A DNA stretch of 64,000 nt from Caldilineaceae bacterium (GTDB lineage Bacteria > Chloroflexota > Anaerolineae > Caldilineales > Caldilineaceae): NCBI GenBank assembly GCA_022824025.1, contig JAJEBF010000024.1, positions 1-64,000 on the forward strand. The letters are read 5' to 3'. A program made the position numbers and the translations under genes. The notes under the pieces are model-generated. The model saw nothing but the letters and a program-made list of their open reading frames with translations, was not told the DNA's origin and did not search any database. This document shows, in pieces, positions 1-64,000 of the stretch (positions are counted from its first letter, which is position 1; the number at the start of each line of letters is the position of its first letter).

Positions 1-266
1 TCGGAGAGGCCCTGGGTGAGCTGGGTGAGGAGATCTTTGAGATGTTGGGGGATGCGTTTGTCGAGGCGGGCGGCGGTGGAGGAGTTTCTGCCGCCGCGGG
101 CGCGCCAGACGCTTGTGATGTGGGCGGGGGCGTGGGCGAAACAGTAGCCGTCGAACTGGTCGAGGCCGCGGGCCTTGCAGGGCGAGCCGTCGCGTTTTAT
201 GCTTTTGCAGGGTGGTTTACATTGGGGCTTGGTGGGGGCGTGCGCGTGCGCGCAGAGGTCGTTCAT
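1..266 (-). CDS. Cys/His-rich small protein, 3' end cut by window edge
   Basis: This reading frame starts with ATG at 266 on the minus strand and stays open to the window edge, so at least 88 residues are visible. A purine-rich AAGGA lies about nine bases upstream of the ATG and supports this start. The N-terminal third carries a Cys/His cluster: CKPPC, then a C-x9-C-x11-C-x2-H arrangement (KRDGSPCKARG ... GYCFAHAP), which resembles small zinc-ribbon-like proteins. A tail follows with a run of Arg/Lys and a predicted helix ending in LKDLLTQLTQGL. I do not recognise a specific family and assign no function. A metal-binding or nucleic-acid-binding role is inference from the Cys/His pattern. No other gene lies in the following 1.2 kb. 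Confidence 0.7.
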   Translation of the reverse strand, partial: MNDLCAHAHAPTKPQCKPPCKSIKRDGSPCKARGLDQFDGYCFAHAPAHITSVWRARGGRNSSTAARLDKRIPQHLKDLLTQLTQGLS

Positions 267-430
267 GGTGTGATGTCCTTGTTACGGGGTGCTGCCCGAG
301 AGCCGGCCGGTTGGCTGGCGCGGGCGGGGCGGTTGGTTGGTGTCGGGGGAGATCACACAAACGCGAGGATTTGTATGAACAGCATGGAACAAGTGTACTT
401 GATCATGCGCGCCGTGTCAAGGGGTAAATT

Positions 431-658
431 AGGACGGGTGCAGTCCGGCGTTGGGGTGCTCAGGCGAATCGTGTGGCAGATTTCAGTGTTAATTCGCAGA
501 GGTAGCGTGTAACTCGCCCCCAGTGTGGACTGCACGCATGAGGACGGGTGCAGTCCTGATTTGGGGTTATCAGGAGAAGCGTGTGGCAGATTTCAGTGTT
601 AATTCCCAGAGGTAGCCTGAAACTCGCCCCCATTTTGGACTGCACCCATTAGGACGGG
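431..658. repeat. 110-bp tandem direct repeat, two full units plus a start of a third
   Basis: Unit 1 is 431-540 and unit 2 is 541-650, both exactly 110 bp. A third unit begins at 651 but is replaced after eight bases by a different G-rich repeat. At the unit junction, GGACTGCAC (527-535) and GTGCAGTCC (548-556) form a perfect 9-bp inverted repeat with a 12-base loop, so the unit boundary is palindromic. Both units contain GTGTGGCAGATTTCAGTGTT unchanged. Confidence 0.85.
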
Positions 659-760
659 GATTTTTGTCTGAACGGGGATTTGGGGGGATTGAGGGGATTA
701 GGGGGATTAGGGCCAACGGCGAACGGCAAGATCTTTTGATCCACGGAGGGGCATGGAGAA
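651..760. repeat. G-rich dispersed repeat, copy 1
   Basis: This segment begins at TTTTTGTCTGAACGGGG and carries GGGG/GGGGGG/GGGG/GGGGG/GGG tracts separated by 4-5 base ATT-type linkers, including TTAGGG-like steps. It ends with AACGGCAAGATC and a CCACGGAGGGG motif. The same order of motifs recurs at 47430-47770 and 51810-51945. Five closely spaced G tracts make G-quadruplex formation likely (inference). Confidence 0.8.
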
Positions 761-904
761 GGGAAGAGGAACTGCGGGGGAACTGGAGGTGGTGGTCAGT
801 GGGTGGCGGGACTGGGGGGAGGCGTCGTGGGGGTTGGTTTCACGTTTGTGGCGTGCGGGGCGCCCCCTTTGGTTTGCGCGGGCGGGGGGTGCGGCGCGGT
901 TACC

Positions 905-962
905 AAGGGGGACATTGCGGGGGGAATCCCCCCGCACAAGGGAGGGCCGAAGGCCCGACCTC
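905..962. repeat. Two-hairpin palindromic element, copy 1
   Basis: A perfect hairpin GCGGGGGGA (917-925) / TCCCCCCGC (927-935) is followed by a second short hairpin GGGCC-GAA-GGCCC near 944-956. The core GGGGACATTGCGGGGGGAAT recurs with one change at 14281-14300, where the second hairpin has different sequence but the same pairing. This resembles a small non-coding repeat element. Confidence 0.7.
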
Positions 963-969
963 ACAGAAC

Positions 970-1118
970 TGCAGTGGGCAGTGGATAGTGGGCAGTGGAT
1001 AGTGGGCAGTGGGCAGTGGGCAGTGGGCAGTGGGCAGTGGGCAGTGGGCAGTGGGTAGTGGGCAGTGGGTAGTGGGCAGTGGGTAGCGGGCAGTGGGTAG
1101 TGGGCAGTGGTCAGTGGC
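970..1118. repeat. Heptanucleotide tandem array (GGGCAGT-type)
   Basis: About twenty copies of a 7-base unit, mostly GGGCAGT with GGATAGT, GGGTAGT and GGGTAGC variants, run without interruption. Variants alternate towards the right end, which suggests decay or higher-order duplication. Its minus-strand translation is a repetitive Pro-Leu-Pro-Thr-Ala-His peptide and is not a gene. A short related array is at 63647-63682. Confidence 0.9.
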
Positions 1119-1189
1119 GACGGCACTTGGACTGGTTGGGGACGCGAATTGGCTCTTGTTTAGTCGTTACCTGAGGCGTACGAAAGGTC

Positions 1190-1230
1190 ACCCGCTTCTC
1201 CTGATAACCCCAAATCCGGACTGCACCCCT
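1190..1230. repeat. Inverted partial copy of the 110-bp repeat
   Basis: The reverse complement of this stretch reads GGGGTGCAGTCCGGATTTGG and continues GGTTATCAGGAGAAGCG. It matches the start of the unit at 541 with only a few changes. It is therefore an inverted fragment that closes the repeat nest on the right. Confidence 0.75.
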
Positions 1231-1468
1231 GAAGACTAGCACGAGGATTCGAGGCAGTTCTACATTTTGATTCTACGCTGTTCGGGCTCGAACGAAGTGC
1301 CGGCGGTCCTCAGAATGGGAGAACGTTGTGGTTCTGTATTCAGCACGGTGACGTCGTTTCCAGCCGTCGCGTTTATTTTTTGCCGGTTTTCAGCAGCCCT
1401 GGTGTATGATCAGCCTGGTTTGTGCAACGTCGTGTTTGGCGCAGGGGATGTTGATGGAGAGCGACGGG

Positions 1469-2560
1469 ATGAAACGAACTCGACTTTACGAGCGACATGT
1501 AGAATTGGGCGGACGCATGGTGCCGTTTGCCGGTTACGAGTTGCCGGTGCAGTATGCGGCTGGACCCAACAGAGAACACCGCAGCGTGCGAACGGCTGCA
1601 GGCGTATTTGACATTGACCATATGGGTCAGTTTGCGCTCAGCGGCAAGGACGCGCTGCCCTATCTCCAGTATGTACAGGTGGCAGACGCGGCGTCTCTGG
1701 CTGAATGGGAAGCCCGCTACAGCCTGCTCTGCTATGATGACGGCACGATCGTTGATGACATTTTCCTTTATCGACTGCCCGAAAAATGGCTGATCGTCGT
1801 CAACGCGGCCAACCGCGAAAAGGATTTCGCCTGGTTGCAGAGTTTTACACACGGCTTTGAGGTTGAGCTGACGGACATATCGGACGAGACCTACATGCTG
1901 GCCGTGCAGGGCCCAAAGGCAGCCGCGATTCTGGACAGGATGAGTGATGCTGAGGTAGCTGCCGCGCCGGCCCGCTCAGCGCTGCGGGCCGAGGTGGGCG
2001 GCGTCGAGATGCTCATGGGGAGGACCGGTTACACGGGCGAGGACGGTTTCGAACTCTACCTGCCCGCGGACAAGGCAGTGGCCTTTTGGGATGCGCTGCT
2101 GGAAGAAGGGGCTCGAGAGGGGCTGCTGCCCTGCGGCCTTGCCTCCCGCGACAGCTTGCGTTTCGAGGCGTGCATGTCACTCTATGGGCACGAAATCGAC
2201 GCCAAGACCAATCCCTTTGAGGCGCGGCTCGGCTGGGTTGTCGCGCTGGAGAAGCCGTCTTTCCTGGGCCGCAACGCGCTCTTGAAAGTGAAATTGGAGG
2301 GCACAGAGCGGATTCTTGTGGCTTTCGAGATGATTGAGAAAGCAGTTCCCAGGGAGCGCCATCAGATCATTGGTCTTGACGGCACGGTGGCCGGGCATGT
2401 CACGACCGGGATGAAGAGCCCGACGTTGGACAGTTTTATCGGGCTGGGATATTTGCCGCGGGGTATGCACCGCCTTGGATCGGAGATTCACATACTGATT
2501 CGGGGCAGGCCGCGCAGGGCACGCGTTTGCAGACGCCCTTTCTACAGGTCGCGTCGGTAA
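1469..2560 (+). CDS. gcvT: GcvT-like aminomethyltransferase (glycine cleavage T family)
   Basis: The product is about 363 residues, the usual length of the T protein, which in glycine cleavage transfers the methylene unit from aminomethyl-lipoyl-H protein to tetrahydrofolate. Family hallmarks are visible: RTRLYERHVELGGRMVPFAG at the N-terminus, HMGQF, the folate-site region GRTGYTGEDGFELY, LRFEACMSLYGHEID, and the C-terminal IRGRPRRARV..PFY. ATG 1469 has GGAG nine bases upstream; in-frame ATGs at 1448 and 1454 with AGGGG in front are alternatives. No gcvH or gcvP lies nearby, so it may act on another N-methyl or folate-linked substrate, as many stand-alone GcvT paralogues do. The exact substrate is therefore uncertain. 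Confidence 0.88.
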   Translation: MKRTRLYERHVELGGRMVPFAGYELPVQYAAGPNREHRSVRTAAGVFDIDHMGQFALSGKDALPYLQYVQVADAASLAEWEARYSLLCYDDGTIVDDIFLYRLPEKWLIVVNAANREKDFAWLQSFTHGFEVELTDISDETYMLAVQGPKAAAILDRMSDAEVAAAPARSALRAEVGGVEMLMGRTGYTGEDGFELYLPADKAVAFWDALLEEGAREGLLPCGLASRDSLRFEACMSLYGHEIDAKTNPFEARLGWVVALEKPSFLGRNALLKVKLEGTERILVAFEMIEKAVPRERHQIIGLDGTVAGHVTTGMKSPTLDSFIGLGYLPRGMHRLGSEIHILIRGRPRRARVCRRPFYRSRR

Positions 2561-2635
2561 CAAGGAAAGGCATCTGAGCGCGCAGATTCAGGCAGAGATA
2601 ATCGTTGTCTTCACTGAGTCGAGCGCCTCTCTTGA

Positions 2636-2650
2636 CAGATCGCTGATCTG
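2636..2650. promoter_or_regulatory. Palindromic operator overlapping the hicAB -35
   Basis: CAGATC-GCT-GATCTG is a perfect 6-bp inverted repeat with a 3-base spacer. Its right arm overlaps the first bases of the -35 hexamer at 2648. HicB just downstream ends in a ribbon-helix-helix-like segment, so autorepression through this site is a natural inference. Confidence 0.6.
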
Positions 2651-2676
2651 ACAGCAATCAGGCAAGGTGCTAGAAT
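2648..2676 (+). promoter_or_regulatory. Promoter of hicAB
   Basis: CTGACA (2648-2653) and TAGAAT (2671-2676) are separated by exactly 17 bases, each one mismatch from the sigma-70-type consensus. The predicted transcription start falls at about 2682-2684, which is at the hicA ATG. No Shine-Dalgarno sequence precedes that ATG, so the transcript may be leaderless. Confidence 0.6.
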
Positions 2677-2683
2677 CCTCCGC

Positions 2684-2872
2684 ATGGAGTTGCGAAGAGA
2701 GAGGGTCGCAAGGCGGCTGGAACGGGAAGGCTGGGTCTTGCAAAGACACGGGGCGAGCCATGACATCTATCGGCATCCTCGCATTTCAGGAATCATAACG
2801 CTTCCCCGTCACCGAACTCTCTCTCCGGGAGTGGCTCGATCGATTGCCAAGAAGGCTGGCTGGGAGGTCTAA
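2684..2872 (+). CDS. hicA: HicA-type mRNA interferase toxin
   Basis: The 62-residue product has the compact double-stranded-RNA-binding fold signature of HicA toxins: RVARRLEREGWVLQRHGASH with the catalytic His in G-x-S-H, then YRHP, a PRHR strand and LSPGVARSIAKKAGW. HicA cleaves mRNA when not neutralised by HicB. The start at 2684 is set by family length and by the promoter immediately upstream; there is no Shine-Dalgarno sequence, which fits a leaderless mRNA. The stop TAA (2870-2872) directly abuts the hicB GTG, so the pair is one operon. The toxin appears intact. Confidence 0.9.
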   Translation: MELRRERVARRLEREGWVLQRHGASHDIYRHPRISGIITLPRHRTLSPGVARSIAKKAGWEV

Positions 2873-3262
2873 GTGAGGTATCCAGCACTAATCGACGGTG
2901 AAATGGGCGCATACGGTATCGTGTTCCCAGACATAGAGGGCGTTGCGGCTATGGGAGAGACTTTGGATGAAGTAATCCTGAACGGAGCCGCAGTACTACA
3001 AGACTACGCCATAGAAGCGGAGCGAGATGGGCTTGAGCTTGTTCTTCCCAGCGCATTGGAGGATGTTGAGGTTCCGGCAGGCTGCATCTTGACGTCCGTC
3101 GTCCTGGTCCCTTCCACGCCAGACAAGCCAAGTGTAAGGCTGAACATCTCAATGGACGCGGGAATTGCCGATTACATCGCCTCAGAGTCTAAACGGCGCG
3201 GCATTTCGCGGAGGACATACCTGGAGCGGTTGGTGCGCCATACTGCTCAGGTTGGTGTGTAG
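2873..3262 (+). CDS. hicB: HicB-type antitoxin with ribbon-helix-helix C-terminus
   Basis: The 129-residue product starts with GTG at 2873, with GGGAGG five bases upstream inside the hicA end. Residues 1-60 form the partial RNase-H-like HicB domain: MRYPALIDGEMGAYGIVFPD, then IEGVAAMGETLDEVILNGAA. Residues about 90-125 (SVRLNISMDAGIADYIASES, then KRRGISRRTYLERLVRH) look like a ribbon-helix-helix DNA-binding segment. It would bind and neutralise HicA and probably represses the shared promoter at the palindrome 2636-2650. Both genes look complete, so this is a functional-looking type II module. Confidence 0.9.
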   Translation: MRYPALIDGEMGAYGIVFPDIEGVAAMGETLDEVILNGAAVLQDYAIEAERDGLELVLPSALEDVEVPAGCILTSVVLVPSTPDKPSVRLNISMDAGIADYIASESKRRGISRRTYLERLVRHTAQVGV

Positions 3263-3379
3263 CGCCCGGGCGTGCGTCGAAAATGGTGTAGCCCTCAACT
3301 TTGCTGGGCGCTGCCTCGATGCAGGGGTAGGTTTACCCTGTAACAGGCGGCAACAGCTGACAGAATCAAGGGAGACAGA

Positions 3380-3694
3380 ATGGCAATTGAACACGCAGAA
3401 CCAGGAAAGGTCGTTGACCTCAACACATTTGGCGGCACGGCATCGACGGCAGTCGTCAAAGAGGACAAATTTGAGACGATTCGAGTCTACCTCGGCCCGG
3501 GCAAGAAGATCCCGCCGCACAAAGTTGACGGGCCGATTACGGTGCACTGCCTCAGCGGACGTTGCACGTTCTTCGTGGGGGATGAACCGCGAGAGCTTGT
3601 TCCAGGTTCGTGGCTTTACCTGGAGGGAGGGGCCATGCACGCACTGGAGGCGGAGGAGGCGTGCGCCGTGTTGGTGACGATTCTGTTTGCGTGA
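3380..3694 (+). CDS. Small single-domain cupin protein
   Basis: The 104-residue product is a single cupin barrel. Residues about 40-70 hold a cupin-1-like motif (LGPGKKIPPHKVDGPITVHC, then LSGRCTFFVGDE) with one His of the usual metal ligands. The motif-2 region PGSWLYLEGGAMHALEAEE supplies a further His. AGGGAGACAGA directly precedes the ATG, a good ribosome binding site. The upstream 117 bases contain an imperfect inverted repeat around GGGGTAGGTTTACCC (about 3325-3340), a possible regulatory site. The substrate is not predictable; such proteins often bind metals or small acids or act as sugar/ligand sensors. It is probably independent of hicAB. Confidence 0.8.
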   Translation: MAIEHAEPGKVVDLNTFGGTASTAVVKEDKFETIRVYLGPGKKIPPHKVDGPITVHCLSGRCTFFVGDEPRELVPGSWLYLEGGAMHALEAEEACAVLVTILFA

Positions 3695-3743
3695 ACGGGG
3701 ACCCGCGACTGGGGAAATCTGAGGCGTTTCAGGCAAGGGGGCT

Positions 3744-4049
3744 TTAGGATTCTCTCGTATACCGGGAGTATCTTGCTTTGCGCGCCACCTCACGCTCCTC
3801 GGATTTGGAAAGAGATGGCTTGCCGTCGGCAAATGCACCATATAAATCATCCAGCGTCTTTTGTCGATGTATGGACAGGGCCTCATCGGCCATTTTCTCC
3901 AGCAGTTCCTCCGACTCGGGGCGGCTGAATAACTCGGCCCAGCGCTCCTCCGACTCTAGTTCGGCCAGCATAAGACGGGCAAACCTATCCTGTTCCTCTT
4001 GCGGCAACGCCGCGGCTCTTTCAAATGCCTGTTGAAGAAGCGGGGTCAT
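3744..4049 (-). CDS. Small acidic helical protein, antitoxin-like, no partner seen
   Basis: The 101-residue product begins MTPLLQQAFERAAALPQEEQ and continues with a charged helical segment containing RLMLAELESEERWAELFSR. This resembles short antitoxin-like proteins that are usually encoded beside a PIN or RelE-type toxin. AGGAGGTG lies eight bases upstream of ATG 4049, which decides the start; an upstream in-frame start would add 19 residues with no ribosome site. No toxin gene is adjacent: the neighbours are a cupin (convergent) and an oxidoreductase. The gene therefore looks like an orphan antitoxin or an unrelated small regulator. The family link is tentative. Confidence 0.6.
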   Translation of the reverse strand: MTPLLQQAFERAAALPQEEQDRFARLMLAELESEERWAELFSRPESEELLEKMADEALSIHRQKTLDDLYGAFADGKPSLSKSEEREVARKARYSRYTRES

Positions 4050-4117
4050 CTTTCCGACACCTCCTACTCGACGAACCTGTCGAAGGTCCGTCTCCAATGA
4101 TTCCAAATTGCGCGCGT

Positions 4118-4123
4118 ATTATA
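4118..4123 (-). promoter_or_regulatory. Perfect -10 element upstream of the small protein gene
   Basis: The minus strand reads GGTG-TATAAT-ACGCG, a perfect -10 hexamer about 70 bases upstream of ATG 4049. No good -35 is found 16-18 bases further upstream. A very similar GGTG-TATACT-ATG sits at 7472-7477. Confidence 0.4.
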
Positions 4124-4230
4124 CACCATGCAGCCAAGCTGCGCGGGCGAAGTCCAAGTTGAGCTCGCGTGGGCGGTTTCCTCATGAACAGAGTCCTTCA
4201 GATTGACGATCTGTCACTTAGCAGTGAGCC

Positions 4231-5223
4231 TCACAACCGCAACTCCTGCGTCTTGCCGGTGCGGATCGCCTCGAATGCTTTGAGCACCATTGCAGTCGCG
4301 CGCGTGCCGTCACGAGGGCCGATTGGCGGCTCGGTATCGTCCAGCAGGCACGCGGCCCAGGCTTGCAGTTCACCCTGCGTACCCTCCGGATCGGATGAGG
4401 CTGGGGGCGGCAGCTCTTCAACCGCCAGCGAGTCGACTTCGCAGCCGCCGAATGTGACCTTGTGGCAGCGGTCGTGAAGCGTGGCCGTACGCTGGCCGTC
4501 GAGCACCTCGAAAAAGAACTTGGACGTGTAGCGGGCATCTCCGCTGTCGCCGGCGATGATGGATGCGATGCTGCCGTTTTCGAACTGTACCGAGACGGCG
4601 GCGTTGTCGACCAGCCCAATCTCCGGGTGGGTCAGCGCGCCGCCGGCCGCGCTGATGAGGACCGGCTCCGATTCGTTGAGCCAGTAGACGAGGTCGAAGG
4701 CATGGCAGCCGTTTGAGAGGACGGGGCCGCCGCCCCGTTCAGGCGTCAGCGCCCACCCCTTCATGTTGGGATGCAGGCTCTGGCCAACGGTAACCAGGGG
4801 TTTTGGGATGAGTTCCTTTACCTTGGCGACCAGCGGGGCGAAGCGAAACTTGAAGCCCATCATCAGTTTTACACCGGCTTTGGCGACCGCCTCCTCGATC
4901 TCCAGGCACTCTTCGATTGTCAGCGCCATCGGTTTTTCGAGAAATATATGCTTGCCCGCTGCCGCCGCCTGGACGGCAAAGGGCGTGTGCGAGTCATGAT
5001 GGGTGGCGATCAGTACGGCGTCAATGCTGTCGTCGTCCCACACGGTTTCGACGTCGGTCGTGTGGTAGTTGCCGCCGAACTCGTTGAGGGCGCCGGCGGC
5101 CGCCTCTTCGAGGACATCGACATAGGCCGTGAAGTTCAACGCCGGCACGTCGCGGGCTCTGCGCATGTGGCTGCGCCCCATTCCACCGCAACCGATCAGG
5201 GCCATATTGACTGAAGCCGTCAT
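4231..5223 (-). CDS. Gfo/Idh/MocA-family NAD(P)-dependent oxidoreductase
   Basis: The 330-residue product has the two-domain layout of the family. An N-terminal Rossmann fold shows MALIGCGGMGRSHMRR, DAVLIATHHDSH and the conserved EKPMALTIEE cofactor-site motif. The C-terminal substrate domain shows GGGPVLSNGCHAFDLVYWL, the equivalent of the catalytic G-D-x-H-D region. Such enzymes oxidise or reduce sugars, inositols or sugar acids in the cytoplasm. AAGGAAACCACT before ATG 5223 supports this start. It heads a minus-strand group with the M24 peptidase and an SDR, separated by 40-60 bases, so co-transcription is plausible. The substrate cannot be read from sequence. Confidence 0.9.
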   Translation of the reverse strand: MTASVNMALIGCGGMGRSHMRRARDVPALNFTAYVDVLEEAAAGALNEFGGNYHTTDVETVWDDDSIDAVLIATHHDSHTPFAVQAAAAGKHIFLEKPMALTIEECLEIEEAVAKAGVKLMMGFKFRFAPLVAKVKELIPKPLVTVGQSLHPNMKGWALTPERGGGPVLSNGCHAFDLVYWLNESEPVLISAAGGALTHPEIGLVDNAAVSVQFENGSIASIIAGDSGDARYTSKFFFEVLDGQRTATLHDRCHKVTFGGCEVDSLAVEELPPPASSDPEGTQGELQAWAACLLDDTEPPIGPRDGTRATAMVLKAFEAIRTGKTQELRL

Positions 5224-5286
5224 AGTGGTTTCCTTAAGTTTTTTTTGGAGTTCCAACAGGTCGAACGGCTGATGGCACTGCGTTGG

Positions 5287-6537
5287 CTACGATGGATCGA
5301 TGATGACAGGCAGGCGCCTATGTTGTTCAATGAGGGGCCTGCTTCCATGTGAGGTCACGACATAGGACCGCTCGATATGGAGAGAGCCGACGCCGGGCAT
5401 GAAGAGGGGGGCTTCCAGGTTGAGGACCATGTCCGTTTCGAGGACCAGATCAGAGGGAAGGTCGACGCAGTCGTCCTGGATGCGGAGACCGTTGTCGGGT
5501 ACGAGGATCGGGTAGTCGCGTACTTCGAGGCCGACACCGTGGCCATGCGGGAAGGAGCCGGTGATGTTGCGGTCGTGCAGGGCCTGATTCATGGCGTCGG
5601 CGATGTCGGACGCCTTTGCGCCGGGCCGGAGCGCCTCTTCGCCGGCTTCGATGCAGGCGTGCAGGGCTGCGTGGCGCATGCTCAACTCGTCCGGCAGTTC
5701 CCGCATCGCGAGAGTCGTGCCGGTATCGGAGAAGCACTGGCGATAGATGCACCCGAAATCGACGTAGAGAACGTCTCCGGCGGTGAGCCGGTGGTTGGTC
5801 TCGGTCGCGATGCCAAGGCCGTGGACGCCGAAGGCATAGTGGTCGAAATCGGCGCCCTGACTTGCCGCGTGCGACCGGTAATGTTCCACCAGTTCAGAGA
5901 TGGGTTGACCGGGACGGGCGATCGCCAACGAATCCATGGCGGCCTGTTCGTTAATCTCTGCCGAACGGGTCAGGAGATGGATCTCCTCGGCGCTTTTCAC
6001 CATGCGAACCATGCGGATCAGGTCGGCGCAGTCTTTGAGAGAGGCACCCGGGAGCGCCCGCCTGATCTGGTCATTCGTTGCCGGTGGAAGGCCTTCCATT
6101 TCCAGACCGATGCGAGCGTTTGTCAGGCCGCGCTGGCGCAGGATACTGAGGAGCGCGTCGGTGGGGCCTGCGTTGTCGTGCTCTGCGCGGAGGAGGGCTT
6201 CGAGGCGGCGCAGGGGCTGCGGAAGTTCGCCGAGGGGCAAGGAATCGTCAATGCCGGCGCCGCCGAAGATGTGAAGGTCGGTTACCCACAGATCCGCGGC
6301 GTTGACAGCAAGGAGGGGATTGACGACGAGGGCGGGCTCGCCCTCCAGGGGAAGGACGGCGTAGGCCTGGGCCAGGTGGGCCGGCGCGCCGGGCGCCATC
6401 ATGAATTCTTTGAAAAGGCGATCGGTCCAGCAGTAGTAATCGGTGAAGTAGGTGATGTTGACGGGTGAAGTCGCGACCAGGACATCCAGTCCGTATTCTC
6501 GCATGTAATCTGCGGCGCGGGCGCGATTGAGAAGCAT
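5287..6537 (-). CDS. M24-family metallopeptidase (Xaa-Pro peptidase-like)
   Basis: The 416-residue product has an N-terminal creatinase/prolidase-like domain (YMREYGLDVLVATSPVNITY) and a C-terminal pita-bread catalytic domain. All five metal-ligand positions are visible: the two Asp in YVDFGCIYRQCFSDTG, His in FPHGHGVGLE, Glu in LNLEAPLF and Glu in LHIERSYV. AAAGGAGG six bases before ATG 6537 sets the start; a longer frame running to 6888 overlaps the next gene and is a shadow. Family members hydrolyse Xaa-Pro peptides or, in creatinase-like subgroups, small amidines. Its place between oxidoreductases of sugar metabolism leaves the substrate open. Confidence 0.9.
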   Translation of the reverse strand: MLLNRARAADYMREYGLDVLVATSPVNITYFTDYYCWTDRLFKEFMMAPGAPAHLAQAYAVLPLEGEPALVVNPLLAVNAADLWVTDLHIFGGAGIDDSLPLGELPQPLRRLEALLRAEHDNAGPTDALLSILRQRGLTNARIGLEMEGLPPATNDQIRRALPGASLKDCADLIRMVRMVKSAEEIHLLTRSAEINEQAAMDSLAIARPGQPISELVEHYRSHAASQGADFDHYAFGVHGLGIATETNHRLTAGDVLYVDFGCIYRQCFSDTGTTLAMRELPDELSMRHAALHACIEAGEEALRPGAKASDIADAMNQALHDRNITGSFPHGHGVGLEVRDYPILVPDNGLRIQDDCVDLPSDLVLETDMVLNLEAPLFMPGVGSLHIERSYVVTSHGSRPLIEQHRRLPVIIDPS

Positions 6538-6574
6538 GGTTTCCTCCTTTCGCAAGGCGCCAGGCGAAAACAGG

Positions 6575-7405
6575 TCAAAGGCCGGGCACGTAACCCTGTC
6601 CCCACTGTTCCTGGCGCGGGTCGCGGAAATCGCCTGAGAGTGGCATGATTGCCAGCATTCCGCCGTCGATGACGATAGTCTGGCCGACGATGTAGCGGCT
6701 TTCGTCGGAGGCAAGAAAGAGTGCGAGTTTGCCGATGTCTCGCGGCGCGCCGATAACGCCGGCCGGGATCGTGGAGGCGGCTTCCTGCTGGTCGAATTCG
6801 CCCAGCACCTTGAGGTGGTTCTCGACGAGAATCCAACCGGGCGCGATGGCGTTGACGCGCACGCCTTTTGTGGCGAGCTCGAGGGCAAGGACGCGGGTAA
6901 AGCCGACGATGGCGGCCTTGGTGCCGGCGTAAATCGTGTGCTCGGTCATGCCGGCAAAGGCATGGACCGAAGTAAGGTTGATGACGGCGCCGCCGCCCTG
7001 CTCGATCATAGTCGGGACCGCGGCCTGGGTCAGAAAGTACATGCCGCGGATGTTGACGTTGTAGAGCGTGTCGAACTGTTCGGGCGTGACATCGAGAAAG
7101 GGCTTGTTCATGGTGATGCCGGCGTTGTTCACGAGGACGTCAAGCCCGCCGAGGAAGTCGATTGCCTGCGCAGCCAGTTCCTTAACTTGTGCGATATCGG
7201 CCAAATCGGCCTGGAAGAGTTCTGCCGTGCCGCCGGCAGAGCGAATTTCGTCCACGGCGCTGGCCGCGCCGTCCGCGCTGTGGGCGTAGTGCAGCACGAC
7301 GGCGGCGCCCTCGCGTGCGAACTCCAGGGCGACGCCGCGGCCGATACCGGTGCCGGAGCCGGTTACGAGGACGCGCTGGCCCTCCATTTTTCGCGATTGG
7401 GTCAT
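6575..7405 (-). CDS. Short-chain dehydrogenase/reductase
   Basis: The 276-residue product is a classical SDR. It shows the cofactor motif VTGSGTGIGRGVALEF, the NNAGI motif, the Ser in INLTSVHAFAG and catalytic Tyr/Lys in YAGTKAA. The C-terminus ends in a GGM-type segment followed by a 20-residue tail. The pattern resembles glucose 1-dehydrogenase or 3-oxoacyl-ACP-reductase-like sugar SDRs. GGGAGGATAGAAA precedes ATG 7405. It is the first gene of a minus-strand group of three and is divergent from the epimerase gene at 7647, sharing a 240-bp regulatory region with it. The substrate is unknown. Confidence 0.9.
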   Translation of the reverse strand: MTQSRKMEGQRVLVTGSGTGIGRGVALEFAREGAAVVLHYAHSADGAASAVDEIRSAGGTAELFQADLADIAQVKELAAQAIDFLGGLDVLVNNAGITMNKPFLDVTPEQFDTLYNVNIRGMYFLTQAAVPTMIEQGGGAVINLTSVHAFAGMTEHTIYAGTKAAIVGFTRVLALELATKGVRVNAIAPGWILVENHLKVLGEFDQQEAASTIPAGVIGAPRDIGKLALFLASDESRYIVGQTIVIDGGMLAIMPLSGDFRDPRQEQWGQGYVPGL

Positions 7406-7471
7406 TTTCTATCCTCCCGGCGCGCGGCTGTTGGGCCAGGCATTGCGGGCAAAATCATGTGGACTGGGCAT

Positions 7472-7477
7472 AGTATA
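7472..7477 (-). promoter_or_regulatory. -10 element for the minus-strand SDR operon
   Basis: The minus strand reads GGTG-TATACT-ATGCCC, one mismatch from consensus, 67 bases upstream of ATG 7405. A poor -35 (TTAGCC) lies 17 bases further upstream. The surrounding bases resemble the -10 at 4118-4123. Confidence 0.4.
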
Positions 7478-7529
7478 CACCACAAGCCATTGACGGCTAA
7501 CAGCAGTGAAAATACGCGGTCTCGGGAGA

Positions 7530-7558
7530 TTGACCAACCTACCGGTCCTTACTATGAT
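7530..7558 (+). promoter_or_regulatory. Sigma-70-type promoter for the epimerase-amidohydrolase pair
   Basis: TTGACC (7530-7535) and TATGAT (7553-7558) are separated by 17 bases, each one mismatch from consensus. Transcription would start at about 7565, roughly 80 bases before ATG 7647. A LacI-type palindrome covers the predicted start site. Confidence 0.65.
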
Positions 7559-7570
7559 GTAAGCGCTTGC
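7559..7570. promoter_or_regulatory. LacI-family-type operator palindrome
   Basis: GTAAGCGCTTGC is a near-perfect 12-bp palindrome around AAGCGCTT, with the central CG dinucleotide typical of LacI/GalR-family sites. It sits right after the -10 hexamer, where a bound repressor would block transcription. The same octamer occurs upstream of the gene at 12540-13505. No LacI regulator gene is in the window. Confidence 0.55.
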
Positions 7571-7646
7571 GGGAACATTTTTGTATTGCCAGGCCGCGGG
7601 ATTCAGAATTATTTGCGTCCATCGTGCCCCAAACAGGAATTCGCGC

Positions 7647-8633
7647 ATGAAAATCCTTGTAACCGGCGGCAGCGGAACGATCGGTGGGTATGTCCTGAGG
7701 GAGCTGCTACAGGCCGGTCATTCCGTGACCAGCTTCAGCCGCACTGCGCCGCGTGTGGCGGAGGCGGGATTCGTCAAGGGCGATATTCTGGCGCCCGGCC
7801 AGCTTGCCGACGCGTGTCAGGATCAGGACGCCGTGATCCATCTGGCTGCGGTGCCGGGGCCGGGAAGGGCGACACCGGCGCAACTGCTCCACGTCAATGT
7901 GATCGGCACTGTCAATGCGCTCGAGGCGGCGGTTGATGCGGGCGTTGGCAAGTTCGTGTTTGCCTCTTCCGGCGCGGCCACCGGCTTCTCCTTTCAGAGG
8001 GAGGAGTTCCTGCCGCGCTACCTCCCGCTCGACGAAGAGCATCCCTGCGAGCCGCAGGACGAATACGGTCTGAGCAAGCTGCTGGGCGAGTTGACGTGCA
8101 AGCGGTACAGCGATGCCTTCGGCATCCGGACCATCTGCCTGCGCATCAACAACAATTGGTATCTCGAACGAGCCAGCGCCGAAGTGGCCGTGCGTTCCGG
8201 CTGGGCGCAGCAGTTCACGGTCGAAGAGCTGTGGTCCAATCGCTATGTCAAGACAGTTGAGGACGCCGAAGGCGATTGGCCGACGCCGGGGCCGCCTGCT
8301 CCACGCAAACTACTGTGGGCATTTACCGACGCGCGCGATGCCGCGCAGGCCTTCCGATTGGCCGTGGAGAATGACACGATCAGGCACGAGGTGTTTCTGA
8401 TCAACGGCAGCGACACCTGCTCAGGAGAGTCGACGCCGGCGCTGATCGACCGCTTACGGCGTTCACTGTCTGAAGGAGGAGGGCACGCTGCCGGGCCCGA
8501 GATTCCGTTGAAGGCGCCGCTGGCAGGCCATGCATCGCTCTGGTCGCACGCAAAGGCGACCAGATTGTTGGGCTATCAGCCCAGGTATACGTGGCGGCAG
8601 AGCGATTTTCGGACCTGGATGGAGACAAGATGA
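7647..8633 (+). CDS. NAD-dependent epimerase/dehydratase (extended SDR)
   Basis: The 328-residue product begins MKILVTGGSGTIGGYVLREL, the extended-SDR dinucleotide-binding motif. It has HLAAVPG and the catalytic YGLSKLLGELT (Tyr-x3-Lys). An acidic-aromatic C-terminal half would form the substrate domain. AGGAA eight bases before ATG 7647 supports the start. The gene overlaps the next one by four bases (ATGA), so the amidohydrolase is translationally coupled to it. The family acts on nucleotide sugars or free sugar acids such as uronates; here a catabolic rather than a biosynthetic role is suggested by the neighbours. Expression is probably controlled by the LacI-type site at 7559. Confidence 0.88.
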   Translation: MKILVTGGSGTIGGYVLRELLQAGHSVTSFSRTAPRVAEAGFVKGDILAPGQLADACQDQDAVIHLAAVPGPGRATPAQLLHVNVIGTVNALEAAVDAGVGKFVFASSGAATGFSFQREEFLPRYLPLDEEHPCEPQDEYGLSKLLGELTCKRYSDAFGIRTICLRINNNWYLERASAEVAVRSGWAQQFTVEELWSNRYVKTVEDAEGDWPTPGPPAPRKLLWAFTDARDAAQAFRLAVENDTIRHEVFLINGSDTCSGESTPALIDRLRRSLSEGGGHAAGPEIPLKAPLAGHASLWSHAKATRLLGYQPRYTWRQSDFRTWMETR

Positions 8634-9784
8634 CTACAGAAAAGAGGCTGGAGTTTTTCGGGGGAGGCTGGCGGCAGGTCGAACCAGAGCAGGAGGAAAA
8701 ATCCCTCGTCATTGACGCCCACTCCCACATCTTCCGCCGTTTTGCCACCGGCTCCGGCGAGGCCAGCGCCGCCCTCACGCTCAAGCTGTGGCAGTACCAT
8801 CTGCGCGACTTCACCGACTTCTGGCGCAAGGAGGATGGGGCGCGCGTCAAAGAGCCGCTGCTCGACTTCCCCTCCGACGACATAAACGCGATGCCTAATG
8901 TCAACTTTCGCTTCGGCAGATACGGGCAGGCCGAACTCACCGTGGACGGCGTCGACTATGTCATGCAGTTCTACCCGCCCAGCCTGGAGAACCTGGAGGC
9001 GACCCCGGAGAGGATGATCGCGGAGATGGAGGTCGCCGGCGTGGACCGCGGCGTGCTCCAGAGCGACCACGTCTACGGCGCCAACATCAACAAGTACTAC
9101 GCGGAGGCGATGCGCCGCTACCCCGACCGTTTCATCGCGCTGGCGCAGATACGAGAAACGGAGGCGCATCAGCCGGAGGAGCTGGCGCGCCTTGAACACG
9201 CGGTTTCGGAGCTGGGATGCACGGGGCTCTACTTCAGTGTGGAGCTATTCGCGTTGCGCGGCTACGTGGACCGGATCGACGACGCCAAGTTCGAGCCGTT
9301 GTGGCAACTGGCGCGGCGCCTGGGGATTCCCATCTTCTGGTATATCGACGCGCGTAAGCAGGACCGGGTGGCAGGCTTCATGGAACGCGTCGCCGAACTG
9401 AGCCGGTGGGCGCAGGGGCACGAGGACATTCCGTCGGTGATCACGCACGGTCTGGTGCCGGCCGCGATCATCCACGAAATCGGCATCCCCGACGAGGTGA
9501 TCGCGCTGCTGAAGCGGCCCAACATGAGCGCCGAGATCCTGATGCCGGCCAAGTGGCCCGAATACCCATACCCCGAGGGGCAGGAGATGCTCGAATGGCT
9601 ATGCGAGCAGGTCGGCGTGGAGAAGCTGATGTGGGGCTCGGACATGCCCTACAGCGGGGGCTTCTGGTGCACGTATAAGGAGGCGGTGGACTACATCCGC
9701 CTGCACTGTGATTTTCTTTCGACCGCGGAGAAGAATCTGATTCTTGGGGGCAATGCGGCGCGGATGTTTGATATCGACGTGTAG
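8630..9784 (+). CDS. Amidohydrolase-2 family TIM-barrel hydrolase or decarboxylase
   Basis: The 384-residue product begins with ATG at 8630, overlapping the upstream stop. After about 25 residues it shows VIDAHSHIF (the H-x-H metal motif), later the THG strand, then MWGSDMPYSGGFW with the catalytic Asp and a C-terminal NAARMF helix. These are the hallmarks of the amidohydrolase-2 family, whose members hydrolyse lactones or decarboxylate aromatic and sugar-derived acids. An extended insertion rich in aromatic residues lies between about 45 and 110. Coupling to an epimerase suggests it acts on the same sugar or sugar-acid intermediate, for example as a lactonase. The substrate is not certain. 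Confidence 0.88.
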   Translation: MTTEKRLEFFGGGWRQVEPEQEEKSLVIDAHSHIFRRFATGSGEASAALTLKLWQYHLRDFTDFWRKEDGARVKEPLLDFPSDDINAMPNVNFRFGRYGQAELTVDGVDYVMQFYPPSLENLEATPERMIAEMEVAGVDRGVLQSDHVYGANINKYYAEAMRRYPDRFIALAQIRETEAHQPEELARLEHAVSELGCTGLYFSVELFALRGYVDRIDDAKFEPLWQLARRLGIPIFWYIDARKQDRVAGFMERVAELSRWAQGHEDIPSVITHGLVPAAIIHEIGIPDEVIALLKRPNMSAEILMPAKWPEYPYPEGQEMLEWLCEQVGVEKLMWGSDMPYSGGFWCTYKEAVDYIRLHCDFLSTAEKNLILGGNAARMFDIDV

Positions 9785-9970
9785 TGGAGAAGCAGGCTCT
9801 TGAGCGCTGGTCACCGATCGCCTAATCCTGGAATTCAACTGTGTGACAGGACAAATCGATTTCGATTGAAGGAAGTCGATTTGCGATCCTAGCCGAAGAT
9901 GCATGAAGAAGGCGGCCAAGACCGGTTGCACAGCTGTGCAGTCAAGTATTGACTTCCTCAGGCGGAGTCA

Positions 9971-10207
9971 TTAGAAAAGAGAATCAGGCAATTCGGACTG
10001 TCTGATTATGCTCTTTAGTGTGCCAACGGGGATTTCGCTATGGTTAGGAACGACGACATCTAACTCAAATGTTTCTCCTGCCTCATCACTTTGGCGCTTG
10101 CTAAAGATGACATGGCTTCCACTCTGTCTTTTCACTTCAAATCCATTGTCTAGCAATATCCGACGGACCTGCCTAAATGATCCAGGGGGCATTCCAGGCA
10201 TATTCAA
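9971..10207 (-). CDS. hicA: HicA-type toxin, second locus
   Basis: The 78-residue product has the HicA layout: FRQVRRILLDNGFEVKRQ followed by GSHVIFSK with the catalytic His, then a DVVVPNHSEIPVGTLKS strand-loop-helix and a C-terminal IIRQSEL helix. It seems complete. The start is uncertain among ATGs at 10207, 10201 and 10192, all overlapping the end of the upstream hicB remnant. Unlike the pair at 2684-3262, the order here is antitoxin first, toxin second. Since the antitoxin frame is interrupted, this toxin may be poorly expressed, neutralised by another HicB, or already inactive. Confidence 0.85.
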   Translation of the reverse strand: MNMPGMPPGSFRQVRRILLDNGFEVKRQSGSHVIFSKRQSDEAGETFELDVVVPNHSEIPVGTLKSIIRQSELPDSLF

Positions 10208-10481
10208 GTTCTAATTCATACAGCGCCTGATTGTCTTCCTTACCGATTAGCGTGCTACTAATCTTTGGTCTTTCATGGCCCTCGGCAAACAGTTTGGGGA
10301 TGAAGCGAGCACCGCGTTTTACAAAATCTTTGATAGAGGAAGCCTCCTGAAGGAACTGTAGCGGTTCATGTAGATAGTCAAACGCTTCCTCCAGGGTTCT
10401 TCCCTGACTTGCTACCTCCACTTCCTTGCAACGGGACACTTACCAATCCCCCTTTTCCATGCAGAGCAGCAAAGCGTCCAT
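10173..10481 (-). pseudogene. hicB: hicB antitoxin interrupted by an in-frame stop
   Basis: From ATG 10481 the minus strand reads MDALLLCMEKGDW, then a TAA stop at 10440-10442, then continues in the same frame as VSRCKEVEVASQGRTLEEAF and on to a stop at 10173. The second part is the typical HicB core (usually C-P-E-x-x-V-A-S-Q-G-x-T-x-E-E-A). The residue expected at the stop is Tyr (the family has D-W-Y-V), so a single base change of TAT or TAC to TAA explains it. Restart at GTG 10439 would give an N-truncated 88-residue protein. This may be a real nonsense mutation or a sequencing error. Confidence 0.75.
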
Positions 10482-10657
10482 TGCATAGGTGTCCGGTTTT
10501 CTTTCACTCTCGTTTCCTTCTCCTTTATGGATCTCTTGGGCAACTGCTTCGCATCAGGACAAGAATCGTAGAGCATTGACGACGATCACGGTTCATGTCT
10601 TACATTCCTTTGAGCTAATTCCCCTTTGTCACCTGCCGCCAGGCGCCGAGTTTCCAT

Positions 10658-11440
10658 TCATGTGTTTGGGTCGCTTAGCTGCTGCAGCGCGGCCTCGGCG
10701 CCGGTGGAGACGAAGCCAAGGTCTCCCCCAATCGTAAGCAGCCGCAAATTCGGCGCATACTCCTTCACCCAGGCGATACCGGCCTCTGCCCCGCCCAGCA
10801 CATCCACGGGGAACCCTGCCGGAATGCCGTTGGCGTCCCCGGCGCGGACGATTCGCTGAATCGTGCTGATGAACGCCTCGCTCTCCCAGGCGCCGAAGAT
10901 ATCCATCGAAAGCGTAAGGTCGTTGGGGCCGATGATGAAGCCGTCAACCCCTGCGAGCGCCGCGATCTCTTCGATAACGTCGACGGCGCGAAAGTGTTCG
11001 ACCTGAACGAAGACCAGGGTCTCATCGTTGGCAGTGCTCTGGTAGGTTCTGTCATTCCCTCCGAATGATGGCATGAAGGGACCGTAGCCGCGTACGCCGT
11101 CCGGCGGGTATTTGCTGCCGGCCACGGCGCGGCGGGCGTCTTCAACTGACTCGATCAGCGGGACGACGACCCCGTCTGCGCCGCTGTCGAGCGCCTGTTT
11201 TATTTCGTCGGGCCGGTTGTCCTTCACCCGTACCATCGCCACGGTGGGCGTCTCCCGTATCATCCACAGGACGTAACGCAGAGATTCTACATTACGCGGC
11301 GAATGCTCCATGTCAACGCTGATCCAGTCGAAGCCGGCGCGCGCCATCGTGCCCGCCACCAGCGGATCGGTCGACACGGACCAGGTCCCGTAAACGGCCT
11401 CTCCTCCGTGCAGGCGCTTCTTCAGGTCCGAACCTTTCAT
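10658..11440 (-). CDS. HpcH/HpaI-family aldolase
   Basis: The 260-residue product is a class II pyruvate aldolase of the HpcH/HpaI family, which cleaves 2-keto-3-deoxy or 4-hydroxy-2-keto acids to pyruvate and an aldehyde. It shows FDWISVDMEHSPRN, the catalytic-Arg region MVRVKDN, GADGVVVPLIES, RGYGPFMPSFGG, the metal-ligand Glu in FVQVEHFRAV and Asp in IIGPNDLTLSMD. AAAGGAG with a suitable gap precedes ATG 11440. It lies four bases downstream of a D-2-hydroxyacid dehydrogenase gene, so the two are almost surely co-expressed. A role in 2-keto-3-deoxy sugar-acid cleavage is the best inference. Confidence 0.9.
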   Translation of the reverse strand: MKGSDLKKRLHGGEAVYGTWSVSTDPLVAGTMARAGFDWISVDMEHSPRNVESLRYVLWMIRETPTVAMVRVKDNRPDEIKQALDSGADGVVVPLIESVEDARRAVAGSKYPPDGVRGYGPFMPSFGGNDRTYQSTANDETLVFVQVEHFRAVDVIEEIAALAGVDGFIIGPNDLTLSMDIFGAWESEAFISTIQRIVRAGDANGIPAGFPVDVLGGAEAGIAWVKEYAPNLRLLTIGGDLGFVSTGAEAALQQLSDPNT

Positions 11441-11444
11441 GCCT

Positions 11445-12446
11445 TCATCTCCTTTGCAGTTGCCAGCGCGGCTTGACGCTGTGGTTTACGTAAGAACGGG
11501 GCCAGCGGCCCTGGGCGAGATCGAGGACTGTCTCGACCGAGAAACGCCAGCTGTTATCCAGTGATTCATCGGAATAGCCGGCGATGTGCGGGGTGAGGAC
11601 AACGTTGTCCAGGCTGAACAGGGGATTGTCTGCGGCCGCCGGCTCCTGCTCCAGCACATCGAGACCGGCGGCTGCGATCCAGCCTTCGGTCAGCGCCCGG
11701 AGCAGCGCGGCTTCATCGACAACGGGGCCGCGGGAGGTGTTGATGAGGATCGCCCGCGGCTGCATCATCCGCAGTTCACGCTCGCCGATCAGATGGTGGG
11801 TCCCGTCCATCAGTGGACAGTGGAGAGACACGAAGTCAGAACCAGACAGGACCTGCTCCATTGACGCCGCTTGCACGCCGTGGTCGGCCATCGTTTCGGC
11901 GCTCACATACGGGTCATGGGCAAGGACGGTCATCTCGAACCCGCTCAGTTTGCGCGTTACCAGGCGGGCGATGTGTCCGAAGCCGATCAGGCCCAGTGTC
12001 TGTCCTTGCAGATGCCAGCCGGGGAAGGCGGCGTGCCGGTCCCAGATGCCTTTTCGCACCAACCTGTCCTGAATGGCGATCTGCCGTACGACCGCAAGCA
12101 GCAGCCCGATCGTATGGTCTGACACGCCGTCGTTGAAGGCCTCAGGCGTGTTGGCAACGATGATTCCCCGCGCGGTGGCGGCATCGATCGGAATGTTATC
12201 GGTGCCGCTGCCGGTGCGGATGAGCGCGCCGCAGCGGGGCATATCGGCCAGGCTCTCGGCGGTCACGATATGGCTGCCGCCGAATACCCAAACGACGTCG
12301 GCGTCACCCGCGCAGGCCGCCAGCTGCGCGCGCGTCTCACATTCCTGGAAAACGAACTCTATGCCGTGGTTTGCTATGGTTTCGCGCACCCAGTCGGGCA
12401 GTTCCACCGGGTCCATATGGACCATGGCTACTTTGAATTTCGTCAT
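11445..12446 (-). CDS. D-2-hydroxyacid dehydrogenase
   Basis: The 333-residue product has the full D-isomer-specific 2-hydroxyacid dehydrogenase architecture. The NAD site is LGLIGFGHIARLV, and the catalytic triad is Arg in INTSRGPVVDE, Glu in LDVLEQEPA and His in LTPHIAGYSDES. AGGAG lies six bases before ATG 12446; a GTG two codons upstream is an alternative. Such enzymes interconvert 2-keto acids and D-2-hydroxyacids (glyoxylate, hydroxypyruvate, phosphoglycerate and analogues). The adjacent aldolase suggests it oxidises a sugar-derived hydroxyacid or reduces an aldolase product. The next gene upstream encodes a second member of the family. Confidence 0.9.
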   Translation of the reverse strand: MTKFKVAMVHMDPVELPDWVRETIANHGIEFVFQECETRAQLAACAGDADVVWVFGGSHIVTAESLADMPRCGALIRTGSGTDNIPIDAATARGIIVANTPEAFNDGVSDHTIGLLLAVVRQIAIQDRLVRKGIWDRHAAFPGWHLQGQTLGLIGFGHIARLVTRKLSGFEMTVLAHDPYVSAETMADHGVQAASMEQVLSGSDFVSLHCPLMDGTHHLIGERELRMMQPRAILINTSRGPVVDEAALLRALTEGWIAAAGLDVLEQEPAAADNPLFSLDNVVLTPHIAGYSDESLDNSWRFSVETVLDLAQGRWPRSYVNHSVKPRWQLQRR

Positions 12447-12539
12447 GTTCACTCCTGTGTGTGCGGTCCCTGGTCACGATTTGCCGTTCAAGGGGCCCTA
12501 CGAATCAGGGTGTAGCTCCCCTATTGCGATCCTGCTGGT

Positions 12540-13505
12540 TTAGCGCACCAGTTCGGTGACCAGGTCGCCCGGCGGCTGCCCGTTGGCGATGCGCTCCACA
12601 TTCTCTACTGCGGCCTCCATGCGCCTGCGGGGCGTGTCCGGCGTGTATCCCGATGAATGGGGCGTAAGAAAGACGTTGTCCAGCTGCAGCAACGGATGGT
12701 CCTGAGGCAGCGGCTCCTGCTCGAAGACGTCCAGGCCGGCTCCCTTTATCCTGCCCTGCTGAAGCGCCTCCACCAGCGCCGCCTCGTCGACCAGTTCACC
12801 GCGCGCTACATTGATCAGGACCGCGTTCGGCTTCATCAGCCCTAAGGCGCGGCGGTCGATCATGCGCCGTGTCGTCGCGTTCAGATGGACATGAAGTGAC
12901 AGATAGTCGACTTGAGACAGCACATGGTCCAGCTGCTCCGGCTTGCCCAGGAACTCGACGTGAAACTCGTCCAGCTCGGCCTGGGGGAAACTGACTGGGT
13001 CGATGGCCATGATGCGCAGTCCCAGCGGCCATGCCCGCCGCGCCAGTTCACGTGCGCTGGCGCCAAAACCGATCAGTCCCAGCTTCTGGCCGGCCAGCTC
13101 TTCCGCTAACTCACGCTTCCAGCCGGCCGCTTGATTCTGATTGAAGTTCTTGGCGAAACAGAGGATCCACATGAGGGCATGTTCGGCCAGCGGCACCGCG
13201 CTCAGCCGGCCGGGCGAATTGGCCAGGGGCAGTCCCTGCGCCAGGAAATAGGCGACGTCGACGTGATCGGTGCCGTTGGTGGTGACCTGCCACAATTTCA
13301 CGTTTGCGGCCAGGCCCGCGTCGATCAGGGCGCGCGTGCCAACGGCGCCGCCTGGGTCGACAACGACTTCCACACCCTCGAACTGTTCAGCCATCGGCTT
13401 GTCGGGGTCGTAGACCGCGAAAGGGTAGCGTCCTTCGATGGCTTTGACAAAGTCCGGGTATGCTCCGTCGAGACCGGTTGACGCGCGCAGGTAGAGAACT
13501 TTCAT
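12540..13505 (-). CDS. D-2-hydroxyacid dehydrogenase, second copy
   Basis: The 321-residue product is a distant paralogue of its downstream neighbour. The NAD site is LGLIGFGASARELARR, and the catalytic residues are Arg in INVARGELVDE, Glu in LDVFEQEPLP and His in LTPHSSGYTPD. The ribosome site before ATG 13505 is weak (AGG about ten bases upstream). It is probably the first gene of an operon with the dehydrogenase at 11445 and the aldolase at 10658. A LacI-type palindrome at 13562-13574 sits about 60 bases upstream. The substrate is unknown; the second dehydrogenase could act on the opposite end of the same pathway. Confidence 0.9.
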   Translation of the reverse strand: MKVLYLRASTGLDGAYPDFVKAIEGRYPFAVYDPDKPMAEQFEGVEVVVDPGGAVGTRALIDAGLAANVKLWQVTTNGTDHVDVAYFLAQGLPLANSPGRLSAVPLAEHALMWILCFAKNFNQNQAAGWKRELAEELAGQKLGLIGFGASARELARRAWPLGLRIMAIDPVSFPQAELDEFHVEFLGKPEQLDHVLSQVDYLSLHVHLNATTRRMIDRRALGLMKPNAVLINVARGELVDEAALVEALQQGRIKGAGLDVFEQEPLPQDHPLLQLDNVFLTPHSSGYTPDTPRRRMEAAVENVERIANGQPPGDLVTELVR

Positions 13506-13561
13506 GGTTGGTTTGCCTGGGTGGTGAGTAGGGCGAAAGGAACTGGAGCGGTCAAAGAGTG

Positions 13562-13574
13562 AGAAAGCGCTTGT
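13562..13574. promoter_or_regulatory. LacI-type operator palindrome, second site
   Basis: AGAAAGCGCTTGT contains the self-complementary octamer AAGCGCTT (13565-13572), the same core as at 7561-7568. It lies about 60 bases upstream of the D-2-hydroxyacid dehydrogenase start at 13505. The shared core suggests one regulator controls both catabolic operons. Confidence 0.45.
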
Positions 13575-13913
13575 TTCCTGGCGCTGTCCGGACCGACTTT
13601 TTGCTCACTTGTACCGCTTATCTTGATTGGAAGAGGTGATGGACTCCAAGTATAGGAGGTCAGTCGACCTTCGTCAACCGAGCTACACGGACCAAATGCC
13701 TTTTTCCACGGCGGGGCAAGGAGAATACCTATTTGTCCGTGAAGTCGCGTGAGGGGGCGCACTCACAGGGGGGCAAGGCACACTTTGAGTCGAGTTTCAG
13801 GCAGCTTGTGAGGTATTGCATTGAGTCCTGTCGTCCGGCTTTCGTGACTGCACCGGATCCGGACCGCATGCCGCGGAACAGCACAGGCCATGGTCAGGGT
13901 GAATTTTCGCTCT

Positions 13914-13942
13914 TTGACCACGCTTCAGAGATATGCTATAAA
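13914..13942 (+). promoter_or_regulatory. Strong sigma-70-type promoter in the gene-free gap
   Basis: TTGACC (13914-13919) and TATAAA (13937-13942) are separated by exactly 17 bases, each one mismatch from consensus. Transcription would start near 13949, well before any likely gene (next ATG at 14406) and just before a long inverted repeat. Confidence 0.6.
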
Positions 13943-13989
13943 ACACTTTCAGAAGCAGGCTGTGAATGTGACAGGGTGCGACCAAATGA

Positions 13990-14066
13990 TCGGGGCGAGT
14001 TTCCTGACGAGCCGCCGAGCAGCATTCTTGGCAATGGCAACTTGCTGACTCTTATCCTCGCCCCGT
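13990..14066 (+). ncRNA. Candidate structured RNA (long inverted repeat with inner hairpins)
   Basis: CGGGGCGAG near 13990 pairs perfectly with CTCGCCCCG ending near 14066, closing a 59-base interior. Inside, GCCGAG and CTTGGC can pair around a CAGCATT loop. The element starts about 40 bases after the predicted start site of the promoter at 13914. I do not recognise a riboswitch or known RNA family. This is a candidate only, based on pairing and position. Confidence 0.35.
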
Positions 14067-14280
14067 AAGCAATCAAAGCCAGGTCGTACCAGAAGCAGGC
14101 CTTGCCTCGCCGGTTGTTTCGAGCAAGCTAACTTTGATATCGCTACAAGAGAATGGAAAGCGCCCGAACGTTACGGGCCCCCAGGCGCTCTCTGATAGCG
14201 AAATGAGGCGGCGAAGGTAGAGAGCCTTTGGGCCGGCGGAGGTTGGGAGGACGGCGTGGCAGGGGCGGGGCGTGACCATA

Positions 14281-14331
14281 GGGGACGTTGCGGGGGGAAT
14301 CTCCCCGCACAAGGGAAGCCGTTTGCGGCTG
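14281..14331. repeat. Two-hairpin palindromic element, copy 2
   Basis: GGGGACGTTGCGGGGGGAAT followed by CTCCCCGCACAAGGGA matches the copy at 905-962. The second hairpin here is AGCCG-TTTG-CGGCT instead of GGGCC-GAA-GGCCC, so pairing is kept while bases differ. It lies 75 bases upstream of the sialidase-like gene at 14406. Confidence 0.7.
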
Positions 14332-14405
14332 ACCGCCCAGAGGGACAGCGGCTGATAGCCGAAGAGAAGAGGCCGGCAGATACAGGCAGCGAGGGGGCGG
14401 CGGAG

Positions 14406-15695
14406 ATGAGCAATGTACCGATGACCAGGCCGGGGGAGATGCTGGCCTTTCACGATGGACAGTTTCCTGGGAATGCCTTTGCGGGCCTGGGCGGGGGGCG
14501 TGTGCTTTTCGGCAATGGGACGCATTTCGCGGTGAGCGCGGACGGCGGCATAACGTGGAGCGAGCCGTATGCGGGTCTGGACGAGAACGGCGACCCGCTG
14601 ACGCTAACGAACTGTTCGCTCGTCCAGCTTTCAGACGGCGCGATCGGGATGGCGACCAAGCGGACGCGGCCGGGGACGACTCGGCTCTATGAGTCGCAGA
14701 TGGTCTTCAGGCGCTCCGAGGATGAAGGGCGGACATGGTCTCGTCTGACGCTGATGAATCACTGGATGCTGGCCGCGCATGCGCTCAACGACACGATGAT
14801 CCGCACGCAGTCCGGCCGCATCATACTGCCGGTCTATTTTGGCATTGGGCAGGGCGGTTTTCACCAGGAGGGGGCGCCGTTTCCTGGCGGGTATGTAGAT
14901 GGCGTCTTTGTTTCGACGAGCGCGCATTTCTACGATCCCCACTTTACGGCCAGCTATGTGATCTACAGCGATGACGAAGGGGAGACGTGGCAGAAGAACA
15001 GCGACGGCGAGCTGCTCGTCATCATGGAGTACGGCGGGCGCTGGGAGCTGACCAACGAGCCGACGCTGGTGGAGTATGCCCCCGGGAAACTGCTGATGAT
15101 TCTGCGCACGAGGTTGGGACGCATGTACCAGGCCTGGTCGGAGGACGACGGCGACACGTGGACCCGTCCCGAACCGACGCAGCTGGCTGGCACGCAGGCC
15201 CCGGCCCAGATCCGCCGGTTCCCCGATACAGGGCACCTTCTCGTCGTCTGGACGCAGCAGAGCGAGGCGGAGATCAAGCGGGGATTGATACGGACGCGGC
15301 TGTCGACCGCGATCAGCCGCAATCAGGGCCGCATCTGGGAACATTTTCAGAACCTGGAATCGATTCACGAAGAGACGCACGTCGAACCCGGCCCTCTCTA
15401 CACGGTCCGTCCGGAGGGAGCGTACGGGGCGCCGGGAGGAGCCGTCGTTTGCGACAGTGAGTCGGTTGAGCCGTTGCCGGAAGGGTATGGCATGTGGTCC
15501 TATCCGGCCGTGCATGTGGCGGAGGACCGGGTGTTGATTCAGTACAACCATTTTCCGCTTGACATGGCCGGACAGAGGGCGCGCGGGCACCGGTTAAAGG
15601 TACTTCCCCTATCCTGGTTTTACGGAGGCGGGGACCCGACGAGCGAGAATCCGACGCTTTCTCGGATAGAAGGGCACGTGCGGGGGGAGATTTAG
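14406..15695 (+). CDS. Sialidase-like Asp-box beta-propeller protein
   Basis: The 429-residue product has at least four Asp boxes spaced along its length: SADGGITW, SEDEGRTW, SDDEGETW and SEDDGDTW, plus a degenerate one (SRNQGRIW). This is the signature of six-bladed BNR propellers of the sialidase/neuraminidase superfamily. ATG 14406 is the first start giving the propeller without repeat sequence in front; the open frame to 14256 is repeat-derived. No signal peptide is visible, so location is unclear. It is the first gene of a plus-strand cluster with a second propeller and an importer, which suggests a role in hydrolysing glycoside-type substrates. True sialidase activity is unproven. Confidence 0.85.
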   Translation: MSNVPMTRPGEMLAFHDGQFPGNAFAGLGGGRVLFGNGTHFAVSADGGITWSEPYAGLDENGDPLTLTNCSLVQLSDGAIGMATKRTRPGTTRLYESQMVFRRSEDEGRTWSRLTLMNHWMLAAHALNDTMIRTQSGRIILPVYFGIGQGGFHQEGAPFPGGYVDGVFVSTSAHFYDPHFTASYVIYSDDEGETWQKNSDGELLVIMEYGGRWELTNEPTLVEYAPGKLLMILRTRLGRMYQAWSEDDGDTWTRPEPTQLAGTQAPAQIRRFPDTGHLLVVWTQQSEAEIKRGLIRTRLSTAISRNQGRIWEHFQNLESIHEETHVEPGPLYTVRPEGAYGAPGGAVVCDSESVEPLPEGYGMWSYPAVHVAEDRVLIQYNHFPLDMAGQRARGHRLKVLPLSWFYGGGDPTSENPTLSRIEGHVRGEI

Positions 15696-15768
15696 GCATT
15701 GATGGAAGCACGGCCTTTCGCAACACCGGCAGCCGGCAGTCTGGCGGCTCCGGGGGAGGAAGATTGAA

Positions 15769-17013
15769 ATGGCGCAGGAGATTGAGCTTGGCGGTCTGCA
15801 TTTCACCGCAGGGACGCCGCGCATCGTGGCAGAAGGTCTCGGATTCTGCTGGTATCCCAGCATACGACGGTTTTCCACCGGCGAGTTGATCGTCTCTTAC
15901 AGCAAGAACCCCGATTCGGGCGAAAACCTGACCAACGTCAACGGGATCTCGCTTTCGAAGGACGAAGGCGCTACATGGACCCAGCATGCCGATGTTTCCG
16001 GCCTCAGCGGTCGGTTGAACATCAGTCTGGCGGACGGTTCGCTGGCCGGCCCCAACCAGCCGTATAAGCCGGATCCTCTCGGCCAGTGGCGCTCCTTCGT
16101 GGGCAACTATGGGCGGATCGAAAAGAGCGGCCAGCAGTACACGGTCGAACTGTGGGGCGCACGCATTGAAGGTCTGCCGCGTGATGTGAAGGCCCGCACG
16201 GTACAGAGCCCTACGCGCTGGGCGGAGCTTTCGCCCTTTCTCGACATTATCGAACTGGAGCCGGGGCGCTATCTTTCCACAACCTATATGACTTTCGCCG
16301 GGGACTCGCGTTACAGCACTGTGGTGATGGTCTCGGAGGATGAAGGCCGCAACTGGCAATACCTCTCCACCGTTTGCGGCGCGGAGGCCGGCGCCGATTC
16401 GTGGGAAGGCTTTTGCGAGGCATCGCTGGTGCGCCTGGAGGACGGCGACCTGATGTGCGTTGGCCGCATGGGCGGCGGCCGCGATCAGCTGCTGGCGCGC
16501 GCCTACTCCAGCGACGAGGGAAAGTCCTGGTCCCCCATCGACCGCCTGCCGGCCTGGGGGGTGCTGCCCGATGTCAAACGGCTGAGCAACGGCGCGCTGG
16601 TGATTTCATGCGGCCGCCCGGGCCTCTTCATCTGGTTCTCGACCGACCCGCGCGGCGAGCATTGGGAGCCTTTCGACCTTATGGCCCACCACAACGCCGA
16701 GATGGGCGAGGCCCATCAGATCAGTTCCGGCAAGTACGGGCTGGAGCCGGTCACCCGCGAACAGTACTACACCGTCCATCACCATTTCGACCAGCCGGAC
16801 CAGACGACATCCTACACTTCGATGCTGGAGGTTGAGCCGGGCCGGCTGCTGATTGTTTACGACCGCATGCCCTATGGGTGGATGCCGGTGCCAACCGATG
16901 CGGAGGTGCGCAGCCGCATCCTGGCGCGGTATCCGACATCCACGTTGCCGCCGGACAGCATGACGCCGGACGAACGCGAACGCATCTACTTGTTGGAGTT
17001 GGAAATGGGGTAG
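15769..17013 (+). CDS. Sialidase-like Asp-box beta-propeller protein
   Basis: The 414-residue product carries three clear Asp boxes (SKDEGATW, SEDEGRNW, SSDEGKSW) and repeated strand motifs such as FSTGELIVSYSK and GALVISCGRPGLF. It has no signal peptide. GGGGGAGGAAG sits well placed before ATG 15769. It follows the first propeller gene by 73 bases in the same direction. It shares the CGRPGLF-type motif with the propeller at 22809 (SYGRPGLFV), so these two are closer to each other than to the protein at 14406. Function as a glycoside hydrolase or lectin-like sugar binder is inferred from the fold and from the adjoining importer. Confidence 0.85.
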   Translation: MAQEIELGGLHFTAGTPRIVAEGLGFCWYPSIRRFSTGELIVSYSKNPDSGENLTNVNGISLSKDEGATWTQHADVSGLSGRLNISLADGSLAGPNQPYKPDPLGQWRSFVGNYGRIEKSGQQYTVELWGARIEGLPRDVKARTVQSPTRWAELSPFLDIIELEPGRYLSTTYMTFAGDSRYSTVVMVSEDEGRNWQYLSTVCGAEAGADSWEGFCEASLVRLEDGDLMCVGRMGGGRDQLLARAYSSDEGKSWSPIDRLPAWGVLPDVKRLSNGALVISCGRPGLFIWFSTDPRGEHWEPFDLMAHHNAEMGEAHQISSGKYGLEPVTREQYYTVHHHFDQPDQTTSYTSMLEVEPGRLLIVYDRMPYGWMPVPTDAEVRSRILARYPTSTLPPDSMTPDERERIYLLELEMG

Positions 17014-17201
17014 CCCTGACCCTGCAAACGCCGGCGGTCTGCCTCCACGCATAGGCGGGCAGATTTCGAAGAGTCGATTTGCCTGATTGATTTCGAGGAC
17101 AATCCTCGGTTAGGAGGAGAGTATCGCCAAATGTTGACCGTGATTCAATGCAGATATACCGGAAAATAGGACGGTCACTGTAGAATTCAGGAGAAAAGAC
17201 C

Positions 17202-18902
17202 ATGCAAAGCTCTGAATCAAACAGTTTCTCACGCCGCAATTTCCTCAAAGGGTCGGCCATCGCCGCTGCCGGCGGCCTTCTTGCGGCCTGTACGCAGACT
17301 GCCGCCCCTGCGGGCGAGGCGCCTGCCGCAGACGAAGCCGCGATGGAATCGGATCGCATGGGAGGCACCCTGGTTTTCGGCTATCCACAGAAGACCAGCT
17401 ATCAAGACCTGCTGGCGATGGAGCATAATGCCGGCAACAGAAGATACTACCTGGTCGGTCTGACGCACAACTGCCTGGTCAATATAAGCGCCGACTATAC
17501 TACCTGGCTGCCCGAACTGGCGGAAAGCTGGGACTTTGACGGCAATGACGCGACCTTCAATCTGCGCCAGGGCGTCAAGTGGCACGACGGCGAGCCGTTC
17601 ACGTCAGCCGATGTGGAGTTCACGATTGGACGCCTGGTCGGCCATCCGAACGTCAACCAGTGGAACGGCGTACGTCACTTCAAGGGCATCATCGAGGGCA
17701 TGACCGAGTTTTCCGAAGGTGAGGCTGACGCGGTGACGGGGATTTCAGCGCCTGACGACCATACGATCGTTTTTCATATGACCAACCCCTATCGGGCGGC
17801 TTTTCTTGAGAAGCTGCTCAATTTCCCCATCATGCCCAAGCACCTCCTGAGCCAGTATCCTGAGGAGCAGTGGGGCATCGACGAGCAGGGGCAGCAGGGG
17901 TTGAAGAACACGCCGTATGCCAAAGAGCAGGGCATCGGCACCGGGCCCTTCAAAGTCAGCAATTACATTCCCGACCAGATTGTAGAGTACGAACCGTTCG
18001 ACGACTATTGGGGCGGGAAGCCGCAGCTGGACAAGCTGGCCTTTGTCCCTTATACCGATCAGCTGGCAATGGCAGCGGCGGTTGAGAAGGGCGAGTGCCA
18101 CATCGCCATCCGCACGCCGCAGTCGGAGTACGAGCGCTTCCAGGCGATGGAGCATGTCGACATCGTTCTCAACCACGGCCCCAGCGCGTTTGCCTGGTAT
18201 CACAATCTGCGCTACGTGCTCAACGATAAGCGCGTGCGGCAGGGTCTGAGCCTGGCGCTGGACCGCGAGCAGATTGCCAAGGACTTCTTCTTCGGCACGG
18301 TGGAGGGCGCGAAGGCGCCGCTCTGGTACGGCGACTACGGAATCAGCCCTGATTCGGCCAAGTGGTACGAATACAATCCGGAGAAGGCCCGGCAGCTCCT
18401 GGAAGAGGGCGGCTGGGATTTCGACTACACGTTCCGGCTGGGGATGTCTTCGCTCTCGCCGACCTACGAGCCTCTCTATGCCATGTTGCGAGAGATGTGG
18501 GATGCTGTCGGGGTAAAGACGGAATTCCATGTGATGGCGGCGGAGTATACCAATATTCTGAACAATCCTCCGCACGACTTTGATACGCTCTTCAGCGGCT
18601 ATGGGTGGGGTCTGACACCCGGCGGCTTCATCCACAACTTCACCGATCCACGCTGGGGAGATGTCGATGAGCAGGGCGTGTCGATGGTCGATGAGCTGAT
18701 CCTTGTGGAAGATCCGGAAGAGTTGCGCGAGGGCTCGCTGCGGCTGCAAGAGTATGCCGCCGAGCTTCAGCGGCACTGTGTGATCGCCCAGGTTCCCGGT
18801 ATTCACGTGATCAGCAAGCGTGTGCAGAACGGCACAGTCGTTCCCGTCTACGGTCCGCGCACAAGCTGGATCGACTGGGTCAACGTCTACGTTTCGGCCT
18901 AA
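17202..18902 (+). CDS. ABC importer substrate-binding lipoprotein (SBP family 5, Dpp/Opp type)
   Basis: The 566-residue product has a Tat-type signal (SRRNFLKG), a hydrophobic core and a lipobox LLAAC, giving a lipid-anchored protein after an Ala-rich linker. The rest is the family 5 binding fold: GGTLVFGYPQ, the LAESWDFDGNDATFNLRQGV segment, KWHDGEPFTSADVEFT and later RQGLSLALDREQIA. Members bind oligopeptides, but also oligosaccharides, opines and other ligands. AGGAGAAAAGACC precedes ATG 17202. Upstream, TGACCGT (17135) and ACGGTCA (17171) form an inverted repeat that could be an operator. Two permease genes follow, but no ATPase genes. Neighbouring propellers favour a glycan-derived ligand (inference). 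Confidence 0.92.
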   Translation: MQSSESNSFSRRNFLKGSAIAAAGGLLAACTQTAAPAGEAPAADEAAMESDRMGGTLVFGYPQKTSYQDLLAMEHNAGNRRYYLVGLTHNCLVNISADYTTWLPELAESWDFDGNDATFNLRQGVKWHDGEPFTSADVEFTIGRLVGHPNVNQWNGVRHFKGIIEGMTEFSEGEADAVTGISAPDDHTIVFHMTNPYRAAFLEKLLNFPIMPKHLLSQYPEEQWGIDEQGQQGLKNTPYAKEQGIGTGPFKVSNYIPDQIVEYEPFDDYWGGKPQLDKLAFVPYTDQLAMAAAVEKGECHIAIRTPQSEYERFQAMEHVDIVLNHGPSAFAWYHNLRYVLNDKRVRQGLSLALDREQIAKDFFFGTVEGAKAPLWYGDYGISPDSAKWYEYNPEKARQLLEEGGWDFDYTFRLGMSSLSPTYEPLYAMLREMWDAVGVKTEFHVMAAEYTNILNNPPHDFDTLFSGYGWGLTPGGFIHNFTDPRWGDVDEQGVSMVDELILVEDPEELREGSLRLQEYAAELQRHCVIAQVPGIHVISKRVQNGTVVPVYGPRTSWIDWVNVYVSA

Positions 18903-18997
18903 GGGAAGTGGATAACGGGTAGGGTGAGAAGGCCTGTAACGCGGTCTGGATCGTAACGGACCTTGGGCCACCTACCGCTTCGGACAAGACAATCGCA

Positions 18998-19030
18998 GGT
19001 CCTCCGGGGTCGTAACGGCCTCGGAGGGCC
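18998..19030 (+). terminator. Intercistronic hairpin between binding-protein and permease genes
   Basis: GGTCCTCCG (18998-19006) pairs with CGGAGGGCC (19022-19030) with one G-U pair and a 15-base loop. There is no U tract, so it is more likely an mRNA-stabilising or partial-termination structure that lowers permease expression relative to the binding protein. Three GTAACG hexamers lie in and before it. Confidence 0.5.
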
Positions 19031-19079
19031 CAAGTTCACACCAGACAAGCTCACACAATAGACAAGTTTACACAATAGA
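19031..19079 (+). repeat. Three imperfect 15-17-bp tandem repeats ending at a start codon
   Basis: CAAGTTCACACCAGA, CAAGCTCACACAATAGA and CAAGTTTACACAATAGA follow one another and end one base before ATG 19081. They replace any Shine-Dalgarno sequence at this permease start. They could affect translation initiation or bind a protein. Confidence 0.75.
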
Positions 19080-19080
19080 C

Positions 19081-20049
19081 ATGTCAACATACGTCCTGCG
19101 CCGTATTCTTCTCGTCTTCCCTCTGCTGCTCGGCGCTACGATCATCAATTATACGATCTTCGCGTTATCGCCAGGCGACCCGGTTTCCGCCATGATCGAC
19201 CCTTTTGAGTTGAGCAACATGACGGAAGAAGATTTGCGGGAAGCGCGCGAGGCTCTGGGCCTGAACAGGCCAATTCCGGTCCGCTATCTGCTCTGGCTTG
19301 GGCAGGCAATTCAAGGCAATCTGGGCTACTCGATCTGGTTCAACACGCCTGTATTCGAGGTGATGCTGCGCGCATTGGGCAACAGTATGCCGGTGATGAT
19401 CTTCGCGCTCATTGTCTCTACCATTGCGGGGATCGTGCTGGGCATCATCTCCGCTCTTAAGCCCTATTCCTTGCTCGACAGCATACTGACTACTTTCGCC
19501 TTTGCCGGGGTGGCTGTGCCCGGTTTCTTCTTCGCACTGCTCCTAATCTATGCGGTGGCAATCCGCCTGGACCTGTTGCCGACCGGCGGCGTCATGACTC
19601 CGGGCATGGATCCCTCCTTTGGAGACCGCCTGGCCCATATCATCCTGCCCGGCTTCGCCCTGGCGTATGAGACGACGGGCAGCCTGTTGCGCTATACAAG
19701 GTCGAGCCTGCTGGAGGTTCTCAGCCTGGATTACATGACAACGGCGCGCGCAAAGGGCCTGGTCGAGCGGGTCGTCATCCTGCGGCATGGTCTGCGCAAC
19801 GCTTTGCTTCCAATTATCACCATTCTCGGACTGCGCCTTCCGAGCATGTTTGGCGGGGCCGTGCTAATCGAGACCGTGTTCAACTACCCTGGAGTCGGCC
19901 TGACGCTAGTGCAGGCCGTCAATATGCGAGATTATCCCCTGATGATGGGCGGCGTCCTGATTACGGCGATCCTGGTTTTGCTGAGCAATTTGCTGGCGGA
20001 TTTGCTCTACACCGTGGCCGACCCGCGCATCCGCTATGAAGAAGGTTGA
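19081..20049 (+). CDS. ABC importer permease, DppB/OppB type
   Basis: The 322-residue integral membrane protein begins with the typical YVLRRILLVFPLLLGATIIN helix and has about six transmembrane segments. The permease-ATPase coupling loop is visible as MTTARAKGLVERVVILRHGL (EAA-type), and the C-terminus is ADPRIRYEEG. It forms the transmembrane pore with the DppC-type subunit encoded next, fed by the binding protein at 17202. The ATG has no Shine-Dalgarno sequence and instead follows three tandem repeats, so its translation may be unusual. Stop TGA at 20047-20049 is five bases before the next ATG. Confidence 0.92.
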   Translation: MSTYVLRRILLVFPLLLGATIINYTIFALSPGDPVSAMIDPFELSNMTEEDLREAREALGLNRPIPVRYLLWLGQAIQGNLGYSIWFNTPVFEVMLRALGNSMPVMIFALIVSTIAGIVLGIISALKPYSLLDSILTTFAFAGVAVPGFFFALLLIYAVAIRLDLLPTGGVMTPGMDPSFGDRLAHIILPGFALAYETTGSLLRYTRSSLLEVLSLDYMTTARAKGLVERVVILRHGLRNALLPIITILGLRLPSMFGGAVLIETVFNYPGVGLTLVQAVNMRDYPLMMGGVLITAILVLLSNLLADLLYTVADPRIRYEEG

Positions 20050-20054
20050 GGTCG

Positions 20055-20969
20055 ATGACGGAAAAGCAGGCGGCGGCAGCATCTGAAGAGATCTTTGATG
20101 CGGTGGATAGTTCTTCCAGGGCCAGGCTCCGCGCACGCTTCTGGCGCCGTTTTCGCCGTCACAGAATGGCGATGGCAAGCCTGGTCTTTCTGGTCATTAT
20201 TGTCCTGCTTGCGATTGCCGCGCCCTGGGTAACGCAGCATCCTCCGACCGACATCCAGTCCGGCCTGAGCCGGGCCGCGCCCAGCGCCGATCACATCCTT
20301 GGGGGCGACATTGCCGGGCGAGATGTATGGTCTCGCGTCGTATATGGTGGACGCGTCTCACTTTCGGTAGGGCTTGTAGCCGTTTCCATCTCGATTCTGA
20401 TCGCGGTGCTTCTGGGGACGCTGGCGGGCTACTATGGCGGTTCTATCGACATGATCATCATGCGCATCACCGACATTGTGATGCTCTTTCCCGTGCTGAT
20501 CATGATCATGACAGTTGTTTCCATCTTGGGGCCCAACATATTCAACGTCATGGCGGTCATCGGTCTTTTTGGATGGCCAAGCTCGGCACGCCTTGTGCGC
20601 GGCCAGATCCTGTCAGTGCGCGAGTGGGACTTCGTAATGGCGGCGCGCTGCCTGGGCGTGCAGGATCGAAATATCATGTTCAAGCACATCCTGCCGCACG
20701 TGCTTGCGCCTTTGCTGGTGGCTGCGACATTCGGCGTTGCATCGGCCATTCTGAGCGAGGCCGGGCTATCCTTTCTGGGATTGGGCGTGCTGCCGCCGAC
20801 TCCTTCCTGGGGCAACATGCTCAACGGCGCGCAGTCAATCTTCATTCTTGAACGCCACTGGTGGATCTGGGTACCGCCCGGAATGGCTATTCTGCTCACT
20901 GTGCTGGCGATCAACTTCGTGGGCGACGGCCTGCGCGACGCTTTCGACCCCCGCATGAGTCTCGATTAA
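20055..20969 (+). CDS. ABC importer permease, DppC/OppC type
   Basis: The 304-residue protein starts with a cytosolic tail (EKQAAAASEEIF) followed by the DppC N-terminal helix HRMAMASLVFLVIIVLLAIA. A periplasmic loop with HILGGDIAGRDVWSRVVYGG is diagnostic for the family. The coupling loop AARCLGVQDRNIMFKHILPH and the C-terminal GDGLRDAFDPRM follow. ATG 20055 has GAGG four bases upstream. A TTG at 20046 overlapping the previous stop is a less likely start. With the 19081 product it forms a heterodimeric pore. No DppD or DppF ATPase gene follows; the next gene encodes a soluble protein, so the ATPases must come from another locus. Confidence 0.92.
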   Translation: MTEKQAAAASEEIFDAVDSSSRARLRARFWRRFRRHRMAMASLVFLVIIVLLAIAAPWVTQHPPTDIQSGLSRAAPSADHILGGDIAGRDVWSRVVYGGRVSLSVGLVAVSISILIAVLLGTLAGYYGGSIDMIIMRITDIVMLFPVLIMIMTVVSILGPNIFNVMAVIGLFGWPSSARLVRGQILSVREWDFVMAARCLGVQDRNIMFKHILPHVLAPLLVAATFGVASAILSEAGLSFLGLGVLPPTPSWGNMLNGAQSIFILERHWWIWVPPGMAILLTVLAINFVGDGLRDAFDPRMSLD

Positions 20970-21005
20970 TCAGTCCCCAGACCCATACATTCGAGAGGAC
21001 CGAAG

Positions 21006-22754
21006 ATGAACGAGCGTCCATTCCTGCTCTCAGCCCTGGTGGACTTTCCTGACGACTGCCAGCGGTTCGAATTCACGGAGGAGTTGCTGGCGCAGCTGGT
21101 GGACCGGCTGCAGTGGATGGGCGTGCGCCGCGTCTACTGGAACTATTATCACGACGGCCACTGGGAGTGGTTTAAGCACTACGAGCCGGAGGGGGGCGTG
21201 ATCAGGACGCTCGACAACCTGGGCGATCCGATGCGGGCGGGCCGGCGCCTGGCGCATGAGCGCGGGTTGGAGTTCTTCGCCGTGATCAAGCCCTATGAGA
21301 ACGGGGTGAGCCACGCCAAGCCGAAGGCGGTTCTGACGAGCGAAGGAGTGACGGGGCTGCCGGGGATCGGGGGCTACTACCATGTAGAGCCGTGGGTGCT
21401 GGAAAGGCCTGAGCTGCGCGTACGGGCGCGGCAGGCGGATTTGCCGCGCGGGCTGGAGGAGATACCGGTCACGCGCATCCAGCTGAGGCAGAAGGATATG
21501 GCGCCGCTGCGCATCCGACCGCAGGACCTGGAGATTTGGACGAGCGATGACAACAACGGCTACAGCAGACGCGATCTGGAGTTCAACGTCACGGAAGGCG
21601 TGGTGACCTGCCCGCGCGACGTGGTCGATATTGACGGCGACCCCGTCACCGGTAAAGGGGATGAAATACGCGTTCTGGACATCACCGGCCTGAATCTTCT
21701 GGACCCGTTTATCGCGGTGACGACCGGTTTTGAAGACGGAGAGGGTACGTTTACCAATACGGCAGTGGAGATGATACGCGCATTTGGTCCGGACGACAGG
21801 CCCTTGCCGATCGTGGTCGCCAGCCATAAGGCGATCTGGCGGCCGCAGCGGGACCTGCGCAGCGGCGACCTTGAGTACGACACGGGGTTGGGCTCCGCGG
21901 TTGTGCGCCTGGATGTATCAAACTCGGCCGCCGAGTTCAAGAACATTCTCACCTATGCCGACGATGTACCGGACGGGGTGATCGCATTTGCCAAGGGCCG
22001 CAACCGATACCTTTCCGGCTCCTTGTGCGAGGGCTACCCAGAGGTCGAGGCGTACTGGATGGACTGGGTCAGCGACTGCATCGCGGCCGGCGTTGACGGC
22101 CTGGACGTACGCATTTCCTGTCATAGTTCGTGGACCGACTCACCTCAGATCTATGGCTTCAACCCCCCGGTGGCGGCCGAGTACGAACGGCGTTACGGTG
22201 TCAATCCCGATGTCGAGCCATACGATCCCGTTCTCTTGGGCGACGTGCGGGGGGATTTGTACGACAGGTTTCTACGCTCCGCCAAGGCGCGCCTGGCCGC
22301 GGCAGAGCTGCCGCTGCATCACCATATTGAACTCGAGTCCTTCCGACCGGACGCCTCGCCGTCACGCGTGCGTACCCGGCCCGGCAATATCACGTTCCAC
22401 TGGCGCCGCTGGCTGCGCACGGGTTTGGCCGACGAGACGACGCTTTTTGGCCGCGCCTGGCCGCCCGAACGCCTTCTCAGCGATGCATTCGTGCAGGATG
22501 TGCTGGATGAAGTGGCAGGCACGAGCGTGCCCGCGCACCTGAGTCTGCCAGTGAAAGTTTCGGGCGCCGACGGTGGCCGGCTGGCCGATCAGATCGAGTG
22601 TACTTATCGTTCCGGACGGCTCGACGGTTATACCATATATGAAACCGCAGCCCTCTACGACAGTCACAAGACCGGGGCCGACGGCCGGCTGAGTTTCCTT
22701 CCGGGCCTTACCGAAGCGGTGCGCGAACGCGCTGAGGAATTGGGCCTGGTTTGA
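21006..22754 (+). CDS. Large soluble protein of unknown function, possibly a TIM-barrel glycoside-hydrolase-like enzyme
   Basis: The 582-residue product has no signal peptide or membrane segment. I do not recognise a defined family. Segments such as MGVRRVYWNYYHDGHWEW, AHERGLEFFAVIKPYENG, AGVDGLDVRISCHS and YGFNPPVAAEYERRYGVNP look like strands and loops of a (beta/alpha)8 barrel as seen in glycoside-hydrolase-like proteins. Acidic residues (VDGLDVR, IELESF) could be catalytic, but this is guesswork. GAGAGGACCGAAG precedes ATG 21006. It follows the importer genes by 36 bases and precedes a propeller by 54, so it is part of the same operon and probably acts on the imported or trimmed substrate. 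Confidence 0.75.
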   Translation: MNERPFLLSALVDFPDDCQRFEFTEELLAQLVDRLQWMGVRRVYWNYYHDGHWEWFKHYEPEGGVIRTLDNLGDPMRAGRRLAHERGLEFFAVIKPYENGVSHAKPKAVLTSEGVTGLPGIGGYYHVEPWVLERPELRVRARQADLPRGLEEIPVTRIQLRQKDMAPLRIRPQDLEIWTSDDNNGYSRRDLEFNVTEGVVTCPRDVVDIDGDPVTGKGDEIRVLDITGLNLLDPFIAVTTGFEDGEGTFTNTAVEMIRAFGPDDRPLPIVVASHKAIWRPQRDLRSGDLEYDTGLGSAVVRLDVSNSAAEFKNILTYADDVPDGVIAFAKGRNRYLSGSLCEGYPEVEAYWMDWVSDCIAAGVDGLDVRISCHSSWTDSPQIYGFNPPVAAEYERRYGVNPDVEPYDPVLLGDVRGDLYDRFLRSAKARLAAAELPLHHHIELESFRPDASPSRVRTRPGNITFHWRRWLRTGLADETTLFGRAWPPERLLSDAFVQDVLDEVAGTSVPAHLSLPVKVSGADGGRLADQIECTYRSGRLDGYTIYETAALYDSHKTGADGRLSFLPGLTEAVRERAEELGLV

Positions 22755-22808
22755 GGGCTGGTTGCGACAGGCTTTTTCGGCGACCAAAGGCAAAAGGAGT
22801 GGGGGATT

Positions 22809-23963
22809 ATGCCTCAGATCACGCTTGGGGAACCGGTCCTGATCGACCAGGCTCCGGTCGAGTTAAGAAGGTGGGGCCCCTGGCAGTTTCCGCATCTTGA
22901 ACGCCTGCCCGATGGCCGAATCCACCTTGAGTTTCACGTCGAAGCGGACTCAGTCACCGCCTACGGGTTGCCAACCAGGCACGCCCTCTCCGGTGACGGC
23001 GGCCAAACGTGGGAAGCAGTTGAAGGCCGCGATGCCCGCGGAGGCTTATCCTTGCCTAATGGAGATCGATTGCTGCCGGTGCAACTGCGATCCCGTCCGC
23101 GGGCCGAGGTGACGTTGCCCGATCCGGTGCTGGTACAGGAGGATGCGCCCAGCCGCATCACCCACATTTATCGAGCTACCGACCTGGACGCGGAACTCTC
23201 AGGCTGGCGCTTCTTGCGTCAGCGCGGGGGCGAATCAACCTGGATTGAAGAGATTGCCTCCGTGCGCATGCCAGGCGAAATCCGCATCGTCCGCGAGGGC
23301 ATGTACGCCTTCTGGCCCTCGTTTCACCATGGCCGCTCCCAGATAGCGCCCGATGGCTCCATTTGGGAAGCGATTCACACGAAGCGAATCGTCGACGGCA
23401 AGGTGCAGCCGGCGAACAATATTCTCTATCTGCGGTCGGTCGATGCAGGATATTCCTGGGATGTTCTAAGTGAGATACTCTACCAGCCGGACAGGAAGGC
23501 CGATCCCTACGCGGACCAACGGGACGGCTTCACCGAACCGGAGTTCAACTTCATGCCGGACGGTTCGGTGCTGTGCCTGATTCGCACCCATGACCTCCTG
23601 GGAGTCGGCCCGCTCTATTGGTGCCGCTCGCTGGACGGCGGGCAGTCGTGGAGCCCTCCGCGTGTATTTGACGACCGCGGCGTGTGGCCGCGCATGCTGA
23701 CACTGGAAAGCGGGATAACGCTGGCGTCATACGGGCGGCCTGGGCTGTTCGTTCGCGCTACCGCGGACCCGGCCGGTCTCGAATGGGAGCAGAGGGTGGT
23801 GGTGGTCGAGCCAGCCGAAAGGCGCCAGGACACATGCTCCTACTCCGCCCTGCTGGCGCTGGACGAGAACAAGGCGCTGCTTGCCTACTCCGACTTCAAC
23901 TATCCTGACGCGCAGGGACAAAAACGTAAGAGCATCCTTGTACGCACGGTGACCGCGGATTAA
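22809..23963 (+). CDS. Sialidase-like Asp-box beta-propeller protein
   Basis: The 384-residue product shows three Asp boxes (SGDGGQTW, SVDAGYSW, SLDGGQSW) and the repeated motifs LERLPDGRIHLEF and ASYGRPGLFVRATADP. It lacks a signal peptide. AAAGGAGTGGGGGATT precedes ATG 22809. It is the last plus-strand gene of the importer cluster and ends 23 bases before the convergent ribokinase gene. It is the third propeller in the cluster. Whether it cleaves sialic acids, other acidic sugars or acts only in binding cannot be told from the sequence. Confidence 0.83.
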   Translation: MPQITLGEPVLIDQAPVELRRWGPWQFPHLERLPDGRIHLEFHVEADSVTAYGLPTRHALSGDGGQTWEAVEGRDARGGLSLPNGDRLLPVQLRSRPRAEVTLPDPVLVQEDAPSRITHIYRATDLDAELSGWRFLRQRGGESTWIEEIASVRMPGEIRIVREGMYAFWPSFHHGRSQIAPDGSIWEAIHTKRIVDGKVQPANNILYLRSVDAGYSWDVLSEILYQPDRKADPYADQRDGFTEPEFNFMPDGSVLCLIRTHDLLGVGPLYWCRSLDGGQSWSPPRVFDDRGVWPRMLTLESGITLASYGRPGLFVRATADPAGLEWEQRVVVVEPAERRQDTCSYSALLALDENKALLAYSDFNYPDAQGQKRKSILVRTVTAD

Positions 23964-23986
23964 GCGGCTTGCCGCGTGCCGCTCTT

Positions 23987-24907
23987 CTACGCGGGGCCAT
24001 GCTGGTCGACCATCGCCCGCGTGGCCAGGGCCGTGACCGCGCCCAGCGCCCGGCAGGCGAATGCGCCGCATCTGTTGGCGAAGTGAACCGCCGCGGACAA
24101 GCTCTTGCCTTCGGCCAACGCCACCGCCAGGCCGGCGTTAAAGGCATCGCCGGCGCCGGTGGTGTCGACGACCTCTACGGGTACGCCGTCCACGGTCTCC
24201 ATGCCGTCCTCTGTCAGAATGAGAGCGCCCTTCTCACCCATCGTGACGATGAGATTGCCGACGCCGCGGGCGCGCAACCGGCGGGCCAGATCGACGGTGT
24301 CGGCGGGGTCGTCAGGGGCAAGGCCAAGAAGGATGCGCAGCTCGGTCTCGTTGGGGGTGAGGTAGTCGACGTTCCGGAGGACGTTCGCGTCGAGGGCAGT
24401 AGCCGGGGCGGGATTGAGGATGGTTCGCACGCTGTGCTTCGCGCCCAGCTCCATGGCCCGCGCTGCCGCCGCGACCGGGATTTCCAGCACAGACATCACC
24501 ACATCGCTGCGGGCAATCTGCGCTTCGACCTGGTCGACGAAAGCGCTGTCCATGAGTTCGTTTGCGCCCATGTCGAGGATGATGCCGTTTTCGCCGTCGT
24601 GGTTGAGGATGATGAAACCGACGCCCGTGGCCATCTCTGTCGTGCGCTGCAGGAAGCTCGCGCCGACGCCCTCCCGGTCGTACAGATCGATGGCGATTTC
24701 CCCCAACCTGTCGTCGCCGATGATGCCGGCGAGGTGGGCCTCGGCTCCCAAGCGGGCGACGCCGACGGCCTGGTTGGAGCCTTTTCCGCCGGGCCCCATG
24801 TCAAAGTCGGAGCCGACGATGGTTTCGCCGAAGACGGGCATTCGTTGCGTCCGCAGGGTCATGCCGACGGCGAAGCTGCCGACAACGGTGATTACGGGCT
24901 TGGTCAT
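23987..24907 (-). CDS. rbsK: Ribokinase-family (PfkB) sugar kinase
   Basis: The 306-residue product fits ribokinases. It has the substrate-site signature GPGGKGSNQAVGVARLG near residue 40 and the ATP/anion-hole signature DTTGAGDAFNAGLAVAL near residue 250 with the catalytic Asp. It phosphorylates a sugar, often D-ribose, in the cytoplasm. AGGAGAACCC before ATG 24907 supports the start. The gene is convergent with the propeller operon and divergent from the dehydrogenase at 25166; a perfect palindrome lies between the divergent pair at 25001. No ribose-type transporter is beside it, so the true substrate may be another pentose or a nucleoside sugar. Confidence 0.85.
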   Translation of the reverse strand: MTKPVITVVGSFAVGMTLRTQRMPVFGETIVGSDFDMGPGGKGSNQAVGVARLGAEAHLAGIIGDDRLGEIAIDLYDREGVGASFLQRTTEMATGVGFIILNHDGENGIILDMGANELMDSAFVDQVEAQIARSDVVMSVLEIPVAAAARAMELGAKHSVRTILNPAPATALDANVLRNVDYLTPNETELRILLGLAPDDPADTVDLARRLRARGVGNLIVTMGEKGALILTEDGMETVDGVPVEVVDTTGAGDAFNAGLAVALAEGKSLSAAVHFANRCGAFACRALGAVTALATRAMVDQHGPA

Positions 24908-25000
24908 GGGAAGGGTTCTCCTGTGCGGTTGCGCGGAATTGTGTACGCCAGCGGAGAGACAACGGCGGCTTGGCGAGGCGCGCATTGCCTGACCTCTGCG

Positions 25001-25014
25001 GAATTCGCGAATTC
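25001..25014. promoter_or_regulatory. Perfect 14-bp palindrome in a divergent promoter region
   Basis: GAATTCGCGAATTC is fully self-complementary and lies 94 bases upstream of the ribokinase start and 152 bases upstream of the divergent dehydrogenase start. Its place and symmetry suit a dimeric repressor operator. No regulator gene adjoins it. Confidence 0.45.
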
Positions 25015-25165
25015 GAAGCCGAGGGTAACATATTTCAGGAAGTGAGTAAATTGGGCAAGAGGTTGGGTGAAATTGACTGGACACCATTCGGCATAGCATT
25101 TATTATTGCAGAGAACCAACACATCCAGGCCCTCGACAGGCGGGCACACCCGAAATGACAAAAAC

Positions 25166-26167
25166 ATGAGATCGGTGATTTGCGTCCATGAACGATTTGA
25201 CGCCGTTTGGCCGTTTGCCGGGGACTACTGGCGGGAACTCTGGCAAGAAGAGGGTTGTGAATTTTACCGCACCGTGGAGCCGGGGGCGCGTGCGCCGCGG
25301 ATGACGCCAGACCCTGCCTCGGTGCAGAGGCTGGTCCTGCTCGGCCTCCCTGCCGGTGGTGAGGACTTGGCGCCATTTACCGCTCTGGAGGAGTGTTTTC
25401 ACAGTTCGCATCGCGATGCGCCGACAGACGGTCTCGCCAAGGCCGCTGCGCGCGGCGTTCAAATCATTGCCCACCGCGTCGACGTTTACTGGGGGCAGTC
25501 GGTGGCCGAGTACGGACTGGCCCTTACGCTCTGCGGTCTGCGCCGCATCCCGCAGCTTTACGCCGCCATGCAACAGAGCTATGCGCCCTGGGAATACACA
25601 CCGGCGGTGGGAAAGCCGGGGCAGCGGGGCGCCCAATTTGGCGACGATACGCGGTTCACCAGCGGCACGCTCAGCGGGAAGCGCGTGCGTGTGGTCGGGG
25701 CAGGCAACATCGGCGCCCGCTATGCTTCCTGGTGCGCCGCGATGGGGGCGGATGTCGCCATTTGGGATCCTTTTGCGCCCGATGCGACCTTTGCAGCAGC
25801 TGGCGCAAGGCGTTGTTTTCACCTGACGGAATTGGTAAAGGATGCGGAAATTTTCGTGCCGATGCTGCCATTGAAGGAGGATACGCGCGGGCTTATAGGG
25901 AGTGACCTGATCGACAGGTTGCCCCGCGGGTGCCTGGTGGTACAGGTGACTCGGGCCCACATTTGCGATACCGAGGCACTCTACCGACGCGTACTGAACG
26001 ATGAACTCGCGCTTGCGGCAGACGTTTTTGATGAGGAGCCGGTGGCGCTGGATTCGTCGCTGCTTGGCCGTCATAATATCGTGCATACCCCGCATAATGC
26101 AGGCCGCACGAAGGAGGCCAACCTGGCCTGGGTGGAGGATCAGGTAGCGCGTTTCAGACCGAGGTGA
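25166..26167 (+). CDS. D-2-hydroxyacid dehydrogenase, third copy
   Basis: The 333-residue product has the NAD site VRVVGAGNIGARYASWC and the catalytic positions Arg in VQVTRAHICDTEALY, Glu in FDEEPVALD and His in VHTPHNAGRTKEA. The N-terminal substrate domain is divergent from the two copies at 11445 and 12540. ATG 25166 is chosen because the protein N-terminus RSVICVHERFDAVW resembles the usual first strand; the ribosome site is weak. It stands alone at the head of a plus-strand group with a dioxygenase, an epimerase and an NHL protein, with 226 bases before the next gene. Its substrate is unknown. Confidence 0.87.
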   Translation: MRSVICVHERFDAVWPFAGDYWRELWQEEGCEFYRTVEPGARAPRMTPDPASVQRLVLLGLPAGGEDLAPFTALEECFHSSHRDAPTDGLAKAAARGVQIIAHRVDVYWGQSVAEYGLALTLCGLRRIPQLYAAMQQSYAPWEYTPAVGKPGQRGAQFGDDTRFTSGTLSGKRVRVVGAGNIGARYASWCAAMGADVAIWDPFAPDATFAAAGARRCFHLTELVKDAEIFVPMLPLKEDTRGLIGSDLIDRLPRGCLVVQVTRAHICDTEALYRRVLNDELALAADVFDEEPVALDSSLLGRHNIVHTPHNAGRTKEANLAWVEDQVARFRPR

Positions 26168-26394
26168 TCTTTGTCTGACCAGTCGGCGCGGCCGGACCGC
26201 CGACGGGAGTTTTGCAGGAGAACGCCCGGGCTGGCACCATCCATTCCCAGTCCGCGTACCGCAGCGAGAAGGGGAGAATCTGATAAGACAGCACTTGGCC
26301 GATTCAGGGCCGTAGACTACTAATCGAAGTGAACGAAGAGAAGTGATGGGAGTAAGTCCGGCCCCGCAGTTCCCATTTCAGGCAAGGAGCGCAG

Positions 26395-27264
26395 ATGGCC
26401 ACGGATCTGGCAGCGAAAGAGCGCATGGCGCGGCTGATGGAGCATGGTTTCTGCGTCATCGAGGATATAGCCGACGAACGTCTCCTGAACAGGACGCGGG
26501 CCTGCGTCGACAAGGCCCTGGCAGAAGTAGACCCCGAACGGCTGGAAAAGACCAAGTCCCCCGGCAGCCTGATCGATTCCAATGACTATCCTGAGCTGGC
26601 CGACCTGATCGGCAACCCGCGCGCCTTGGCAGCGCTTGACGGGATGGGGTTGAAGGACATCAAGTTCTGGAAGGCGGTGATCATCAGCAAACCGCCGGGC
26701 GGGCCGCGGCTCTACTGGCACCAGGACTGCCTGATGTGGCAGGACCCGCGGGCGTACAGCGATCGGCCGCCGATGATCTTTCTGATGTACTACCTGGAGG
26801 ACACGACGCGCTGGAACGGCTGCCTGCGCTTGCTCCCCGGCACGCACCGCTACCGCCACATCCTCCACGACATGGGGGAGGCCCACACCAGGGAGATCAA
26901 CCGCATTGACGACCCGGACGATCCGCGGTTCCGCGACTATCCCGGCGAGGTGGATGTGCCGGTCAGGGCCGGCGATGTCGTGGTCGGGGATGCGCGCATG
27001 TTCCACTCGGCGCACGCCAACCGGTCAGGCGAGAAGCGGACGGTGATCACGATCTGGTTTCACCCGTTCTTTTCCGACCTGCTGGAACCGACGCAGAGTT
27101 GGATTCATGATCTGATGCACAGGCAGCATGCCAACTGGCCGTTGGAGGCGCTGGCCAAGATCGAGCCGTTGATTCCCGACTACCGCGGCGCTGTCGAGCC
27201 GATGAATAGGAATCGGACGCCTGACAGGCGATTGCGGTGGCCGCGATCTGTAGACCCAGGCTAG
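26395..27264 (+). CDS. Phytanoyl-CoA dioxygenase (PhyH) family Fe(II)/2-oxoglutarate oxygenase
   Basis: The 289-residue product has the H-x-D iron motif in LYWHQDCLMW (about residue 110) and the distal His in RMFHSAHANRSGEKR, where the Arg would bind 2-oxoglutarate. This is the jelly-roll facial triad of the PhyH family, which hydroxylates many lipids, amino acids and natural products. GGCAAGGAGCGCAG precedes ATG 26395. A second, quite different PhyH protein is at 35356. Neighbouring genes for sugar-type oxidoreductases suggest a small hydrophilic substrate rather than phytanoyl-CoA, but this is inference. Confidence 0.9.
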   Translation: MATDLAAKERMARLMEHGFCVIEDIADERLLNRTRACVDKALAEVDPERLEKTKSPGSLIDSNDYPELADLIGNPRALAALDGMGLKDIKFWKAVIISKPPGGPRLYWHQDCLMWQDPRAYSDRPPMIFLMYYLEDTTRWNGCLRLLPGTHRYRHILHDMGEAHTREINRIDDPDDPRFRDYPGEVDVPVRAGDVVVGDARMFHSAHANRSGEKRTVITIWFHPFFSDLLEPTQSWIHDLMHRQHANWPLEALAKIEPLIPDYRGAVEPMNRNRTPDRRLRWPRSVDPG

Positions 27265-27368
27265 TCGCGGTTCGGCTGCCCCCTTTGCAACGGCGCGCCG
27301 GTCGTCACGCCTGAAGCCGCCTTAATTGGCTTTATGTTGGATTCCAAACTCCCCACCAGGAGACAGTG

Positions 27369-28160
27369 ATGAAGATCCTGATCACCGGCATTGCCGGAAA
27401 GATTGGCCGTTATCTGGCGCCGGTACTCGCCCAAGACCACGATGTCTATGGCATTGACCTTTTCCCCTCGGACTGGCCCAACGCCGCGCAGGTCGACCTC
27501 TGCGACGCGGAAGCGCTGCCGCCGATCTTCGAAGGCACGGAGGTGGTCATCCACCTGGCTGCCGACCCCCGCCATGAGGTCGAGATCGGCTGGGATGAAC
27601 TGACCAATCCCAACCTGATCGCCACTGCACGCATGTACGACGCGGCTCATGACGCGGGCGTGCGCCGCGTTATCTTCGCCAGCTCGATGCACGTCATGGG
27701 CGCCTATGAGTGGGATGAGCCGTACCTGTCCATTCTCTCCGGCCGGCACGACGGCCTGGACCCGGACTCCATCCCACTCGTCAAAGGGGATGATCCGGGT
27801 AGACCGGACAGCCGCTACGGCGCGACGAAGATCTTTGGCGAGTCGTTGGGACGCTACTACACGGAGGGCGGCAACATCGACCGGCCGGACGTGCGTCCGA
27901 TGGAGGTCATTTGCGTTCGCTTGGGGACGTTGCCAGTGGCGGACCGCCCTGGCAGCGACTACCGCTCGCTGGTGAGCTGGTTCAGCTATCGGGATGCCGG
28001 CGGCTTTTTCCAGGCGTGCGTTGAACGGCCTGGTATCAGCTACGAAATTGTCTACGGCGCGTCGAATAACAGGTGGAAGATTTACGACACGCCCTACGCG
28101 TGGAAGCGGCTGGACTTCATGCCGGTCGACAGGGCCGAAGACCACTGGCGCAAGGAATAG
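27369..28160 (+). CDS. NAD-dependent epimerase/dehydratase, uronate-dehydrogenase-like
   Basis: The 263-residue product starts MKILITGIAGKIGRYLAPVL with a classical Rossmann motif, continues with VVIHLAADPRHE and FASSMHVMGAYEW, and has the catalytic YGATKIFGESLG (Tyr-x3-Lys). Its short length and C-terminus without a long substrate domain resemble uronate dehydrogenases, which oxidise hexuronates to aldarolactones; this is an inference. AGGAGACAGTG precedes ATG 27369; the GTG one codon upstream is an alternative. It lies 50 bases upstream of the NHL protein gene, so the two are probably co-transcribed. Confidence 0.87.
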   Translation: MKILITGIAGKIGRYLAPVLAQDHDVYGIDLFPSDWPNAAQVDLCDAEALPPIFEGTEVVIHLAADPRHEVEIGWDELTNPNLIATARMYDAAHDAGVRRVIFASSMHVMGAYEWDEPYLSILSGRHDGLDPDSIPLVKGDDPGRPDSRYGATKIFGESLGRYYTEGGNIDRPDVRPMEVICVRLGTLPVADRPGSDYRSLVSWFSYRDAGGFFQACVERPGISYEIVYGASNNRWKIYDTPYAWKRLDFMPVDRAEDHWRKE

Positions 28161-28210
28161 ACAACTGCTTTCGGCCTGACCATTGGAATGGTATGGGAGG
28201 ATAACCAATT

Positions 28211-29107
28211 ATGCCTATTGGATACGGCGATTTTCGTTATGAGATTGACGATTCCTGGCCGAAGGTTCCGGAAGGGTGGTCGCTGGGCTCGGTGCCGGAT
28301 GTAGCGGTCGACTCGCGCGATCGAGTTTTCGTCTTCTGCCGCCACAAGCACCCGGTGGTGGCGTTTGAGGCGGAGACCGGGAACTTTATCACCTCCTGGG
28401 GTGAGGGCGAGTTCACCGAGCCGCACGGCATTTTCATTGATTCCGAGGACTACGTTTGGGTTACAGACCGGCAGGAGCACGTTGTCACGAAGCACACGCA
28501 GCACGGCGAGAAGCTGCTGGAGCTGGGCCGGCGGGGTTGGGCGATGATGACAGTGACGCCCTACGGCACGTCGTTGGACCCGCCGTTCAACATGCCGGCG
28601 GGCGTGGCCATCGCGGAGGACGGGTGCATTTTCGCGGCTGACGGATACGGCAATCACCAGATCCACCGTTTTTCGGCGGACGGGGAGCTGGAACTATCGT
28701 GGGGCACGTCAGGGCTTGAGCCAGGGCAGTTTGCGCTGGTGCACAATTTGGGCATCGACACGCAAGGGCGTGTGTTGGTCTGTGACCGGGAGTCGAGCCG
28801 CATTCAGATTTTCGACCGCGAAGGCCAATTCGTCACGATGTGGGAGGATGTAAACGGGCCTGGCGATGTCTACTGCAGCCCAGATCAGCTTGTGTATGTG
28901 GCGGAGCAGGGCGGCTCCCTGGGCAAAGGCCCGGCCCCAATTGGGATATCGATTTTCCATGAGTCGGGCGAGTTGGTGGGTCGATTCAGGGGGCGGGAAA
29001 CGGGACTGTTGATGCCTCACGGGATTTGGTGTGATTCGCGCGGCAACATCTTTGTAGCAGAGCTGGGAACTGAGGGGAACCGGGCGCGCAAGTTGGTTAA
29101 GATTTAG
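28211..29107 (+). CDS. NHL-repeat six-bladed beta-propeller protein
   Basis: The 298-residue product consists of repeated blade motifs of the NHL type: VPDVAVDSRDRVFVFCR, EPHGIFIDSEDYVWVTDRQE, MPAGVAIAEDGCIFAADGYG, VHNLGIDTQGRVLVCDRESS and MPHGIWCDSRGNIFVAELG. Each has a hydrophobic strand, an Asp and an aromatic. The fold is shared by peptidyl-alpha-hydroxyglycine alpha-amidating lyases, gluconolactonase-like enzymes and pure binding proteins. No signal peptide is seen. GGGAGGATAACC precedes ATG 28211. With an uronate-dehydrogenase-like gene just upstream, a lactonase role is attractive but unproven. It ends eight bases before the convergent epimerase gene. Confidence 0.85.
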   Translation: MPIGYGDFRYEIDDSWPKVPEGWSLGSVPDVAVDSRDRVFVFCRHKHPVVAFEAETGNFITSWGEGEFTEPHGIFIDSEDYVWVTDRQEHVVTKHTQHGEKLLELGRRGWAMMTVTPYGTSLDPPFNMPAGVAIAEDGCIFAADGYGNHQIHRFSADGELELSWGTSGLEPGQFALVHNLGIDTQGRVLVCDRESSRIQIFDREGQFVTMWEDVNGPGDVYCSPDQLVYVAEQGGSLGKGPAPIGISIFHESGELVGRFRGRETGLLMPHGIWCDSRGNIFVAELGTEGNRARKLVKI

Positions 29108-29115
29108 GGCGAAAT

Positions 29116-30132
29116 TCAGGCCGGGCGTTCCAATGCTGTTTTTCGAGCCCAGGCTTCGTCAATCATTTGAAACACGTCTCTGGCAGGATTGTATCCGAGG
29201 ACGGCTCGCGCCTTGGCGATGCTCAGTTCCCAGTGGACAACCTTAGAGACAGTCACCTCGACGTAGGGCCAGCCGGTCACTTTCGAAATATATTTCAGCA
29301 GTTCATCGTGGGCGAACGGATGTCCCGCCATGAGATGGAAAACGTTGCCCACAGCGACCTCTTTCTCCAAGAGCAGGAGCAACCCTTCGGCCAGATTTCG
29401 GGGATCATTAACCATTTCCGTCGCGGCTTTGCCTTGCGGGTCATAGGCGATCACAAGGGTAGGGTCGCGCGGATCCAGGTCTCCCAAGTTTTCGACAGTC
29501 TCTTGCTCTTCAGGTGACAGGCTCGGCCTGGATTTCAGAAGATTCAGGAATCCGGGCAGGTAGAGTTTGTCTGCCCAGATCGACGTGGGGTCAAGAAGCT
29601 CATCGCAGGCCAGCGTTACACCAAAACGGGGAATCGTCACTGGCAGTCCGCAACGCCGCATGTAGTTCCAGCACATATCCTCGCACAGGATCTTGCTCAT
29701 TCCATACGGATCGTCGTTGATACGGGGATGCTGTTCGTCCACCGGCAGATAGAGGGCGCCGTTGGGGTTCCAATAAACATTGTCGGTGCTGGCAAGGACG
29801 AACCGTTTGATCCGGGTTGCGTGAGGGACGAGGGTTTCCAGCAGATTGTAAGTACCGACTACATTTGTGGCGAAGATTTCATCTGAGGTGCGGCCCTGGG
29901 GCAGATGGGCGCCCAGATGGTAGACCGCGTCGACTCCCTCCACAGCAGGTTTCAGGCTGTCTCTTTCTGTGAGCTGCCCTTCCACGATTTCGACGCCCAG
30001 TCCTTCAATCCGCGCCTGCAGAGGATCTGACGGTATCACGAGGGCGCGCACCTGATGGTCATGTTTCAGGAGTTCGGCAACAAGGCGGCTGCCGATGCGT
30101 CCCGTTGCGCCGGTTACAAGGATCTTCATCAT
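29116..30132 (-). CDS. NAD-dependent epimerase/dehydratase
   Basis: The 338-residue extended SDR has the Rossmann motif KILVTGATGRIGSRLVAELL, VYHLGAHLPQG, STDNVYWNPNG and the catalytic YGMSKILCEDM (Tyr-x3-Lys). The C-terminal half includes HPFAHDELLKYISKVTGWPY, resembling nucleoside-diphosphate-sugar epimerases. ATG 30132 is followed directly by a second ATG at 30129, either of which may be used; the ribosome site is weak. It is the last gene of the long minus-strand array, 61 bases after the DppC-type permease gene. Two other epimerases in the window (7647, 27369) are only distantly similar. The substrate is unknown. Confidence 0.88.
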   Translation of the reverse strand: MMKILVTGATGRIGSRLVAELLKHDHQVRALVIPSDPLQARIEGLGVEIVEGQLTERDSLKPAVEGVDAVYHLGAHLPQGRTSDEIFATNVVGTYNLLETLVPHATRIKRFVLASTDNVYWNPNGALYLPVDEQHPRINDDPYGMSKILCEDMCWNYMRRCGLPVTIPRFGVTLACDELLDPTSIWADKLYLPGFLNLLKSRPSLSPEEQETVENLGDLDPRDPTLVIAYDPQGKAATEMVNDPRNLAEGLLLLLEKEVAVGNVFHLMAGHPFAHDELLKYISKVTGWPYVEVTVSKVVHWELSIAKARAVLGYNPARDVFQMIDEAWARKTALERPA

Positions 30133-30193
30133 TTACGCTCCAGTTTCGGATGGAAGGTCTAAAAGGAAGAAGTGGCTCCACGTTTCTGTGGTT

Positions 30194-31099
30194 TCAGCGT
30201 TCGCGCAAGGTTGGATCAAGCAGATCTCGGAGACCATCGCCAAGAAGATTGAAGCCGAGCACCGAGATGGCGATGGCGATACCAGGGAAGACGGACATTT
30301 CCGGATGTGTATTCAGGTACTTGCGGCCCCCGGCCAGGATCGCGCCCCAAGAAGGGGCGGGGGGTTGGGCGCCAAATCCCAGAAATGTAAGGGCCGCCTC
30401 GCTCAGGATGGTCCAGGCAAGTCCGATTGTAATCTGGACGATCACCGGGGCTGCGGCGTTGGGAAACAGATGGAGCAGCATGATTCGCAGGTTGGAGACT
30501 CCGACGGCCCGTGCGCTTTCGATGTAAGGCAGTTGTGACACAGCGATCACCGCGCCGCGTGTGACACGACAAAGAATGGGGACATAGATGACTGCAAGCG
30601 CGATGATCAGGTTCTGCGTGGAGGGCCCGAGCAGGACGGAAATTGTCAAGGCCAACAGGAGACCGGGAATCGCGAACATCAGGTCGATGAACGCCATGAT
30701 GCCGTTCTCAACAGGCCCGCGCAGAAAGCCGGCGGCAATCCCAAGCAACAGGCCGACGAGGCCCGACAAGGCCATAGACAGAATGGCGACGAGCAGGCTG
30801 AACCGTCCTCCGTAAATGATCCTGCTGAAGAGGTCGCGTCCAAGATAGTCGGTGCCAAACAGGTGCTCCGCGCTCGGGCTGGCGAGCATCTGACTGAAAT
30901 CTGCTTCGAACGGGTCGTTGGTCGCGAAGACAGGGGCGAAGACGGACGTGATTATTAGCGCGAGGGTAATGATGAAGCCGACCACGAACAGGCGGTGACC
31001 CGCTGCACGGCGCAAGAAACGTTGCAGCGGCTTTCTCGTTGCAAATGTTCCCTCTGCTTTTTCGCTACTGGTAGCGAATTCGCGGATCGAGTTGGCCAT
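30194..31099 (-). CDS. ABC importer permease, DppC/OppC type
   Basis: The 301-residue membrane protein begins MANSIREFATSSEK, then enters the DppC-type first helix HRLFVVGFIITLALIITSVF. The periplasmic HLFGTDYLGRDLFSRIIYGG is diagnostic, the coupling loop is ARAVGVSNLRIMLLHLFPNA, and the C-terminus is GDGLRDLLDPTLRER. ATG 31099 overlaps the end of the upstream permease gene by 35 bases, so translation is coupled; a frame extending to 31159 is unlikely. With the DppB-type subunit it forms the pore for the binding protein at 32166. No ATPase gene is present before or after. Confidence 0.9.
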   Translation of the reverse strand: MANSIREFATSSEKAEGTFATRKPLQRFLRRAAGHRLFVVGFIITLALIITSVFAPVFATNDPFEADFSQMLASPSAEHLFGTDYLGRDLFSRIIYGGRFSLLVAILSMALSGLVGLLLGIAAGFLRGPVENGIMAFIDLMFAIPGLLLALTISVLLGPSTQNLIIALAVIYVPILCRVTRGAVIAVSQLPYIESARAVGVSNLRIMLLHLFPNAAAPVIVQITIGLAWTILSEAALTFLGFGAQPPAPSWGAILAGGRKYLNTHPEMSVFPGIAIAISVLGFNLLGDGLRDLLDPTLRER

Positions 31100-32012
31100 A
31101 CAGGAGGTCCACAATAAGGTTGACGAACACAAATGCTGTTGAGTAGAGAAGCAGTACACCTTGTAGCACAGGCAGATCCCGGTTCAGCAGGGCGCGCACT
31201 GTCAGCTGACCCAATCCAGGCACGAAGAACATCTCTTCGATCAGGACCGTCCCTCCCAGCAGATAGCCCAACTCCAGTCCAATTACGGTCACAATTGGAA
31301 TCGCAGCATTTTTAAGGCCATGCCGCCAGAGTACTTGCCGCGGTCGCAGGCCCTTGGCATGCGCCACACGCATGTAGTCCCGACTGAGAACCTCAAGCAC
31401 TGCGGAGCGAACGACGCGCGTCATCACCGCTGCCAGTGGCAACGCGAGGCTCACAGTCGGCATCACCATGTGCAGCAGGTTGACGCCCAGGCCATCGCTG
31501 AAGGGTCTATAGCCGGAGGGCGGCAGCCACTGCAGGCGAGCGGCAACGACCAGGATCAGAATGGTGGCAATCCAGAAATTCGGAATCGAGATTCCCAGCT
31601 GACCAAATTGCATTGCCAGCAGGTCCACCCAGGTTCCGTTGCGGGCAGCCGCCAGGATTCCCAAGGGAATCGCGATTGAGAGGCCCAGCAGGATTGTCAA
31701 AGCGGCAAGTTCAACGGTTACGGGAATCCGCGATTTGACCAGATCCCAGACCGGGTAGCCGCCCAGCAGGGAGTTGCCCATATCCCCCCTGAGGATATCA
31801 CCCAGCCAGTCGAAATATTGCACGTGAAGGGGGCGGTCGAGCCCGAGGAACTGGCGCATCTTTTCGGCGGCGTCAGACCCGGCGCCGACCGTGTCGAGCA
31901 GGACGAGAACGACGTCGCCGGGAAGCGCGTGCATCAGCAGAAAGACCAGGGTCGCTACCGCCCAGACTGTCAGAAAGGCTCGAATCAGCCGGCGACCCAA
32001 AAACTGCGCCAT
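31065..32012 (-). CDS. ABC importer permease, DppB/OppB type
   Basis: The 315-residue membrane protein starts LGRRLIRAFLTVWAVATLVF, followed by the DppB hallmark HALPGDVVLVLLDTVG and FLGLDRPLHVQYFDWLGDIL. The coupling loop is RVAHAKGLRPRQVLWRHGLK and the C-terminus LYGQLDPRIRYQ. Around six transmembrane helices are expected. It overlaps the DppC-type gene downstream. It lies 153 bases after the binding-protein gene, with a strong hairpin between them that probably adjusts expression of permeases relative to the binding protein. Confidence 0.92.
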   Translation of the reverse strand: MAQFLGRRLIRAFLTVWAVATLVFLLMHALPGDVVLVLLDTVGAGSDAAEKMRQFLGLDRPLHVQYFDWLGDILRGDMGNSLLGGYPVWDLVKSRIPVTVELAALTILLGLSIAIPLGILAAARNGTWVDLLAMQFGQLGISIPNFWIATILILVVAARLQWLPPSGYRPFSDGLGVNLLHMVMPTVSLALPLAAVMTRVVRSAVLEVLSRDYMRVAHAKGLRPRQVLWRHGLKNAAIPIVTVIGLELGYLLGGTVLIEEMFFVPGLGQLTVRALLNRDLPVLQGVLLLYSTAFVFVNLIVDLLYGQLDPRIRYQ

Positions 32013-32108
32013 GCTATGTCGCCTCCGTTTTCATGGTCTGGAGTGTCGAGACTGGGGCACGTAGGGCGGACCCGGCAAGGCACTTAGTTGATGACGACCC
32101 AAGCAATG

Positions 32109-32145
32109 AAGGACGCATTTCCACTTCTGCCAGAAATGCGTCCTT
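32109..32145 (-). terminator. Perfect 12-bp hairpin between binding-protein and permease genes
   Basis: AAGGACGCATTT (32109-32120) and AAATGCGTCCTT (32134-32145) form a perfect 12-bp stem with a 13-base loop. On the minus strand it follows the binding-protein stop at 32166 and precedes the permease start at 32012. No U tract follows, so partial termination or 3'-end protection of the upstream message is likelier than full termination. Confidence 0.65.
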
Positions 32146-32165
32146 ATGAATGGGGCAGAATCTCA

Positions 32166-33770
32166 CTATCTGTCCAGCCATACATACTTCAGGAAGCGCA
32201 CTGTGCCCAGGCCGTCAACCCGGTAGTCCATGACGTCCGGGTGCATGCCCATGCGATCGTCATAGGTAAAGAGATAGATGAGCGGCCATCCCGCTTCATA
32301 TCCCAGAGTTAGCGCCTCGGTATAGAGTTCACGACGCCGGTCGGGATCAGTTACTGTGCGCGCCTCTTCGACGAGCACATTGTATTCGGGAATGTCAAAG
32401 TTGGGCGCAAAGCCGTGCGATACGCCCTCCGGATGCATGATGCCGTAGAAGATATCGTCCGGGCTCGAGGCGTAGAGGCCCTGCAGGGCGGCGGTGAATT
32501 CGCCCTTGTAGACCTTTTCGACCCAGACGGCGTGGTCGGTTGCCAGCAGATTGAACTTGATCCCCAGTTCGGCAGCACTGATCTGGAGAATTTCAGCGAT
32601 TTGGCCCTCGTCTGAGGCCGCGCCGTAGAAGTTCAGATCCACTTCAAAACCGTCCGGATAGTTGGATTGGGCCATGTACTCTTTAGCCTTTTCGATATCA
32701 GGTTCTTTGAAGTACTCGATACCAGTATAGTACTGGCTGTTCGGGGGCTGCGGGTCGCCCGCGAAAAATCGATTGCAGCGGCCAGCCGTATAGACATCAC
32801 ACATGACCTGTTTGTCGACCAGATGCTGCAATGCTTTCAGCACATTAGGGTCGTTGAAAGGTTCTCTCCCCACGTTGAACGTAAACATGAAGAAGATACC
32901 AGTGTCACCGGTGAACAGCTGGTACCCTTGTTGGGAGAGAGATTCCCAGGAGGCGCCGGGGACCATCATGATGAAGTCGACCGCGTCGGAGGAGAGATTG
33001 GCTGCGCGCGCGGCGTCGTCGAGCAGGTAGGACATGCTGATGCCGTCCAGGTAGGGTACGCCTTCCTCCCAGTAGTCTTCATTTCGAACCAGCTCGGTTT
33101 TGACGCCGGGTTCAAACTCCTGCAGTTTGAAAGGCCCCGTGCCGATGTATTCGAACGGCTCCTTCTCAAATGTGCCTGCAGGCATGACCAGAACGGCCGG
33201 CCGGCCAAGCACGTCCAGGAAGGGGCTGTATGGTTCCTTGAGGGTTACTTTGACGGTGTATTCGTCGACAGCCTCGACGCTGGCGACCGGTGACAGCCAC
33301 CCTGCATATGCGGAGATTGATTCATCCATCGCGTGTTCAAAGGAGTAGACGACGTCCTCGGAAGTCATCTCTTCACCATTGTGGAACAGAACGCCTTGAC
33401 GCAGATTGAAGATGTATTCGGTGTCGCTGACGGCATCCCAGGACTCGGCCAGGGAAGGGTTGTTGTTGTACCCCGAGTCCCAATACAGCAGCCCTTCATA
33501 GATCTGGTGGAGGATATTCCACTCGGTCGCGCCGTGAAGTCGTCCGCCCCAGGGGTTGATCACGGTTGACGCCTGCGCCTGGCCGAACTTAAGGATTCCG
33601 CCGTACTTGGGCCCTCCCTCATCGGCCGGAGCGGCCGCATCCGATTCGCCGGCGGCGGCCTGTTCTGCGCCGCTGTCCGCCGGGGCCGCTGGAGCACAAG
33701 CCGCCAGCAGGGCAAGCACCATGATTAGTCCGAGAATCGTGGTGGCAATGGAGAGATTTCGCCTTCTCAT
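32166..33770 (-). CDS. ABC importer substrate-binding lipoprotein (SBP family 5, Dpp/Opp type)
   Basis: The 534-residue product has a signal peptide with a positively charged start (MRRRNLSIATT), a hydrophobic core and a lipobox LLAAC, then an Ala/Asp-rich linker and the family 5 fold: GGILKFGQAQAS, PSLAESWDAVSDTEYIFNLR, QGVLFHNGEEMTSEDVVYSF and GTGPFKLQEFEPG. GGAGGCCAAGAG precedes ATG 33770, so a frame reaching 33839 is not used. It is Sec/lipoprotein-type, unlike the Tat-type binding protein at 17202, so the two importers are separate systems. A promoter with -35 at 33868 drives it. The ligand is unknown. Confidence 0.92.
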   Translation of the reverse strand: MRRRNLSIATTILGLIMVLALLAACAPAAPADSGAEQAAAGESDAAAPADEGGPKYGGILKFGQAQASTVINPWGGRLHGATEWNILHQIYEGLLYWDSGYNNNPSLAESWDAVSDTEYIFNLRQGVLFHNGEEMTSEDVVYSFEHAMDESISAYAGWLSPVASVEAVDEYTVKVTLKEPYSPFLDVLGRPAVLVMPAGTFEKEPFEYIGTGPFKLQEFEPGVKTELVRNEDYWEEGVPYLDGISMSYLLDDAARAANLSSDAVDFIMMVPGASWESLSQQGYQLFTGDTGIFFMFTFNVGREPFNDPNVLKALQHLVDKQVMCDVYTAGRCNRFFAGDPQPPNSQYYTGIEYFKEPDIEKAKEYMAQSNYPDGFEVDLNFYGAASDEGQIAEILQISAAELGIKFNLLATDHAVWVEKVYKGEFTAALQGLYASSPDDIFYGIMHPEGVSHGFAPNFDIPEYNVLVEEARTVTDPDRRRELYTEALTLGYEAGWPLIYLFTYDDRMGMHPDVMDYRVDGLGTVRFLKYVWLDR

Positions 33771-34178
33771 CTCTTGGCCTCCTGTTGTCGTGCATGAAAT
33801 TACGGGTGGAAACGAAAAAACAGGTGCCGGGGGATACAATATAATTTTATTACATTTGGAAAGGGTAGGTCAAGTCATTTTTTGCATCCGGCTTGCGAAC
33901 CGGAAAGGCAGGACGCCGCTTGCCCACCTTGGGTGTAGCCGTTCTGGAACCATACGATGCACTGGGCGAACCGCACTGGAGAGTGTGGTTGGAGGGCCAG
34001 AAGATGGGACTGTGGGCGCTCCGAGAAATCACTGTCCATCAATCCCAGTCGGAGCCCAGGATGTACGGTAGGAGATGGAAGTGGAAGGGAATACGGAGGG
34101 ATTGGATGTGGAGAGCAGAGAAGGGGAATTGATATCGGGCAAAATTCGACCGAGCATCCGGCTACATTGGCCAGCCGT
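33771..34178. other. 408-bp gap holding a promoter region
   Basis: No gene is supported. The right part contains an AT-rich stretch around 33836-33856 (unusual in this GC-rich window) that includes the promoter for the binding protein at 32166. The left part has no evident structure; it carries the 3' flank of the Gfo/Idh gene. Confidence 0.6.
33844..33873 (-). promoter_or_regulatory. Promoter of the 32166 binding-protein gene
   Basis: On the minus strand, TTGACC (33868-33873) and TAAAAT (33844-33849) are separated by 18 bases inside an AT-rich segment. Transcription would start near 33837, about 67 bases before ATG 33770. Confidence 0.5.
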
Positions 34179-35264
34179 TCACTTGGGCCCCGATGCTCGG
34201 TACGCTTTTATCATATCGATCAACAGTGCAATCTGCGCTCGACCTCCCGCGGCGGGAGTGCGGGGCGTTTTACCGTTCACAATACAGTCGTGGAAGTGGA
34301 TCAATTCGAGCTTGAAGGCCTCCTCGTATGAGGCGGTCGTTGTGGACTCGCGGTAGCGGCTCCCGTCCATCCGCCACTCTTCCACCACGGTGGCGGCGTT
34401 CTTCAGGAACGGGCTGGGGAAGACGATCGACACGACGCTGTCCGGCGCGTAGACGGTCATGGACTCGTCGAACACACGCAGATTCGGGACTGCGGCAGTG
34501 TCCACCACGCAGCGAAGGTTGTCGGAATAGGCCAGAATCGAGGCAACGGCCCCACCCCCGTTCCAGATATCGGTGGACACGACCCGCTCAGGCAGGCCGA
34601 AAGCGGCATCCAGTATGTAGATGTCGTGGATCAGGAGCCCCAACAGTTTCCCGTAGGCGCGCATGACCGGTTCGGGCTGGGCGCCGATGGCGCGTTGCAG
34701 GCTGTCCTGGCGGCGCTGATTCAATTGGTTCTTCTCGTGCGCGTCGATGTCATCCACGCGCACGATGTCATAGTGCTCCAGGAACATTTCGTTAGGCCCG
34801 GTCACATCGTGGAGGCGAATCAGGTTAGGGCTCTGCATCTGCTTTATGCGTTCGCGGCCGGCCAGGTAGCCGGGGTCGTAGATCTTGTGATGGCCGAGCA
34901 TGGCCACGCGGCCGCTTGCCGCCTGCGCGTCCAGCAGTTCGTCGGCTTCGTCGAGGTTGTGACACATCGGCTTTTCGATGAAGACGTGCTTGCCGGCCTG
35001 CAGCGCGTCGGTCGCCGGCCGGGCATGGTCCTGCGTCAACACCATCACCGCATCCACGTCGGCGCGATCCAACATTTCGCGATAGTCCGTGAATGTATGC
35101 CGAATGCCGAACCTGGCGGCAACGGCCTGTACCGTGCCGGGCGACAGATCGCACAAAGCCGCGACCTCAAAACGCTCCGGCATTTCAGAAAGATGCGGCA
35201 GGTGCATCACCTGGGCGATCATTCCGGTCCCGATTAGTCCGATTTTGACTGGTCTGTTTCCCAC
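34179..35264 (-). CDS. Gfo/Idh/MocA-family oxidoreductase
   Basis: The 361-residue product has the Rossmann motif KIGLIGTGMIAQVMHLPHL, the family motif EKPMCHNLDEA and a C-terminal domain with LLGLLIHDIYILDAAFGLP, where an H-D pair takes the usual catalytic place. GTG 35264 is chosen because AGGAG lies seven bases upstream; a longer ATG start at 35300 has no ribosome site. It is a distant paralogue of the enzyme at 4231. The next upstream gene is a PhyH dioxygenase about 90 bases away. Such pairs often occur in catabolic clusters for modified sugars or inositols, but the substrate is not evident. Confidence 0.88.
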   Translation of the reverse strand: MGNRPVKIGLIGTGMIAQVMHLPHLSEMPERFEVAALCDLSPGTVQAVAARFGIRHTFTDYREMLDRADVDAVMVLTQDHARPATDALQAGKHVFIEKPMCHNLDEADELLDAQAASGRVAMLGHHKIYDPGYLAGRERIKQMQSPNLIRLHDVTGPNEMFLEHYDIVRVDDIDAHEKNQLNQRRQDSLQRAIGAQPEPVMRAYGKLLGLLIHDIYILDAAFGLPERVVSTDIWNGGGAVASILAYSDNLRCVVDTAAVPNLRVFDESMTVYAPDSVVSIVFPSPFLKNAATVVEEWRMDGSRYRESTTTASYEEAFKLELIHFHDCIVNGKTPRTPAAGGRAQIALLIDMIKAYRASGPK

Positions 35265-35355
35265 AGTCTGACTCCTATGCTCGGCGGAACGCGCCACCAT
35301 GTAACACGGTTCGCGTCTTCCGCCTGGGTTGCGATGCTACGCGGGCCAGCCATTC

Positions 35356-36573
35356 TCAGAACGTAGCGACAAAAGCCTCTACGCTGAGTTCCGCGGGGAC
35401 CTGATCGAAATAGTAGCGAGTCTCCTCACCCTGGAAGCCCGGCGCCCACTGGTCTTCATCAGCTTGCAACAGATCGTCGACAGACTTGAAGCGCGCCCAC
35501 AGCGTGTCGGCTTCCTTATGTGTGAAGCGGTTGGCAAGCGGCCTGCCCCACTGAAGAGTCATGGGATGGATGCTCTCAGCCCACAACCGTTCCTGTTGGG
35601 GCAGCCTGTCGAAGTTTGGACTCTTCAGGTGATGGATGCGTTTGGCGCTCTTGCTCAGGAAGATGGTTGAGAGCAGGCGGCCTTTTTCGCCGCGGCCCGG
35701 GTGGAGCCTGTCCAAGTTGGACCTGTATACCGTGCCGTCGCCGTCTACGACCGCCCGCAGCGCCGCCTCGATCTGCTCGAACTTCTGCGCGCTTCGTCCG
35801 TTCCACCGGTGGAAGGACTCTCGCGACGCGGGAGAAAGACGCTCAAGATAGGGCAATTCCTTGTGCGTCGTGTACTCCGAGAAGCCGCCGTGGATGGTGC
35901 GGCGCATCCTGGCGTTGTAACGGCTGCCCCAGTGCAAGAGGGGTAGGATGTAGACAACGCCATCGCCGGCCGCGAGATGGGTCTGGACAGCGCCGGGCAA
36001 GGGTGTCCGAGCGTCATCATCCATGGCCGCGTTTTCCTCGGCAGTGTTGAGCCGGGCATGGCTGCCGGGGACGACCCAAAGGACGTTGTCGTCGTAGAGC
36101 GGGAGGTTCCACTGCACGTAGCGGGGGCCATTCTCGAGGATGTCGTCGGCGTAGGCCTGGAGCGGCGCGGTGTGGGGCGGGTAGAAGTCACGGTGCCAGC
36201 CGCGATGACCGCCCGTTTCGTGGTCGCGTACCGGATTGCACATGAGCATCATCTCAGTGACGGCAGCGTCTTCCACGCCGAGCAGGCGGCTGCTCACCCC
36301 TTGCATGTTTTCATGCAACCAGATCTCGACCGCGCCAATGGTCTGCGCATCGATCTGGCTCGCCAGCAGACCCAGATTGAGCCGCGGCTGCGCGTGGGTC
36401 TCCCATACGCCGCCGGGAGGGTCGTCCGGCGCCCGCTCGCGCGCCCAGATCTCCTTCTGCCGCTCGACGAGAAGCTCATAGGCTTGGCGGAGTTCGGCCA
36501 GTTGCGATGGCGGGATAACCTGCCGCAGGATGACATACCCATCTTCGAGAAATTGATCGCGGCTGAATTGCAT
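35356..36573 (-). CDS. Phytanoyl-CoA dioxygenase (PhyH) family oxygenase
   Basis: The 405-residue product is longer than the PhyH protein at 26395 and only distantly related. The iron site is visible as GGHRGWHRDFYPP (H-x-D) with a distal His in ILPLLHWGSRYN, and RRTIHGGFSEYTT may bind 2-oxoglutarate. The N-terminal FLEDGYVILRQVIPPSQLAE is typical for the family. About 130 extra C-terminal residues after the dioxygenase fold are of unknown role. It sits between a deacetylase-like gene and a Gfo/Idh gene in the minus-strand array. A hydroxylation of a small catabolic substrate is the likely role; the substrate is unknown. Confidence 0.88.
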   Translation of the reverse strand: MQFSRDQFLEDGYVILRQVIPPSQLAELRQAYELLVERQKEIWARERAPDDPPGGVWETHAQPRLNLGLLASQIDAQTIGAVEIWLHENMQGVSSRLLGVEDAAVTEMMLMCNPVRDHETGGHRGWHRDFYPPHTAPLQAYADDILENGPRYVQWNLPLYDDNVLWVVPGSHARLNTAEENAAMDDDARTPLPGAVQTHLAAGDGVVYILPLLHWGSRYNARMRRTIHGGFSEYTTHKELPYLERLSPASRESFHRWNGRSAQKFEQIEAALRAVVDGDGTVYRSNLDRLHPGRGEKGRLLSTIFLSKSAKRIHHLKSPNFDRLPQQERLWAESIHPMTLQWGRPLANRFTHKEADTLWARFKSVDDLLQADEDQWAPGFQGEETRYYFDQVPAELSVEAFVATF

Positions 36574-36772
36574 TGTTGGCCTCGTCTTCGCCCGGTTTCC
36601 TGGGAGGTAGGCTGCCGAAATCGGGTCATGGTTGGGAGGGCACGGAGAAAGTCAGCGGATCCCGGTTGAAGGCTTTGGTTTTGGTGAAAAACTACAGAAC
36701 AGGTCAATTACGGTTCAGCCCGGGGCAGTCGGTCTTACGGAAAGGGCAAGTCGTTGAAGGTTGAGGGAAGGG

Positions 36773-37636
36773 TCAATCCACGGAGACGCGATAGGAAGTT
36801 TCTACGATACGTTCGTGGTCGGATGCCCGGGCGTTGGCCAGGGCGCGCTCGGTTACCGGCAGATAGTAGTGCGTTTCGGCGTTCATCGAGATGAATCCCT
36901 CCGCGTAGGCAACACCGCCGGACATCCCGAACGCGCCGTCGCTGGTCTCGATGCGTTTGCGGGCGTAGGCCCCGCCATAGCCCTGGCTGACGAGGCAGTC
37001 GAGGGCGGCGAGCTTTTTGTCGACCACATCGGTAATGTCGATGAAGACGTCGTTATAGTAGCCCCCTTCCGATTGCCAGACCTGGCGGGGGATGGCGGCT
37101 GCGCCGGTGCCGAAGAAAAAGACCTGGGCGGCCTTGTGGGGCGGGTTGCGGTCGCCGGGGTCTACGCCGGATGCCAGAGAGAGAGCATGGAGGACGATTT
37201 GCCCGGCGATGGCGTGCGGATTGGTGAGGCCGTCGCCTTCTTTGGGGAAGTGGGTCAGGACAATGTCCGGTTTCAGTTGGCGAAGGAGCCGCGCCAGCCG
37301 CCTGACAGCCTCGTCAGTGACGAGCAGGACCGCATCGTCGGCGCCGAAGAAGTACACGTCTTCAACGCCCAGCAGGTTGCAAGCTTCGCGGGCTTCTTCC
37401 ACTTTGACGTCGGACCGCTCCGCCATGAGGGACTGCAATTCGTCGGCCTCAGGCACTTCGCTGCGATGATGCATCTCATCACTGATGACCTTATCATGCA
37501 CACGCGCGCCGTGCGTGAGAACGACACAGCCGACGTAGTCGCCGCGCGCGGCGTGATGGGCCATTGTCCCGCCCGATTGATCGAAAATGTCAGCGGGATG
37601 AGCGCCGACGGACAGAATGCGTAGCGGCTCGGACAT
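36773..37636 (-). CDS. PIG-L/LmbE-family deacetylase-like protein with altered catalytic motif
   Basis: The 287-residue product begins LRILSVGAHPADIFDQSGGT. PIG-L deacetylases normally have A-H-P-D-D-E here, where the first Asp is the general base and His plus the second Asp bind zinc. In this protein the sequence is A-H-P-A-D, so the general-base Asp is Ala while zinc ligands remain. The distal ligand region THFPKEGDGLTNPHAIAG is intact. AGGAGGCCTGACCC precedes ATG 37636. It may be a variant hydrolase using another base, or a binding protein. It lies between the sarcosine-oxidase-like and PhyH genes. Confidence 0.85.
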   Translation of the reverse strand: MSEPLRILSVGAHPADIFDQSGGTMAHHAARGDYVGCVVLTHGARVHDKVISDEMHHRSEVPEADELQSLMAERSDVKVEEAREACNLLGVEDVYFFGADDAVLLVTDEAVRRLARLLRQLKPDIVLTHFPKEGDGLTNPHAIAGQIVLHALSLASGVDPGDRNPPHKAAQVFFFGTGAAAIPRQVWQSEGGYYNDVFIDITDVVDKKLAALDCLVSQGYGGAYARKRIETSDGAFGMSGGVAYAEGFISMNAETHYYLPVTERALANARASDHERIVETSYRVSVD

Positions 37637-37719
37637 GGGTCAGGCCTCCTGGTTGTCGCGGGCGTTATGTACACCCTGTTGTTGGGGTCAAGCGTCCGGC
37701 CACGCATCCCCTGGCGAGC

Positions 37720-38847
37720 TCATGAAGCGACCGCGCCATGGAAACGTTCCAGGCGGAAGCGCTCGATGGGGTATTCGGTTTTACCGGCCACGGCCAGGTC
37801 TGCCAGGATCTTTCCTATCAAGGGCGAGAACTTGAACCCGTGGCCAGAGAATCCGGCCGCGACGATCACATTCGGATTTTGGGGATGAGGGCCGATGAGA
37901 AAGTCCTTGTCGGGCGTTACGGTATACATGCAGGTGGCGCCCTCATGGTAGGAGCAGCCGTGGTCGGGCAGAATGGTATCGAGCCATCGCTGAAGCTGGT
38001 CGCGCTTGTTCAGGTCCAGGGTTCGATCGACTTCGGAGGCGGACGTTTCCTGGCCGAGCCCATCGTCTGCGGTCTTCAGGCCCGGTCCAAAGTCGGGGAA
38101 GCCGTAGAACTTGGCGTCGAGGTCGCCAAAGACCGGCAGGGGTCCTGGTCTTTTTCTGGACCGATCTGTGGGCAGGAAGTAGAACTCCTGCTGGCGGGTG
38201 ACACGCAGGGGCAGGGCAAGCTCCCGCAGGATTTGGGGGGCCCAAGGGCCGGGCGAGATGATGAGTCGTTCGCAGCGGAACTGGCCTGCCGACGTGTCAA
38301 GGACGGGCATATCCTGGGCGAGATCGATGTTGTGGACGCTGGTCTGCTGGTGGATGGTTGCGCCAAGGCGCCTGGCCTGTTCCAGGTGCGCGAGGACGCA
38401 GAGGCCGACATTCAAGAGGCCTGCCTGGGGGGTAAAGCAGGCGACGGCATCCGGGGGTAGGCGCAGCGGAGGAAAGCGGGCGGCCACTTCCTGGGCTGTC
38501 ATTATATCGATGGGCCTATTTGTCGCCTCCATAACGCCGACAGACTTCCGGAATACTTCGTTGTCGGGGCGGCCGAAGTAGAGGAGACCGGTAAACTGCA
38601 TGAGTTTCTCGCGGGAGAGGGCATCCAGCTCCTGCCAGAGAGGGATGGCGGCTTCGGCGAGCTCTACGTAGAGGGGATCGTAGTAGATGTCGCGGAAGAT
38701 CCTGGAGAAGCCATGGGAACTGCCGAGGGCATGGCCGATTTGGAACTGCTCGATGCCGACGGCAGGCGCGCCGCGGCGGGCAAGGTGATAGAGGGCTGCA
38801 CTTCCCATTGCGCCCAATCCAACAATGAGGTTTTTCGCGCTGCGCAT
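37720..38847 (-). CDS. FAD-dependent amine oxidase, sarcosine/N-methyltryptophan oxidase type
   Basis: The 375-residue product starts with the dinucleotide motif NLIVGLGAMGSAALYHLARR. It has GSSHGFSRIFR, the ISPGPWAPQIL segment and the C-terminal block CMYTVTPDKDFLIGPHP followed by VAAGFSGHGFKFSP. That Cys matches the position of covalent FAD attachment in monomeric sarcosine oxidase and N-methyltryptophan oxidase. These enzymes oxidatively demethylate N-methyl amino acids, producing hydrogen peroxide and formaldehyde. A good promoter at 38930-38958 lies directly upstream, so it may be transcribed separately from the SDR gene. A C1 unit released here could feed folate-dependent enzymes such as the GcvT-like protein (inference). 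Confidence 0.88.
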   Translation of the reverse strand: MRSAKNLIVGLGAMGSAALYHLARRGAPAVGIEQFQIGHALGSSHGFSRIFRDIYYDPLYVELAEAAIPLWQELDALSREKLMQFTGLLYFGRPDNEVFRKSVGVMEATNRPIDIMTAQEVAARFPPLRLPPDAVACFTPQAGLLNVGLCVLAHLEQARRLGATIHQQTSVHNIDLAQDMPVLDTSAGQFRCERLIISPGPWAPQILRELALPLRVTRQQEFYFLPTDRSRKRPGPLPVFGDLDAKFYGFPDFGPGLKTADDGLGQETSASEVDRTLDLNKRDQLQRWLDTILPDHGCSYHEGATCMYTVTPDKDFLIGPHPQNPNVIVAAGFSGHGFKFSPLIGKILADLAVAGKTEYPIERFRLERFHGAVAS

Positions 38848-38929
38848 GATATTTGGCGCCGTTTATTGTAAGGAAATCGTCGCCTTATCGGCGGACTGGA
38901 TGGAAACCCGGTTTTGCAAGGGTGGGAAA

Positions 38930-38958
38930 ATTATAGAGGATACGGGGTCGTCATTCAA
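38930..38958 (-). promoter_or_regulatory. Promoter of the sarcosine-oxidase-like gene
   Basis: On the minus strand, TTGAAT (38953-38958) and a perfect TATAAT (38930-38935) are separated by exactly 17 bases. The start site would be near 38923, about 76 bases before ATG 38847. It splits the long minus-strand array into at least two transcription units. Confidence 0.65.
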
Positions 38959-39092
38959 GTCGGGGAAAACTGGAATACGGATGTGAGGACAGGCGATGCG
39001 GAATGGGACGTCACGCCGTCGGTCAGGGAGGCAAGCCATGAGTGCCGACCCGCCGGTTGCAGGGCGTCGCGAATTGGGCATACGGGGGCGGA

Positions 39093-39896
39093 TCAGGGAG
39101 CGAACCCGCAGGTCAGGCCGCCGTCGACGAGGAGATTGACGCCGGTAATGTATTTGGCCTCGTCAGATGCCAGGAATAGCGCGGCGTAGGCGACATCCCA
39201 GGCGTCCCCCATCTTTTTCATTGGGCACAGGTTGTCGCGCTGTCGGATCATCTCTTCGACGCCTTCGTCGGAATAGGCGTTCTGGAGGCCTTGGGTGATG
39301 AAGGGTGTATTCATCAGGCCGGGGAGGACACAGTTGGCTCGAATGCCCTTCTGGGCATATTGCATGGCGATGTTCTGGGTGAACTGGTTGATGGCGCCTT
39401 TGGAGGCATTGTAGGACGCGCTGGGGTAGCCGGTGTAGCGGATGCCGGCGATGGAGGAGATGTTGACGATTGCGCCGGCGCCCTGTCTTTCCATGTGGGG
39501 GATCGTGAATTTGCAGGTGAGGAACATCCCTTTCACGTTGACGGCCATCAGCCGGTCCCAGCTTTTTTCGCTGATTTCGACGGGGCCGCCCACTTCGATG
39601 ATGCCGACGTTGTTGTGAAGGATATCGATGCGGCCATAGGTTTCGATGCAGGCCTTGGTCATCTCTTCGACGGCCTGAGCATCGGTCACGTCGGCCTTAA
39701 AGGCAGTGGATTCGCCGCCTTCCTGCTGGATGACGCTCCTGGTCTCGTTGGCGGCTTCCAGGTTGTGGTCGACGAGGAAGACATTGGCGCCTTCGCGAGC
39801 GTAGAGCGCCGCGGCGGCTTTGCCGTTTCCCCAGCCGGGGCCGACCGAACCGGCGCCGGTTACAATGGCAACTTTTCCTTTTACTCGGTCTGTCAT
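39093..39896 (-). CDS. Short-chain dehydrogenase/reductase
   Basis: The 267-residue product shows the SDR cofactor site VTGAGSVGPGWGNGKAAAAL with a four-residue insertion, DILHNNVGI instead of the usual N-N-A-G, INISSIAGIRYTG and the catalytic YNASKGAINQF. The end LLVDGGLTCGFAP is the usual C-terminal strand. Such SDRs oxidise secondary alcohols of sugars or small acids with NAD(P). GTGAGGTACCA precedes ATG 39896. It lies 188 bases after the MalG-type permease gene. The inserted glycine-rich segment is known from some glucose/ribitol-dehydrogenase-like SDRs. The substrate is unknown. Confidence 0.9.
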   Translation of the reverse strand: MTDRVKGKVAIVTGAGSVGPGWGNGKAAAALYAREGANVFLVDHNLEAANETRSVIQQEGGESTAFKADVTDAQAVEEMTKACIETYGRIDILHNNVGIIEVGGPVEISEKSWDRLMAVNVKGMFLTCKFTIPHMERQGAGAIVNISSIAGIRYTGYPSASYNASKGAINQFTQNIAMQYAQKGIRANCVLPGLMNTPFITQGLQNAYSDEGVEEMIRQRDNLCPMKKMGDAWDVAYAALFLASDEAKYITGVNLLVDGGLTCGFAP

Positions 39897-40084
39897 TGGT
39901 ACCTCACACTTGGTGTGCTAATTCGTTTATGATTGCATTGCCGCAGCAGCAGTTTGTCCATGAGACGCAGACTCGACGCCACCCCAACCTACACCGCCAA
40001 TATGCCTGAGAACGATTGGCGCGTCAAACAAGAGTCCTGAGTCTCTTAAAAGCTGTTTGAGTGAGGTCTTATTCTTCACGAAGG

Positions 40085-40939
40085 CTACTTCACAGCGCCA
40101 AAGGTCAGACCGCGCGTGATATAGCGCTCGAGCAACAGACCGGCGACTGCGACGGGCAAAATACTGAAAATTGCAATTACAGCCATATTCCAATATTCGG
40201 TGCCTGCTTGGATGCTAGTCTGCAGTGTGAGGTAGAGAGGGAGGGTAACGGCTTTGTTAAACATAAAGGTCAAGGCAAACAAGAACTCATTCCAGGAGCC
40301 GATCATCACCAGGACAAAGGCGGTGACAAATCCGGGCGCGGAGAGGGGAATCGCAATCCGAAATAGGACACCTAAGCGATTGCAGCCGTCGATAAGCGCG
40401 CTTTCTTCAATTTCAACAGGCAATGAACGAAAGAAGTCGCGCATCATCCAAACGACAAAGGGAATACTGAACGCACAGTAGACCAGGACGAGTCCTTCTC
40501 GCGTATCCAGTAGGCGCAACGTACGGAACAGTATCAGAAAAGGGATGAGAAGGACGGCTGGTGGGAACATGCGCTGAATCAGGAAACCGAAGGCGATGCG
40601 ATCATTGTTCAAAGGGCCGACTCGAAACGGAAACCGGGCCAATGCATAGCCGCCGGCACCACCGATTATAGTTGAGATCGTTGCTGTGGCCAGAGCAACA
40701 ACGACACTGTTAACAAAAGGACGGCTATTTGCCAGCCCCTGCAATACAAAGACATCGTAGAAGGCAAGTAAACTCGGTTGAAAGTCTACCCAGGGGAAAT
40801 ATGTAGCCCCGCGGTTGATGGCTTCGGGCCTCTTGAAGGCAGTGATAATCAGCCAGTAAGTCGGGATACCCACAACAAAGGTCCAAGTGACAAGGATAAT
40901 ATAAGCGATGACACGTCCGAGCCGACGTTCTCCCGCCAT
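40085..40939 (-). CDS. ABC sugar importer permease, MalG/UgpE type
   Basis: The 284-residue membrane protein has about six helices, starting IAYIILVTWTFVVGIPTYWL. The diagnostic coupling loop is EESALIDGCNRLGVLFRIAI (EAA motif), followed by PLSAPGFVTAFVLVMIGSWN. The C-terminus is ERYITRGLTFGAVK. It would pair with the MalF-type permease encoded 13 bases upstream and with the binding protein at 41963 to import sugars or polyols. No MalK-type ATPase gene is present in this cassette; a shared ATPase from elsewhere is likely. Confidence 0.92.
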   Translation of the reverse strand: MAGERRLGRVIAYIILVTWTFVVGIPTYWLIITAFKRPEAINRGATYFPWVDFQPSLLAFYDVFVLQGLANSRPFVNSVVVALATATISTIIGGAGGYALARFPFRVGPLNNDRIAFGFLIQRMFPPAVLLIPFLILFRTLRLLDTREGLVLVYCAFSIPFVVWMMRDFFRSLPVEIEESALIDGCNRLGVLFRIAIPLSAPGFVTAFVLVMIGSWNEFLFALTFMFNKAVTLPLYLTLQTSIQAGTEYWNMAVIAIFSILPVAVAGLLLERYITRGLTFGAVK

Positions 40940-40952
40940 TCGAGCAGCCCTC

Positions 40953-41903
40953 CTAATATGAAACCCTCACCCATTTGCGAGTGGCGAACAAAACCAGTGC
41001 CGTAAAGACAGCCATCAATATCAGCAACAAATAAGAGGCAGCTGAGCCAAATGCAATATCACCACCCTTCACACCCGTCCGAAAAACGGTCAAGGTTACG
41101 GACTCGGTCGCCTGGCCAGGCCCTCCCCCGGTCAACGAATAGATGATGTCTACAACTTTGAAGGCATCCAACCCGCGAATCAGGACAGCCGTGAGTGCTA
41201 CGGGGCCCAGGAGCGGCAGTGAAATGAAACGAAAACGCTGCACTGCGGTGGCGCCATCTACAACGGCAGCTTCGAATGGTTCCTGGGGCAGCGATTGCAG
41301 ACCGGCCAGAAACATCAGAATCATAAAGGCCGTGTGCTGCCAGACATCTACTAACACGATAGTGATCTTTGCCATAGACGGATCGCTAAGCCACATTATC
41401 CTGGGAAACCCAAGGCCCATTAGAACGTCATTGATGGGGCCAATGTCTTCCTGCAACATCAGTTTTCCTATCAGAAAAACAACCGCGATAGGATTGAACA
41501 TTAGTGGCATCAAGAAGAAGACACGAAAGAAGGTTCGACCAAATGTCGCCGCGTTAAGCGCCAAAGCAACTGTCATACCAAGCAGAAACTCCAAAGGCAA
41601 GGCCAGTCCGACAAAGAAAATGGTGTTCCAGGTCGTCGTATGGATGTAGCTGCTGGTTAGTACCGACGCCCACATCTTGAATCCGATGAAATTGATCGGA
41701 GCGTTCAGGTTAAACAGGTGCCAGTCGGTGAATGAGGCCGCCAAAGTAAACATGAATGGAAAAATCAACAGGGCTATAACCGCTATTGTGGCAGGCAGAA
41801 TGAGAATCCACTTGAAAATCACATCCGGAATACCCTGACTCGGACGCTTTTTGTGCGACTCAGCCATGGGTTGTTTGGCAGTAGAGTTTTGCTGCATAGT
41901 CAT
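40953..41903 (-). CDS. ABC sugar importer permease, MalF/UgpA type
   Basis: The 316-residue membrane protein has a cytosolic tail of about 25 residues, then FKWILILPATIAVIALLIFP. It carries the EAA-type loop FEAAVVDGATAVQRFRFISL and the GGPGQATESVTLTVFR segment usual in MalF-type subunits. ATG 41903 is preceded by GATAGGG; the ATG two codons further (41897) is an alternative. An open frame reaching 42137 overlaps the binding-protein gene and is not used. It follows the binding-protein gene by about 60 bases and precedes the MalG-type gene by 13 bases, so the three form one operon. Confidence 0.92.
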   Translation of the reverse strand: MTMQQNSTAKQPMAESHKKRPSQGIPDVIFKWILILPATIAVIALLIFPFMFTLAASFTDWHLFNLNAPINFIGFKMWASVLTSSYIHTTTWNTIFFVGLALPLEFLLGMTVALALNAATFGRTFFRVFFLMPLMFNPIAVVFLIGKLMLQEDIGPINDVLMGLGFPRIMWLSDPSMAKITIVLVDVWQHTAFMILMFLAGLQSLPQEPFEAAVVDGATAVQRFRFISLPLLGPVALTAVLIRGLDAFKVVDIIYSLTGGGPGQATESVTLTVFRTGVKGGDIAFGSAASYLLLILMAVFTALVLFATRKWVRVSY

Positions 41904-41962
41904 CCCTATCAGAGGATGGGTCGGGGATGACAGCTGCGTGCTGCCATCCCCACTTTGAAAAA

Positions 41963-43477
41963 TCAATCCAGCCCGAGGTGCGTCCTGTAGTTGTCCCGCT
42001 GCTTTTCTGGCCCGCCAAGGCGGTCTGTGATTGCGCTCCATGCCTCGGCCGCTTCGTTCAGGGAATTCTCTGGGCTGGCCTCGCCAGCCAATGCCTTTGA
42101 CACAGCCAGCTCCAGCGCATCCCGGTACTGAGTCCAACCGGGAATCCGCAGATTCAGAACCAAATTGGGATGCGTCATCGTTTCGTTTAGCGCCCTCAGA
42201 TAGGTAGTGGCACTGCGCTCAGTGAAGCCGGCGATTTCTACCCAGGGTTCGATGTCGGCAATATCACTGATGCGGATGGGATTCTTGAAGCCCTGGAAGG
42301 CGAACGTGTTGCCCATCTCCTTGTTGGTGAAGTGCTTCGCCAAGGCCCAGGCGGCATCCTCGTTCTCGGCCCCTTTGGCTATTGAAATCTCCCAGCCGCC
42401 AAAGGCCAGCGATGGAGCAAAATTTATCTCAGATCGACTTTCCCACTGTCCCGAGCCAGCGTTGTAGACCTCGTAGGAGCCCGGCAGGACCGAGTAGGAA
42501 GACTTGCCTGCGGCTAACGAGCCTTCACGGTGCATGGCGACACCATCCCAACCCACATTCATCGCCACACGCAATGCCTGAGACGCTTCAATCACATCAC
42601 CCCAGCCCATTGAAATCATCCCTGGGGGACCGAACTGCATTTCATCCTTCCACTCAGTGAGACCTCGCACAAATGCCGGGCTGTTGATTCGCGGTGCTCC
42701 TGTCTCGACGTCAAAGAAATAACCTGGGTCATCCGGATGTTTCCCGTAGGCTGTACAGCGTGAGGCGAAGCCCCAGAATGCCGTATCCCCGCGTTTCATC
42801 ATATGCGCAAAGCCATAGTTCGGATCGCCATCCCCGCTCCAGTCCCATCCGGTGAAGAATTCGGCGTAGTCGCGATGCTCCTGCCAAGTCTGCGGGCCCC
42901 TGTCCGGATTCAGATCATAGCCGTACTCACCAGTGAAATTCGCCTGATTGTCGGGATCGTCCATCAGACTGTGGAGGAACATCATGTGATGCGTATCACC
43001 GTCATGGGGCATTCCGTAGATTACGCCTTTCCAGGCCAGGACCTTCTCCCTATAAACTGGCAGCACATCATCCCATGCCATTTCCGGATCGTTGAGAAGA
43101 TCCTCCGGAACCGGAAGGGCCAAATCGTTCCCCCAGATATCGGCCGCTGCATTATTGGGTATGGCCAGTAAATCGGCGAAATAGGTATTGGTTGCCACAG
43201 CTTGCATCAGCTTATCTGTGATTTCCTGCTGCTGGAAGGTGGCAACATTCAACTCCATACCTGTCTCTTCCAGAAACTCTTCGTAAAGCGGCTTCGTGTT
43301 CTCCCACATCCAAGGCATTCCAGCGGCGGATACGGTCTGCCCTTCAAACGGTCTGCTCGGAGGCGCAGAACCTGACTCCACGGGCGCAACCGGCTGCTGG
43401 CATGCGGCCAGCATGGCAACTCCGAAGGCGGAGCCGGACCAGCGCAGAAAGTCTCTTCGGCTTACTCTTGCGGACAT
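41963..43477 (-). CDS. ABC sugar importer substrate-binding lipoprotein (SBP family 1)
   Basis: The 504-residue product has a Tat-type signal (VSRRDFLRWSG), a hydrophobic core and a lipobox MLAAC, then a short linker and the family 1 fold. Segments such as GMELNVATFQQQEITDKLMQ, GVIYGMPHDGDTHHMMF and SLAFGGWEISIAKGAENEDA are typical of sugar-binding proteins. AGGAGG six bases before ATG 43477 sets the start; ATG 43483 is too close to it. A weak promoter lies at 43504-43531. It heads the minus-strand array. The ligand is a sugar or sugar derivative, not further defined. Confidence 0.92.
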   Translation of the reverse strand: MSARVSRRDFLRWSGSAFGVAMLAACQQPVAPVESGSAPPSRPFEGQTVSAAGMPWMWENTKPLYEEFLEETGMELNVATFQQQEITDKLMQAVATNTYFADLLAIPNNAAADIWGNDLALPVPEDLLNDPEMAWDDVLPVYREKVLAWKGVIYGMPHDGDTHHMMFLHSLMDDPDNQANFTGEYGYDLNPDRGPQTWQEHRDYAEFFTGWDWSGDGDPNYGFAHMMKRGDTAFWGFASRCTAYGKHPDDPGYFFDVETGAPRINSPAFVRGLTEWKDEMQFGPPGMISMGWGDVIEASQALRVAMNVGWDGVAMHREGSLAAGKSSYSVLPGSYEVYNAGSGQWESRSEINFAPSLAFGGWEISIAKGAENEDAAWALAKHFTNKEMGNTFAFQGFKNPIRISDIADIEPWVEIAGFTERSATTYLRALNETMTHPNLVLNLRIPGWTQYRDALELAVSKALAGEASPENSLNEAAEAWSAITDRLGGPEKQRDNYRTHLGLD

Positions 43478-44034
43478 GTTCATCCTCCTCTTCAACAAAA
43501 TGAATTGTACAGGCCAAGGTAAGATAGTCGAGATGGACGAGTTAAGGGTAATGAGCCGTTACGCTTACAAAGTCAGTTTGGGTACCAAAGTTTGAGTGAC
43601 GCTAGGCTGCTCATGGCGTTTTCAGAGCGCATACCTAGAGCGGAAACACGCTTCCCCTGAATCGTGAAAGCATCACCCCCTTTGAACGAGGAAACCGTGA
43701 TAGCGGACATCGGCCGAGGAGCGGGATTGACGGAGAAAGGTCGTTTATCCGAAATCTAACACAGCTGATCCATCTAGTCAATCATATTTTTTTGAACCCG
43801 CCATCGGTTCTTCAGATCGATAGCAAAGGATCGCGCTGTTGCCAGCGAGTCGGTGGGCCGTCACATTACAGCAGTATGAAAAACGGTGAGTTGCTCAAGT
43901 AAGGGATCGAACCGTGCAAATCCTGCGCTACACGAAATCGAAATGGGCTTCGAGGTAGAGGTCCGCAGCCGCTAATTGCGCGGCAGTGTTTCAATCGGGG
44001 CTACAACCGCTTTGAGCACGGGATGCGCAAGGCA
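43478..44034. other. 556-bp gap without genes
   Basis: Apart from the weak promoter for the sugar importer I see no gene, repeat or tRNA here. A stretch near 43780-43800 is A/T-rich. It separates the catabolic array from the envelope and housekeeping half of the window. Confidence 0.6.
43504..43531 (-). promoter_or_regulatory. Possible promoter for the sugar-importer operon
   Basis: On the minus strand, TCGACT (43526-43531) and TACAAT (43504-43509) are 16 bases apart. The -10 is good but the -35 is weak. The start would give a leader of about 20 bases containing the AGGAGG site. Confidence 0.3.
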
Positions 44035-44541
44035 TTAGTCTGCCGCTCTGATATTGGCCAACGCTTCCCGCGCGACGCTCGCCCAGGATTCCGGCAGGTT
44101 CTCGCTCAGCCACTGGATTTTTTTCTCGGCTCTTGCTTCTTTGAACTCGCCGAGCTGCCGAATGACAACCTCGGCTAAGCCGGGCCGGGCAGGATAGCGG
44201 TCTGCAGCGATATGTGTAGGCAACCTGTGCAGTATGTCAAGCAGGTGCAGACGTATTTCCTCGGTATCGGGCGACGGTTTCCACGCTTCGCGAACATATC
44301 CCCTTGAGGCATACTCGCTACTATTGTTGCGCATTATCGGTCCGATCGGAATTGGATCGCGTTGGGGTCTGCGGTGGGGATGGTTGGCGCAGTAGGTCCA
44401 AAAGGGGTCCTTGATGGGGACGCGCCTGATCTCGCAGAAGGGTTCCAAGTCGTTGTTGGACGACTCGGGGTAGCCCTTTTCTCCACGGTTTTTGCGATTG
44501 AACCAGCAGGTCCCGCAGCAGTCGGAGCCTCCATTGGGCAT
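44035..44541 (-). CDS. Cys-rich N-terminal small conserved protein of unknown function
   Basis: The 168-residue product begins MPNGGSDCCGTCWFNRKN and continues with FCEIRRVPIKDPFWTYCANH. This gives a cluster C-C-x2-C and later single Cys plus C-x2-H, which looks like a metal site. I have seen similar N-termini in uncharacterised proteins of Chloroflexota and other phyla (recall, not a search). The C-terminal 90 residues are helical and contain EKKIQWLSENLPESWASVAR. GGAGGTAAGATAC before ATG 44541 decides the start over an upstream ATG at 44556. It stands alone just after a strong terminator. A zinc- or iron-binding role is inferred only from the Cys/His pattern. Confidence 0.75.
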   Translation of the reverse strand: MPNGGSDCCGTCWFNRKNRGEKGYPESSNNDLEPFCEIRRVPIKDPFWTYCANHPHRRPQRDPIPIGPIMRNNSSEYASRGYVREAWKPSPDTEEIRLHLLDILHRLPTHIAADRYPARPGLAEVVIRQLGEFKEARAEKKIQWLSENLPESWASVAREALANIRAAD

Positions 44542-44567
44542 GTATCTTACCTCCACATGTTGGGGTC

Positions 44568-44604
44568 AAAAAAAGGCGAAAGTGGTCAAGCCGCCACTTT
44601 CGCC
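44568..44604 (-). terminator. Rho-independent terminator of the repeat lipoprotein gene
   Basis: GGCGAAAGTGG and CCACTTTCGCC form a perfect 11-bp stem with an 8-base loop. On the minus strand it is followed by a run of seven T. It lies 36 bases after the stop of the gene at 44640. Confidence 0.88.
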
Positions 44605-44639
44605 CGTAAACTGTTTCAATTCGGTTGAGGCCCGGACAG

Positions 44640-47120
44640 TTACTCCTGATTCAGTTCGGCGGTTACGTCCAACTGGGCGCCGACGATCAGAGGCAGGAGT
44701 TCTTCGGCAAATAAGGCGGAGACAGTGGGATCTGCGAGTATGTTTGCCAAATCTCCGGGCAGGAATGGCGCGGCCAACTCCAGTGTACGGAGGATGGAAG
44801 GCGAGTCATAGTGAACTGTGAGGAGAACCACGTCGTCGGCGACGACGTTCAACTGATTGGCAGACGAGGTCAACTCCAATTCGGAGACTTGAAGACCGTC
44901 GTACAGGATGGAGGCAATGTTGGCGGGCAGGGCCGGCAGGTTGACTCCGTTCTCCTGCAACTGACTTGCGGGCACGCCGGCCACAGATTTGATTACCGAG
45001 CCTTCCAGCGTAAGCCCGAGCCCGAGAACGGGACGGTACCCTGCATCGATGTCAGGGGGTTCCATGCGGACCGCGGTTACGTCGAAAGCGGGCGCCATTT
45101 CTATACCTTCAGCGCCATCGGCCGTCGGTATGGAGAGGGCGACGCCGATATCGGTCTTTTGGAGGAATTCAAGGCCAACGCCGAGCATGCCAGGCGGGAT
45201 GGGCAGCAGTTCGGTGACGACGCGCTGGAGGGTATCCAGGGACTGGTCTGTCCAGGAGATGACGGGCAGATGGCCGCCGTTCGAGGCCAGATAAAGGCTG
45301 GCATCGATGATATTGAGATCGAGCCTCTGGATACCGAGGCTTTGCATATCGGTGATAAAGCGGGGTTGCAAGATGGACTGGCTGCCGAGGGGGATGCCCA
45401 TGACCGCGAGCGCGCCATCTGCTTTTACTTCAACTGGCAGCGAGGCCAGCCTGGTTTCGGGGGCTTCCTGTCCTGCCAGGGAGAGCTGTACATCAAGTCC
45501 GTTAGCGATTACGGGGGGCAGGTGGGGCAGATACTGGCTGACTGCGCCGATGGCGGCGACATTTTCCTCAAGGGAGGAGACGACGAGGAGGAGCCGGTTG
45601 AGCGCGGCTTCGTCGTACTGTATGGTGAGCAGGCTGCCAGAATCGACGACGAGATCGATGCCGCCGGCGGACGTGGTGAGTTGCAGCGTGTCCGAGCCGA
45701 CGCCGCCGACGATGTTCATTACGGTTGGGGGCAGGCTAACGGGCGGCAACAGGCCCATCAGGTCGGCGAGGGAGATGCCGAGGGCCGAGGTAACGTAGCC
45801 GTCGCTGTCGATGGCCGCGCCGATTTTCAGGGCTGGTTCTACGCCTTCGGGCGCGGCTGCGAAGTTGGGGGCGCCCACGTCGAATTCTTCGCTGAAGGTC
45901 ATCCCGTCCTGCGCGGGCAGGTCAAGGGAAAGGCCGATATTGGTATTGGCGAGGAGACCGCGCATAACGGTAAGGCCGACATCAACCATGCCTGGCGACA
46001 CGCCAAGGAGGTCAACGGCGACGTCACCGATGGTGTCGAGGGAGGCGTCGGTCCAGAGAATGGAGGGCAGGGATTCCTGGTTGAGCGCCAGGTAAAGGCC
46101 GCCGGACTGGATACTCAGGTCCAGCTTCTGTGCGTTGGTTGCGCTGAGGATGCCCAGGACGTCCGCGGGGACGACTGAACCAAGCCCCAGCGGGATGCCG
46201 AAGGCGCCCAACGATCCGTCTTCACCGATGCTGACCGGAATGGTTGGGAGCATTGTCTCGGCGGCCGGTTCGCCGGTAAAGGAGACGATGATATCAAGGT
46301 CTGCGCCCTGGAGTTTGGGCAGGACTTCACCGATCATGCCGCTCATAGAGGCGTCAACGAAGGCGCTGACGATGGGCATCAGATTATCGAGGCGTTCGGA
46401 ATCGTATGCGAGGCCCGGCAGATCTGTGTTATCGAGGGCGAGGTCGATGCCGTTGGGTTGGGTTGCGAGGGAGAATTGTTCAACGCCGACCGCGTTCAAG
46501 ATTTGGAGGGCCATCGGCGGGAGGGCCACACCAAGCGAGGCACCGAGGGACTGTTCGATTTCCGACAAGGGGATGCCTTCGAAGGAGGCCTGCCCTTCAG
46601 CGTCGAAGGCGAGGCTGGCAAACTGAAGGGGCCCGATGGTGGTTTCGGAGGCGCTCTCGGCAGAGACGAGTTCTTCGCCCTGCCAGTAGGGGATGTTCTG
46701 GCCGGCAGTGGGCAGAATGATGATTGCGCCGAGGCCGACTCTGCGCAGCCAGGGCAGCGCGGACGCTCCGACTTCGGCGCCGGCCACATTGGCGAGCACT
46801 TCGCCAACGAGTTCGGCTGATTCGTCACTCCATTTCAGATAGGGGAGAGGTTCTCCGTCGGCATGCAAGAAGATGCCGTGATAACCGATGCGCACCTCAA
46901 GGACGTCGACTCCGGCAACGGAGAACTGATCCAGCAAAGGTTGCTGCAGGATGGCTCCCATATTGAAGCCAAGCACGTTGCCGTTGCCGTTGGCATCAAC
47001 TCTGATTGGAACGGAAGGGAGGTTGAACCAAGTGGAGCCGCCTTCGCCGCCGCCATTACAGGCGCCCAGCACCAGGATGAAGGCCAGGATTACAATAAAT
47101 TTGCGGAGTAAGGCCGGCAC
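44640..47120 (-). CDS. 826-residue lipoprotein made of six alternating internal repeats
   Basis: The product has a signal peptide (LLRKFIVILAFILVLGAC) with the lipobox Cys at residue 21, so it is a membrane-anchored extracytoplasmic lipoprotein. After a Gly-rich linker, six repeats of about 110-130 residues follow at roughly 36-150, 165-290, 294-408, 430-555, 560-670 and 697-826. Odd repeats share VPI/IPV/LPV-x-V, GIPLG, a W-(S/T)-D-x-S strand and a final I-x-L-P-T/A segment. Even repeats share GI-x-L, LPP-x2-x2-I and a GIDL strand. The gene is thus (A-B)x3. GTG 47120 has AAGGAGG seven bases upstream. Promoter at 47211 and terminator at 44568 make it monocistronic. I do not recognise the family; lipid or hydrophobic-ligand binding is a guess. 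Confidence 0.85.
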   Translation of the reverse strand: MPALLRKFIVILAFILVLGACNGGGEGGSTWFNLPSVPIRVDANGNGNVLGFNMGAILQQPLLDQFSVAGVDVLEVRIGYHGIFLHADGEPLPYLKWSDESAELVGEVLANVAGAEVGASALPWLRRVGLGAIIILPTAGQNIPYWQGEELVSAESASETTIGPLQFASLAFDAEGQASFEGIPLSEIEQSLGASLGVALPPMALQILNAVGVEQFSLATQPNGIDLALDNTDLPGLAYDSERLDNLMPIVSAFVDASMSGMIGEVLPKLQGADLDIIVSFTGEPAAETMLPTIPVSIGEDGSLGAFGIPLGLGSVVPADVLGILSATNAQKLDLSIQSGGLYLALNQESLPSILWTDASLDTIGDVAVDLLGVSPGMVDVGLTVMRGLLANTNIGLSLDLPAQDGMTFSEEFDVGAPNFAAAPEGVEPALKIGAAIDSDGYVTSALGISLADLMGLLPPVSLPPTVMNIVGGVGSDTLQLTTSAGGIDLVVDSGSLLTIQYDEAALNRLLLVVSSLEENVAAIGAVSQYLPHLPPVIANGLDVQLSLAGQEAPETRLASLPVEVKADGALAVMGIPLGSQSILQPRFITDMQSLGIQRLDLNIIDASLYLASNGGHLPVISWTDQSLDTLQRVVTELLPIPPGMLGVGLEFLQKTDIGVALSIPTADGAEGIEMAPAFDVTAVRMEPPDIDAGYRPVLGLGLTLEGSVIKSVAGVPASQLQENGVNLPALPANIASILYDGLQVSELELTSSANQLNVVADDVVLLTVHYDSPSILRTLELAAPFLPGDLANILADPTVSALFAEELLPLIVGAQLDVTAELNQE

Positions 47121-47169
47121 AAGCCGCCTCCTTATGGGTGCGTAACAAAGATAAGCAGATAAGAACCAG

Positions 47170-47190
47170 CGACGCGCCGCGGGCGCGTCG
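47170..47190 (-). promoter_or_regulatory. Leader hairpin upstream of the repeat lipoprotein gene
   Basis: CGACGCGCC-GCG-GGCGCGTCG is a perfect 9-bp stem with a 3-base loop. It lies about 20 bases downstream of the predicted start site and 50 bases before the GTG start. A role in RNA stability or regulation is possible. Confidence 0.5.
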
Positions 47191-47210
47191 AGCGAACACA
47201 GTATGGCACC

Positions 47211-47239
47211 GTTATATCACGATTGATTTGGAAAGACAA
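47211..47239 (-). promoter_or_regulatory. Promoter of the repeat lipoprotein gene
   Basis: On the minus strand, TTGTCT (47234-47239) and TATAAC (47211-47216) are exactly 17 bases apart, and the -10 is extended by TGA (TGATATAAC). The start would be near 47204, about 85 bases before GTG 47120. Confidence 0.65.
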
Positions 47240-47429
47240 TGCCGAAAGTTTCGCCTTGGTCGATTTGATGTTTCGACCTTATGAATACAGTGCGCATTGG
47301 TTCGCGACGGCCCGGTTTCGGATTCATCTTAATCAGAAGAGCCGCCGAATCTTGTGGGCACTTTCCAAGGTTACCACACATCTTACAATAGGTCATATTG
47401 AGATACAAAACCGGCATTTGGGACGGGGA

Positions 47430-47770
47430 ACGGCAACAGCTTTCTGATCCACGGAGGGACACGGATTTTGTCTGAACGGGGATTTGGGGGGGATTAGAGG
47501 GATTAGGGGATAGGGCGAACGGCAACGGCGAACGGCAACATCTTTTTGATTCACGGAGGGGCACGGATTTTGTCTGAACGGGGATTTGGGGGGATTTTTG
47601 GGATTAGGGGGATGGGGCGAACGGCAGCGGCGAACGGCAAGATCATTCTGGTCCACGGAGGGGTACAGATTTTGTCTGAACGGGGATTTGGGGGGATTAA
47701 AGGGATTAGGGGGATGGGGCGAACGGCAACATCTTTCTGATCCGCGGAGGGACACGGAAAAGGGCATGGT
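47430..47770. repeat. G-rich dispersed repeat, three tandem copies
   Basis: The marker TCTGAACGGGGATTTGGGGG occurs starting at 47471, 47573 and 47675, giving two exact 102-base intervals. Each unit has G tracts with ATT-type linkers, then GGGGCGAACGGCA and a CCACGGAGGG block. Units differ by small changes, as in decayed tandem duplication. Single copies are at 651 and 51810. Confidence 0.9.
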
Positions 47771-48072
47771 GAAGGGCGGGGGTATGGGTGGCAGGGCAAA
47801 ATTAGGCGGTGCAGTATTGGCGCAAGTTTGAGGGCGCGTCTGGGCATTCACGATGAGGCCTGCAGCCCGCTTTTCCGGGCTAACCGAAATTCGGGCTGCG
47901 CCCTTTGGGACACAGAGTGGTAGACGGACGGCCCAACGTATTTGAGGGTGGGGACGGGTACATCGAATGCCGCCGTTCCAGCGCATGCGGCTTCAGACTG
48001 TGAAATGACCAGCCGAGAGGATTGGGGCACGCGGGCCTGGAAGGGACTTGCCCGGCGGCGAACCCCGTTTGC

Positions 48073-49818
48073 TCATTTTTCGTGCGGCTCTTGGGCGCGG
48101 GCGCGCAGCGCGGACAGCATGGCCTCCTGTTCGTTCCAGGGGTACTCGGTCTCTCCGTAGCACATGCTGCGTTCGTGTCCCTTGCCAAAGGAGGCCACGA
48201 CATCGCCGGCGCGGGCCATTGCCACGCCAAAGCGAATTGCCTCGGCGCGGTCGGGCACGACGGCAAACCGGGACGAAGGGGACGGAGACGTTGTATGCGA
48301 TAGTTCGGGAGGGTCGCACACCAGGCTGTGCTGGCCGCGGGCGCTTTCGGTCGGGTTCCGAATTACGTCCTGAATGCCGGCCGCGATTTCGCGGTTGATT
48401 TCCGCCAGGTCTTCGGTACGGGGGTCTTCGGCGGTGATGACGGTGAAATCGGCCAGGCGGCCGCTGACCTGCCCCATCAGCCGCCGTTTGCCGCGGTCTC
48501 GAAGGCCGGCGCAGCCAAAGATCGCAATCAGGCGTCCGGACCCACTGCCGGCATCTTTGGCGACAAGCGGTCGCAGCGTTTCCAACGCCCGTTCGAGGCT
48601 GGCAGGGGAATGGGCGAAGTCTACGACGGCCAGAAATTCCTGGCCGCAGTCCATACGCTGCATTCGGCCGAGGACAGAGGTGAGAGAGGCGACGCCCAGC
48701 CGGATCCGCTCCGGGGGGATTCCCAGGCCGAGAGCGACTGCCGATGCGCAGAGAATGTTTGACACATTGAACTCGCCGATCAGGCGGGTCTCCATGGGGA
48801 TGGCTCCGCCCCACCAGACAAGCTCGAAGCGGGTGGCATCGGGCAGATACTGGATCTTGCGGGCGTAAACGTCAGCAGTTGGGTTGGCGGCGCTGTAGGT
48901 GTAGGAGGAGACGGCGGGGGAGTTGGAGCGGGCGCGCTCTTGGGCCAGCGCGTCTTGCAGGTGCGGGCAGCTGCTGTCGTCGAGGTTGAAGACGGCGATA
49001 CGGGGAACGCCAGGTTTCGGCGGGGACCGAAACAGGCTACGGAAAAGCAGAAACTTTGCCTCCCGATAGGCCTCAAATGAGCCGTGAATGTCAAGGTGTT
49101 CGTGGGTGATATTGGTGAGCGCGGCCGCATCATACTCGACTGCCGCGACGCGCTTCTGATCGAGCCCGAAGCTGGTGCTTTCGATAACGGCGAAACGGCA
49201 CCCCGCTGAACGCATTTGCGCGAGGAATTTCTGCACTGCCGGCGCGTCGGGCGTTGTCACGTGAAGACCGGTTTCCTGCTCGACGGCAGCGATGCGCGCG
49301 CCGACGGTTGTAACGACTCCCACGCTTGCAGAGCGGCATAGGATCGCTTCCAGCAGGGAGCAGGTTGTTGTTTTGCCATCGGTGCCGGTCACGCCGATTA
49401 CGGTCTGGGCGCGGCTGGGGAAATCGTAAAAGGCTGCGCTGAGCCAAGCCAACGCCTCCCGGCTGTCGTTCACCTGGATATAGGGCGTCTCTGTTTGCTG
49501 CGGCCACCAGCCGCGTTCTTCAAGCCGGGCAAGGTGGTGGCTGCCCACGACGGCGGCGGCGCCGGAGGCAACGGCTTGAGGAATGAAGCGATGGCCGTCG
49601 GTCTGCAGGCCCGCGACGGCGACAAACAGCGAGTTTTGGCGGACTTCCCGGCTGTCATCGGTGACTTGACTTACTGCAAGGGGGGGCGCTTCCGGGTCTC
49701 CGGCAACGCGCAGCGCGTCCGGAAGCCGGGCCAGCAGGGCGGTCAGAGTTTTCTCCTGGCCGGTCACTTGCGCGGGGCGCCTGGAGGCGGCGGCCGGTTT
49801 GGAAGCGTTCGCCGTCAT
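48073..49818 (-). CDS. murE: UDP-MurNAc-tripeptide synthetase (MurE-type Mur ligase)
   Basis: The 581-residue product is a Mur ligase with all three domains. The N-terminal domain shows DDSREVRQNSLFVAVAGLQT, the central domain the P-loop IGVTGTDGKTTTCSLLEAIL and LTNITHEHLDIHGSFEAYRE, and the C-terminal domain VVDFAHSPASLERALETLRP. MurE adds the third amino acid of the peptidoglycan stem. The specificity motif, D-N-P-R in meso-diaminopimelate enzymes, reads E-D-P-R here (ITAEDPRTEDL), so another diamino acid such as ornithine or lysine is possible (inference). About 80 extra residues occur near the C-terminus. ATG 49818 overlaps the stop of the propeller gene upstream (ATGA), showing translational coupling. 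No other mur genes are near. Confidence 0.9.
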   Translation of the reverse strand: MTANASKPAAASRRPAQVTGQEKTLTALLARLPDALRVAGDPEAPPLAVSQVTDDSREVRQNSLFVAVAGLQTDGHRFIPQAVASGAAAVVGSHHLARLEERGWWPQQTETPYIQVNDSREALAWLSAAFYDFPSRAQTVIGVTGTDGKTTTCSLLEAILCRSASVGVVTTVGARIAAVEQETGLHVTTPDAPAVQKFLAQMRSAGCRFAVIESTSFGLDQKRVAAVEYDAAALTNITHEHLDIHGSFEAYREAKFLLFRSLFRSPPKPGVPRIAVFNLDDSSCPHLQDALAQERARSNSPAVSSYTYSAANPTADVYARKIQYLPDATRFELVWWGGAIPMETRLIGEFNVSNILCASAVALGLGIPPERIRLGVASLTSVLGRMQRMDCGQEFLAVVDFAHSPASLERALETLRPLVAKDAGSGSGRLIAIFGCAGLRDRGKRRLMGQVSGRLADFTVITAEDPRTEDLAEINREIAAGIQDVIRNPTESARGQHSLVCDPPELSHTTSPSPSSRFAVVPDRAEAIRFGVAMARAGDVVASFGKGHERSMCYGETEYPWNEQEAMLSALRARAQEPHEK

Positions 49819-51722
49819 AGCTCGTCGGTTCCGGAACCTCCGTCGCGGGCGAACGATATTCCGGCGACCAGCATCAGCAGGAAAAAGACTGCGGCGCCGC
49901 CAACCCAGATCGGCGGGATCCGGGTGAGATTCCGGTTGAGATTGCCTGGACTCAAAGCAGTGGATGTCGCGGTTGGCGCTGGCTCCGGACCGGCCGCTGA
50001 AGTGGTCGGCGCGCTGGTCGGCGTACTGTCAGTCGAAGGCGGCGGCAGTGGCGCCTGGGTCTGGATTGGGGCAGCCGCGGGGGCGTTGGGATCGGGCGTT
50101 GGGGTTGGCGTACTGGCGATCTCAGGGGTGGCTGCCGGCCCTTGTGAACTTCGCTGCGGCGAAGGCGTACAGGTCGGCACGGGCGTAATTGCAGGGGCAT
50201 TGGGGTCTGGCGTCGCGGTCGAGGTAATTGTCGGGGTGGGCGTATCGGCCGGAGCATTGGGGTCCGGTGTCGCGGTCGAGGTGCCGGTCGCTGTCGGCGT
50301 ATCGGCAGGGGCATTGGGATCTGGTGTCGCGGTCGGTGTACTGGTAGACGCGGGCGGTCCTGTTTGGGAGTCGGGGTCGACGGTTTCGGTCAGCAGACAG
50401 GGGGATGTCGCGTCTTCGGGCGGCCCGTCGGGGTCGCGGGTGACGGTGGCAGTTGGTGTGGCCGTGGGCGCGTTGGGATCGGGGGTGGCGGTGCTGGTCG
50501 GCGTTTCTGAGGGCAAGGCGGGAATTGGGGTCGGAGTAGGGGTAGGGGTCTCGGTTGCCAGGGGCGCGACCGTAGACGTTGGCGAGAGTGACGGGGTCGG
50601 GGCAGGCACTCTGGGCAATTGGGCCGGATCCAATGGCGTTATCTGGGCCGAAGACAGGAAGGATGCGCTGCTGTCGAGAGTACGGAGGACGCCATCCTGT
50701 TCAGTGCCGGCGTAGGTGACGCCCACGAAGGTTGAGGAGGAGGCCAGACGGAAGACCGGATTGGTATAGGCGGCGCCGTTAACGGGCACGCGAGTCCAGT
50801 CCGGAACACCTTGTGTCCAAAGCCCGACATTGGTGCCAACAACGACGCCTTGGCCGCTGACGGCCAGATCGTAGATGACGACACCGGCGGGGAAGGCGGG
50901 GTCCTGCAGCCAGTTTTCGCCATCGTCGCTCAGGTACAGTCCGGAGGCGAAGGTGCCGACATAGATACGGTCATCCAGTTTCGTCATGCCGCGTGCGATG
51001 ATGCCCGCCGGCAGGTTGACCCGTTCCCAGTTTTGGGCTCCTGAAGCGAGGCGCCAGACGCCATCGTGGGTACCGGCAAAGAGGTCGCCTTGCCTGTCTG
51101 CAAAGGCGCGCACGCGCAGTGCGCTGCCGGACAGGCCCTCGCTGTACCATTCCCAGCTTTGGCCGCGGTCCAGGCTGCGCACAATGCCGTCATGGCGGGT
51201 TCCGGCGTAGAAGACGGTTTGGCCGTTTTCGATGCGGGTATAGAGGCGGCCGATGCCGCTGTTCGGGGAGAGGACCTGTTGGATTGAGGGCTCTTGCCGC
51301 CAGGACAGGCCGCCGTCTTCGCTGATGAAGAGATTGCCGACACCGCCGTCGGCGGCGAGGACGAAGTTTCCGTCCTGCGGATCGAAACGGATCGAGGCGA
51401 CCGAGGTATCGGGAGGGAGTTCGGCGTTGGCGCGGCTCCAGGTGTGGCCGCCGTCGGCGCTGCGGTAGATTCCAGCGGGCACGGGGACGTTTAATGTGCC
51501 GGCGACGACGATGCTGGGATTGTCGGGCGAGATGTCCAGGCCAATGATGCTGTTCGAGAAGGGCACGAAGCCTGATTGGGCGAAGATGCGGCTGCCGGAA
51601 AGGGCGAGCAGCGCCGTCAGAAGCAGGAGGATCGGCCACAGTCGCCGATGGACGGATGAAGTATTGGATGCCGATTCAGGGCGGTATGGACCGCGCGATA
51701 TTTGCTGGTGACCAGCCTGCAT
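49815..51722 (-). CDS. Cell-surface beta-propeller on a Thr/Pro-rich stalk with C-terminal membrane anchor
   Basis: The 635-residue product has a signal-like segment (RRLWPILLLLTALLALSGSR) near the start, then about 320 residues of propeller with Asp boxes (SADGGHTW, SEDGGLSW, SLDRGQSW) typical of BNR/VPS10-type folds. A low-complexity stalk of about 210 residues follows, with TPDPNAP repeated five times. It ends with one transmembrane helix (IWVGGAAVFFLLMLVAGISF) and a short tail. GGGAGGGTCT before ATG 51722 sets the start. The stop overlaps the murE start. The stalk would hold the propeller away from the membrane, within or beyond the cell wall. Its ligand is unknown; coupling to murE suggests a link to wall synthesis or surface display. 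Confidence 0.85.
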   Translation of the reverse strand: MQAGHQQISRGPYRPESASNTSSVHRRLWPILLLLTALLALSGSRIFAQSGFVPFSNSIIGLDISPDNPSIVVAGTLNVPVPAGIYRSADGGHTWSRANAELPPDTSVASIRFDPQDGNFVLAADGGVGNLFISEDGGLSWRQEPSIQQVLSPNSGIGRLYTRIENGQTVFYAGTRHDGIVRSLDRGQSWEWYSEGLSGSALRVRAFADRQGDLFAGTHDGVWRLASGAQNWERVNLPAGIIARGMTKLDDRIYVGTFASGLYLSDDGENWLQDPAFPAGVVIYDLAVSGQGVVVGTNVGLWTQGVPDWTRVPVNGAAYTNPVFRLASSSTFVGVTYAGTEQDGVLRTLDSSASFLSSAQITPLDPAQLPRVPAPTPSLSPTSTVAPLATETPTPTPTPIPALPSETPTSTATPDPNAPTATPTATVTRDPDGPPEDATSPCLLTETVDPDSQTGPPASTSTPTATPDPNAPADTPTATGTSTATPDPNAPADTPTPTITSTATPDPNAPAITPVPTCTPSPQRSSQGPAATPEIASTPTPTPDPNAPAAAPIQTQAPLPPPSTDSTPTSAPTTSAAGPEPAPTATSTALSPGNLNRNLTRIPPIWVGGAAVFFLLMLVAGISFARDGGSGTDEL

Positions 51723-51762
51723 AGACCCTCCCAAAAAGGGGCGCCGGAGAGGTAGGGTTAAA

Positions 51763-51768
51763 ATTATA
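51763..51768 (-). promoter_or_regulatory. -10 element upstream of the stalked propeller-murE operon
   Basis: The minus strand reads a perfect TATAAT about 40 bases before ATG 51722. A partial -35 (TTGTGC) lies 16 bases further upstream. The leader contains GGGAGGG just before the start codon. Confidence 0.5.
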
Positions 51769-51809
51769 CGTCAGACAAACTGTAGCACAAAAGCCTTTGT
51801 CGTTGCGGG

Positions 51810-51945
51810 GGACGGGGATTTGGGACACGGATTTTGTCTGAACGGGGATTTGGGGGGATTAAGGGATTTGGGGGATGGGGGAAACGGCAACGGCGATCGG
51901 CAACACCTTTCTGATCCACGGAGGGACGGGGGGGCACGGAGAAGG
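51810..51945. repeat. G-rich dispersed repeat, single copy
   Basis: The marker TTTTGTCTGAACGGGGATTT and following G tracts, then AACGGCAACGGCGATCGGCA and CTGATCCACGGAGGGACGG, match the units at 47430-47770. An extra GACGGGGATTTGGG fragment precedes it. This is the third location of the family in the window. Confidence 0.85.
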
Positions 51946-52107
51946 GCAGGGGGACGGGCGGCCTTTTTCGACGGCGGTTGTTGTTGTGAATCCTGGCCGG
52001 TTGCGGGTTATGATGTAAGTCCTTATCCTTGTGCATGGAAGATCTGCGGCGGCCCTGAAGGCGGGGCGGCCATTCGGTGCAATCGCAACCTGTTAAAGGA
52101 GAGTGAG

Positions 52108-54012
52108 ATGCAAAGCCCGGCACGGCGCGCCATCCTGGTTGGTATGGACGGCGCCAGCATGGAATTGGTGATAAACATGGTAAACGGGGGCCACATGCCC
52201 CATCTTGGCAAATTGATGCAACGCGGCGTCCATCGCCCCATGATAGGCGTATTTCCGACTTTGACGCCCCCTGGGTGGACGGCGACGTCAACCGGCGCGT
52301 GGCCGGGAAATCACGGGGTGATGGATTTCAACATCCGCAAGCTGGGGGCGCCGCTGGATGAGACGGTCTGGGGCATCAACACCGAGCTCTCGCGGGCGGA
52401 GTATTTGTGGAATACGGTTGAGCGGGCGGGGGGCACGCCGCTGCTGGTGAAGTGGGAGATGTCGTGGCCGCCGACGGTGACAAGCGGCGTTCAGGTGGAA
52501 GGGACGGGGCCTGGCGTCTCCAACCACCACCAGATTGCCGGGTACCACCTGTTTGTGGCCGGCAAGTGGCAGAGGCGGAAGATTGGCGGGCAACGCGATC
52601 CGGAGACGCTAGACCCAAGCGCTTTGCAGACCGGCTCGGACGTTGACCCGGTAACGATAGAGGACGCCGTGGATTGGAAGGATATACCGTCTTCGAGCCG
52701 CCCGGCCAAAGAGGTGGCGCTGACGATTCAGCCCCTGGCCCGGGGCCGCGACATGATGTTGCGAGGGGAGGAGGGGACGCCGAAGACCTTTTACGGGCTG
52801 ATCTACGCGTCCGGTGACGACGGCTACGACCGTGTGCGGGTTTGCCGGTCGCGCGACGGTGGCAGCGCGGTGGCTGAGCTGGGCGTAGGCGATTGGAGCG
52901 ACTGGTGGTTGGACCAGTTTGAGATCGACGGTGAGGAGCTGGACGGCTATGTGCGGCTGAAGCTGGTGAATCTGACGGCGGATGCGGACGCTTTTGAGCT
53001 GTTCGTGCCGCAGATTTGGCCGACCGGCGGCTACACGGAGCCGGCGAGCGCGGCGGAGGAGATTGACCGGCATGTTGGCAATTTCCTGCAGAACCCGGCC
53101 CGGGACGCCCTGGGGATCATGGATGACGACACGTACTTTGAACTGCTTGACTTCCATCACGAGCGCCTGGCGGATGTGGCCGACTATCTCACCAGCAGCC
53201 GTGAAGATTGGACGACGCTCTTCATCGAGACGCACGCGTCGGACTATACGAGCCACTTTTTCCTTGGCCAGGCTGAGGAGTTTGGCGGCGCGGATGAGGA
53301 GACCCGCAAACGTTGCATGGACGGCGTGATCCGGACCTACAGTTCAATCGACGACATGATAGGCCGCGTGGCGAACATTGCCGACGAGGAGACGCTGATC
53401 TGTCTTGTTTCTGATCATGGCGGCACGCCGAACCAGTACAAGGCGGTGGAGATTGAGGAGGTCCTGGAAAAGGCCGGGTTCCTGGTCTACAAGGAGGAGG
53501 ACGGGAAGAGAACGGTCGACTGGACGCGTACGCGGGCGGCTCCGGTGGGCCTGGTGCATGTGTTCATCAATCTGGAGGGGCGGGAGCCGACGGGGATTGT
53601 AGCGGAGGAAGCGTACAAGGAGACCCAGCTGGAGGTCATTGCGGCGCTTCACGCGTACAAGGACCCTGTCACCGGGCGTCATCCATTTGCTTTGGCGCTG
53701 ACGCGGGAGGACGCGGAGATGGTCAACCTTTGGGGCGACACGGTGGGAGACGTGGTCTACGCGCTGCGCCCGGAGTTTGACGGCGCGCACGGCAAGCAGC
53801 TGCCCTCGGTCAGTTTTGGGATTGCGGGGCAGCACTGCACCTTCGTTCTGGCCGGTCCTGGTGTCAAGGAGGGGCTGGCGCTGCAGGGGCAGGTGCGGGC
53901 CGTTGACGTTGCGCCCACGCTATGTTACCTGCTGGGTTTGCCGATGCCGCGCAACGTGGAGGGCGGCGTCGTATACGAGGCATTGACCAATCCCGACTGG
54001 CATCTAGGTTAG
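52108..54012 (+). CDS. Alkaline-phosphatase-superfamily hydrolase (type I phosphodiesterase-like)
   Basis: The 634-residue product starts with the metal-site strand AILVGMDGASMELVINM, followed by FPTLTPPGWTATSTGAWPGN where a Thr would be the nucleophile, and G-N-H-G-V. Later segments provide further ligands: ETHASDYTSHFFLG (Asp and His) and LICLVSDHGGTPNQYK (Asp-His). This matches the nucleotide pyrophosphatase/phosphodiesterase type of the superfamily. An insertion of about 200 residues (about 130-330) looks like a beta-rich cap. No signal peptide is seen. AAAGGAG is well placed before ATG 52108. It ends before a strong bidirectional hairpin. Whether it acts on nucleotides, sugar phosphates or phosphonates is not clear. 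Confidence 0.88.
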   Translation: MQSPARRAILVGMDGASMELVINMVNGGHMPHLGKLMQRGVHRPMIGVFPTLTPPGWTATSTGAWPGNHGVMDFNIRKLGAPLDETVWGINTELSRAEYLWNTVERAGGTPLLVKWEMSWPPTVTSGVQVEGTGPGVSNHHQIAGYHLFVAGKWQRRKIGGQRDPETLDPSALQTGSDVDPVTIEDAVDWKDIPSSSRPAKEVALTIQPLARGRDMMLRGEEGTPKTFYGLIYASGDDGYDRVRVCRSRDGGSAVAELGVGDWSDWWLDQFEIDGEELDGYVRLKLVNLTADADAFELFVPQIWPTGGYTEPASAAEEIDRHVGNFLQNPARDALGIMDDDTYFELLDFHHERLADVADYLTSSREDWTTLFIETHASDYTSHFFLGQAEEFGGADEETRKRCMDGVIRTYSSIDDMIGRVANIADEETLICLVSDHGGTPNQYKAVEIEEVLEKAGFLVYKEEDGKRTVDWTRTRAAPVGLVHVFINLEGREPTGIVAEEAYKETQLEVIAALHAYKDPVTGRHPFALALTREDAEMVNLWGDTVGDVVYALRPEFDGAHGKQLPSVSFGIAGQHCTFVLAGPGVKEGLALQGQVRAVDVAPTLCYLLGLPMPRNVEGGVVYEALTNPDWHLG

Positions 54013-54023
54013 CGCCCGCGGAT

Positions 54024-54060
54024 CGGGGGAAAGGGGAGAGTTGGATCTCCCCTTTTCCCG
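54024..54060. terminator. Hairpin terminator between convergent genes
   Basis: GGGAAAGGGGAGA and TCTCCCCTTTTCCC pair with one bulged base around a short TTGGA-type loop. It lies between the stops of convergent genes at 54012 and 54069. There is no U tract, but placement suits bidirectional termination. Confidence 0.6.
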
Positions 54061-54068
54061 AAGTCAAC

Positions 54069-54482
54069 TCAGTATTCGCCGTCGTCGATTTCGCCGGCGG
54101 GCATCTCGATGTCCACGATCTGGCCCTGGTCGTCGATGATGACGCGGAAGCCCATCATGCCGAGCCATTGCCGCGACTGTTCGGGGATCGCTTGCCCGAC
54201 GGCTTGATCGATGTTGTCGATCGATGATTCGACCGCGGCCTTTGTAAAGATGTCGTCCTTGCCCATCATATCCAGTACGCCGCTCACGGCCAGGTCTCGG
54301 TGCTGGTCCACCTGTCCTTTGAGGAAGTCGAGCACCTGTTGATCGACCTGGGCGGCGTCGATGTGGCGCAGGAAGCCATCTTCATCGACGACATAGCAGG
54401 CGCGCTCGCCCACATGCTTCACTTGCGCCACTTTTCGGCGTTCATCGAACACAAGCCCCTCAAACATCGCCGAATTTGCCAA
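54069..54482 (-). CDS. Conserved small protein of unknown function
   Basis: The 137-residue product reads MANSAMFEGLVFDERRKVAQ, with CYVVDEDGFLRHIDAAQVDQ and MMGKDDIFTKAAVESSIDNI in the middle, and a final acidic IVDIEMPAGEIDDGEY. It is soluble, acidic and has no recognisable catalytic motif. I recall similar proteins in Chloroflexota genomes without a known function. The likely start is TTG 54482 with GGAG six bases upstream; ATG 54467 is an alternative without a ribosome site. It stands between the convergent phosphodiesterase gene and the isomerase-recD operon on the same strand (160 bases upstream). Confidence 0.7.
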   Translation of the reverse strand: MANSAMFEGLVFDERRKVAQVKHVGERACYVVDEDGFLRHIDAAQVDQQVLDFLKGQVDQHRDLAVSGVLDMMGKDDIFTKAAVESSIDNIDQAVGQAIPEQSRQWLGMMGFRVIIDDQGQIVDIEMPAGEIDDGEY

Positions 54483-54641
54483 GTTTCTCTCCAGATTCAG
54501 TATTCCGAAATCGATCGTCTGATCGCGGTGGGTTGAATGCCGTTCTCTTGCGTAACCGGATCAGCGGTGCGTTGCTGGGCGCGGGCGGCCAGAGGATCAC
54601 GCACTGTGGTCTGGCAGCCAGGGCGTTCGTTGGCTTCCAAG

Positions 54642-55424
54642 TCATAGCAGAGCTGCGCGGCTGGCGAGGAATTCGCGGCTGCGCCGGATGCTGGCGACGG
54701 GATCTTTGGGCAGATCGTGTTCGACGACGTAGCACACGGCGCCGGCGGCGCGGCAGGCCGGCAAAATGGCGTCCCATTCGAGCGTGCCATAGCCGACGTC
54801 GGCGAGGCCCATTTGGTCTTCGTTCTGGCCTGCCGGGGCCAGATCTTTGGCGTGAATGCGGGGACAGCGGCCGGCGTACTTTTGCACGAGTTCCAAGGGT
54901 GAGGCGGCCCCGGCGGCGATCCAGGCCAGGTCGGGCTCCCAGAGCAGGTTTTCCTCGTCGGCATTGTTCAGCAGCCAGTCGATGGCCCTTACGCCGTCGA
55001 GGCGCTCCATTTCGAAGGCATGGTTGTGGTAGCCCAGACGCATCCCCTCGGCCCGGCAGCGCCGCCCCATCTCATTGAGAGTCTGGCCGAATGCGCGCCA
55101 GGCTTCGGCGCTGGCGGCCTGGCGAACTGCGGGATCAGGCACGGGGAGGATGAGGCAGTCGTTGCCGACGGCGCGGTGAAAGGCGATTGTGGCGGCGAAA
55201 TCGTCTTTCAGTGATTGGTAGGGAACGTGGGCGGACACGGCCTGCAATCCGTGCGTCTCCAGAATCGCTTTGGTTTCTTCACCGCTATGATCGGGCAAGA
55301 AGATGAGCTCGACACCTTCGTAACCGGCGGAAGCGGCTGCGGCCGCGATGTCGGCAAAGCTGTCGGAGAGGTGGCGCAGGCTGTAGAGTTGTACGGCGAT
55401 AGATGGTGTTCCGTTGGCGCTCAT
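54642..55424 (-). CDS. Sugar phosphate isomerase/epimerase (xylose-isomerase-like TIM barrel)
   Basis: The 260-residue product shows VQLYSLRHLSDSF at the start, GYEGVELIF, VSAHVPYQSL, LGYHNHAFEMERLDG, WEPDLAWIAAGA, PRIHAKDLAP and CYVVEHDLPKDP, the metal-ligand segments of the xylose-isomerase-like AP-endonuclease-2 family. Members isomerise or epimerise sugars or inosose compounds in the cytoplasm. AGGAGAAATCTACCT precedes ATG 55424. The ATG overlaps the recD2 stop (ATGA), so it is translated after the helicase gene. This pairing with a helicase seems accidental in function. The substrate is unknown. Confidence 0.88.
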   Translation of the reverse strand: MSANGTPSIAVQLYSLRHLSDSFADIAAAAASAGYEGVELIFLPDHSGEETKAILETHGLQAVSAHVPYQSLKDDFAATIAFHRAVGNDCLILPVPDPAVRQAASAEAWRAFGQTLNEMGRRCRAEGMRLGYHNHAFEMERLDGVRAIDWLLNNADEENLLWEPDLAWIAAGAASPLELVQKYAGRCPRIHAKDLAPAGQNEDQMGLADVGYGTLEWDAILPACRAAGAVCYVVEHDLPKDPVASIRRSREFLASRAALL

Positions 55425-57889
55425 AGGTAGATTTCTCCTGCAACTGCATGGCGCAGCCGTTCGGTGAGACCGCTGTAGCGCTGGGCCACCTGGTCGTTGC
55501 CTACGGCGATGCCGATCGCTCTTGGTTGACCGACAAGCACGACCAGCCGCTTGGCGCGCGTGACAGCCGTGTAAAGTAGATTGCGTTGAAGCAGAATGTA
55601 ATGGCTGGTGAGAACCGGGATCACGACTGCCGGGAATTCGCTGCCCTGGCTTTTGTGCACGCTGATGGCGTAGGCGTGGACCAGTTCGTCCAGCTCCTGA
55701 AAATCGTAGCCAACCATGCGGCCATCGATTTCGACCAATACCTGCTGTTCTATCAGATCGACATCTTTAATATAGCCCATATCGCCATTGAACACATCTT
55801 TATCATAGTTGTTACGCATTTGCATCACCCGATCCCCGCTCCGGTAGATGTAGTCTCCGAAACTGCGCTCGCTGCTGTTGGAATGGGGCGGATTGAGCGC
55901 CTGTTGGATGGTCCGGTTGAGGGTTTCGACGCCGGCTGCGCCGCGGTGCATGGGGCTGAGAACCTGAATGTCCTGCGGGGGGATGGCGAAGCGGCGCGGG
56001 ATGCGTTCCTGGACCAGTTCCACGCAGAGTTCTGCCGCGCGTTCGGGCTCTTCGGCGCGGAAGAGAAAGAAGTCGTTGGCTTCGGTCGCCTCCTCGGCTG
56101 CGGTCCTCGTGAGGACGGGCATCTGGCCGCGGTTGATACGGTGGGCGTTCTCGACGATGTAGCTGCCGGCGGCCTGGCGGAAGATCGTGTCGAGCCGGAC
56201 GACGGCGGCGGGGCAGCAGTCAGCAGAGTGGGGATGCCGGGTCTCGTCGTTTTCCTGTTCAATGGCCGCGATCAGATCTTTGAGGACATTGCCCGCGCCG
56301 ACGCTGGGCAGTTGATCGATGTCGCCCACCAGGAGCAGCGACATGCCTGCGGGGACCGCCTTGAGGAGATGGTTTGTGAGGATGAGGTCCAGCATGGAGG
56401 ACTCATCCACGATCAACAGGTCGCCGGAGAGGGGGTTCTCCTCGTTGCGCTTGAAGGAGAAGCCGGCGGCGGGCTGGAACTGGAGCAGCCTGTGGACCGT
56501 CTTTGCGGGACGGCCGGTCGTTTCGGAGAGGCGCTTGGCGGCGCGGCCGGTGGGCGCGGCAAGGATTGCCCTGGCGCGGGCCTGCTCGCAAAGGTGGATG
56601 ATGGCGCGGACAACGGTTGTTTTGCCTGTACCCGGCCCCCCCGTGAGGACGGTAAGCCTGTTGGTGAGGGCTGTTTGTACTGCCTCTTCCTGGCGCGATG
56701 CCAGGCGGAGGGGGCCCTGATGGTTGGTAAGTTGGGTCTGCAGTTGGGCGAAGACCAGATTCCAGTCCCGGTTTTGGAAGGATGCGAGCGGGCTGGGCGG
56801 GGCTGAAAAGGGGGCGCCGCCGCGGCCGCGCATCAGCCGCGCCAGCCGGTTGCTGACGCCCACTTCGCCGTAATACATTGGCGTCAGGTAGACGGCGTGT
56901 TGGTTTTGCAACAGGCTCTCGACCTGTGCGGGGGTCGGACTGTCGGACGCGCGGCGGCCTTCACGCAAGAGGGGCAGTGGTTGCTGGCTTGAAGGCTGGA
57001 AGATTTCGGCCACGGCCCATTGCAGCGCTTCAGCCTCTTCGCCGGGCCCGGCGGCGAGTTTTACACGGTCTGACGCTTTCAGGCGGAGCAGACCGGCCGC
57101 GGTTTTCTCTTTCCCCACTTGCAGGAGCGCGTCCGCTTTTTCGATCACTTCGGCGCTTGGGAGGAAGACATGGCCCTCGTCAGCGGCGCGATTGAGCGTA
57201 TACTCGACGGCGGCGGCCACGCGTTGGGGCGCGTCACGGGGGATGCCCAGGGCTTGCGCGATCGCGTCGGCAGTCTGGAAGCCGATGCCAAAGATATCTT
57301 CCGAAAGCCGGAAGGGGTTGTTTTGCACGGTTTCGATGGCTTTGTCACCGTACCGTTTGTAGATTTTTGCGGCGAGGTTGGCGCTGACCCCGTGGCCCTG
57401 GAGGAAGATCATCACCTCCTTGATCGCTTTCTGTTCGAGCCAGGCGGCTTTGATCATCGAGATTCTTTTGCGGCCGACTCCGCTCACTTCGGACAGGCGT
57501 TGGGGATGGTTGTCGATGATGTCCAGTGTTTCGGGACCGAAATGGGCGACGACGCGTTTGGCCGTTACAGGACCGACGCCTTTGATCAGGCCGCTGCCAA
57601 GGTATTTTTCGATTCCGGCCACGGTCGCGGGCAGGACCGAACGCATGCTGACAACGGTGAACTGTTTGCCATACTGGGGGTGCAGGTCCCAGTGACCGTT
57701 GAGCTCGACGGCTTCGCCTACGTTGACGCCGACCATCGCGCCCACCACCGTTGCCTCATTTTGCCAGTGAGGCAGGTGACGGGAAGGCTGTTCCAGCGCC
57801 AGTTTGGCGACTGTATAGCCGTTTTCCTCATTGTGGAAGGTGATGCGCTCGATGACGCCGCGCAGCAAATCTTGCATTTCGCCGCTCAT
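55421..57889 (-). CDS. recD2: RecD2-type SF1B DNA helicase
   Basis: The 822-residue product has an N-terminal OB-like part (VIERITFHNEENGYTVAKLA), two helix-hairpin-helix motifs (SGLIKGVGPVTAKRVVAHFG and LSEVSGVGRKRISMI), then the helicase core with Walker A VLTGGPGTGKTTVVRAI, Walker B LLIVDESSMLDL, GDIDQLPSVGAGNVL and motif VI-like LLYTAVTRAKRLVVLVG. This is the RecD2 (RecB/C-independent) type known from Deinococcus and Bacillus, involved in DNA repair and replication-fork handling. ATG 57889 is chosen by family N-terminus; the ribosome site is weak and ATG 57877 is possible. It is divergent from the antiporter gene at 58040. Confidence 0.92.
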   Translation of the reverse strand: MSGEMQDLLRGVIERITFHNEENGYTVAKLALEQPSRHLPHWQNEATVVGAMVGVNVGEAVELNGHWDLHPQYGKQFTVVSMRSVLPATVAGIEKYLGSGLIKGVGPVTAKRVVAHFGPETLDIIDNHPQRLSEVSGVGRKRISMIKAAWLEQKAIKEVMIFLQGHGVSANLAAKIYKRYGDKAIETVQNNPFRLSEDIFGIGFQTADAIAQALGIPRDAPQRVAAAVEYTLNRAADEGHVFLPSAEVIEKADALLQVGKEKTAAGLLRLKASDRVKLAAGPGEEAEALQWAVAEIFQPSSQQPLPLLREGRRASDSPTPAQVESLLQNQHAVYLTPMYYGEVGVSNRLARLMRGRGGAPFSAPPSPLASFQNRDWNLVFAQLQTQLTNHQGPLRLASRQEEAVQTALTNRLTVLTGGPGTGKTTVVRAIIHLCEQARARAILAAPTGRAAKRLSETTGRPAKTVHRLLQFQPAAGFSFKRNEENPLSGDLLIVDESSMLDLILTNHLLKAVPAGMSLLLVGDIDQLPSVGAGNVLKDLIAAIEQENDETRHPHSADCCPAAVVRLDTIFRQAAGSYIVENAHRINRGQMPVLTRTAAEEATEANDFFLFRAEEPERAAELCVELVQERIPRRFAIPPQDIQVLSPMHRGAAGVETLNRTIQQALNPPHSNSSERSFGDYIYRSGDRVMQMRNNYDKDVFNGDMGYIKDVDLIEQQVLVEIDGRMVGYDFQELDELVHAYAISVHKSQGSEFPAVVIPVLTSHYILLQRNLLYTAVTRAKRLVVLVGQPRAIGIAVGNDQVAQRYSGLTERLRHAVAGEIYL

Positions 57890-58039
57890 GGGTGTTAGGG
57901 TAACAGAATGGGCAGGCCCAATCAAGGGAAGCCCATTCAATTTGCGAACCCCACAGGACAGTTTAACAGGGTAGTCGACGCGCCCATTACCGGCGCCCTT
58001 CTCAGTAAAGAAAGGACGCGGGACCACCGCGGATTGCAA

Positions 58040-59962
58040 ATGGAAGAGAGTACAGGATCGTTTACTCCCCTATTGATCGTCATCGCGCTGGCATTTTTTG
58101 TGCCGCTCTTGCTCACGCGCTTTGAGCGGCTGCGGCTGCCCATAGTCGTCGGCGAGATACTGGCGGGAATCGCCATCGGCCGGAGCGGTTTCGGCTGGGT
58201 GACGCACGAGGATCAACTGCTAACGCTGTTGGCGGAGTTTGGCTTCGTCTTTCTGATGTTTCTGGCAGGCATGGAGATTGATTTCGCCAGTCTCAATATC
58301 GAGCTGCCGGGGTCTTCATCCGAGGGAAAGGCGCAAGCAGGGATTGGAAAGGCAGGAGGCCGACGCAGCCGCAAATGGGGGCCCCTATCGACAAGCGCAT
58401 ATAGTTTCCTGCTGACGCTGACGCTTTCCACGATCGTCGGGGTTGTGCTTTTGCGGATGGGTCTGGTCAGCAATCCTTGGATGATGGCGCTGATCATGTC
58501 GACGACGTCGCTGGGCGTGGTCATGCCGGTGCTCAAGGAACAAGAGTTGATTCGGGGCCGTTTCGGCCAGACGATCCTGATTGCCGCCCTGATCGCGGAC
58601 TTTGCCACCATGATTCTGATCACGGTGGTGGTGGCGACCGTGTCACACGGATTGACCCTGGACATTTTGTTGATCAGCGTGTTGTTTGTGGTCTTTTTCC
58701 TGTTTTACCGCCTGGGGATTATTTCGTTGAACCGGGTGGAATCGCTGCGGCGCACGCTGGAGGATCTCAGCCACACGACGGCGCGCATCAAGATCCGGGG
58801 CGCGTTCACGATCATGCTGCTATTTGTGGTGCTGGCGGAGGTGCTGGGCGCGGAGATTATACTGGGCGCATTCATGGCGGGCGCGATGCTCTCGTTGCTG
58901 TCGACGCGTGAGGATTTGGAGGCGATGCATCAGTTGGAGGCGGTTGGGTTCGGGTTCTTCATCCCCATATTTTTCATCATGGTGGGCGTGGATTTCAATC
59001 TTGGCGTCCTGCTTGGGTCGACCGATGCGCTGCTGTTGCTGCCGTTCCTGGTCCTGGCGGCATTTGTGGTCAAAGTAGGACCGGCGCTGCTGTTTCGGTT
59101 TCAGTTTACGTGGCGCGAGACGTTTTCGGCCGGCTTCCTGCTCTCTTCCCGTCTTTCATTGATAATTGCCGCATCGGCAATCGGCCTCAATTTGGGGATC
59201 ATCAGCGAGTCGGTGAACACGATGATTATCCTTGTGGCAATTGTGACCGTCAGCGTCGCCCCCCTGATTTTCAGTCGCATCGTCCCGCGAACTGGGGAAG
59301 AGACGGTGCATCCCGTGGTGGTATTTGGAGCGGAGAGATTGGGACTCCAGGTTGCTGAACAGTTGCTGGGCCACAACGAGCATGTCGTCATCGTGGACGC
59401 GGACGCCAGTCTGACGGCGAGGGCGCGGAGACGGGTGTCGAAGGGGATTGAGGTGCTGCAGGCGGATGTGGATGAAGAGGGAGGGAGGCTTGCCGAGTAC
59501 CTGGACCTTGCCGACACCGTTGTCGTTACGATCAGCGACACGGACCGCAACCGGCATGTTTGCCACGTGGCGCGCACCCGGTATGGAATCAGCCACATTG
59601 TGACTCTTGTAAGAGAGACCAACCGCCTGTTGGAATTTGAGGCGCTGAACGTGACCGTCTTCAATCCTTCGTTGGACCAGGCCGCGCTGCTCAGTCTACT
59701 GGCGCGCAATCCGGACATTTACGACCTTCTGACCCGGACCGATGACAACAAGGAGGTTTCGGAGGTCTGGGTCCACAATCACGGGTACGATGACATGGCG
59801 CTGCGGGAGCTCCCCTTGCCGGGTGACGTATTGATCCTGTCGATACGCCGCGACGGCGAGTTCATCGTGCCGCGGGGTAACACACAGCTGACATACGGCG
59901 ACCATTTGACGCTGGTCGGCACCTTCGATCATCTGCATGACGCGCGGGCGCTGTTTGCATGA
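58040..59962 (+). CDS. CPA2-family monovalent cation:proton antiporter with TrkA module
   Basis: The 640-residue product has an N-terminal membrane domain of about twelve helices (LLIVIALAFFVPLLLTRFER; LRLPIVVGEILAGIAIGRSG; LAEFGFVFLMFLAGMEIDF) as in KefB/NhaS-like antiporters. It carries a charged loop of about 40 residues near residue 95-130. The C-terminal half holds a TrkA-N domain (VVVFGAERLGLQVAEQLL with VVIVDADASL) and a TrkA-C-like domain ending YGDHLTLVGTFDHLHDARAL. It would exchange K+ or Na+ for protons under nucleotide control. Start ATG 58040 fits the first helix; the ribosome site is weak and an upstream frame to 57908 is not needed. Confidence 0.9.
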   Translation: MEESTGSFTPLLIVIALAFFVPLLLTRFERLRLPIVVGEILAGIAIGRSGFGWVTHEDQLLTLLAEFGFVFLMFLAGMEIDFASLNIELPGSSSEGKAQAGIGKAGGRRSRKWGPLSTSAYSFLLTLTLSTIVGVVLLRMGLVSNPWMMALIMSTTSLGVVMPVLKEQELIRGRFGQTILIAALIADFATMILITVVVATVSHGLTLDILLISVLFVVFFLFYRLGIISLNRVESLRRTLEDLSHTTARIKIRGAFTIMLLFVVLAEVLGAEIILGAFMAGAMLSLLSTREDLEAMHQLEAVGFGFFIPIFFIMVGVDFNLGVLLGSTDALLLLPFLVLAAFVVKVGPALLFRFQFTWRETFSAGFLLSSRLSLIIAASAIGLNLGIISESVNTMIILVAIVTVSVAPLIFSRIVPRTGEETVHPVVVFGAERLGLQVAEQLLGHNEHVVIVDADASLTARARRRVSKGIEVLQADVDEEGGRLAEYLDLADTVVVTISDTDRNRHVCHVARTRYGISHIVTLVRETNRLLEFEALNVTVFNPSLDQAALLSLLARNPDIYDLLTRTDDNKEVSEVWVHNHGYDDMALRELPLPGDVLILSIRRDGEFIVPRGNTQLTYGDHLTLVGTFDHLHDARALFA

Positions 59963-60088
59963 GTTTGGGAAGCGTCCCGGGTACAACTGCGGGATGAACC
60001 TGGCGGGCGCCGGATTCACAGTTTGGCGCTTGGATGCTGGGTGAGTGTAGAACGGGGGCCTGAAGGAAGTCGGACGCAGTTTCGATGG

Positions 60089-60607
60089 TTAAGGGGGAGC
60101 GGCGCGCTGCGAGCCGTTGGCCCGCTGCCATCGTGCGTGCGCCTTGCGTACGGCCAGGCGCGTGGCCTCCTCCATGGGAAGTTTTTCCAGGTGATTGACG
60201 GAAACCCAGGCGACGTCGTCAACGTCATCGGCGGCGGCGATATTGCCGCCAAGGAATCGGGCCCAGAAGTCGATCACCACATAGTGATAGCGGATGCGCC
60301 CGTTTTCGTCGCGGTGAATGGGCTCGAAAAGGTCCAGGAGCTCGACGATTTCGATTTTGGCTCCTGTCTCCTCGTGAACCTCGCGCGCGACGCCGGCGCG
60401 CACGGGTTCGCCCAGGTCCAAGAGACCGCCGGGCAGTGCCCACATTCCCTGAGCAGGCGGGCGGCCGCGTTCAACCATCAGGCTGCGCCCTTCGTTGTCA
60501 AGAACGACTGCGGCCACGGCCACCAGCGGCGCGGGTGGGTATTCGCGATTGATGGTCACGGGGAAGGTTGCGCTGGTCCGGGCGTTCTCGTTTGTCACGT
60601 TTAACAC
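60089..60607 (-). CDS. NUDIX hydrolase
   Basis: The 172-residue product has the Nudix box G-LLDLG-E-PVRAGVA-RE-V-HEETGA around residues 60-85, preceded by GMWALPGG. It would hydrolyse a nucleoside-diphosphate-linked compound, such as ADP-ribose or a mutagenic nucleotide. The GTG start at 60607 overlaps the stop of the upstream HAD gene by seven bases, so the two are translationally coupled. The N-terminal 20 residues (MLNVTNENARTSATFPVTIN) precede the domain. The C-terminal tail is Arg/Lys-rich. A house-cleaning role alongside the HAD phosphatase is likely. Confidence 0.9.
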   Translation of the reverse strand: MLNVTNENARTSATFPVTINREYPPAPLVAVAAVVLDNEGRSLMVERGRPPAQGMWALPGGLLDLGEPVRAGVAREVHEETGAKIEIVELLDLFEPIHRDENGRIRYHYVVIDFWARFLGGNIAAADDVDDVAWVSVNHLEKLPMEEATRLAVRKAHARWQRANGSQRAAPP

Positions 60608-61395
60608 CAGGTCTCGATGAGGGCGGGCAGTTCGGGCAGCTCTTCGATGACCGCGTCGGGCTCGATACTGTCGACCAGGCGTTGGTCTTCGGCCAGCGGG
60701 ATCATGCGGCAGTGGACGGTAAGGGCGCCGATGGCCTGGCCGCCGGCGACATCGTGCTTGAGGCTGTCACCGACACAGACGATTTCATAGGGTTCTGCGT
60801 CCCAGCGTTTGAGGGCGACGTCGTAGATTTGCTGATCGGGTTTGCGCCATTCGACGGCGGCGCTGCTGAGGCAGACATCGAGAAAGGGGCGCAGGCCGGT
60901 ATAGTCGACAATGCGTTGGAAGATGCGGTCGCTGGCGTAGTTGGCGATGACGGCCAGCGGGAAGCCGGCGGCGTGCAGCTGCTCGAGGAGTTCGACTGCG
61001 CCGGGCATCGGTTCCCAGGCGGTCATTTCAGGCGCGTAGAAGAGATCGACGGCGCGGCGCAGGACGTCTTCGTTCATGCGCGAAGCGGGATAGCCGACGA
61101 ACTGCAGCAGGAAACTGAGTGTGTCGTCGGCGGTGTGTTCTTCCTGTTCGTCGTCGGATTTGGTTTCGGCGAAGATTCGGGCTTCGATAAGGTGGTCCTG
61201 GAATTCGTCGGGCAGGTCGGTCATGCCGGTGGAACGCATATAGGCGACCGCGGTCTGCGCGCCTTCGCGCATCAACTCATCGAGGGGGCGGTTGAGCCGG
61301 GCGATGGTGTTGTCGAAGTCGAAGATCAGTCCTTGGACGAGCTTGCGGGGGCGAAGCTGGGCGGGTTCGCCGCTGAAGAACTGTGTTTGGGGCAT
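60601..61395 (-). CDS. HAD-superfamily hydrolase
   Basis: The 264-residue product starts (after about 20 residues) with LIFDFDNTIARLNRPL, the D-x-D-x-T nucleophile motif. It has PLAVIANYAS (motif II), the Lys in EWRKPDQQIYDVALKRW (motif III) and CVGDSLKHDVAGGQAIG (motif IV). The cap lies between residues 30 and 110. These enzymes are phosphatases of small metabolites such as sugar phosphates and nucleotides. It is co-translated with the NUDIX hydrolase gene. The ribosome site before ATG 61395 is moderate. No substrate can be named. Confidence 0.88.
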   Translation of the reverse strand: MPQTQFFSGEPAQLRPRKLVQGLIFDFDNTIARLNRPLDELMREGAQTAVAYMRSTGMTDLPDEFQDHLIEARIFAETKSDDEQEEHTADDTLSFLLQFVGYPASRMNEDVLRRAVDLFYAPEMTAWEPMPGAVELLEQLHAAGFPLAVIANYASDRIFQRIVDYTGLRPFLDVCLSSAAVEWRKPDQQIYDVALKRWDAEPYEIVCVGDSLKHDVAGGQAIGALTVHCRMIPLAEDQRLVDSIEPDAVIEELPELPALIETWC

Positions 61396-61700
61396 TGTGT
61401 TTTGCTTCTTCCGTTGCCTGGATGAGGCCGGATTGAGGGCGGAAACAGTCCAGGATGCGAAGATGTTTCGCAGCCTCTTATGCGCCTAAGTATGCGGAGT
61501 GGCGGCCCTGGATGTCAAATCTGCGCGGGGGCTCTTGGCAGGCGAGGCGGATTCAGGGCGTTGGGAAGAAGGCTCGCCGAACTTTATCCCGGTATGTGGA
61601 TTGCAGTGCCAGGGCGTGCTATACTCGGCACCTATCGCGGTTGCAGCGCGTTTCATCCGAATCGGGGCAGATAAGCCCCTCACAAAGTGATGCCAGGACG

Positions 61701-62594
61701 ATGCCTTATTCATTCAAGATTGGTTCCATTCCATGTCATATTGTCAGTGACGGCCGCCAGCTGGTAGACGGCGGGGGCTTTTTTGGTCTCGTGCCGCGGG
61801 TGCTGTGGGAGCGGGTAATCCGCCCGGACGACATGAACCGCATTCCGGTGCAGATGCGGTCGCTGCTCATACCGACATCAGCGGGGTTGATCCTGTTGGA
61901 CCCGGGGCAGGGAGACAAGCTCACGGGCAAGGACCGGAGGATCTTTGGTATGGACGACAGCAGCCAGCGCCTGGCGGCCGATCTGGGCCGCGTCGGGTTC
62001 AGCCCGGAGGATGTTGATATCGTGTTGATGACGCACCTTCATGCGGACCATGCCGGCGGCTGCACACGGTGGAGCGATCCCGCCGATCCGGAGAGCGAGG
62101 TCGTCCCTTCTTTCCCCAACGCCCGTTATCTGATTCAGCGCATTGAGATGGCCGAAGCGACTTTCCCAAATGAGCGGACGCGGGGAACCTACTTCCCAGA
62201 AAACTGGGAGGCTTTGCGGCGGACCGGCCAATTGGAGATTGTGGACGGCGATCAGGAGCTGGCGGCCGGTGTGCGTTCGGTAACAGTGCCGGGGCATACG
62301 GCGAGCATCCAGGCTGTGTGGGTTGAGGATGGGGGCGAGTCGTTGCTGTTCCTGGGGGACGCGTGCAGCTGGGCGGCGCACATGGACCGGCTGGCGTGGG
62401 TGCCGTCGTTCGACCTCGACCCGATGCGCAGCATTGAGGGCAAGCGCAATCTGCGGAGAGAGGCTTTGGAGAAGGACGCGCTGCTGGTGTTTCAGCATGA
62501 CGGGCAGATTGTAACCGGGCGGTTGCGTCCCGAGCCGCGTGGGCCTGTGGTGGAGCCGGAGATAACGGAGGAAGCCTGGCCGGGCGGAGCGTAA
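61701..62594 (+). CDS. Metallo-beta-lactamase-fold hydrolase, copy 1 of a tandem pair
   Basis: The 297-residue product has the MBL metal motif THLHADHAGGCTRW (H-x-H-x-D-H) near residue 110, VTVPGHTASIQAVW with a further His and LLFLGDACSWAAH with the bridging Asp. It begins MPYSFKIGSIPCHIVSDGRQ. Such enzymes hydrolyse lactones, thioesters and other esters. AGGACG closely precedes ATG 61701; a frame starting at 61455 is not needed. It and the next gene are similar over their whole length. A quorum-quenching or lactonase role is possible, but not shown. It is divergent from the HAD-NUDIX pair. Confidence 0.9.
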   Translation: MPYSFKIGSIPCHIVSDGRQLVDGGGFFGLVPRVLWERVIRPDDMNRIPVQMRSLLIPTSAGLILLDPGQGDKLTGKDRRIFGMDDSSQRLAADLGRVGFSPEDVDIVLMTHLHADHAGGCTRWSDPADPESEVVPSFPNARYLIQRIEMAEATFPNERTRGTYFPENWEALRRTGQLEIVDGDQELAAGVRSVTVPGHTASIQAVWVEDGGESLLFLGDACSWAAHMDRLAWVPSFDLDPMRSIEGKRNLRREALEKDALLVFQHDGQIVTGRLRPEPRGPVVEPEITEEAWPGGA

Positions 62595-62752
62595 CACAGG
62601 TCGCAAAATACGTGCTTCGCAGGCGCCGGGCTTCGCATTCACGCCGAATGGAGGCTTGGACCGGCCAGTTGCGCGCATACCGTTATCGGCGCTGGATGAG
62701 CGCTACGACTGGGTATTGTAATTGCGGGGAGACAGATTCACAGGAAGAGGCT

Positions 62753-63655
62753 ATGCCATATACATTCAAGATCGGTTCGATTCAGTGTCATATTGTCAGC
62801 GACGGCCAGCAGTTGATCGACGGCGGAAGTTTTTTCGGTCTCGTGCCGCGCGTATTGTGGGAGCGGGTCATCCGTCCGGACGAGAAGAACCGGATCCCGG
62901 CTCAGATGCGCTGCCTGCTGGTCGAGTCGCCGGATGGGTTGGTCCTGGTGGACACGGGCCAGGGAGACAAGATAAGCGCCGAGTACCGGCGCAGGTTTGG
63001 CATGGACGACAGCAGTGGGCGGTTGGAGGCGGATATGCGGCGGGTCGGTTTCGGGCCGGAGGATGTCGATATCGTGCTGCCGACGCACTTGCACGCGGAC
63101 CATTGCGGCGGCAATACGCGCTGGAGCGATCCGTCCGATGCGGGGAGCGAGGTGGTCCCCGCCTTTCCGAACGCCCGTTACCTGATCCAGCGCCTGGAAA
63201 TGGCTGAGGCGGCATTCCCGAATGAACGGACACGGGGCCATTATTTTCCTGAGAACTGGGAGCCGCTGCGGGGCGCGGGTCAGCTGGAGATTGTGGACGG
63301 GGATCAGGAGCTGGCGGCGGGTGTGCGGTCGGTTACGGTTCCCGGACATACCGCGGGTATGCAGGTTGCGTGGGTCGAAGACGGCGGTGAATCGCTCCTT
63401 TTTCTTGGGGACGCGTGCAGTTGGGCGGCGCACATGGACCGGCTGGCTTGGGTGCCGGCTTTTGATCTGGAGCCGATGCGCAGCATCGAGGGGAAACGCA
63501 ATTTGCGGCGGGAGGCGGAGGAGAAGGACGCGCTGCTGGTATTCCAGCATGACAGCCAGGTTGTGACCGGGCGGTTGCGGCCGGGGGCGAGGGGGCCTGT
63601 CGTGGAGCCGGAGATTCGGGAGGAGGCGTGGGGAACTTCGGGGGAGAGTGGATAG
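62753..63655 (+). CDS. Metallo-beta-lactamase-fold hydrolase, copy 2 of a tandem pair
   Basis: The 300-residue product begins MPYTFKIGSIQCHIVSDGQQ and repeats copy 1 in order: THLHADHCGGNTRW, VTVPGHTAGMQVAW and LLFLGDACSWAAH. Roughly four of five residues agree by eye. Both have all metal ligands, so both are probably active. Differences cluster near residues 60-90 (LIPTSAGLILLD versus LVESPDGLVLVD). GGAAGAGG is close before ATG 62753. The 158-base gap between the copies is not similar to the region upstream of copy 1 at a glance. A recent tandem duplication followed by divergence is the likely origin. Confidence 0.9.
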   Translation: MPYTFKIGSIQCHIVSDGQQLIDGGSFFGLVPRVLWERVIRPDEKNRIPAQMRCLLVESPDGLVLVDTGQGDKISAEYRRRFGMDDSSGRLEADMRRVGFGPEDVDIVLPTHLHADHCGGNTRWSDPSDAGSEVVPAFPNARYLIQRLEMAEAAFPNERTRGHYFPENWEPLRGAGQLEIVDGDQELAAGVRSVTVPGHTAGMQVAWVEDGGESLLFLGDACSWAAHMDRLAWVPAFDLEPMRSIEGKRNLRREAEEKDALLVFQHDSQVVTGRLRPGARGPVVEPEIREEAWGTSGESG

Positions 63656-63682
63656 TGGATAGTGGAGAGGGGATAGTGGTCG
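63647..63682. repeat. Short heptamer array at the 3' end of MBL copy 2
   Basis: GAGAGTGGATAGTGGATAGT and following GGAGAGGGGATAGT units are a short version of the 7-base array at 970-1118. The stop codon of the MBL gene (63653-63655) falls inside it, so the repeat forms the end of that gene's coding sequence. Confidence 0.7.
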
Positions 63683-63734
63683 TTTACGTTTGGGTGGGAC
63701 TCTGTTTGCCTGAACAGGATAAAGGGCGGAGGGG

Positions 63735-63762
63735 CTTGGGCGCCCACAAGGGGCGCCCCTAC
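63735..63762. repeat. Palindromic hairpin element
   Basis: GGGCGCCC (63738-63745) and GGGCGCCC (63751-63758) are self-complementary and pair around an ACAAG loop. Similar hairpins of this type are common short dispersed repeats in bacterial genomes. It lies between the MBL gene and the right-edge gene and could also act as a terminator for either. Confidence 0.55.
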
Positions 63763-63862
63763 AGGGGGTTTGCGGAATAAGGGAGGGGTGAAGGATAGGA
63801 GCGGGCTCGACTATGGCCGGATTGCTGTGTCTGCCAGTTGGGTGCGTTGCGCGTTTGCGGTG

Positions 63863-64000
63863 TCAGTCTGCTGAGCCGTGGGCGGGGGCCATGGGGATGG
63901 CGGTGGCGATGCGGGTGCGCAGGAAGAGGGCGCAGGAGGCGGCGAGCAGAGGCATCACCGCGACAACGTGCATGACGGTGGAAAGCGTGTAGAGGTCGGC
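63863..64000 (-). CDS. C-terminal end of a probable membrane transporter, cut by window edge
   Basis: The minus strand stays open from the window edge to a TGA at 63863-63865. The visible 45 residues read ADLYTLSTVMHVVAVMPLLA and continue ASCALFLRTRIATAIPMAPA to the end, i.e. a last transmembrane helix followed by a short positively charged and Ala/Pro tail. This looks like the end of a major facilitator or similar transporter. The rest lies outside the window, so the assignment is tentative. Confidence 0.55.
   Translation of the reverse strand, partial: ADLYTLSTVMHVVAVMPLLAASCALFLRTRIATAIPMAPAHGSAD

Follow-up and report, generated by a model that had tools for sequence, protein, structure and literature searches.

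A predicted lipoprotein of Caldilineaceae with alternating A-B repeats and its relatives in the Anaerolineae

Closest described families

Three extracytoplasmic families thought closest in behaviour to the lipoprotein described here, YbbR, LmeA and LppX, were selected for comparison. YbbR-domain proteins (PF07949) are membrane-anchored and extracytoplasmic, LppX/LprAFG and LolA-like lipoproteins (PF07161) are exported, lipid-anchored and similar in module size to the A-B repeat family, and LmeA/DUF2993 proteins of TULIP type (PF11209) are extracytoplasmic with a hydrophobic composition. YbbR-domain proteins likewise consist of tandem repeats, of ~80 aa, and occur in 40 of the 41 class genomes sampled, but Pfam gave no match to this family and hhalign a probability of at most 0.4% against A, B or A-B. 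Export and a lipid anchor are shared with the LppX/LprAFG and LolA-like lipoproteins, and hydrophobic composition with LmeA/DUF2993; profile similarity is nevertheless absent in both comparisons (no Pfam match; hhalign probability ≤0.2% for each).

Searches with the 826-aa lipoprotein itself, at a cut-off as loose as E 10, returned no match in Pfam, NCBIfam or PDB, and scans of members across the family against Pfam, NCBIfam and PHROGs, and of profiles against PDB, returned no credible match. The statement in the first-pass annotation that the protein could not be matched to a known family therefore stands, as no strong profile match to a characterised family appeared. Several of the weak NCBIfam matches of family members are to lipoprotein leader models alone, which accords with export. 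The weak PDB matches, one to Internalin-J (E 0.027 over 42 residues) and the other to an S-layer protein (E 0.49), are short and lack credibility. A literature search found no paper on the A-B repeat lipoprotein family. Given this lack of credible matches, and of profile similarity to YbbR, LmeA and LppX, the family is previously unnamed in the libraries scanned (Pfam, NCBIfam, PHROGs, PDB).

The lipoprotein, its repeats and its family

The window analysed is a 64,000-nucleotide stretch of a Caldilineaceae contig, in which the lipoprotein gene occupies 44640..47120 on the minus strand, where the other genes and signals of the window given below also lie. It opens with a GTG start preceded by a strong ribosome-binding site, AAGGAGG (47127..47133), which belongs to a block that hardly varies among orthologs. 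The translation bears out the earlier description of a lipoprotein of 826 residues, with a predicted signal peptide (residues 1-20) and a lipobox, LGA-C21 (47058..47120), whose cysteine is the sole one in the mature protein. In its mature form the protein has an acidic pI of 4.05, few Lys and Arg and a hydrophobic composition (GRAVY +0.42). Comparison of the whole protein with six orthologs gave a dN/dS of ~0.1 (range 0.07–0.15), and purifying selection is strong across all repeats.

The gene had also been credited with its own promoter, leader hairpin and terminator, two of which hold. A putative sigma-70-type promoter, TTGTCT-17 nt-TATAAC (47211..47239), lies within a block that is kept in 15 orthologs, the most distant of them at 65% protein identity, and went unflagged in a generic promoter scan of the region, while an intrinsic terminator with a 12-bp stem followed by a T run is found at 44566..44605 (fold z −3.3). 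The leader hairpin is no better than shuffles (z −0.8) and is missing in ortholog L030, and is thus unsupported as a functional element.

Six repeats of ~130 aa in the order A-B-A-B-A-B make up the body of the protein. A single-repeat HMM placed A1 at 46710..47012 (residues 37-137), B1 at 46278..46613 (170-281), A2 at 45915..46241 (294-402), B2 at 45477..45815 (436-548), A3 at 45126..45440 (561-665) and B3 at 44652..44990 (711-823). Self-alignment, a check suggested in the first-pass annotation, recovered the repeats, with the best ungapped diagonals at offsets of 267, 263 and 259 aa. Relative to 200 shuffles, similarity was strongest between repeats of the same type (A-A pairs z 15–35, B-B pairs z 9–18) and weaker for A1-B1, B1-A2 and B1-A3 (z 7–10); A1-B3, A2-B3 and A3-B3 showed none in the self-alignment and are connected through the family profile alone. 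Self-alignment, single-repeat HMM and family profiles agree on six repeats alternating between two related types, as originally proposed, and we regard the (A-B)x3 architecture as very nearly certain. The motifs first put forward for the two types hold in part: W-S/T-D-x-S is present in A1, A2 and A3, and LPP and GIDL in B1 and B2, with the exceptions that B3 has LPAN and QLNV at these places, that A1 has GFNMG in place of GIPLG, and that GIPL is also present in B1.

A profile seeded from only these six repeats and then iterated, with a sequence sample of 80 further stretches and 40 wider neighbourhoods from other genomes, found 402 repeats in 143 non-redundant related proteins, a wider family of two-, four- and six-repeat members with conserved gene neighbours that the earlier single-sequence view had missed. 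Two repeats are present in 109 of these proteins, four in 10 and six in 24, with an odd number in 0/143. Because every protein carries exactly 2, 4 or 6 repeats, the A-B pair is the indivisible module. The nearest neighbour is of the same type (odd-odd, even-even), as alternating A-B order requires, for 393 of the 402 repeats, and linkers are nearly constant, with a median of 35 residues from A to B (5–95%: 31–45) and of 12 from B to the next A (5–95%: 12–14). When aligned independently from two-repeat proteins, the A and B profiles match each other over 125 columns (profile-profile probability 100%, E 6.5e-40). A and B are homologous yet ancient, distinct types: they thus go back to a common ancestor that preceded the diversification of the class, and gains and losses since then have involved whole pairs alone. 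The four-repeat form is equivalent to A1-B1-A2-B3, to which the six-repeat form adds an inner pair.

Nearly all genomes of the same genus have six-repeat orthologs (65–96% identity), and other Caldilineaceae genera have six- or four-repeat versions. At least one family member is encoded in all 37 Caldilineaceae genomes searched, usually with one or two two-repeat paralogs. Two-repeat members extend to several other Anaerolineae families (a profile search detected the family in 102 of 396 class genomes), and one family of another class also has members, with 12 of 301 genomes in the phylum sample in all. No relatives were found on plasmids or viral contigs, the viral part of this search being weak as it used one peptide pattern.

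An export signal or membrane anchor precedes the first repeat across the family, in the form of a lipobox in 127 of the 143 members and of plain signal peptides or transmembrane anchors in the remainder. In two Caldilineaceae members (L082 and L095) the lipobox Cys is lost, with VGWG or VGRG instead, so that anchoring is apparently by an uncleaved signal helix. Conservation is highest at Gly, Pro, Asn, Leu and Trp/Tyr residues, in the pattern G-(L/I)-x-L-x-x-N-G-x-x-L-P-x-(L/I)-x-W-D, and no catalytic-looking residue set was found among the conserved repeat positions.

Possible roles in the cell envelope

We tentatively favour, at somewhat less than even odds, a scaffold or binding protein of the envelope, non-enzymatic and tethered to the membrane, whose valency or reach would depend on the number of pairs. 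The protein would be exported and then, judging from the lipobox, lipid-anchored at Cys21, its body consisting of three modules in a row, in each of which A and B form an obligate pair. The nearly constant linkers (~35 residues within a pair, 12 between pairs) suggest that the modules form a stiff chain and are not strung loosely like beads. As no catalytic-looking set is conserved, binding of a partner (a protein, wall polymer or glycan) appears most likely from the sequences, and one, two or three pairs would translate into different reach or valency. Arguing for a scaffold are the even repeat counts, clean types, A-B homology, near-constant linkers, export signals, purifying selection, presence in all 37 Caldilineaceae genomes, and the murE and EENTR neighbours described below.

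Against it stand the structural results, the failure to find an EENTR partner gene in the genus, a murE linkage that may be without function, and a composition that would equally suit a lipid carrier. AF2 predictions were too poor to assign a fold, with a mean pLDDT of 46.7 for the A1-B1 unit (36 rows) and of 33.9 for the full protein (12 orthologs), although a secondary-structure pattern of roughly b-b-a-b-b-b-a-a-b recurs in each repeat of these poor models. Their quality was likewise too low to judge a TULIP fold; Foldseek against PDB gave a best E of 0.07 (TM 0.14) and no meaningful match, those to sliding clamps (TM ~0.1) being by chance. Coevolution across the 402 repeats, by mean-field and pseudolikelihood methods, gave a best strand ladder of 4.0, under the permutation 95% level of 4.7, and placed the expected b3-b4 hairpin among the top signals without reaching significance. 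The first-pass suggestion of a structured surface or periplasmic assembly agrees with the export signals, obligate pairs and near-constant linkers and is thus plausible; the low-confidence models do not show it.

An unlikely alternative is that the protein carries lipids or other hydrophobic ligands, with a hydrophobic groove or pocket in each A-B pair and a longer bridge outwards from the membrane where pairs stand in tandem, by analogy with LolA/LppX or TULIP-type lipid carriers. The lipoprotein location, the hydrophobic strands plus helices, and the acidic, hydrophobic composition would suit such a carrier, as would the finding that LppX-type proteins were not detected in the 7 class members of a 61-genome sample. 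Set against this are the negligible hhalign probabilities for LppX and LmeA, and models too poor to show a cavity.

A bolder version of the envelope scaffold is more doubtful than the carrier. It takes the A-B pair for a new fold and has the long forms serve as structural tethers in the multilayered Caldilineaceae envelope, joining the cytoplasmic membrane to peptidoglycan or the inner layer, with pair number matching the gap. The favoured scaffold reading, too, looks to Litorilinea aerophila, which we take to be a member of the Caldilineaceae. Its envelope is multilayered and comprises a membrane, peptidoglycan and inner, outer and proteinaceous layers (PMC13319060). Tethers of this kind would thus have work to do, and nothing links the 826-aa lipoprotein to any one of these layers. 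A conserved, unnamed family with an unusually strict whole-pair rule offers a handle on the poorly known cell envelope of the Chloroflexota; how its length evolved by duplication of whole modules at a single conserved locus can be tested directly, and one 260-residue module suffices for structure determination.

Gene neighbourhood

The conserved upstream neighbour is murE (48073..49818; TIGR01085 439 bits, cut-off 257; synteny), the sole MurE of the genome above the family cut-off, located on contig C35 apart from the cluster of three other Mur ligases on contig C42. Of 17 divergent loci, 14 have the long lipoprotein gene downstream of murE on the same strand, as do 9 of 9 close orthologs open to testing; this gene order thus holds in 23 of the 26 loci with a testable flank. 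Considering the lipoprotein gene's own promoter and the 0.95-kb gap to murE, this linkage may carry no function.

In other families, a gene for a small membrane protein with an EENTR motif lies directly downstream on the same strand (gap <200 bp) at 24 of the 37 two-repeat loci. This raises the possibility that the ancestral two-repeat lipoprotein served with the EENTR protein as an accessory or regulatory subunit of a membrane complex, from which the Caldilineaceae long forms would be derived and partner-free. The EENTR profile was seeded from 6 of these 24 loci, and leaving them out gives 18 of 31. The protein was not found in the genus of the 826-aa lipoprotein. In other Caldilineaceae genera its gene is present but unlinked, and it is also encoded in genomes where no repeat-family member was detected; it thus cannot be an obligate partner, and we consider the complex subunit about as improbable as the lipid carrier. 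A xanthine-dehydrogenase-type large-subunit gene (Pfam MoCoBD) upstream on the same strand at 11 of the 37 two-repeat loci would fit lipoproteins that are sensors or delivery factors for molybdenum hydroxylases or other neighbours, with neighbourhood mirroring function. This reading is very improbable: the gene is limited to a few families, none was seen near the Caldilineaceae members, and molybdenum hydroxylases are normally cytoplasmic enzymes.

The EENTR family is widespread in the class, and its genes (L105:6889-7215, L106:7069-7476, L110:5229-5651 and others) adjoin the two-repeat lipoprotein in most families. EENTR proteins share with DUF4282 (PF14110) the character of small membrane proteins, but the match is weak (E 0.0016–0.0045), under the curated cut-off and confined to single members, the others having none. 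Loci L100, L101, L213 and L215 of family f107 carry tandem arrays of two or three such lipoprotein genes between the molybdenum-hydroxylase gene and the EENTR gene, a plausible intermediate toward the longer forms.

Other features flank the lipoprotein gene in the window. Downstream, a gene at 44035-44556, present at this place in most genus members, encodes a protein of 173 aa that has a Cys cluster (CCGTCWF...) near its N-terminus and no Pfam or NCBIfam match. In the interval that separates murE from the lipoprotein gene, a 102-nt unit is repeated in tandem three to four times (47423-47758); a 33-nt core of this unit recurs at nine genomic places on five contigs, against 0 for the reversed control pattern. 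Adjoining murE at 49815-51734, and kept in the genus, is a gene for a 639-aa protein that has a signal/TM segment, an N-terminal part resembling BNR/YCF48, a long repetitive stretch rich in Thr and Pro (TPTxTPDPNAP) and a hydrophobic segment at the C-terminus.
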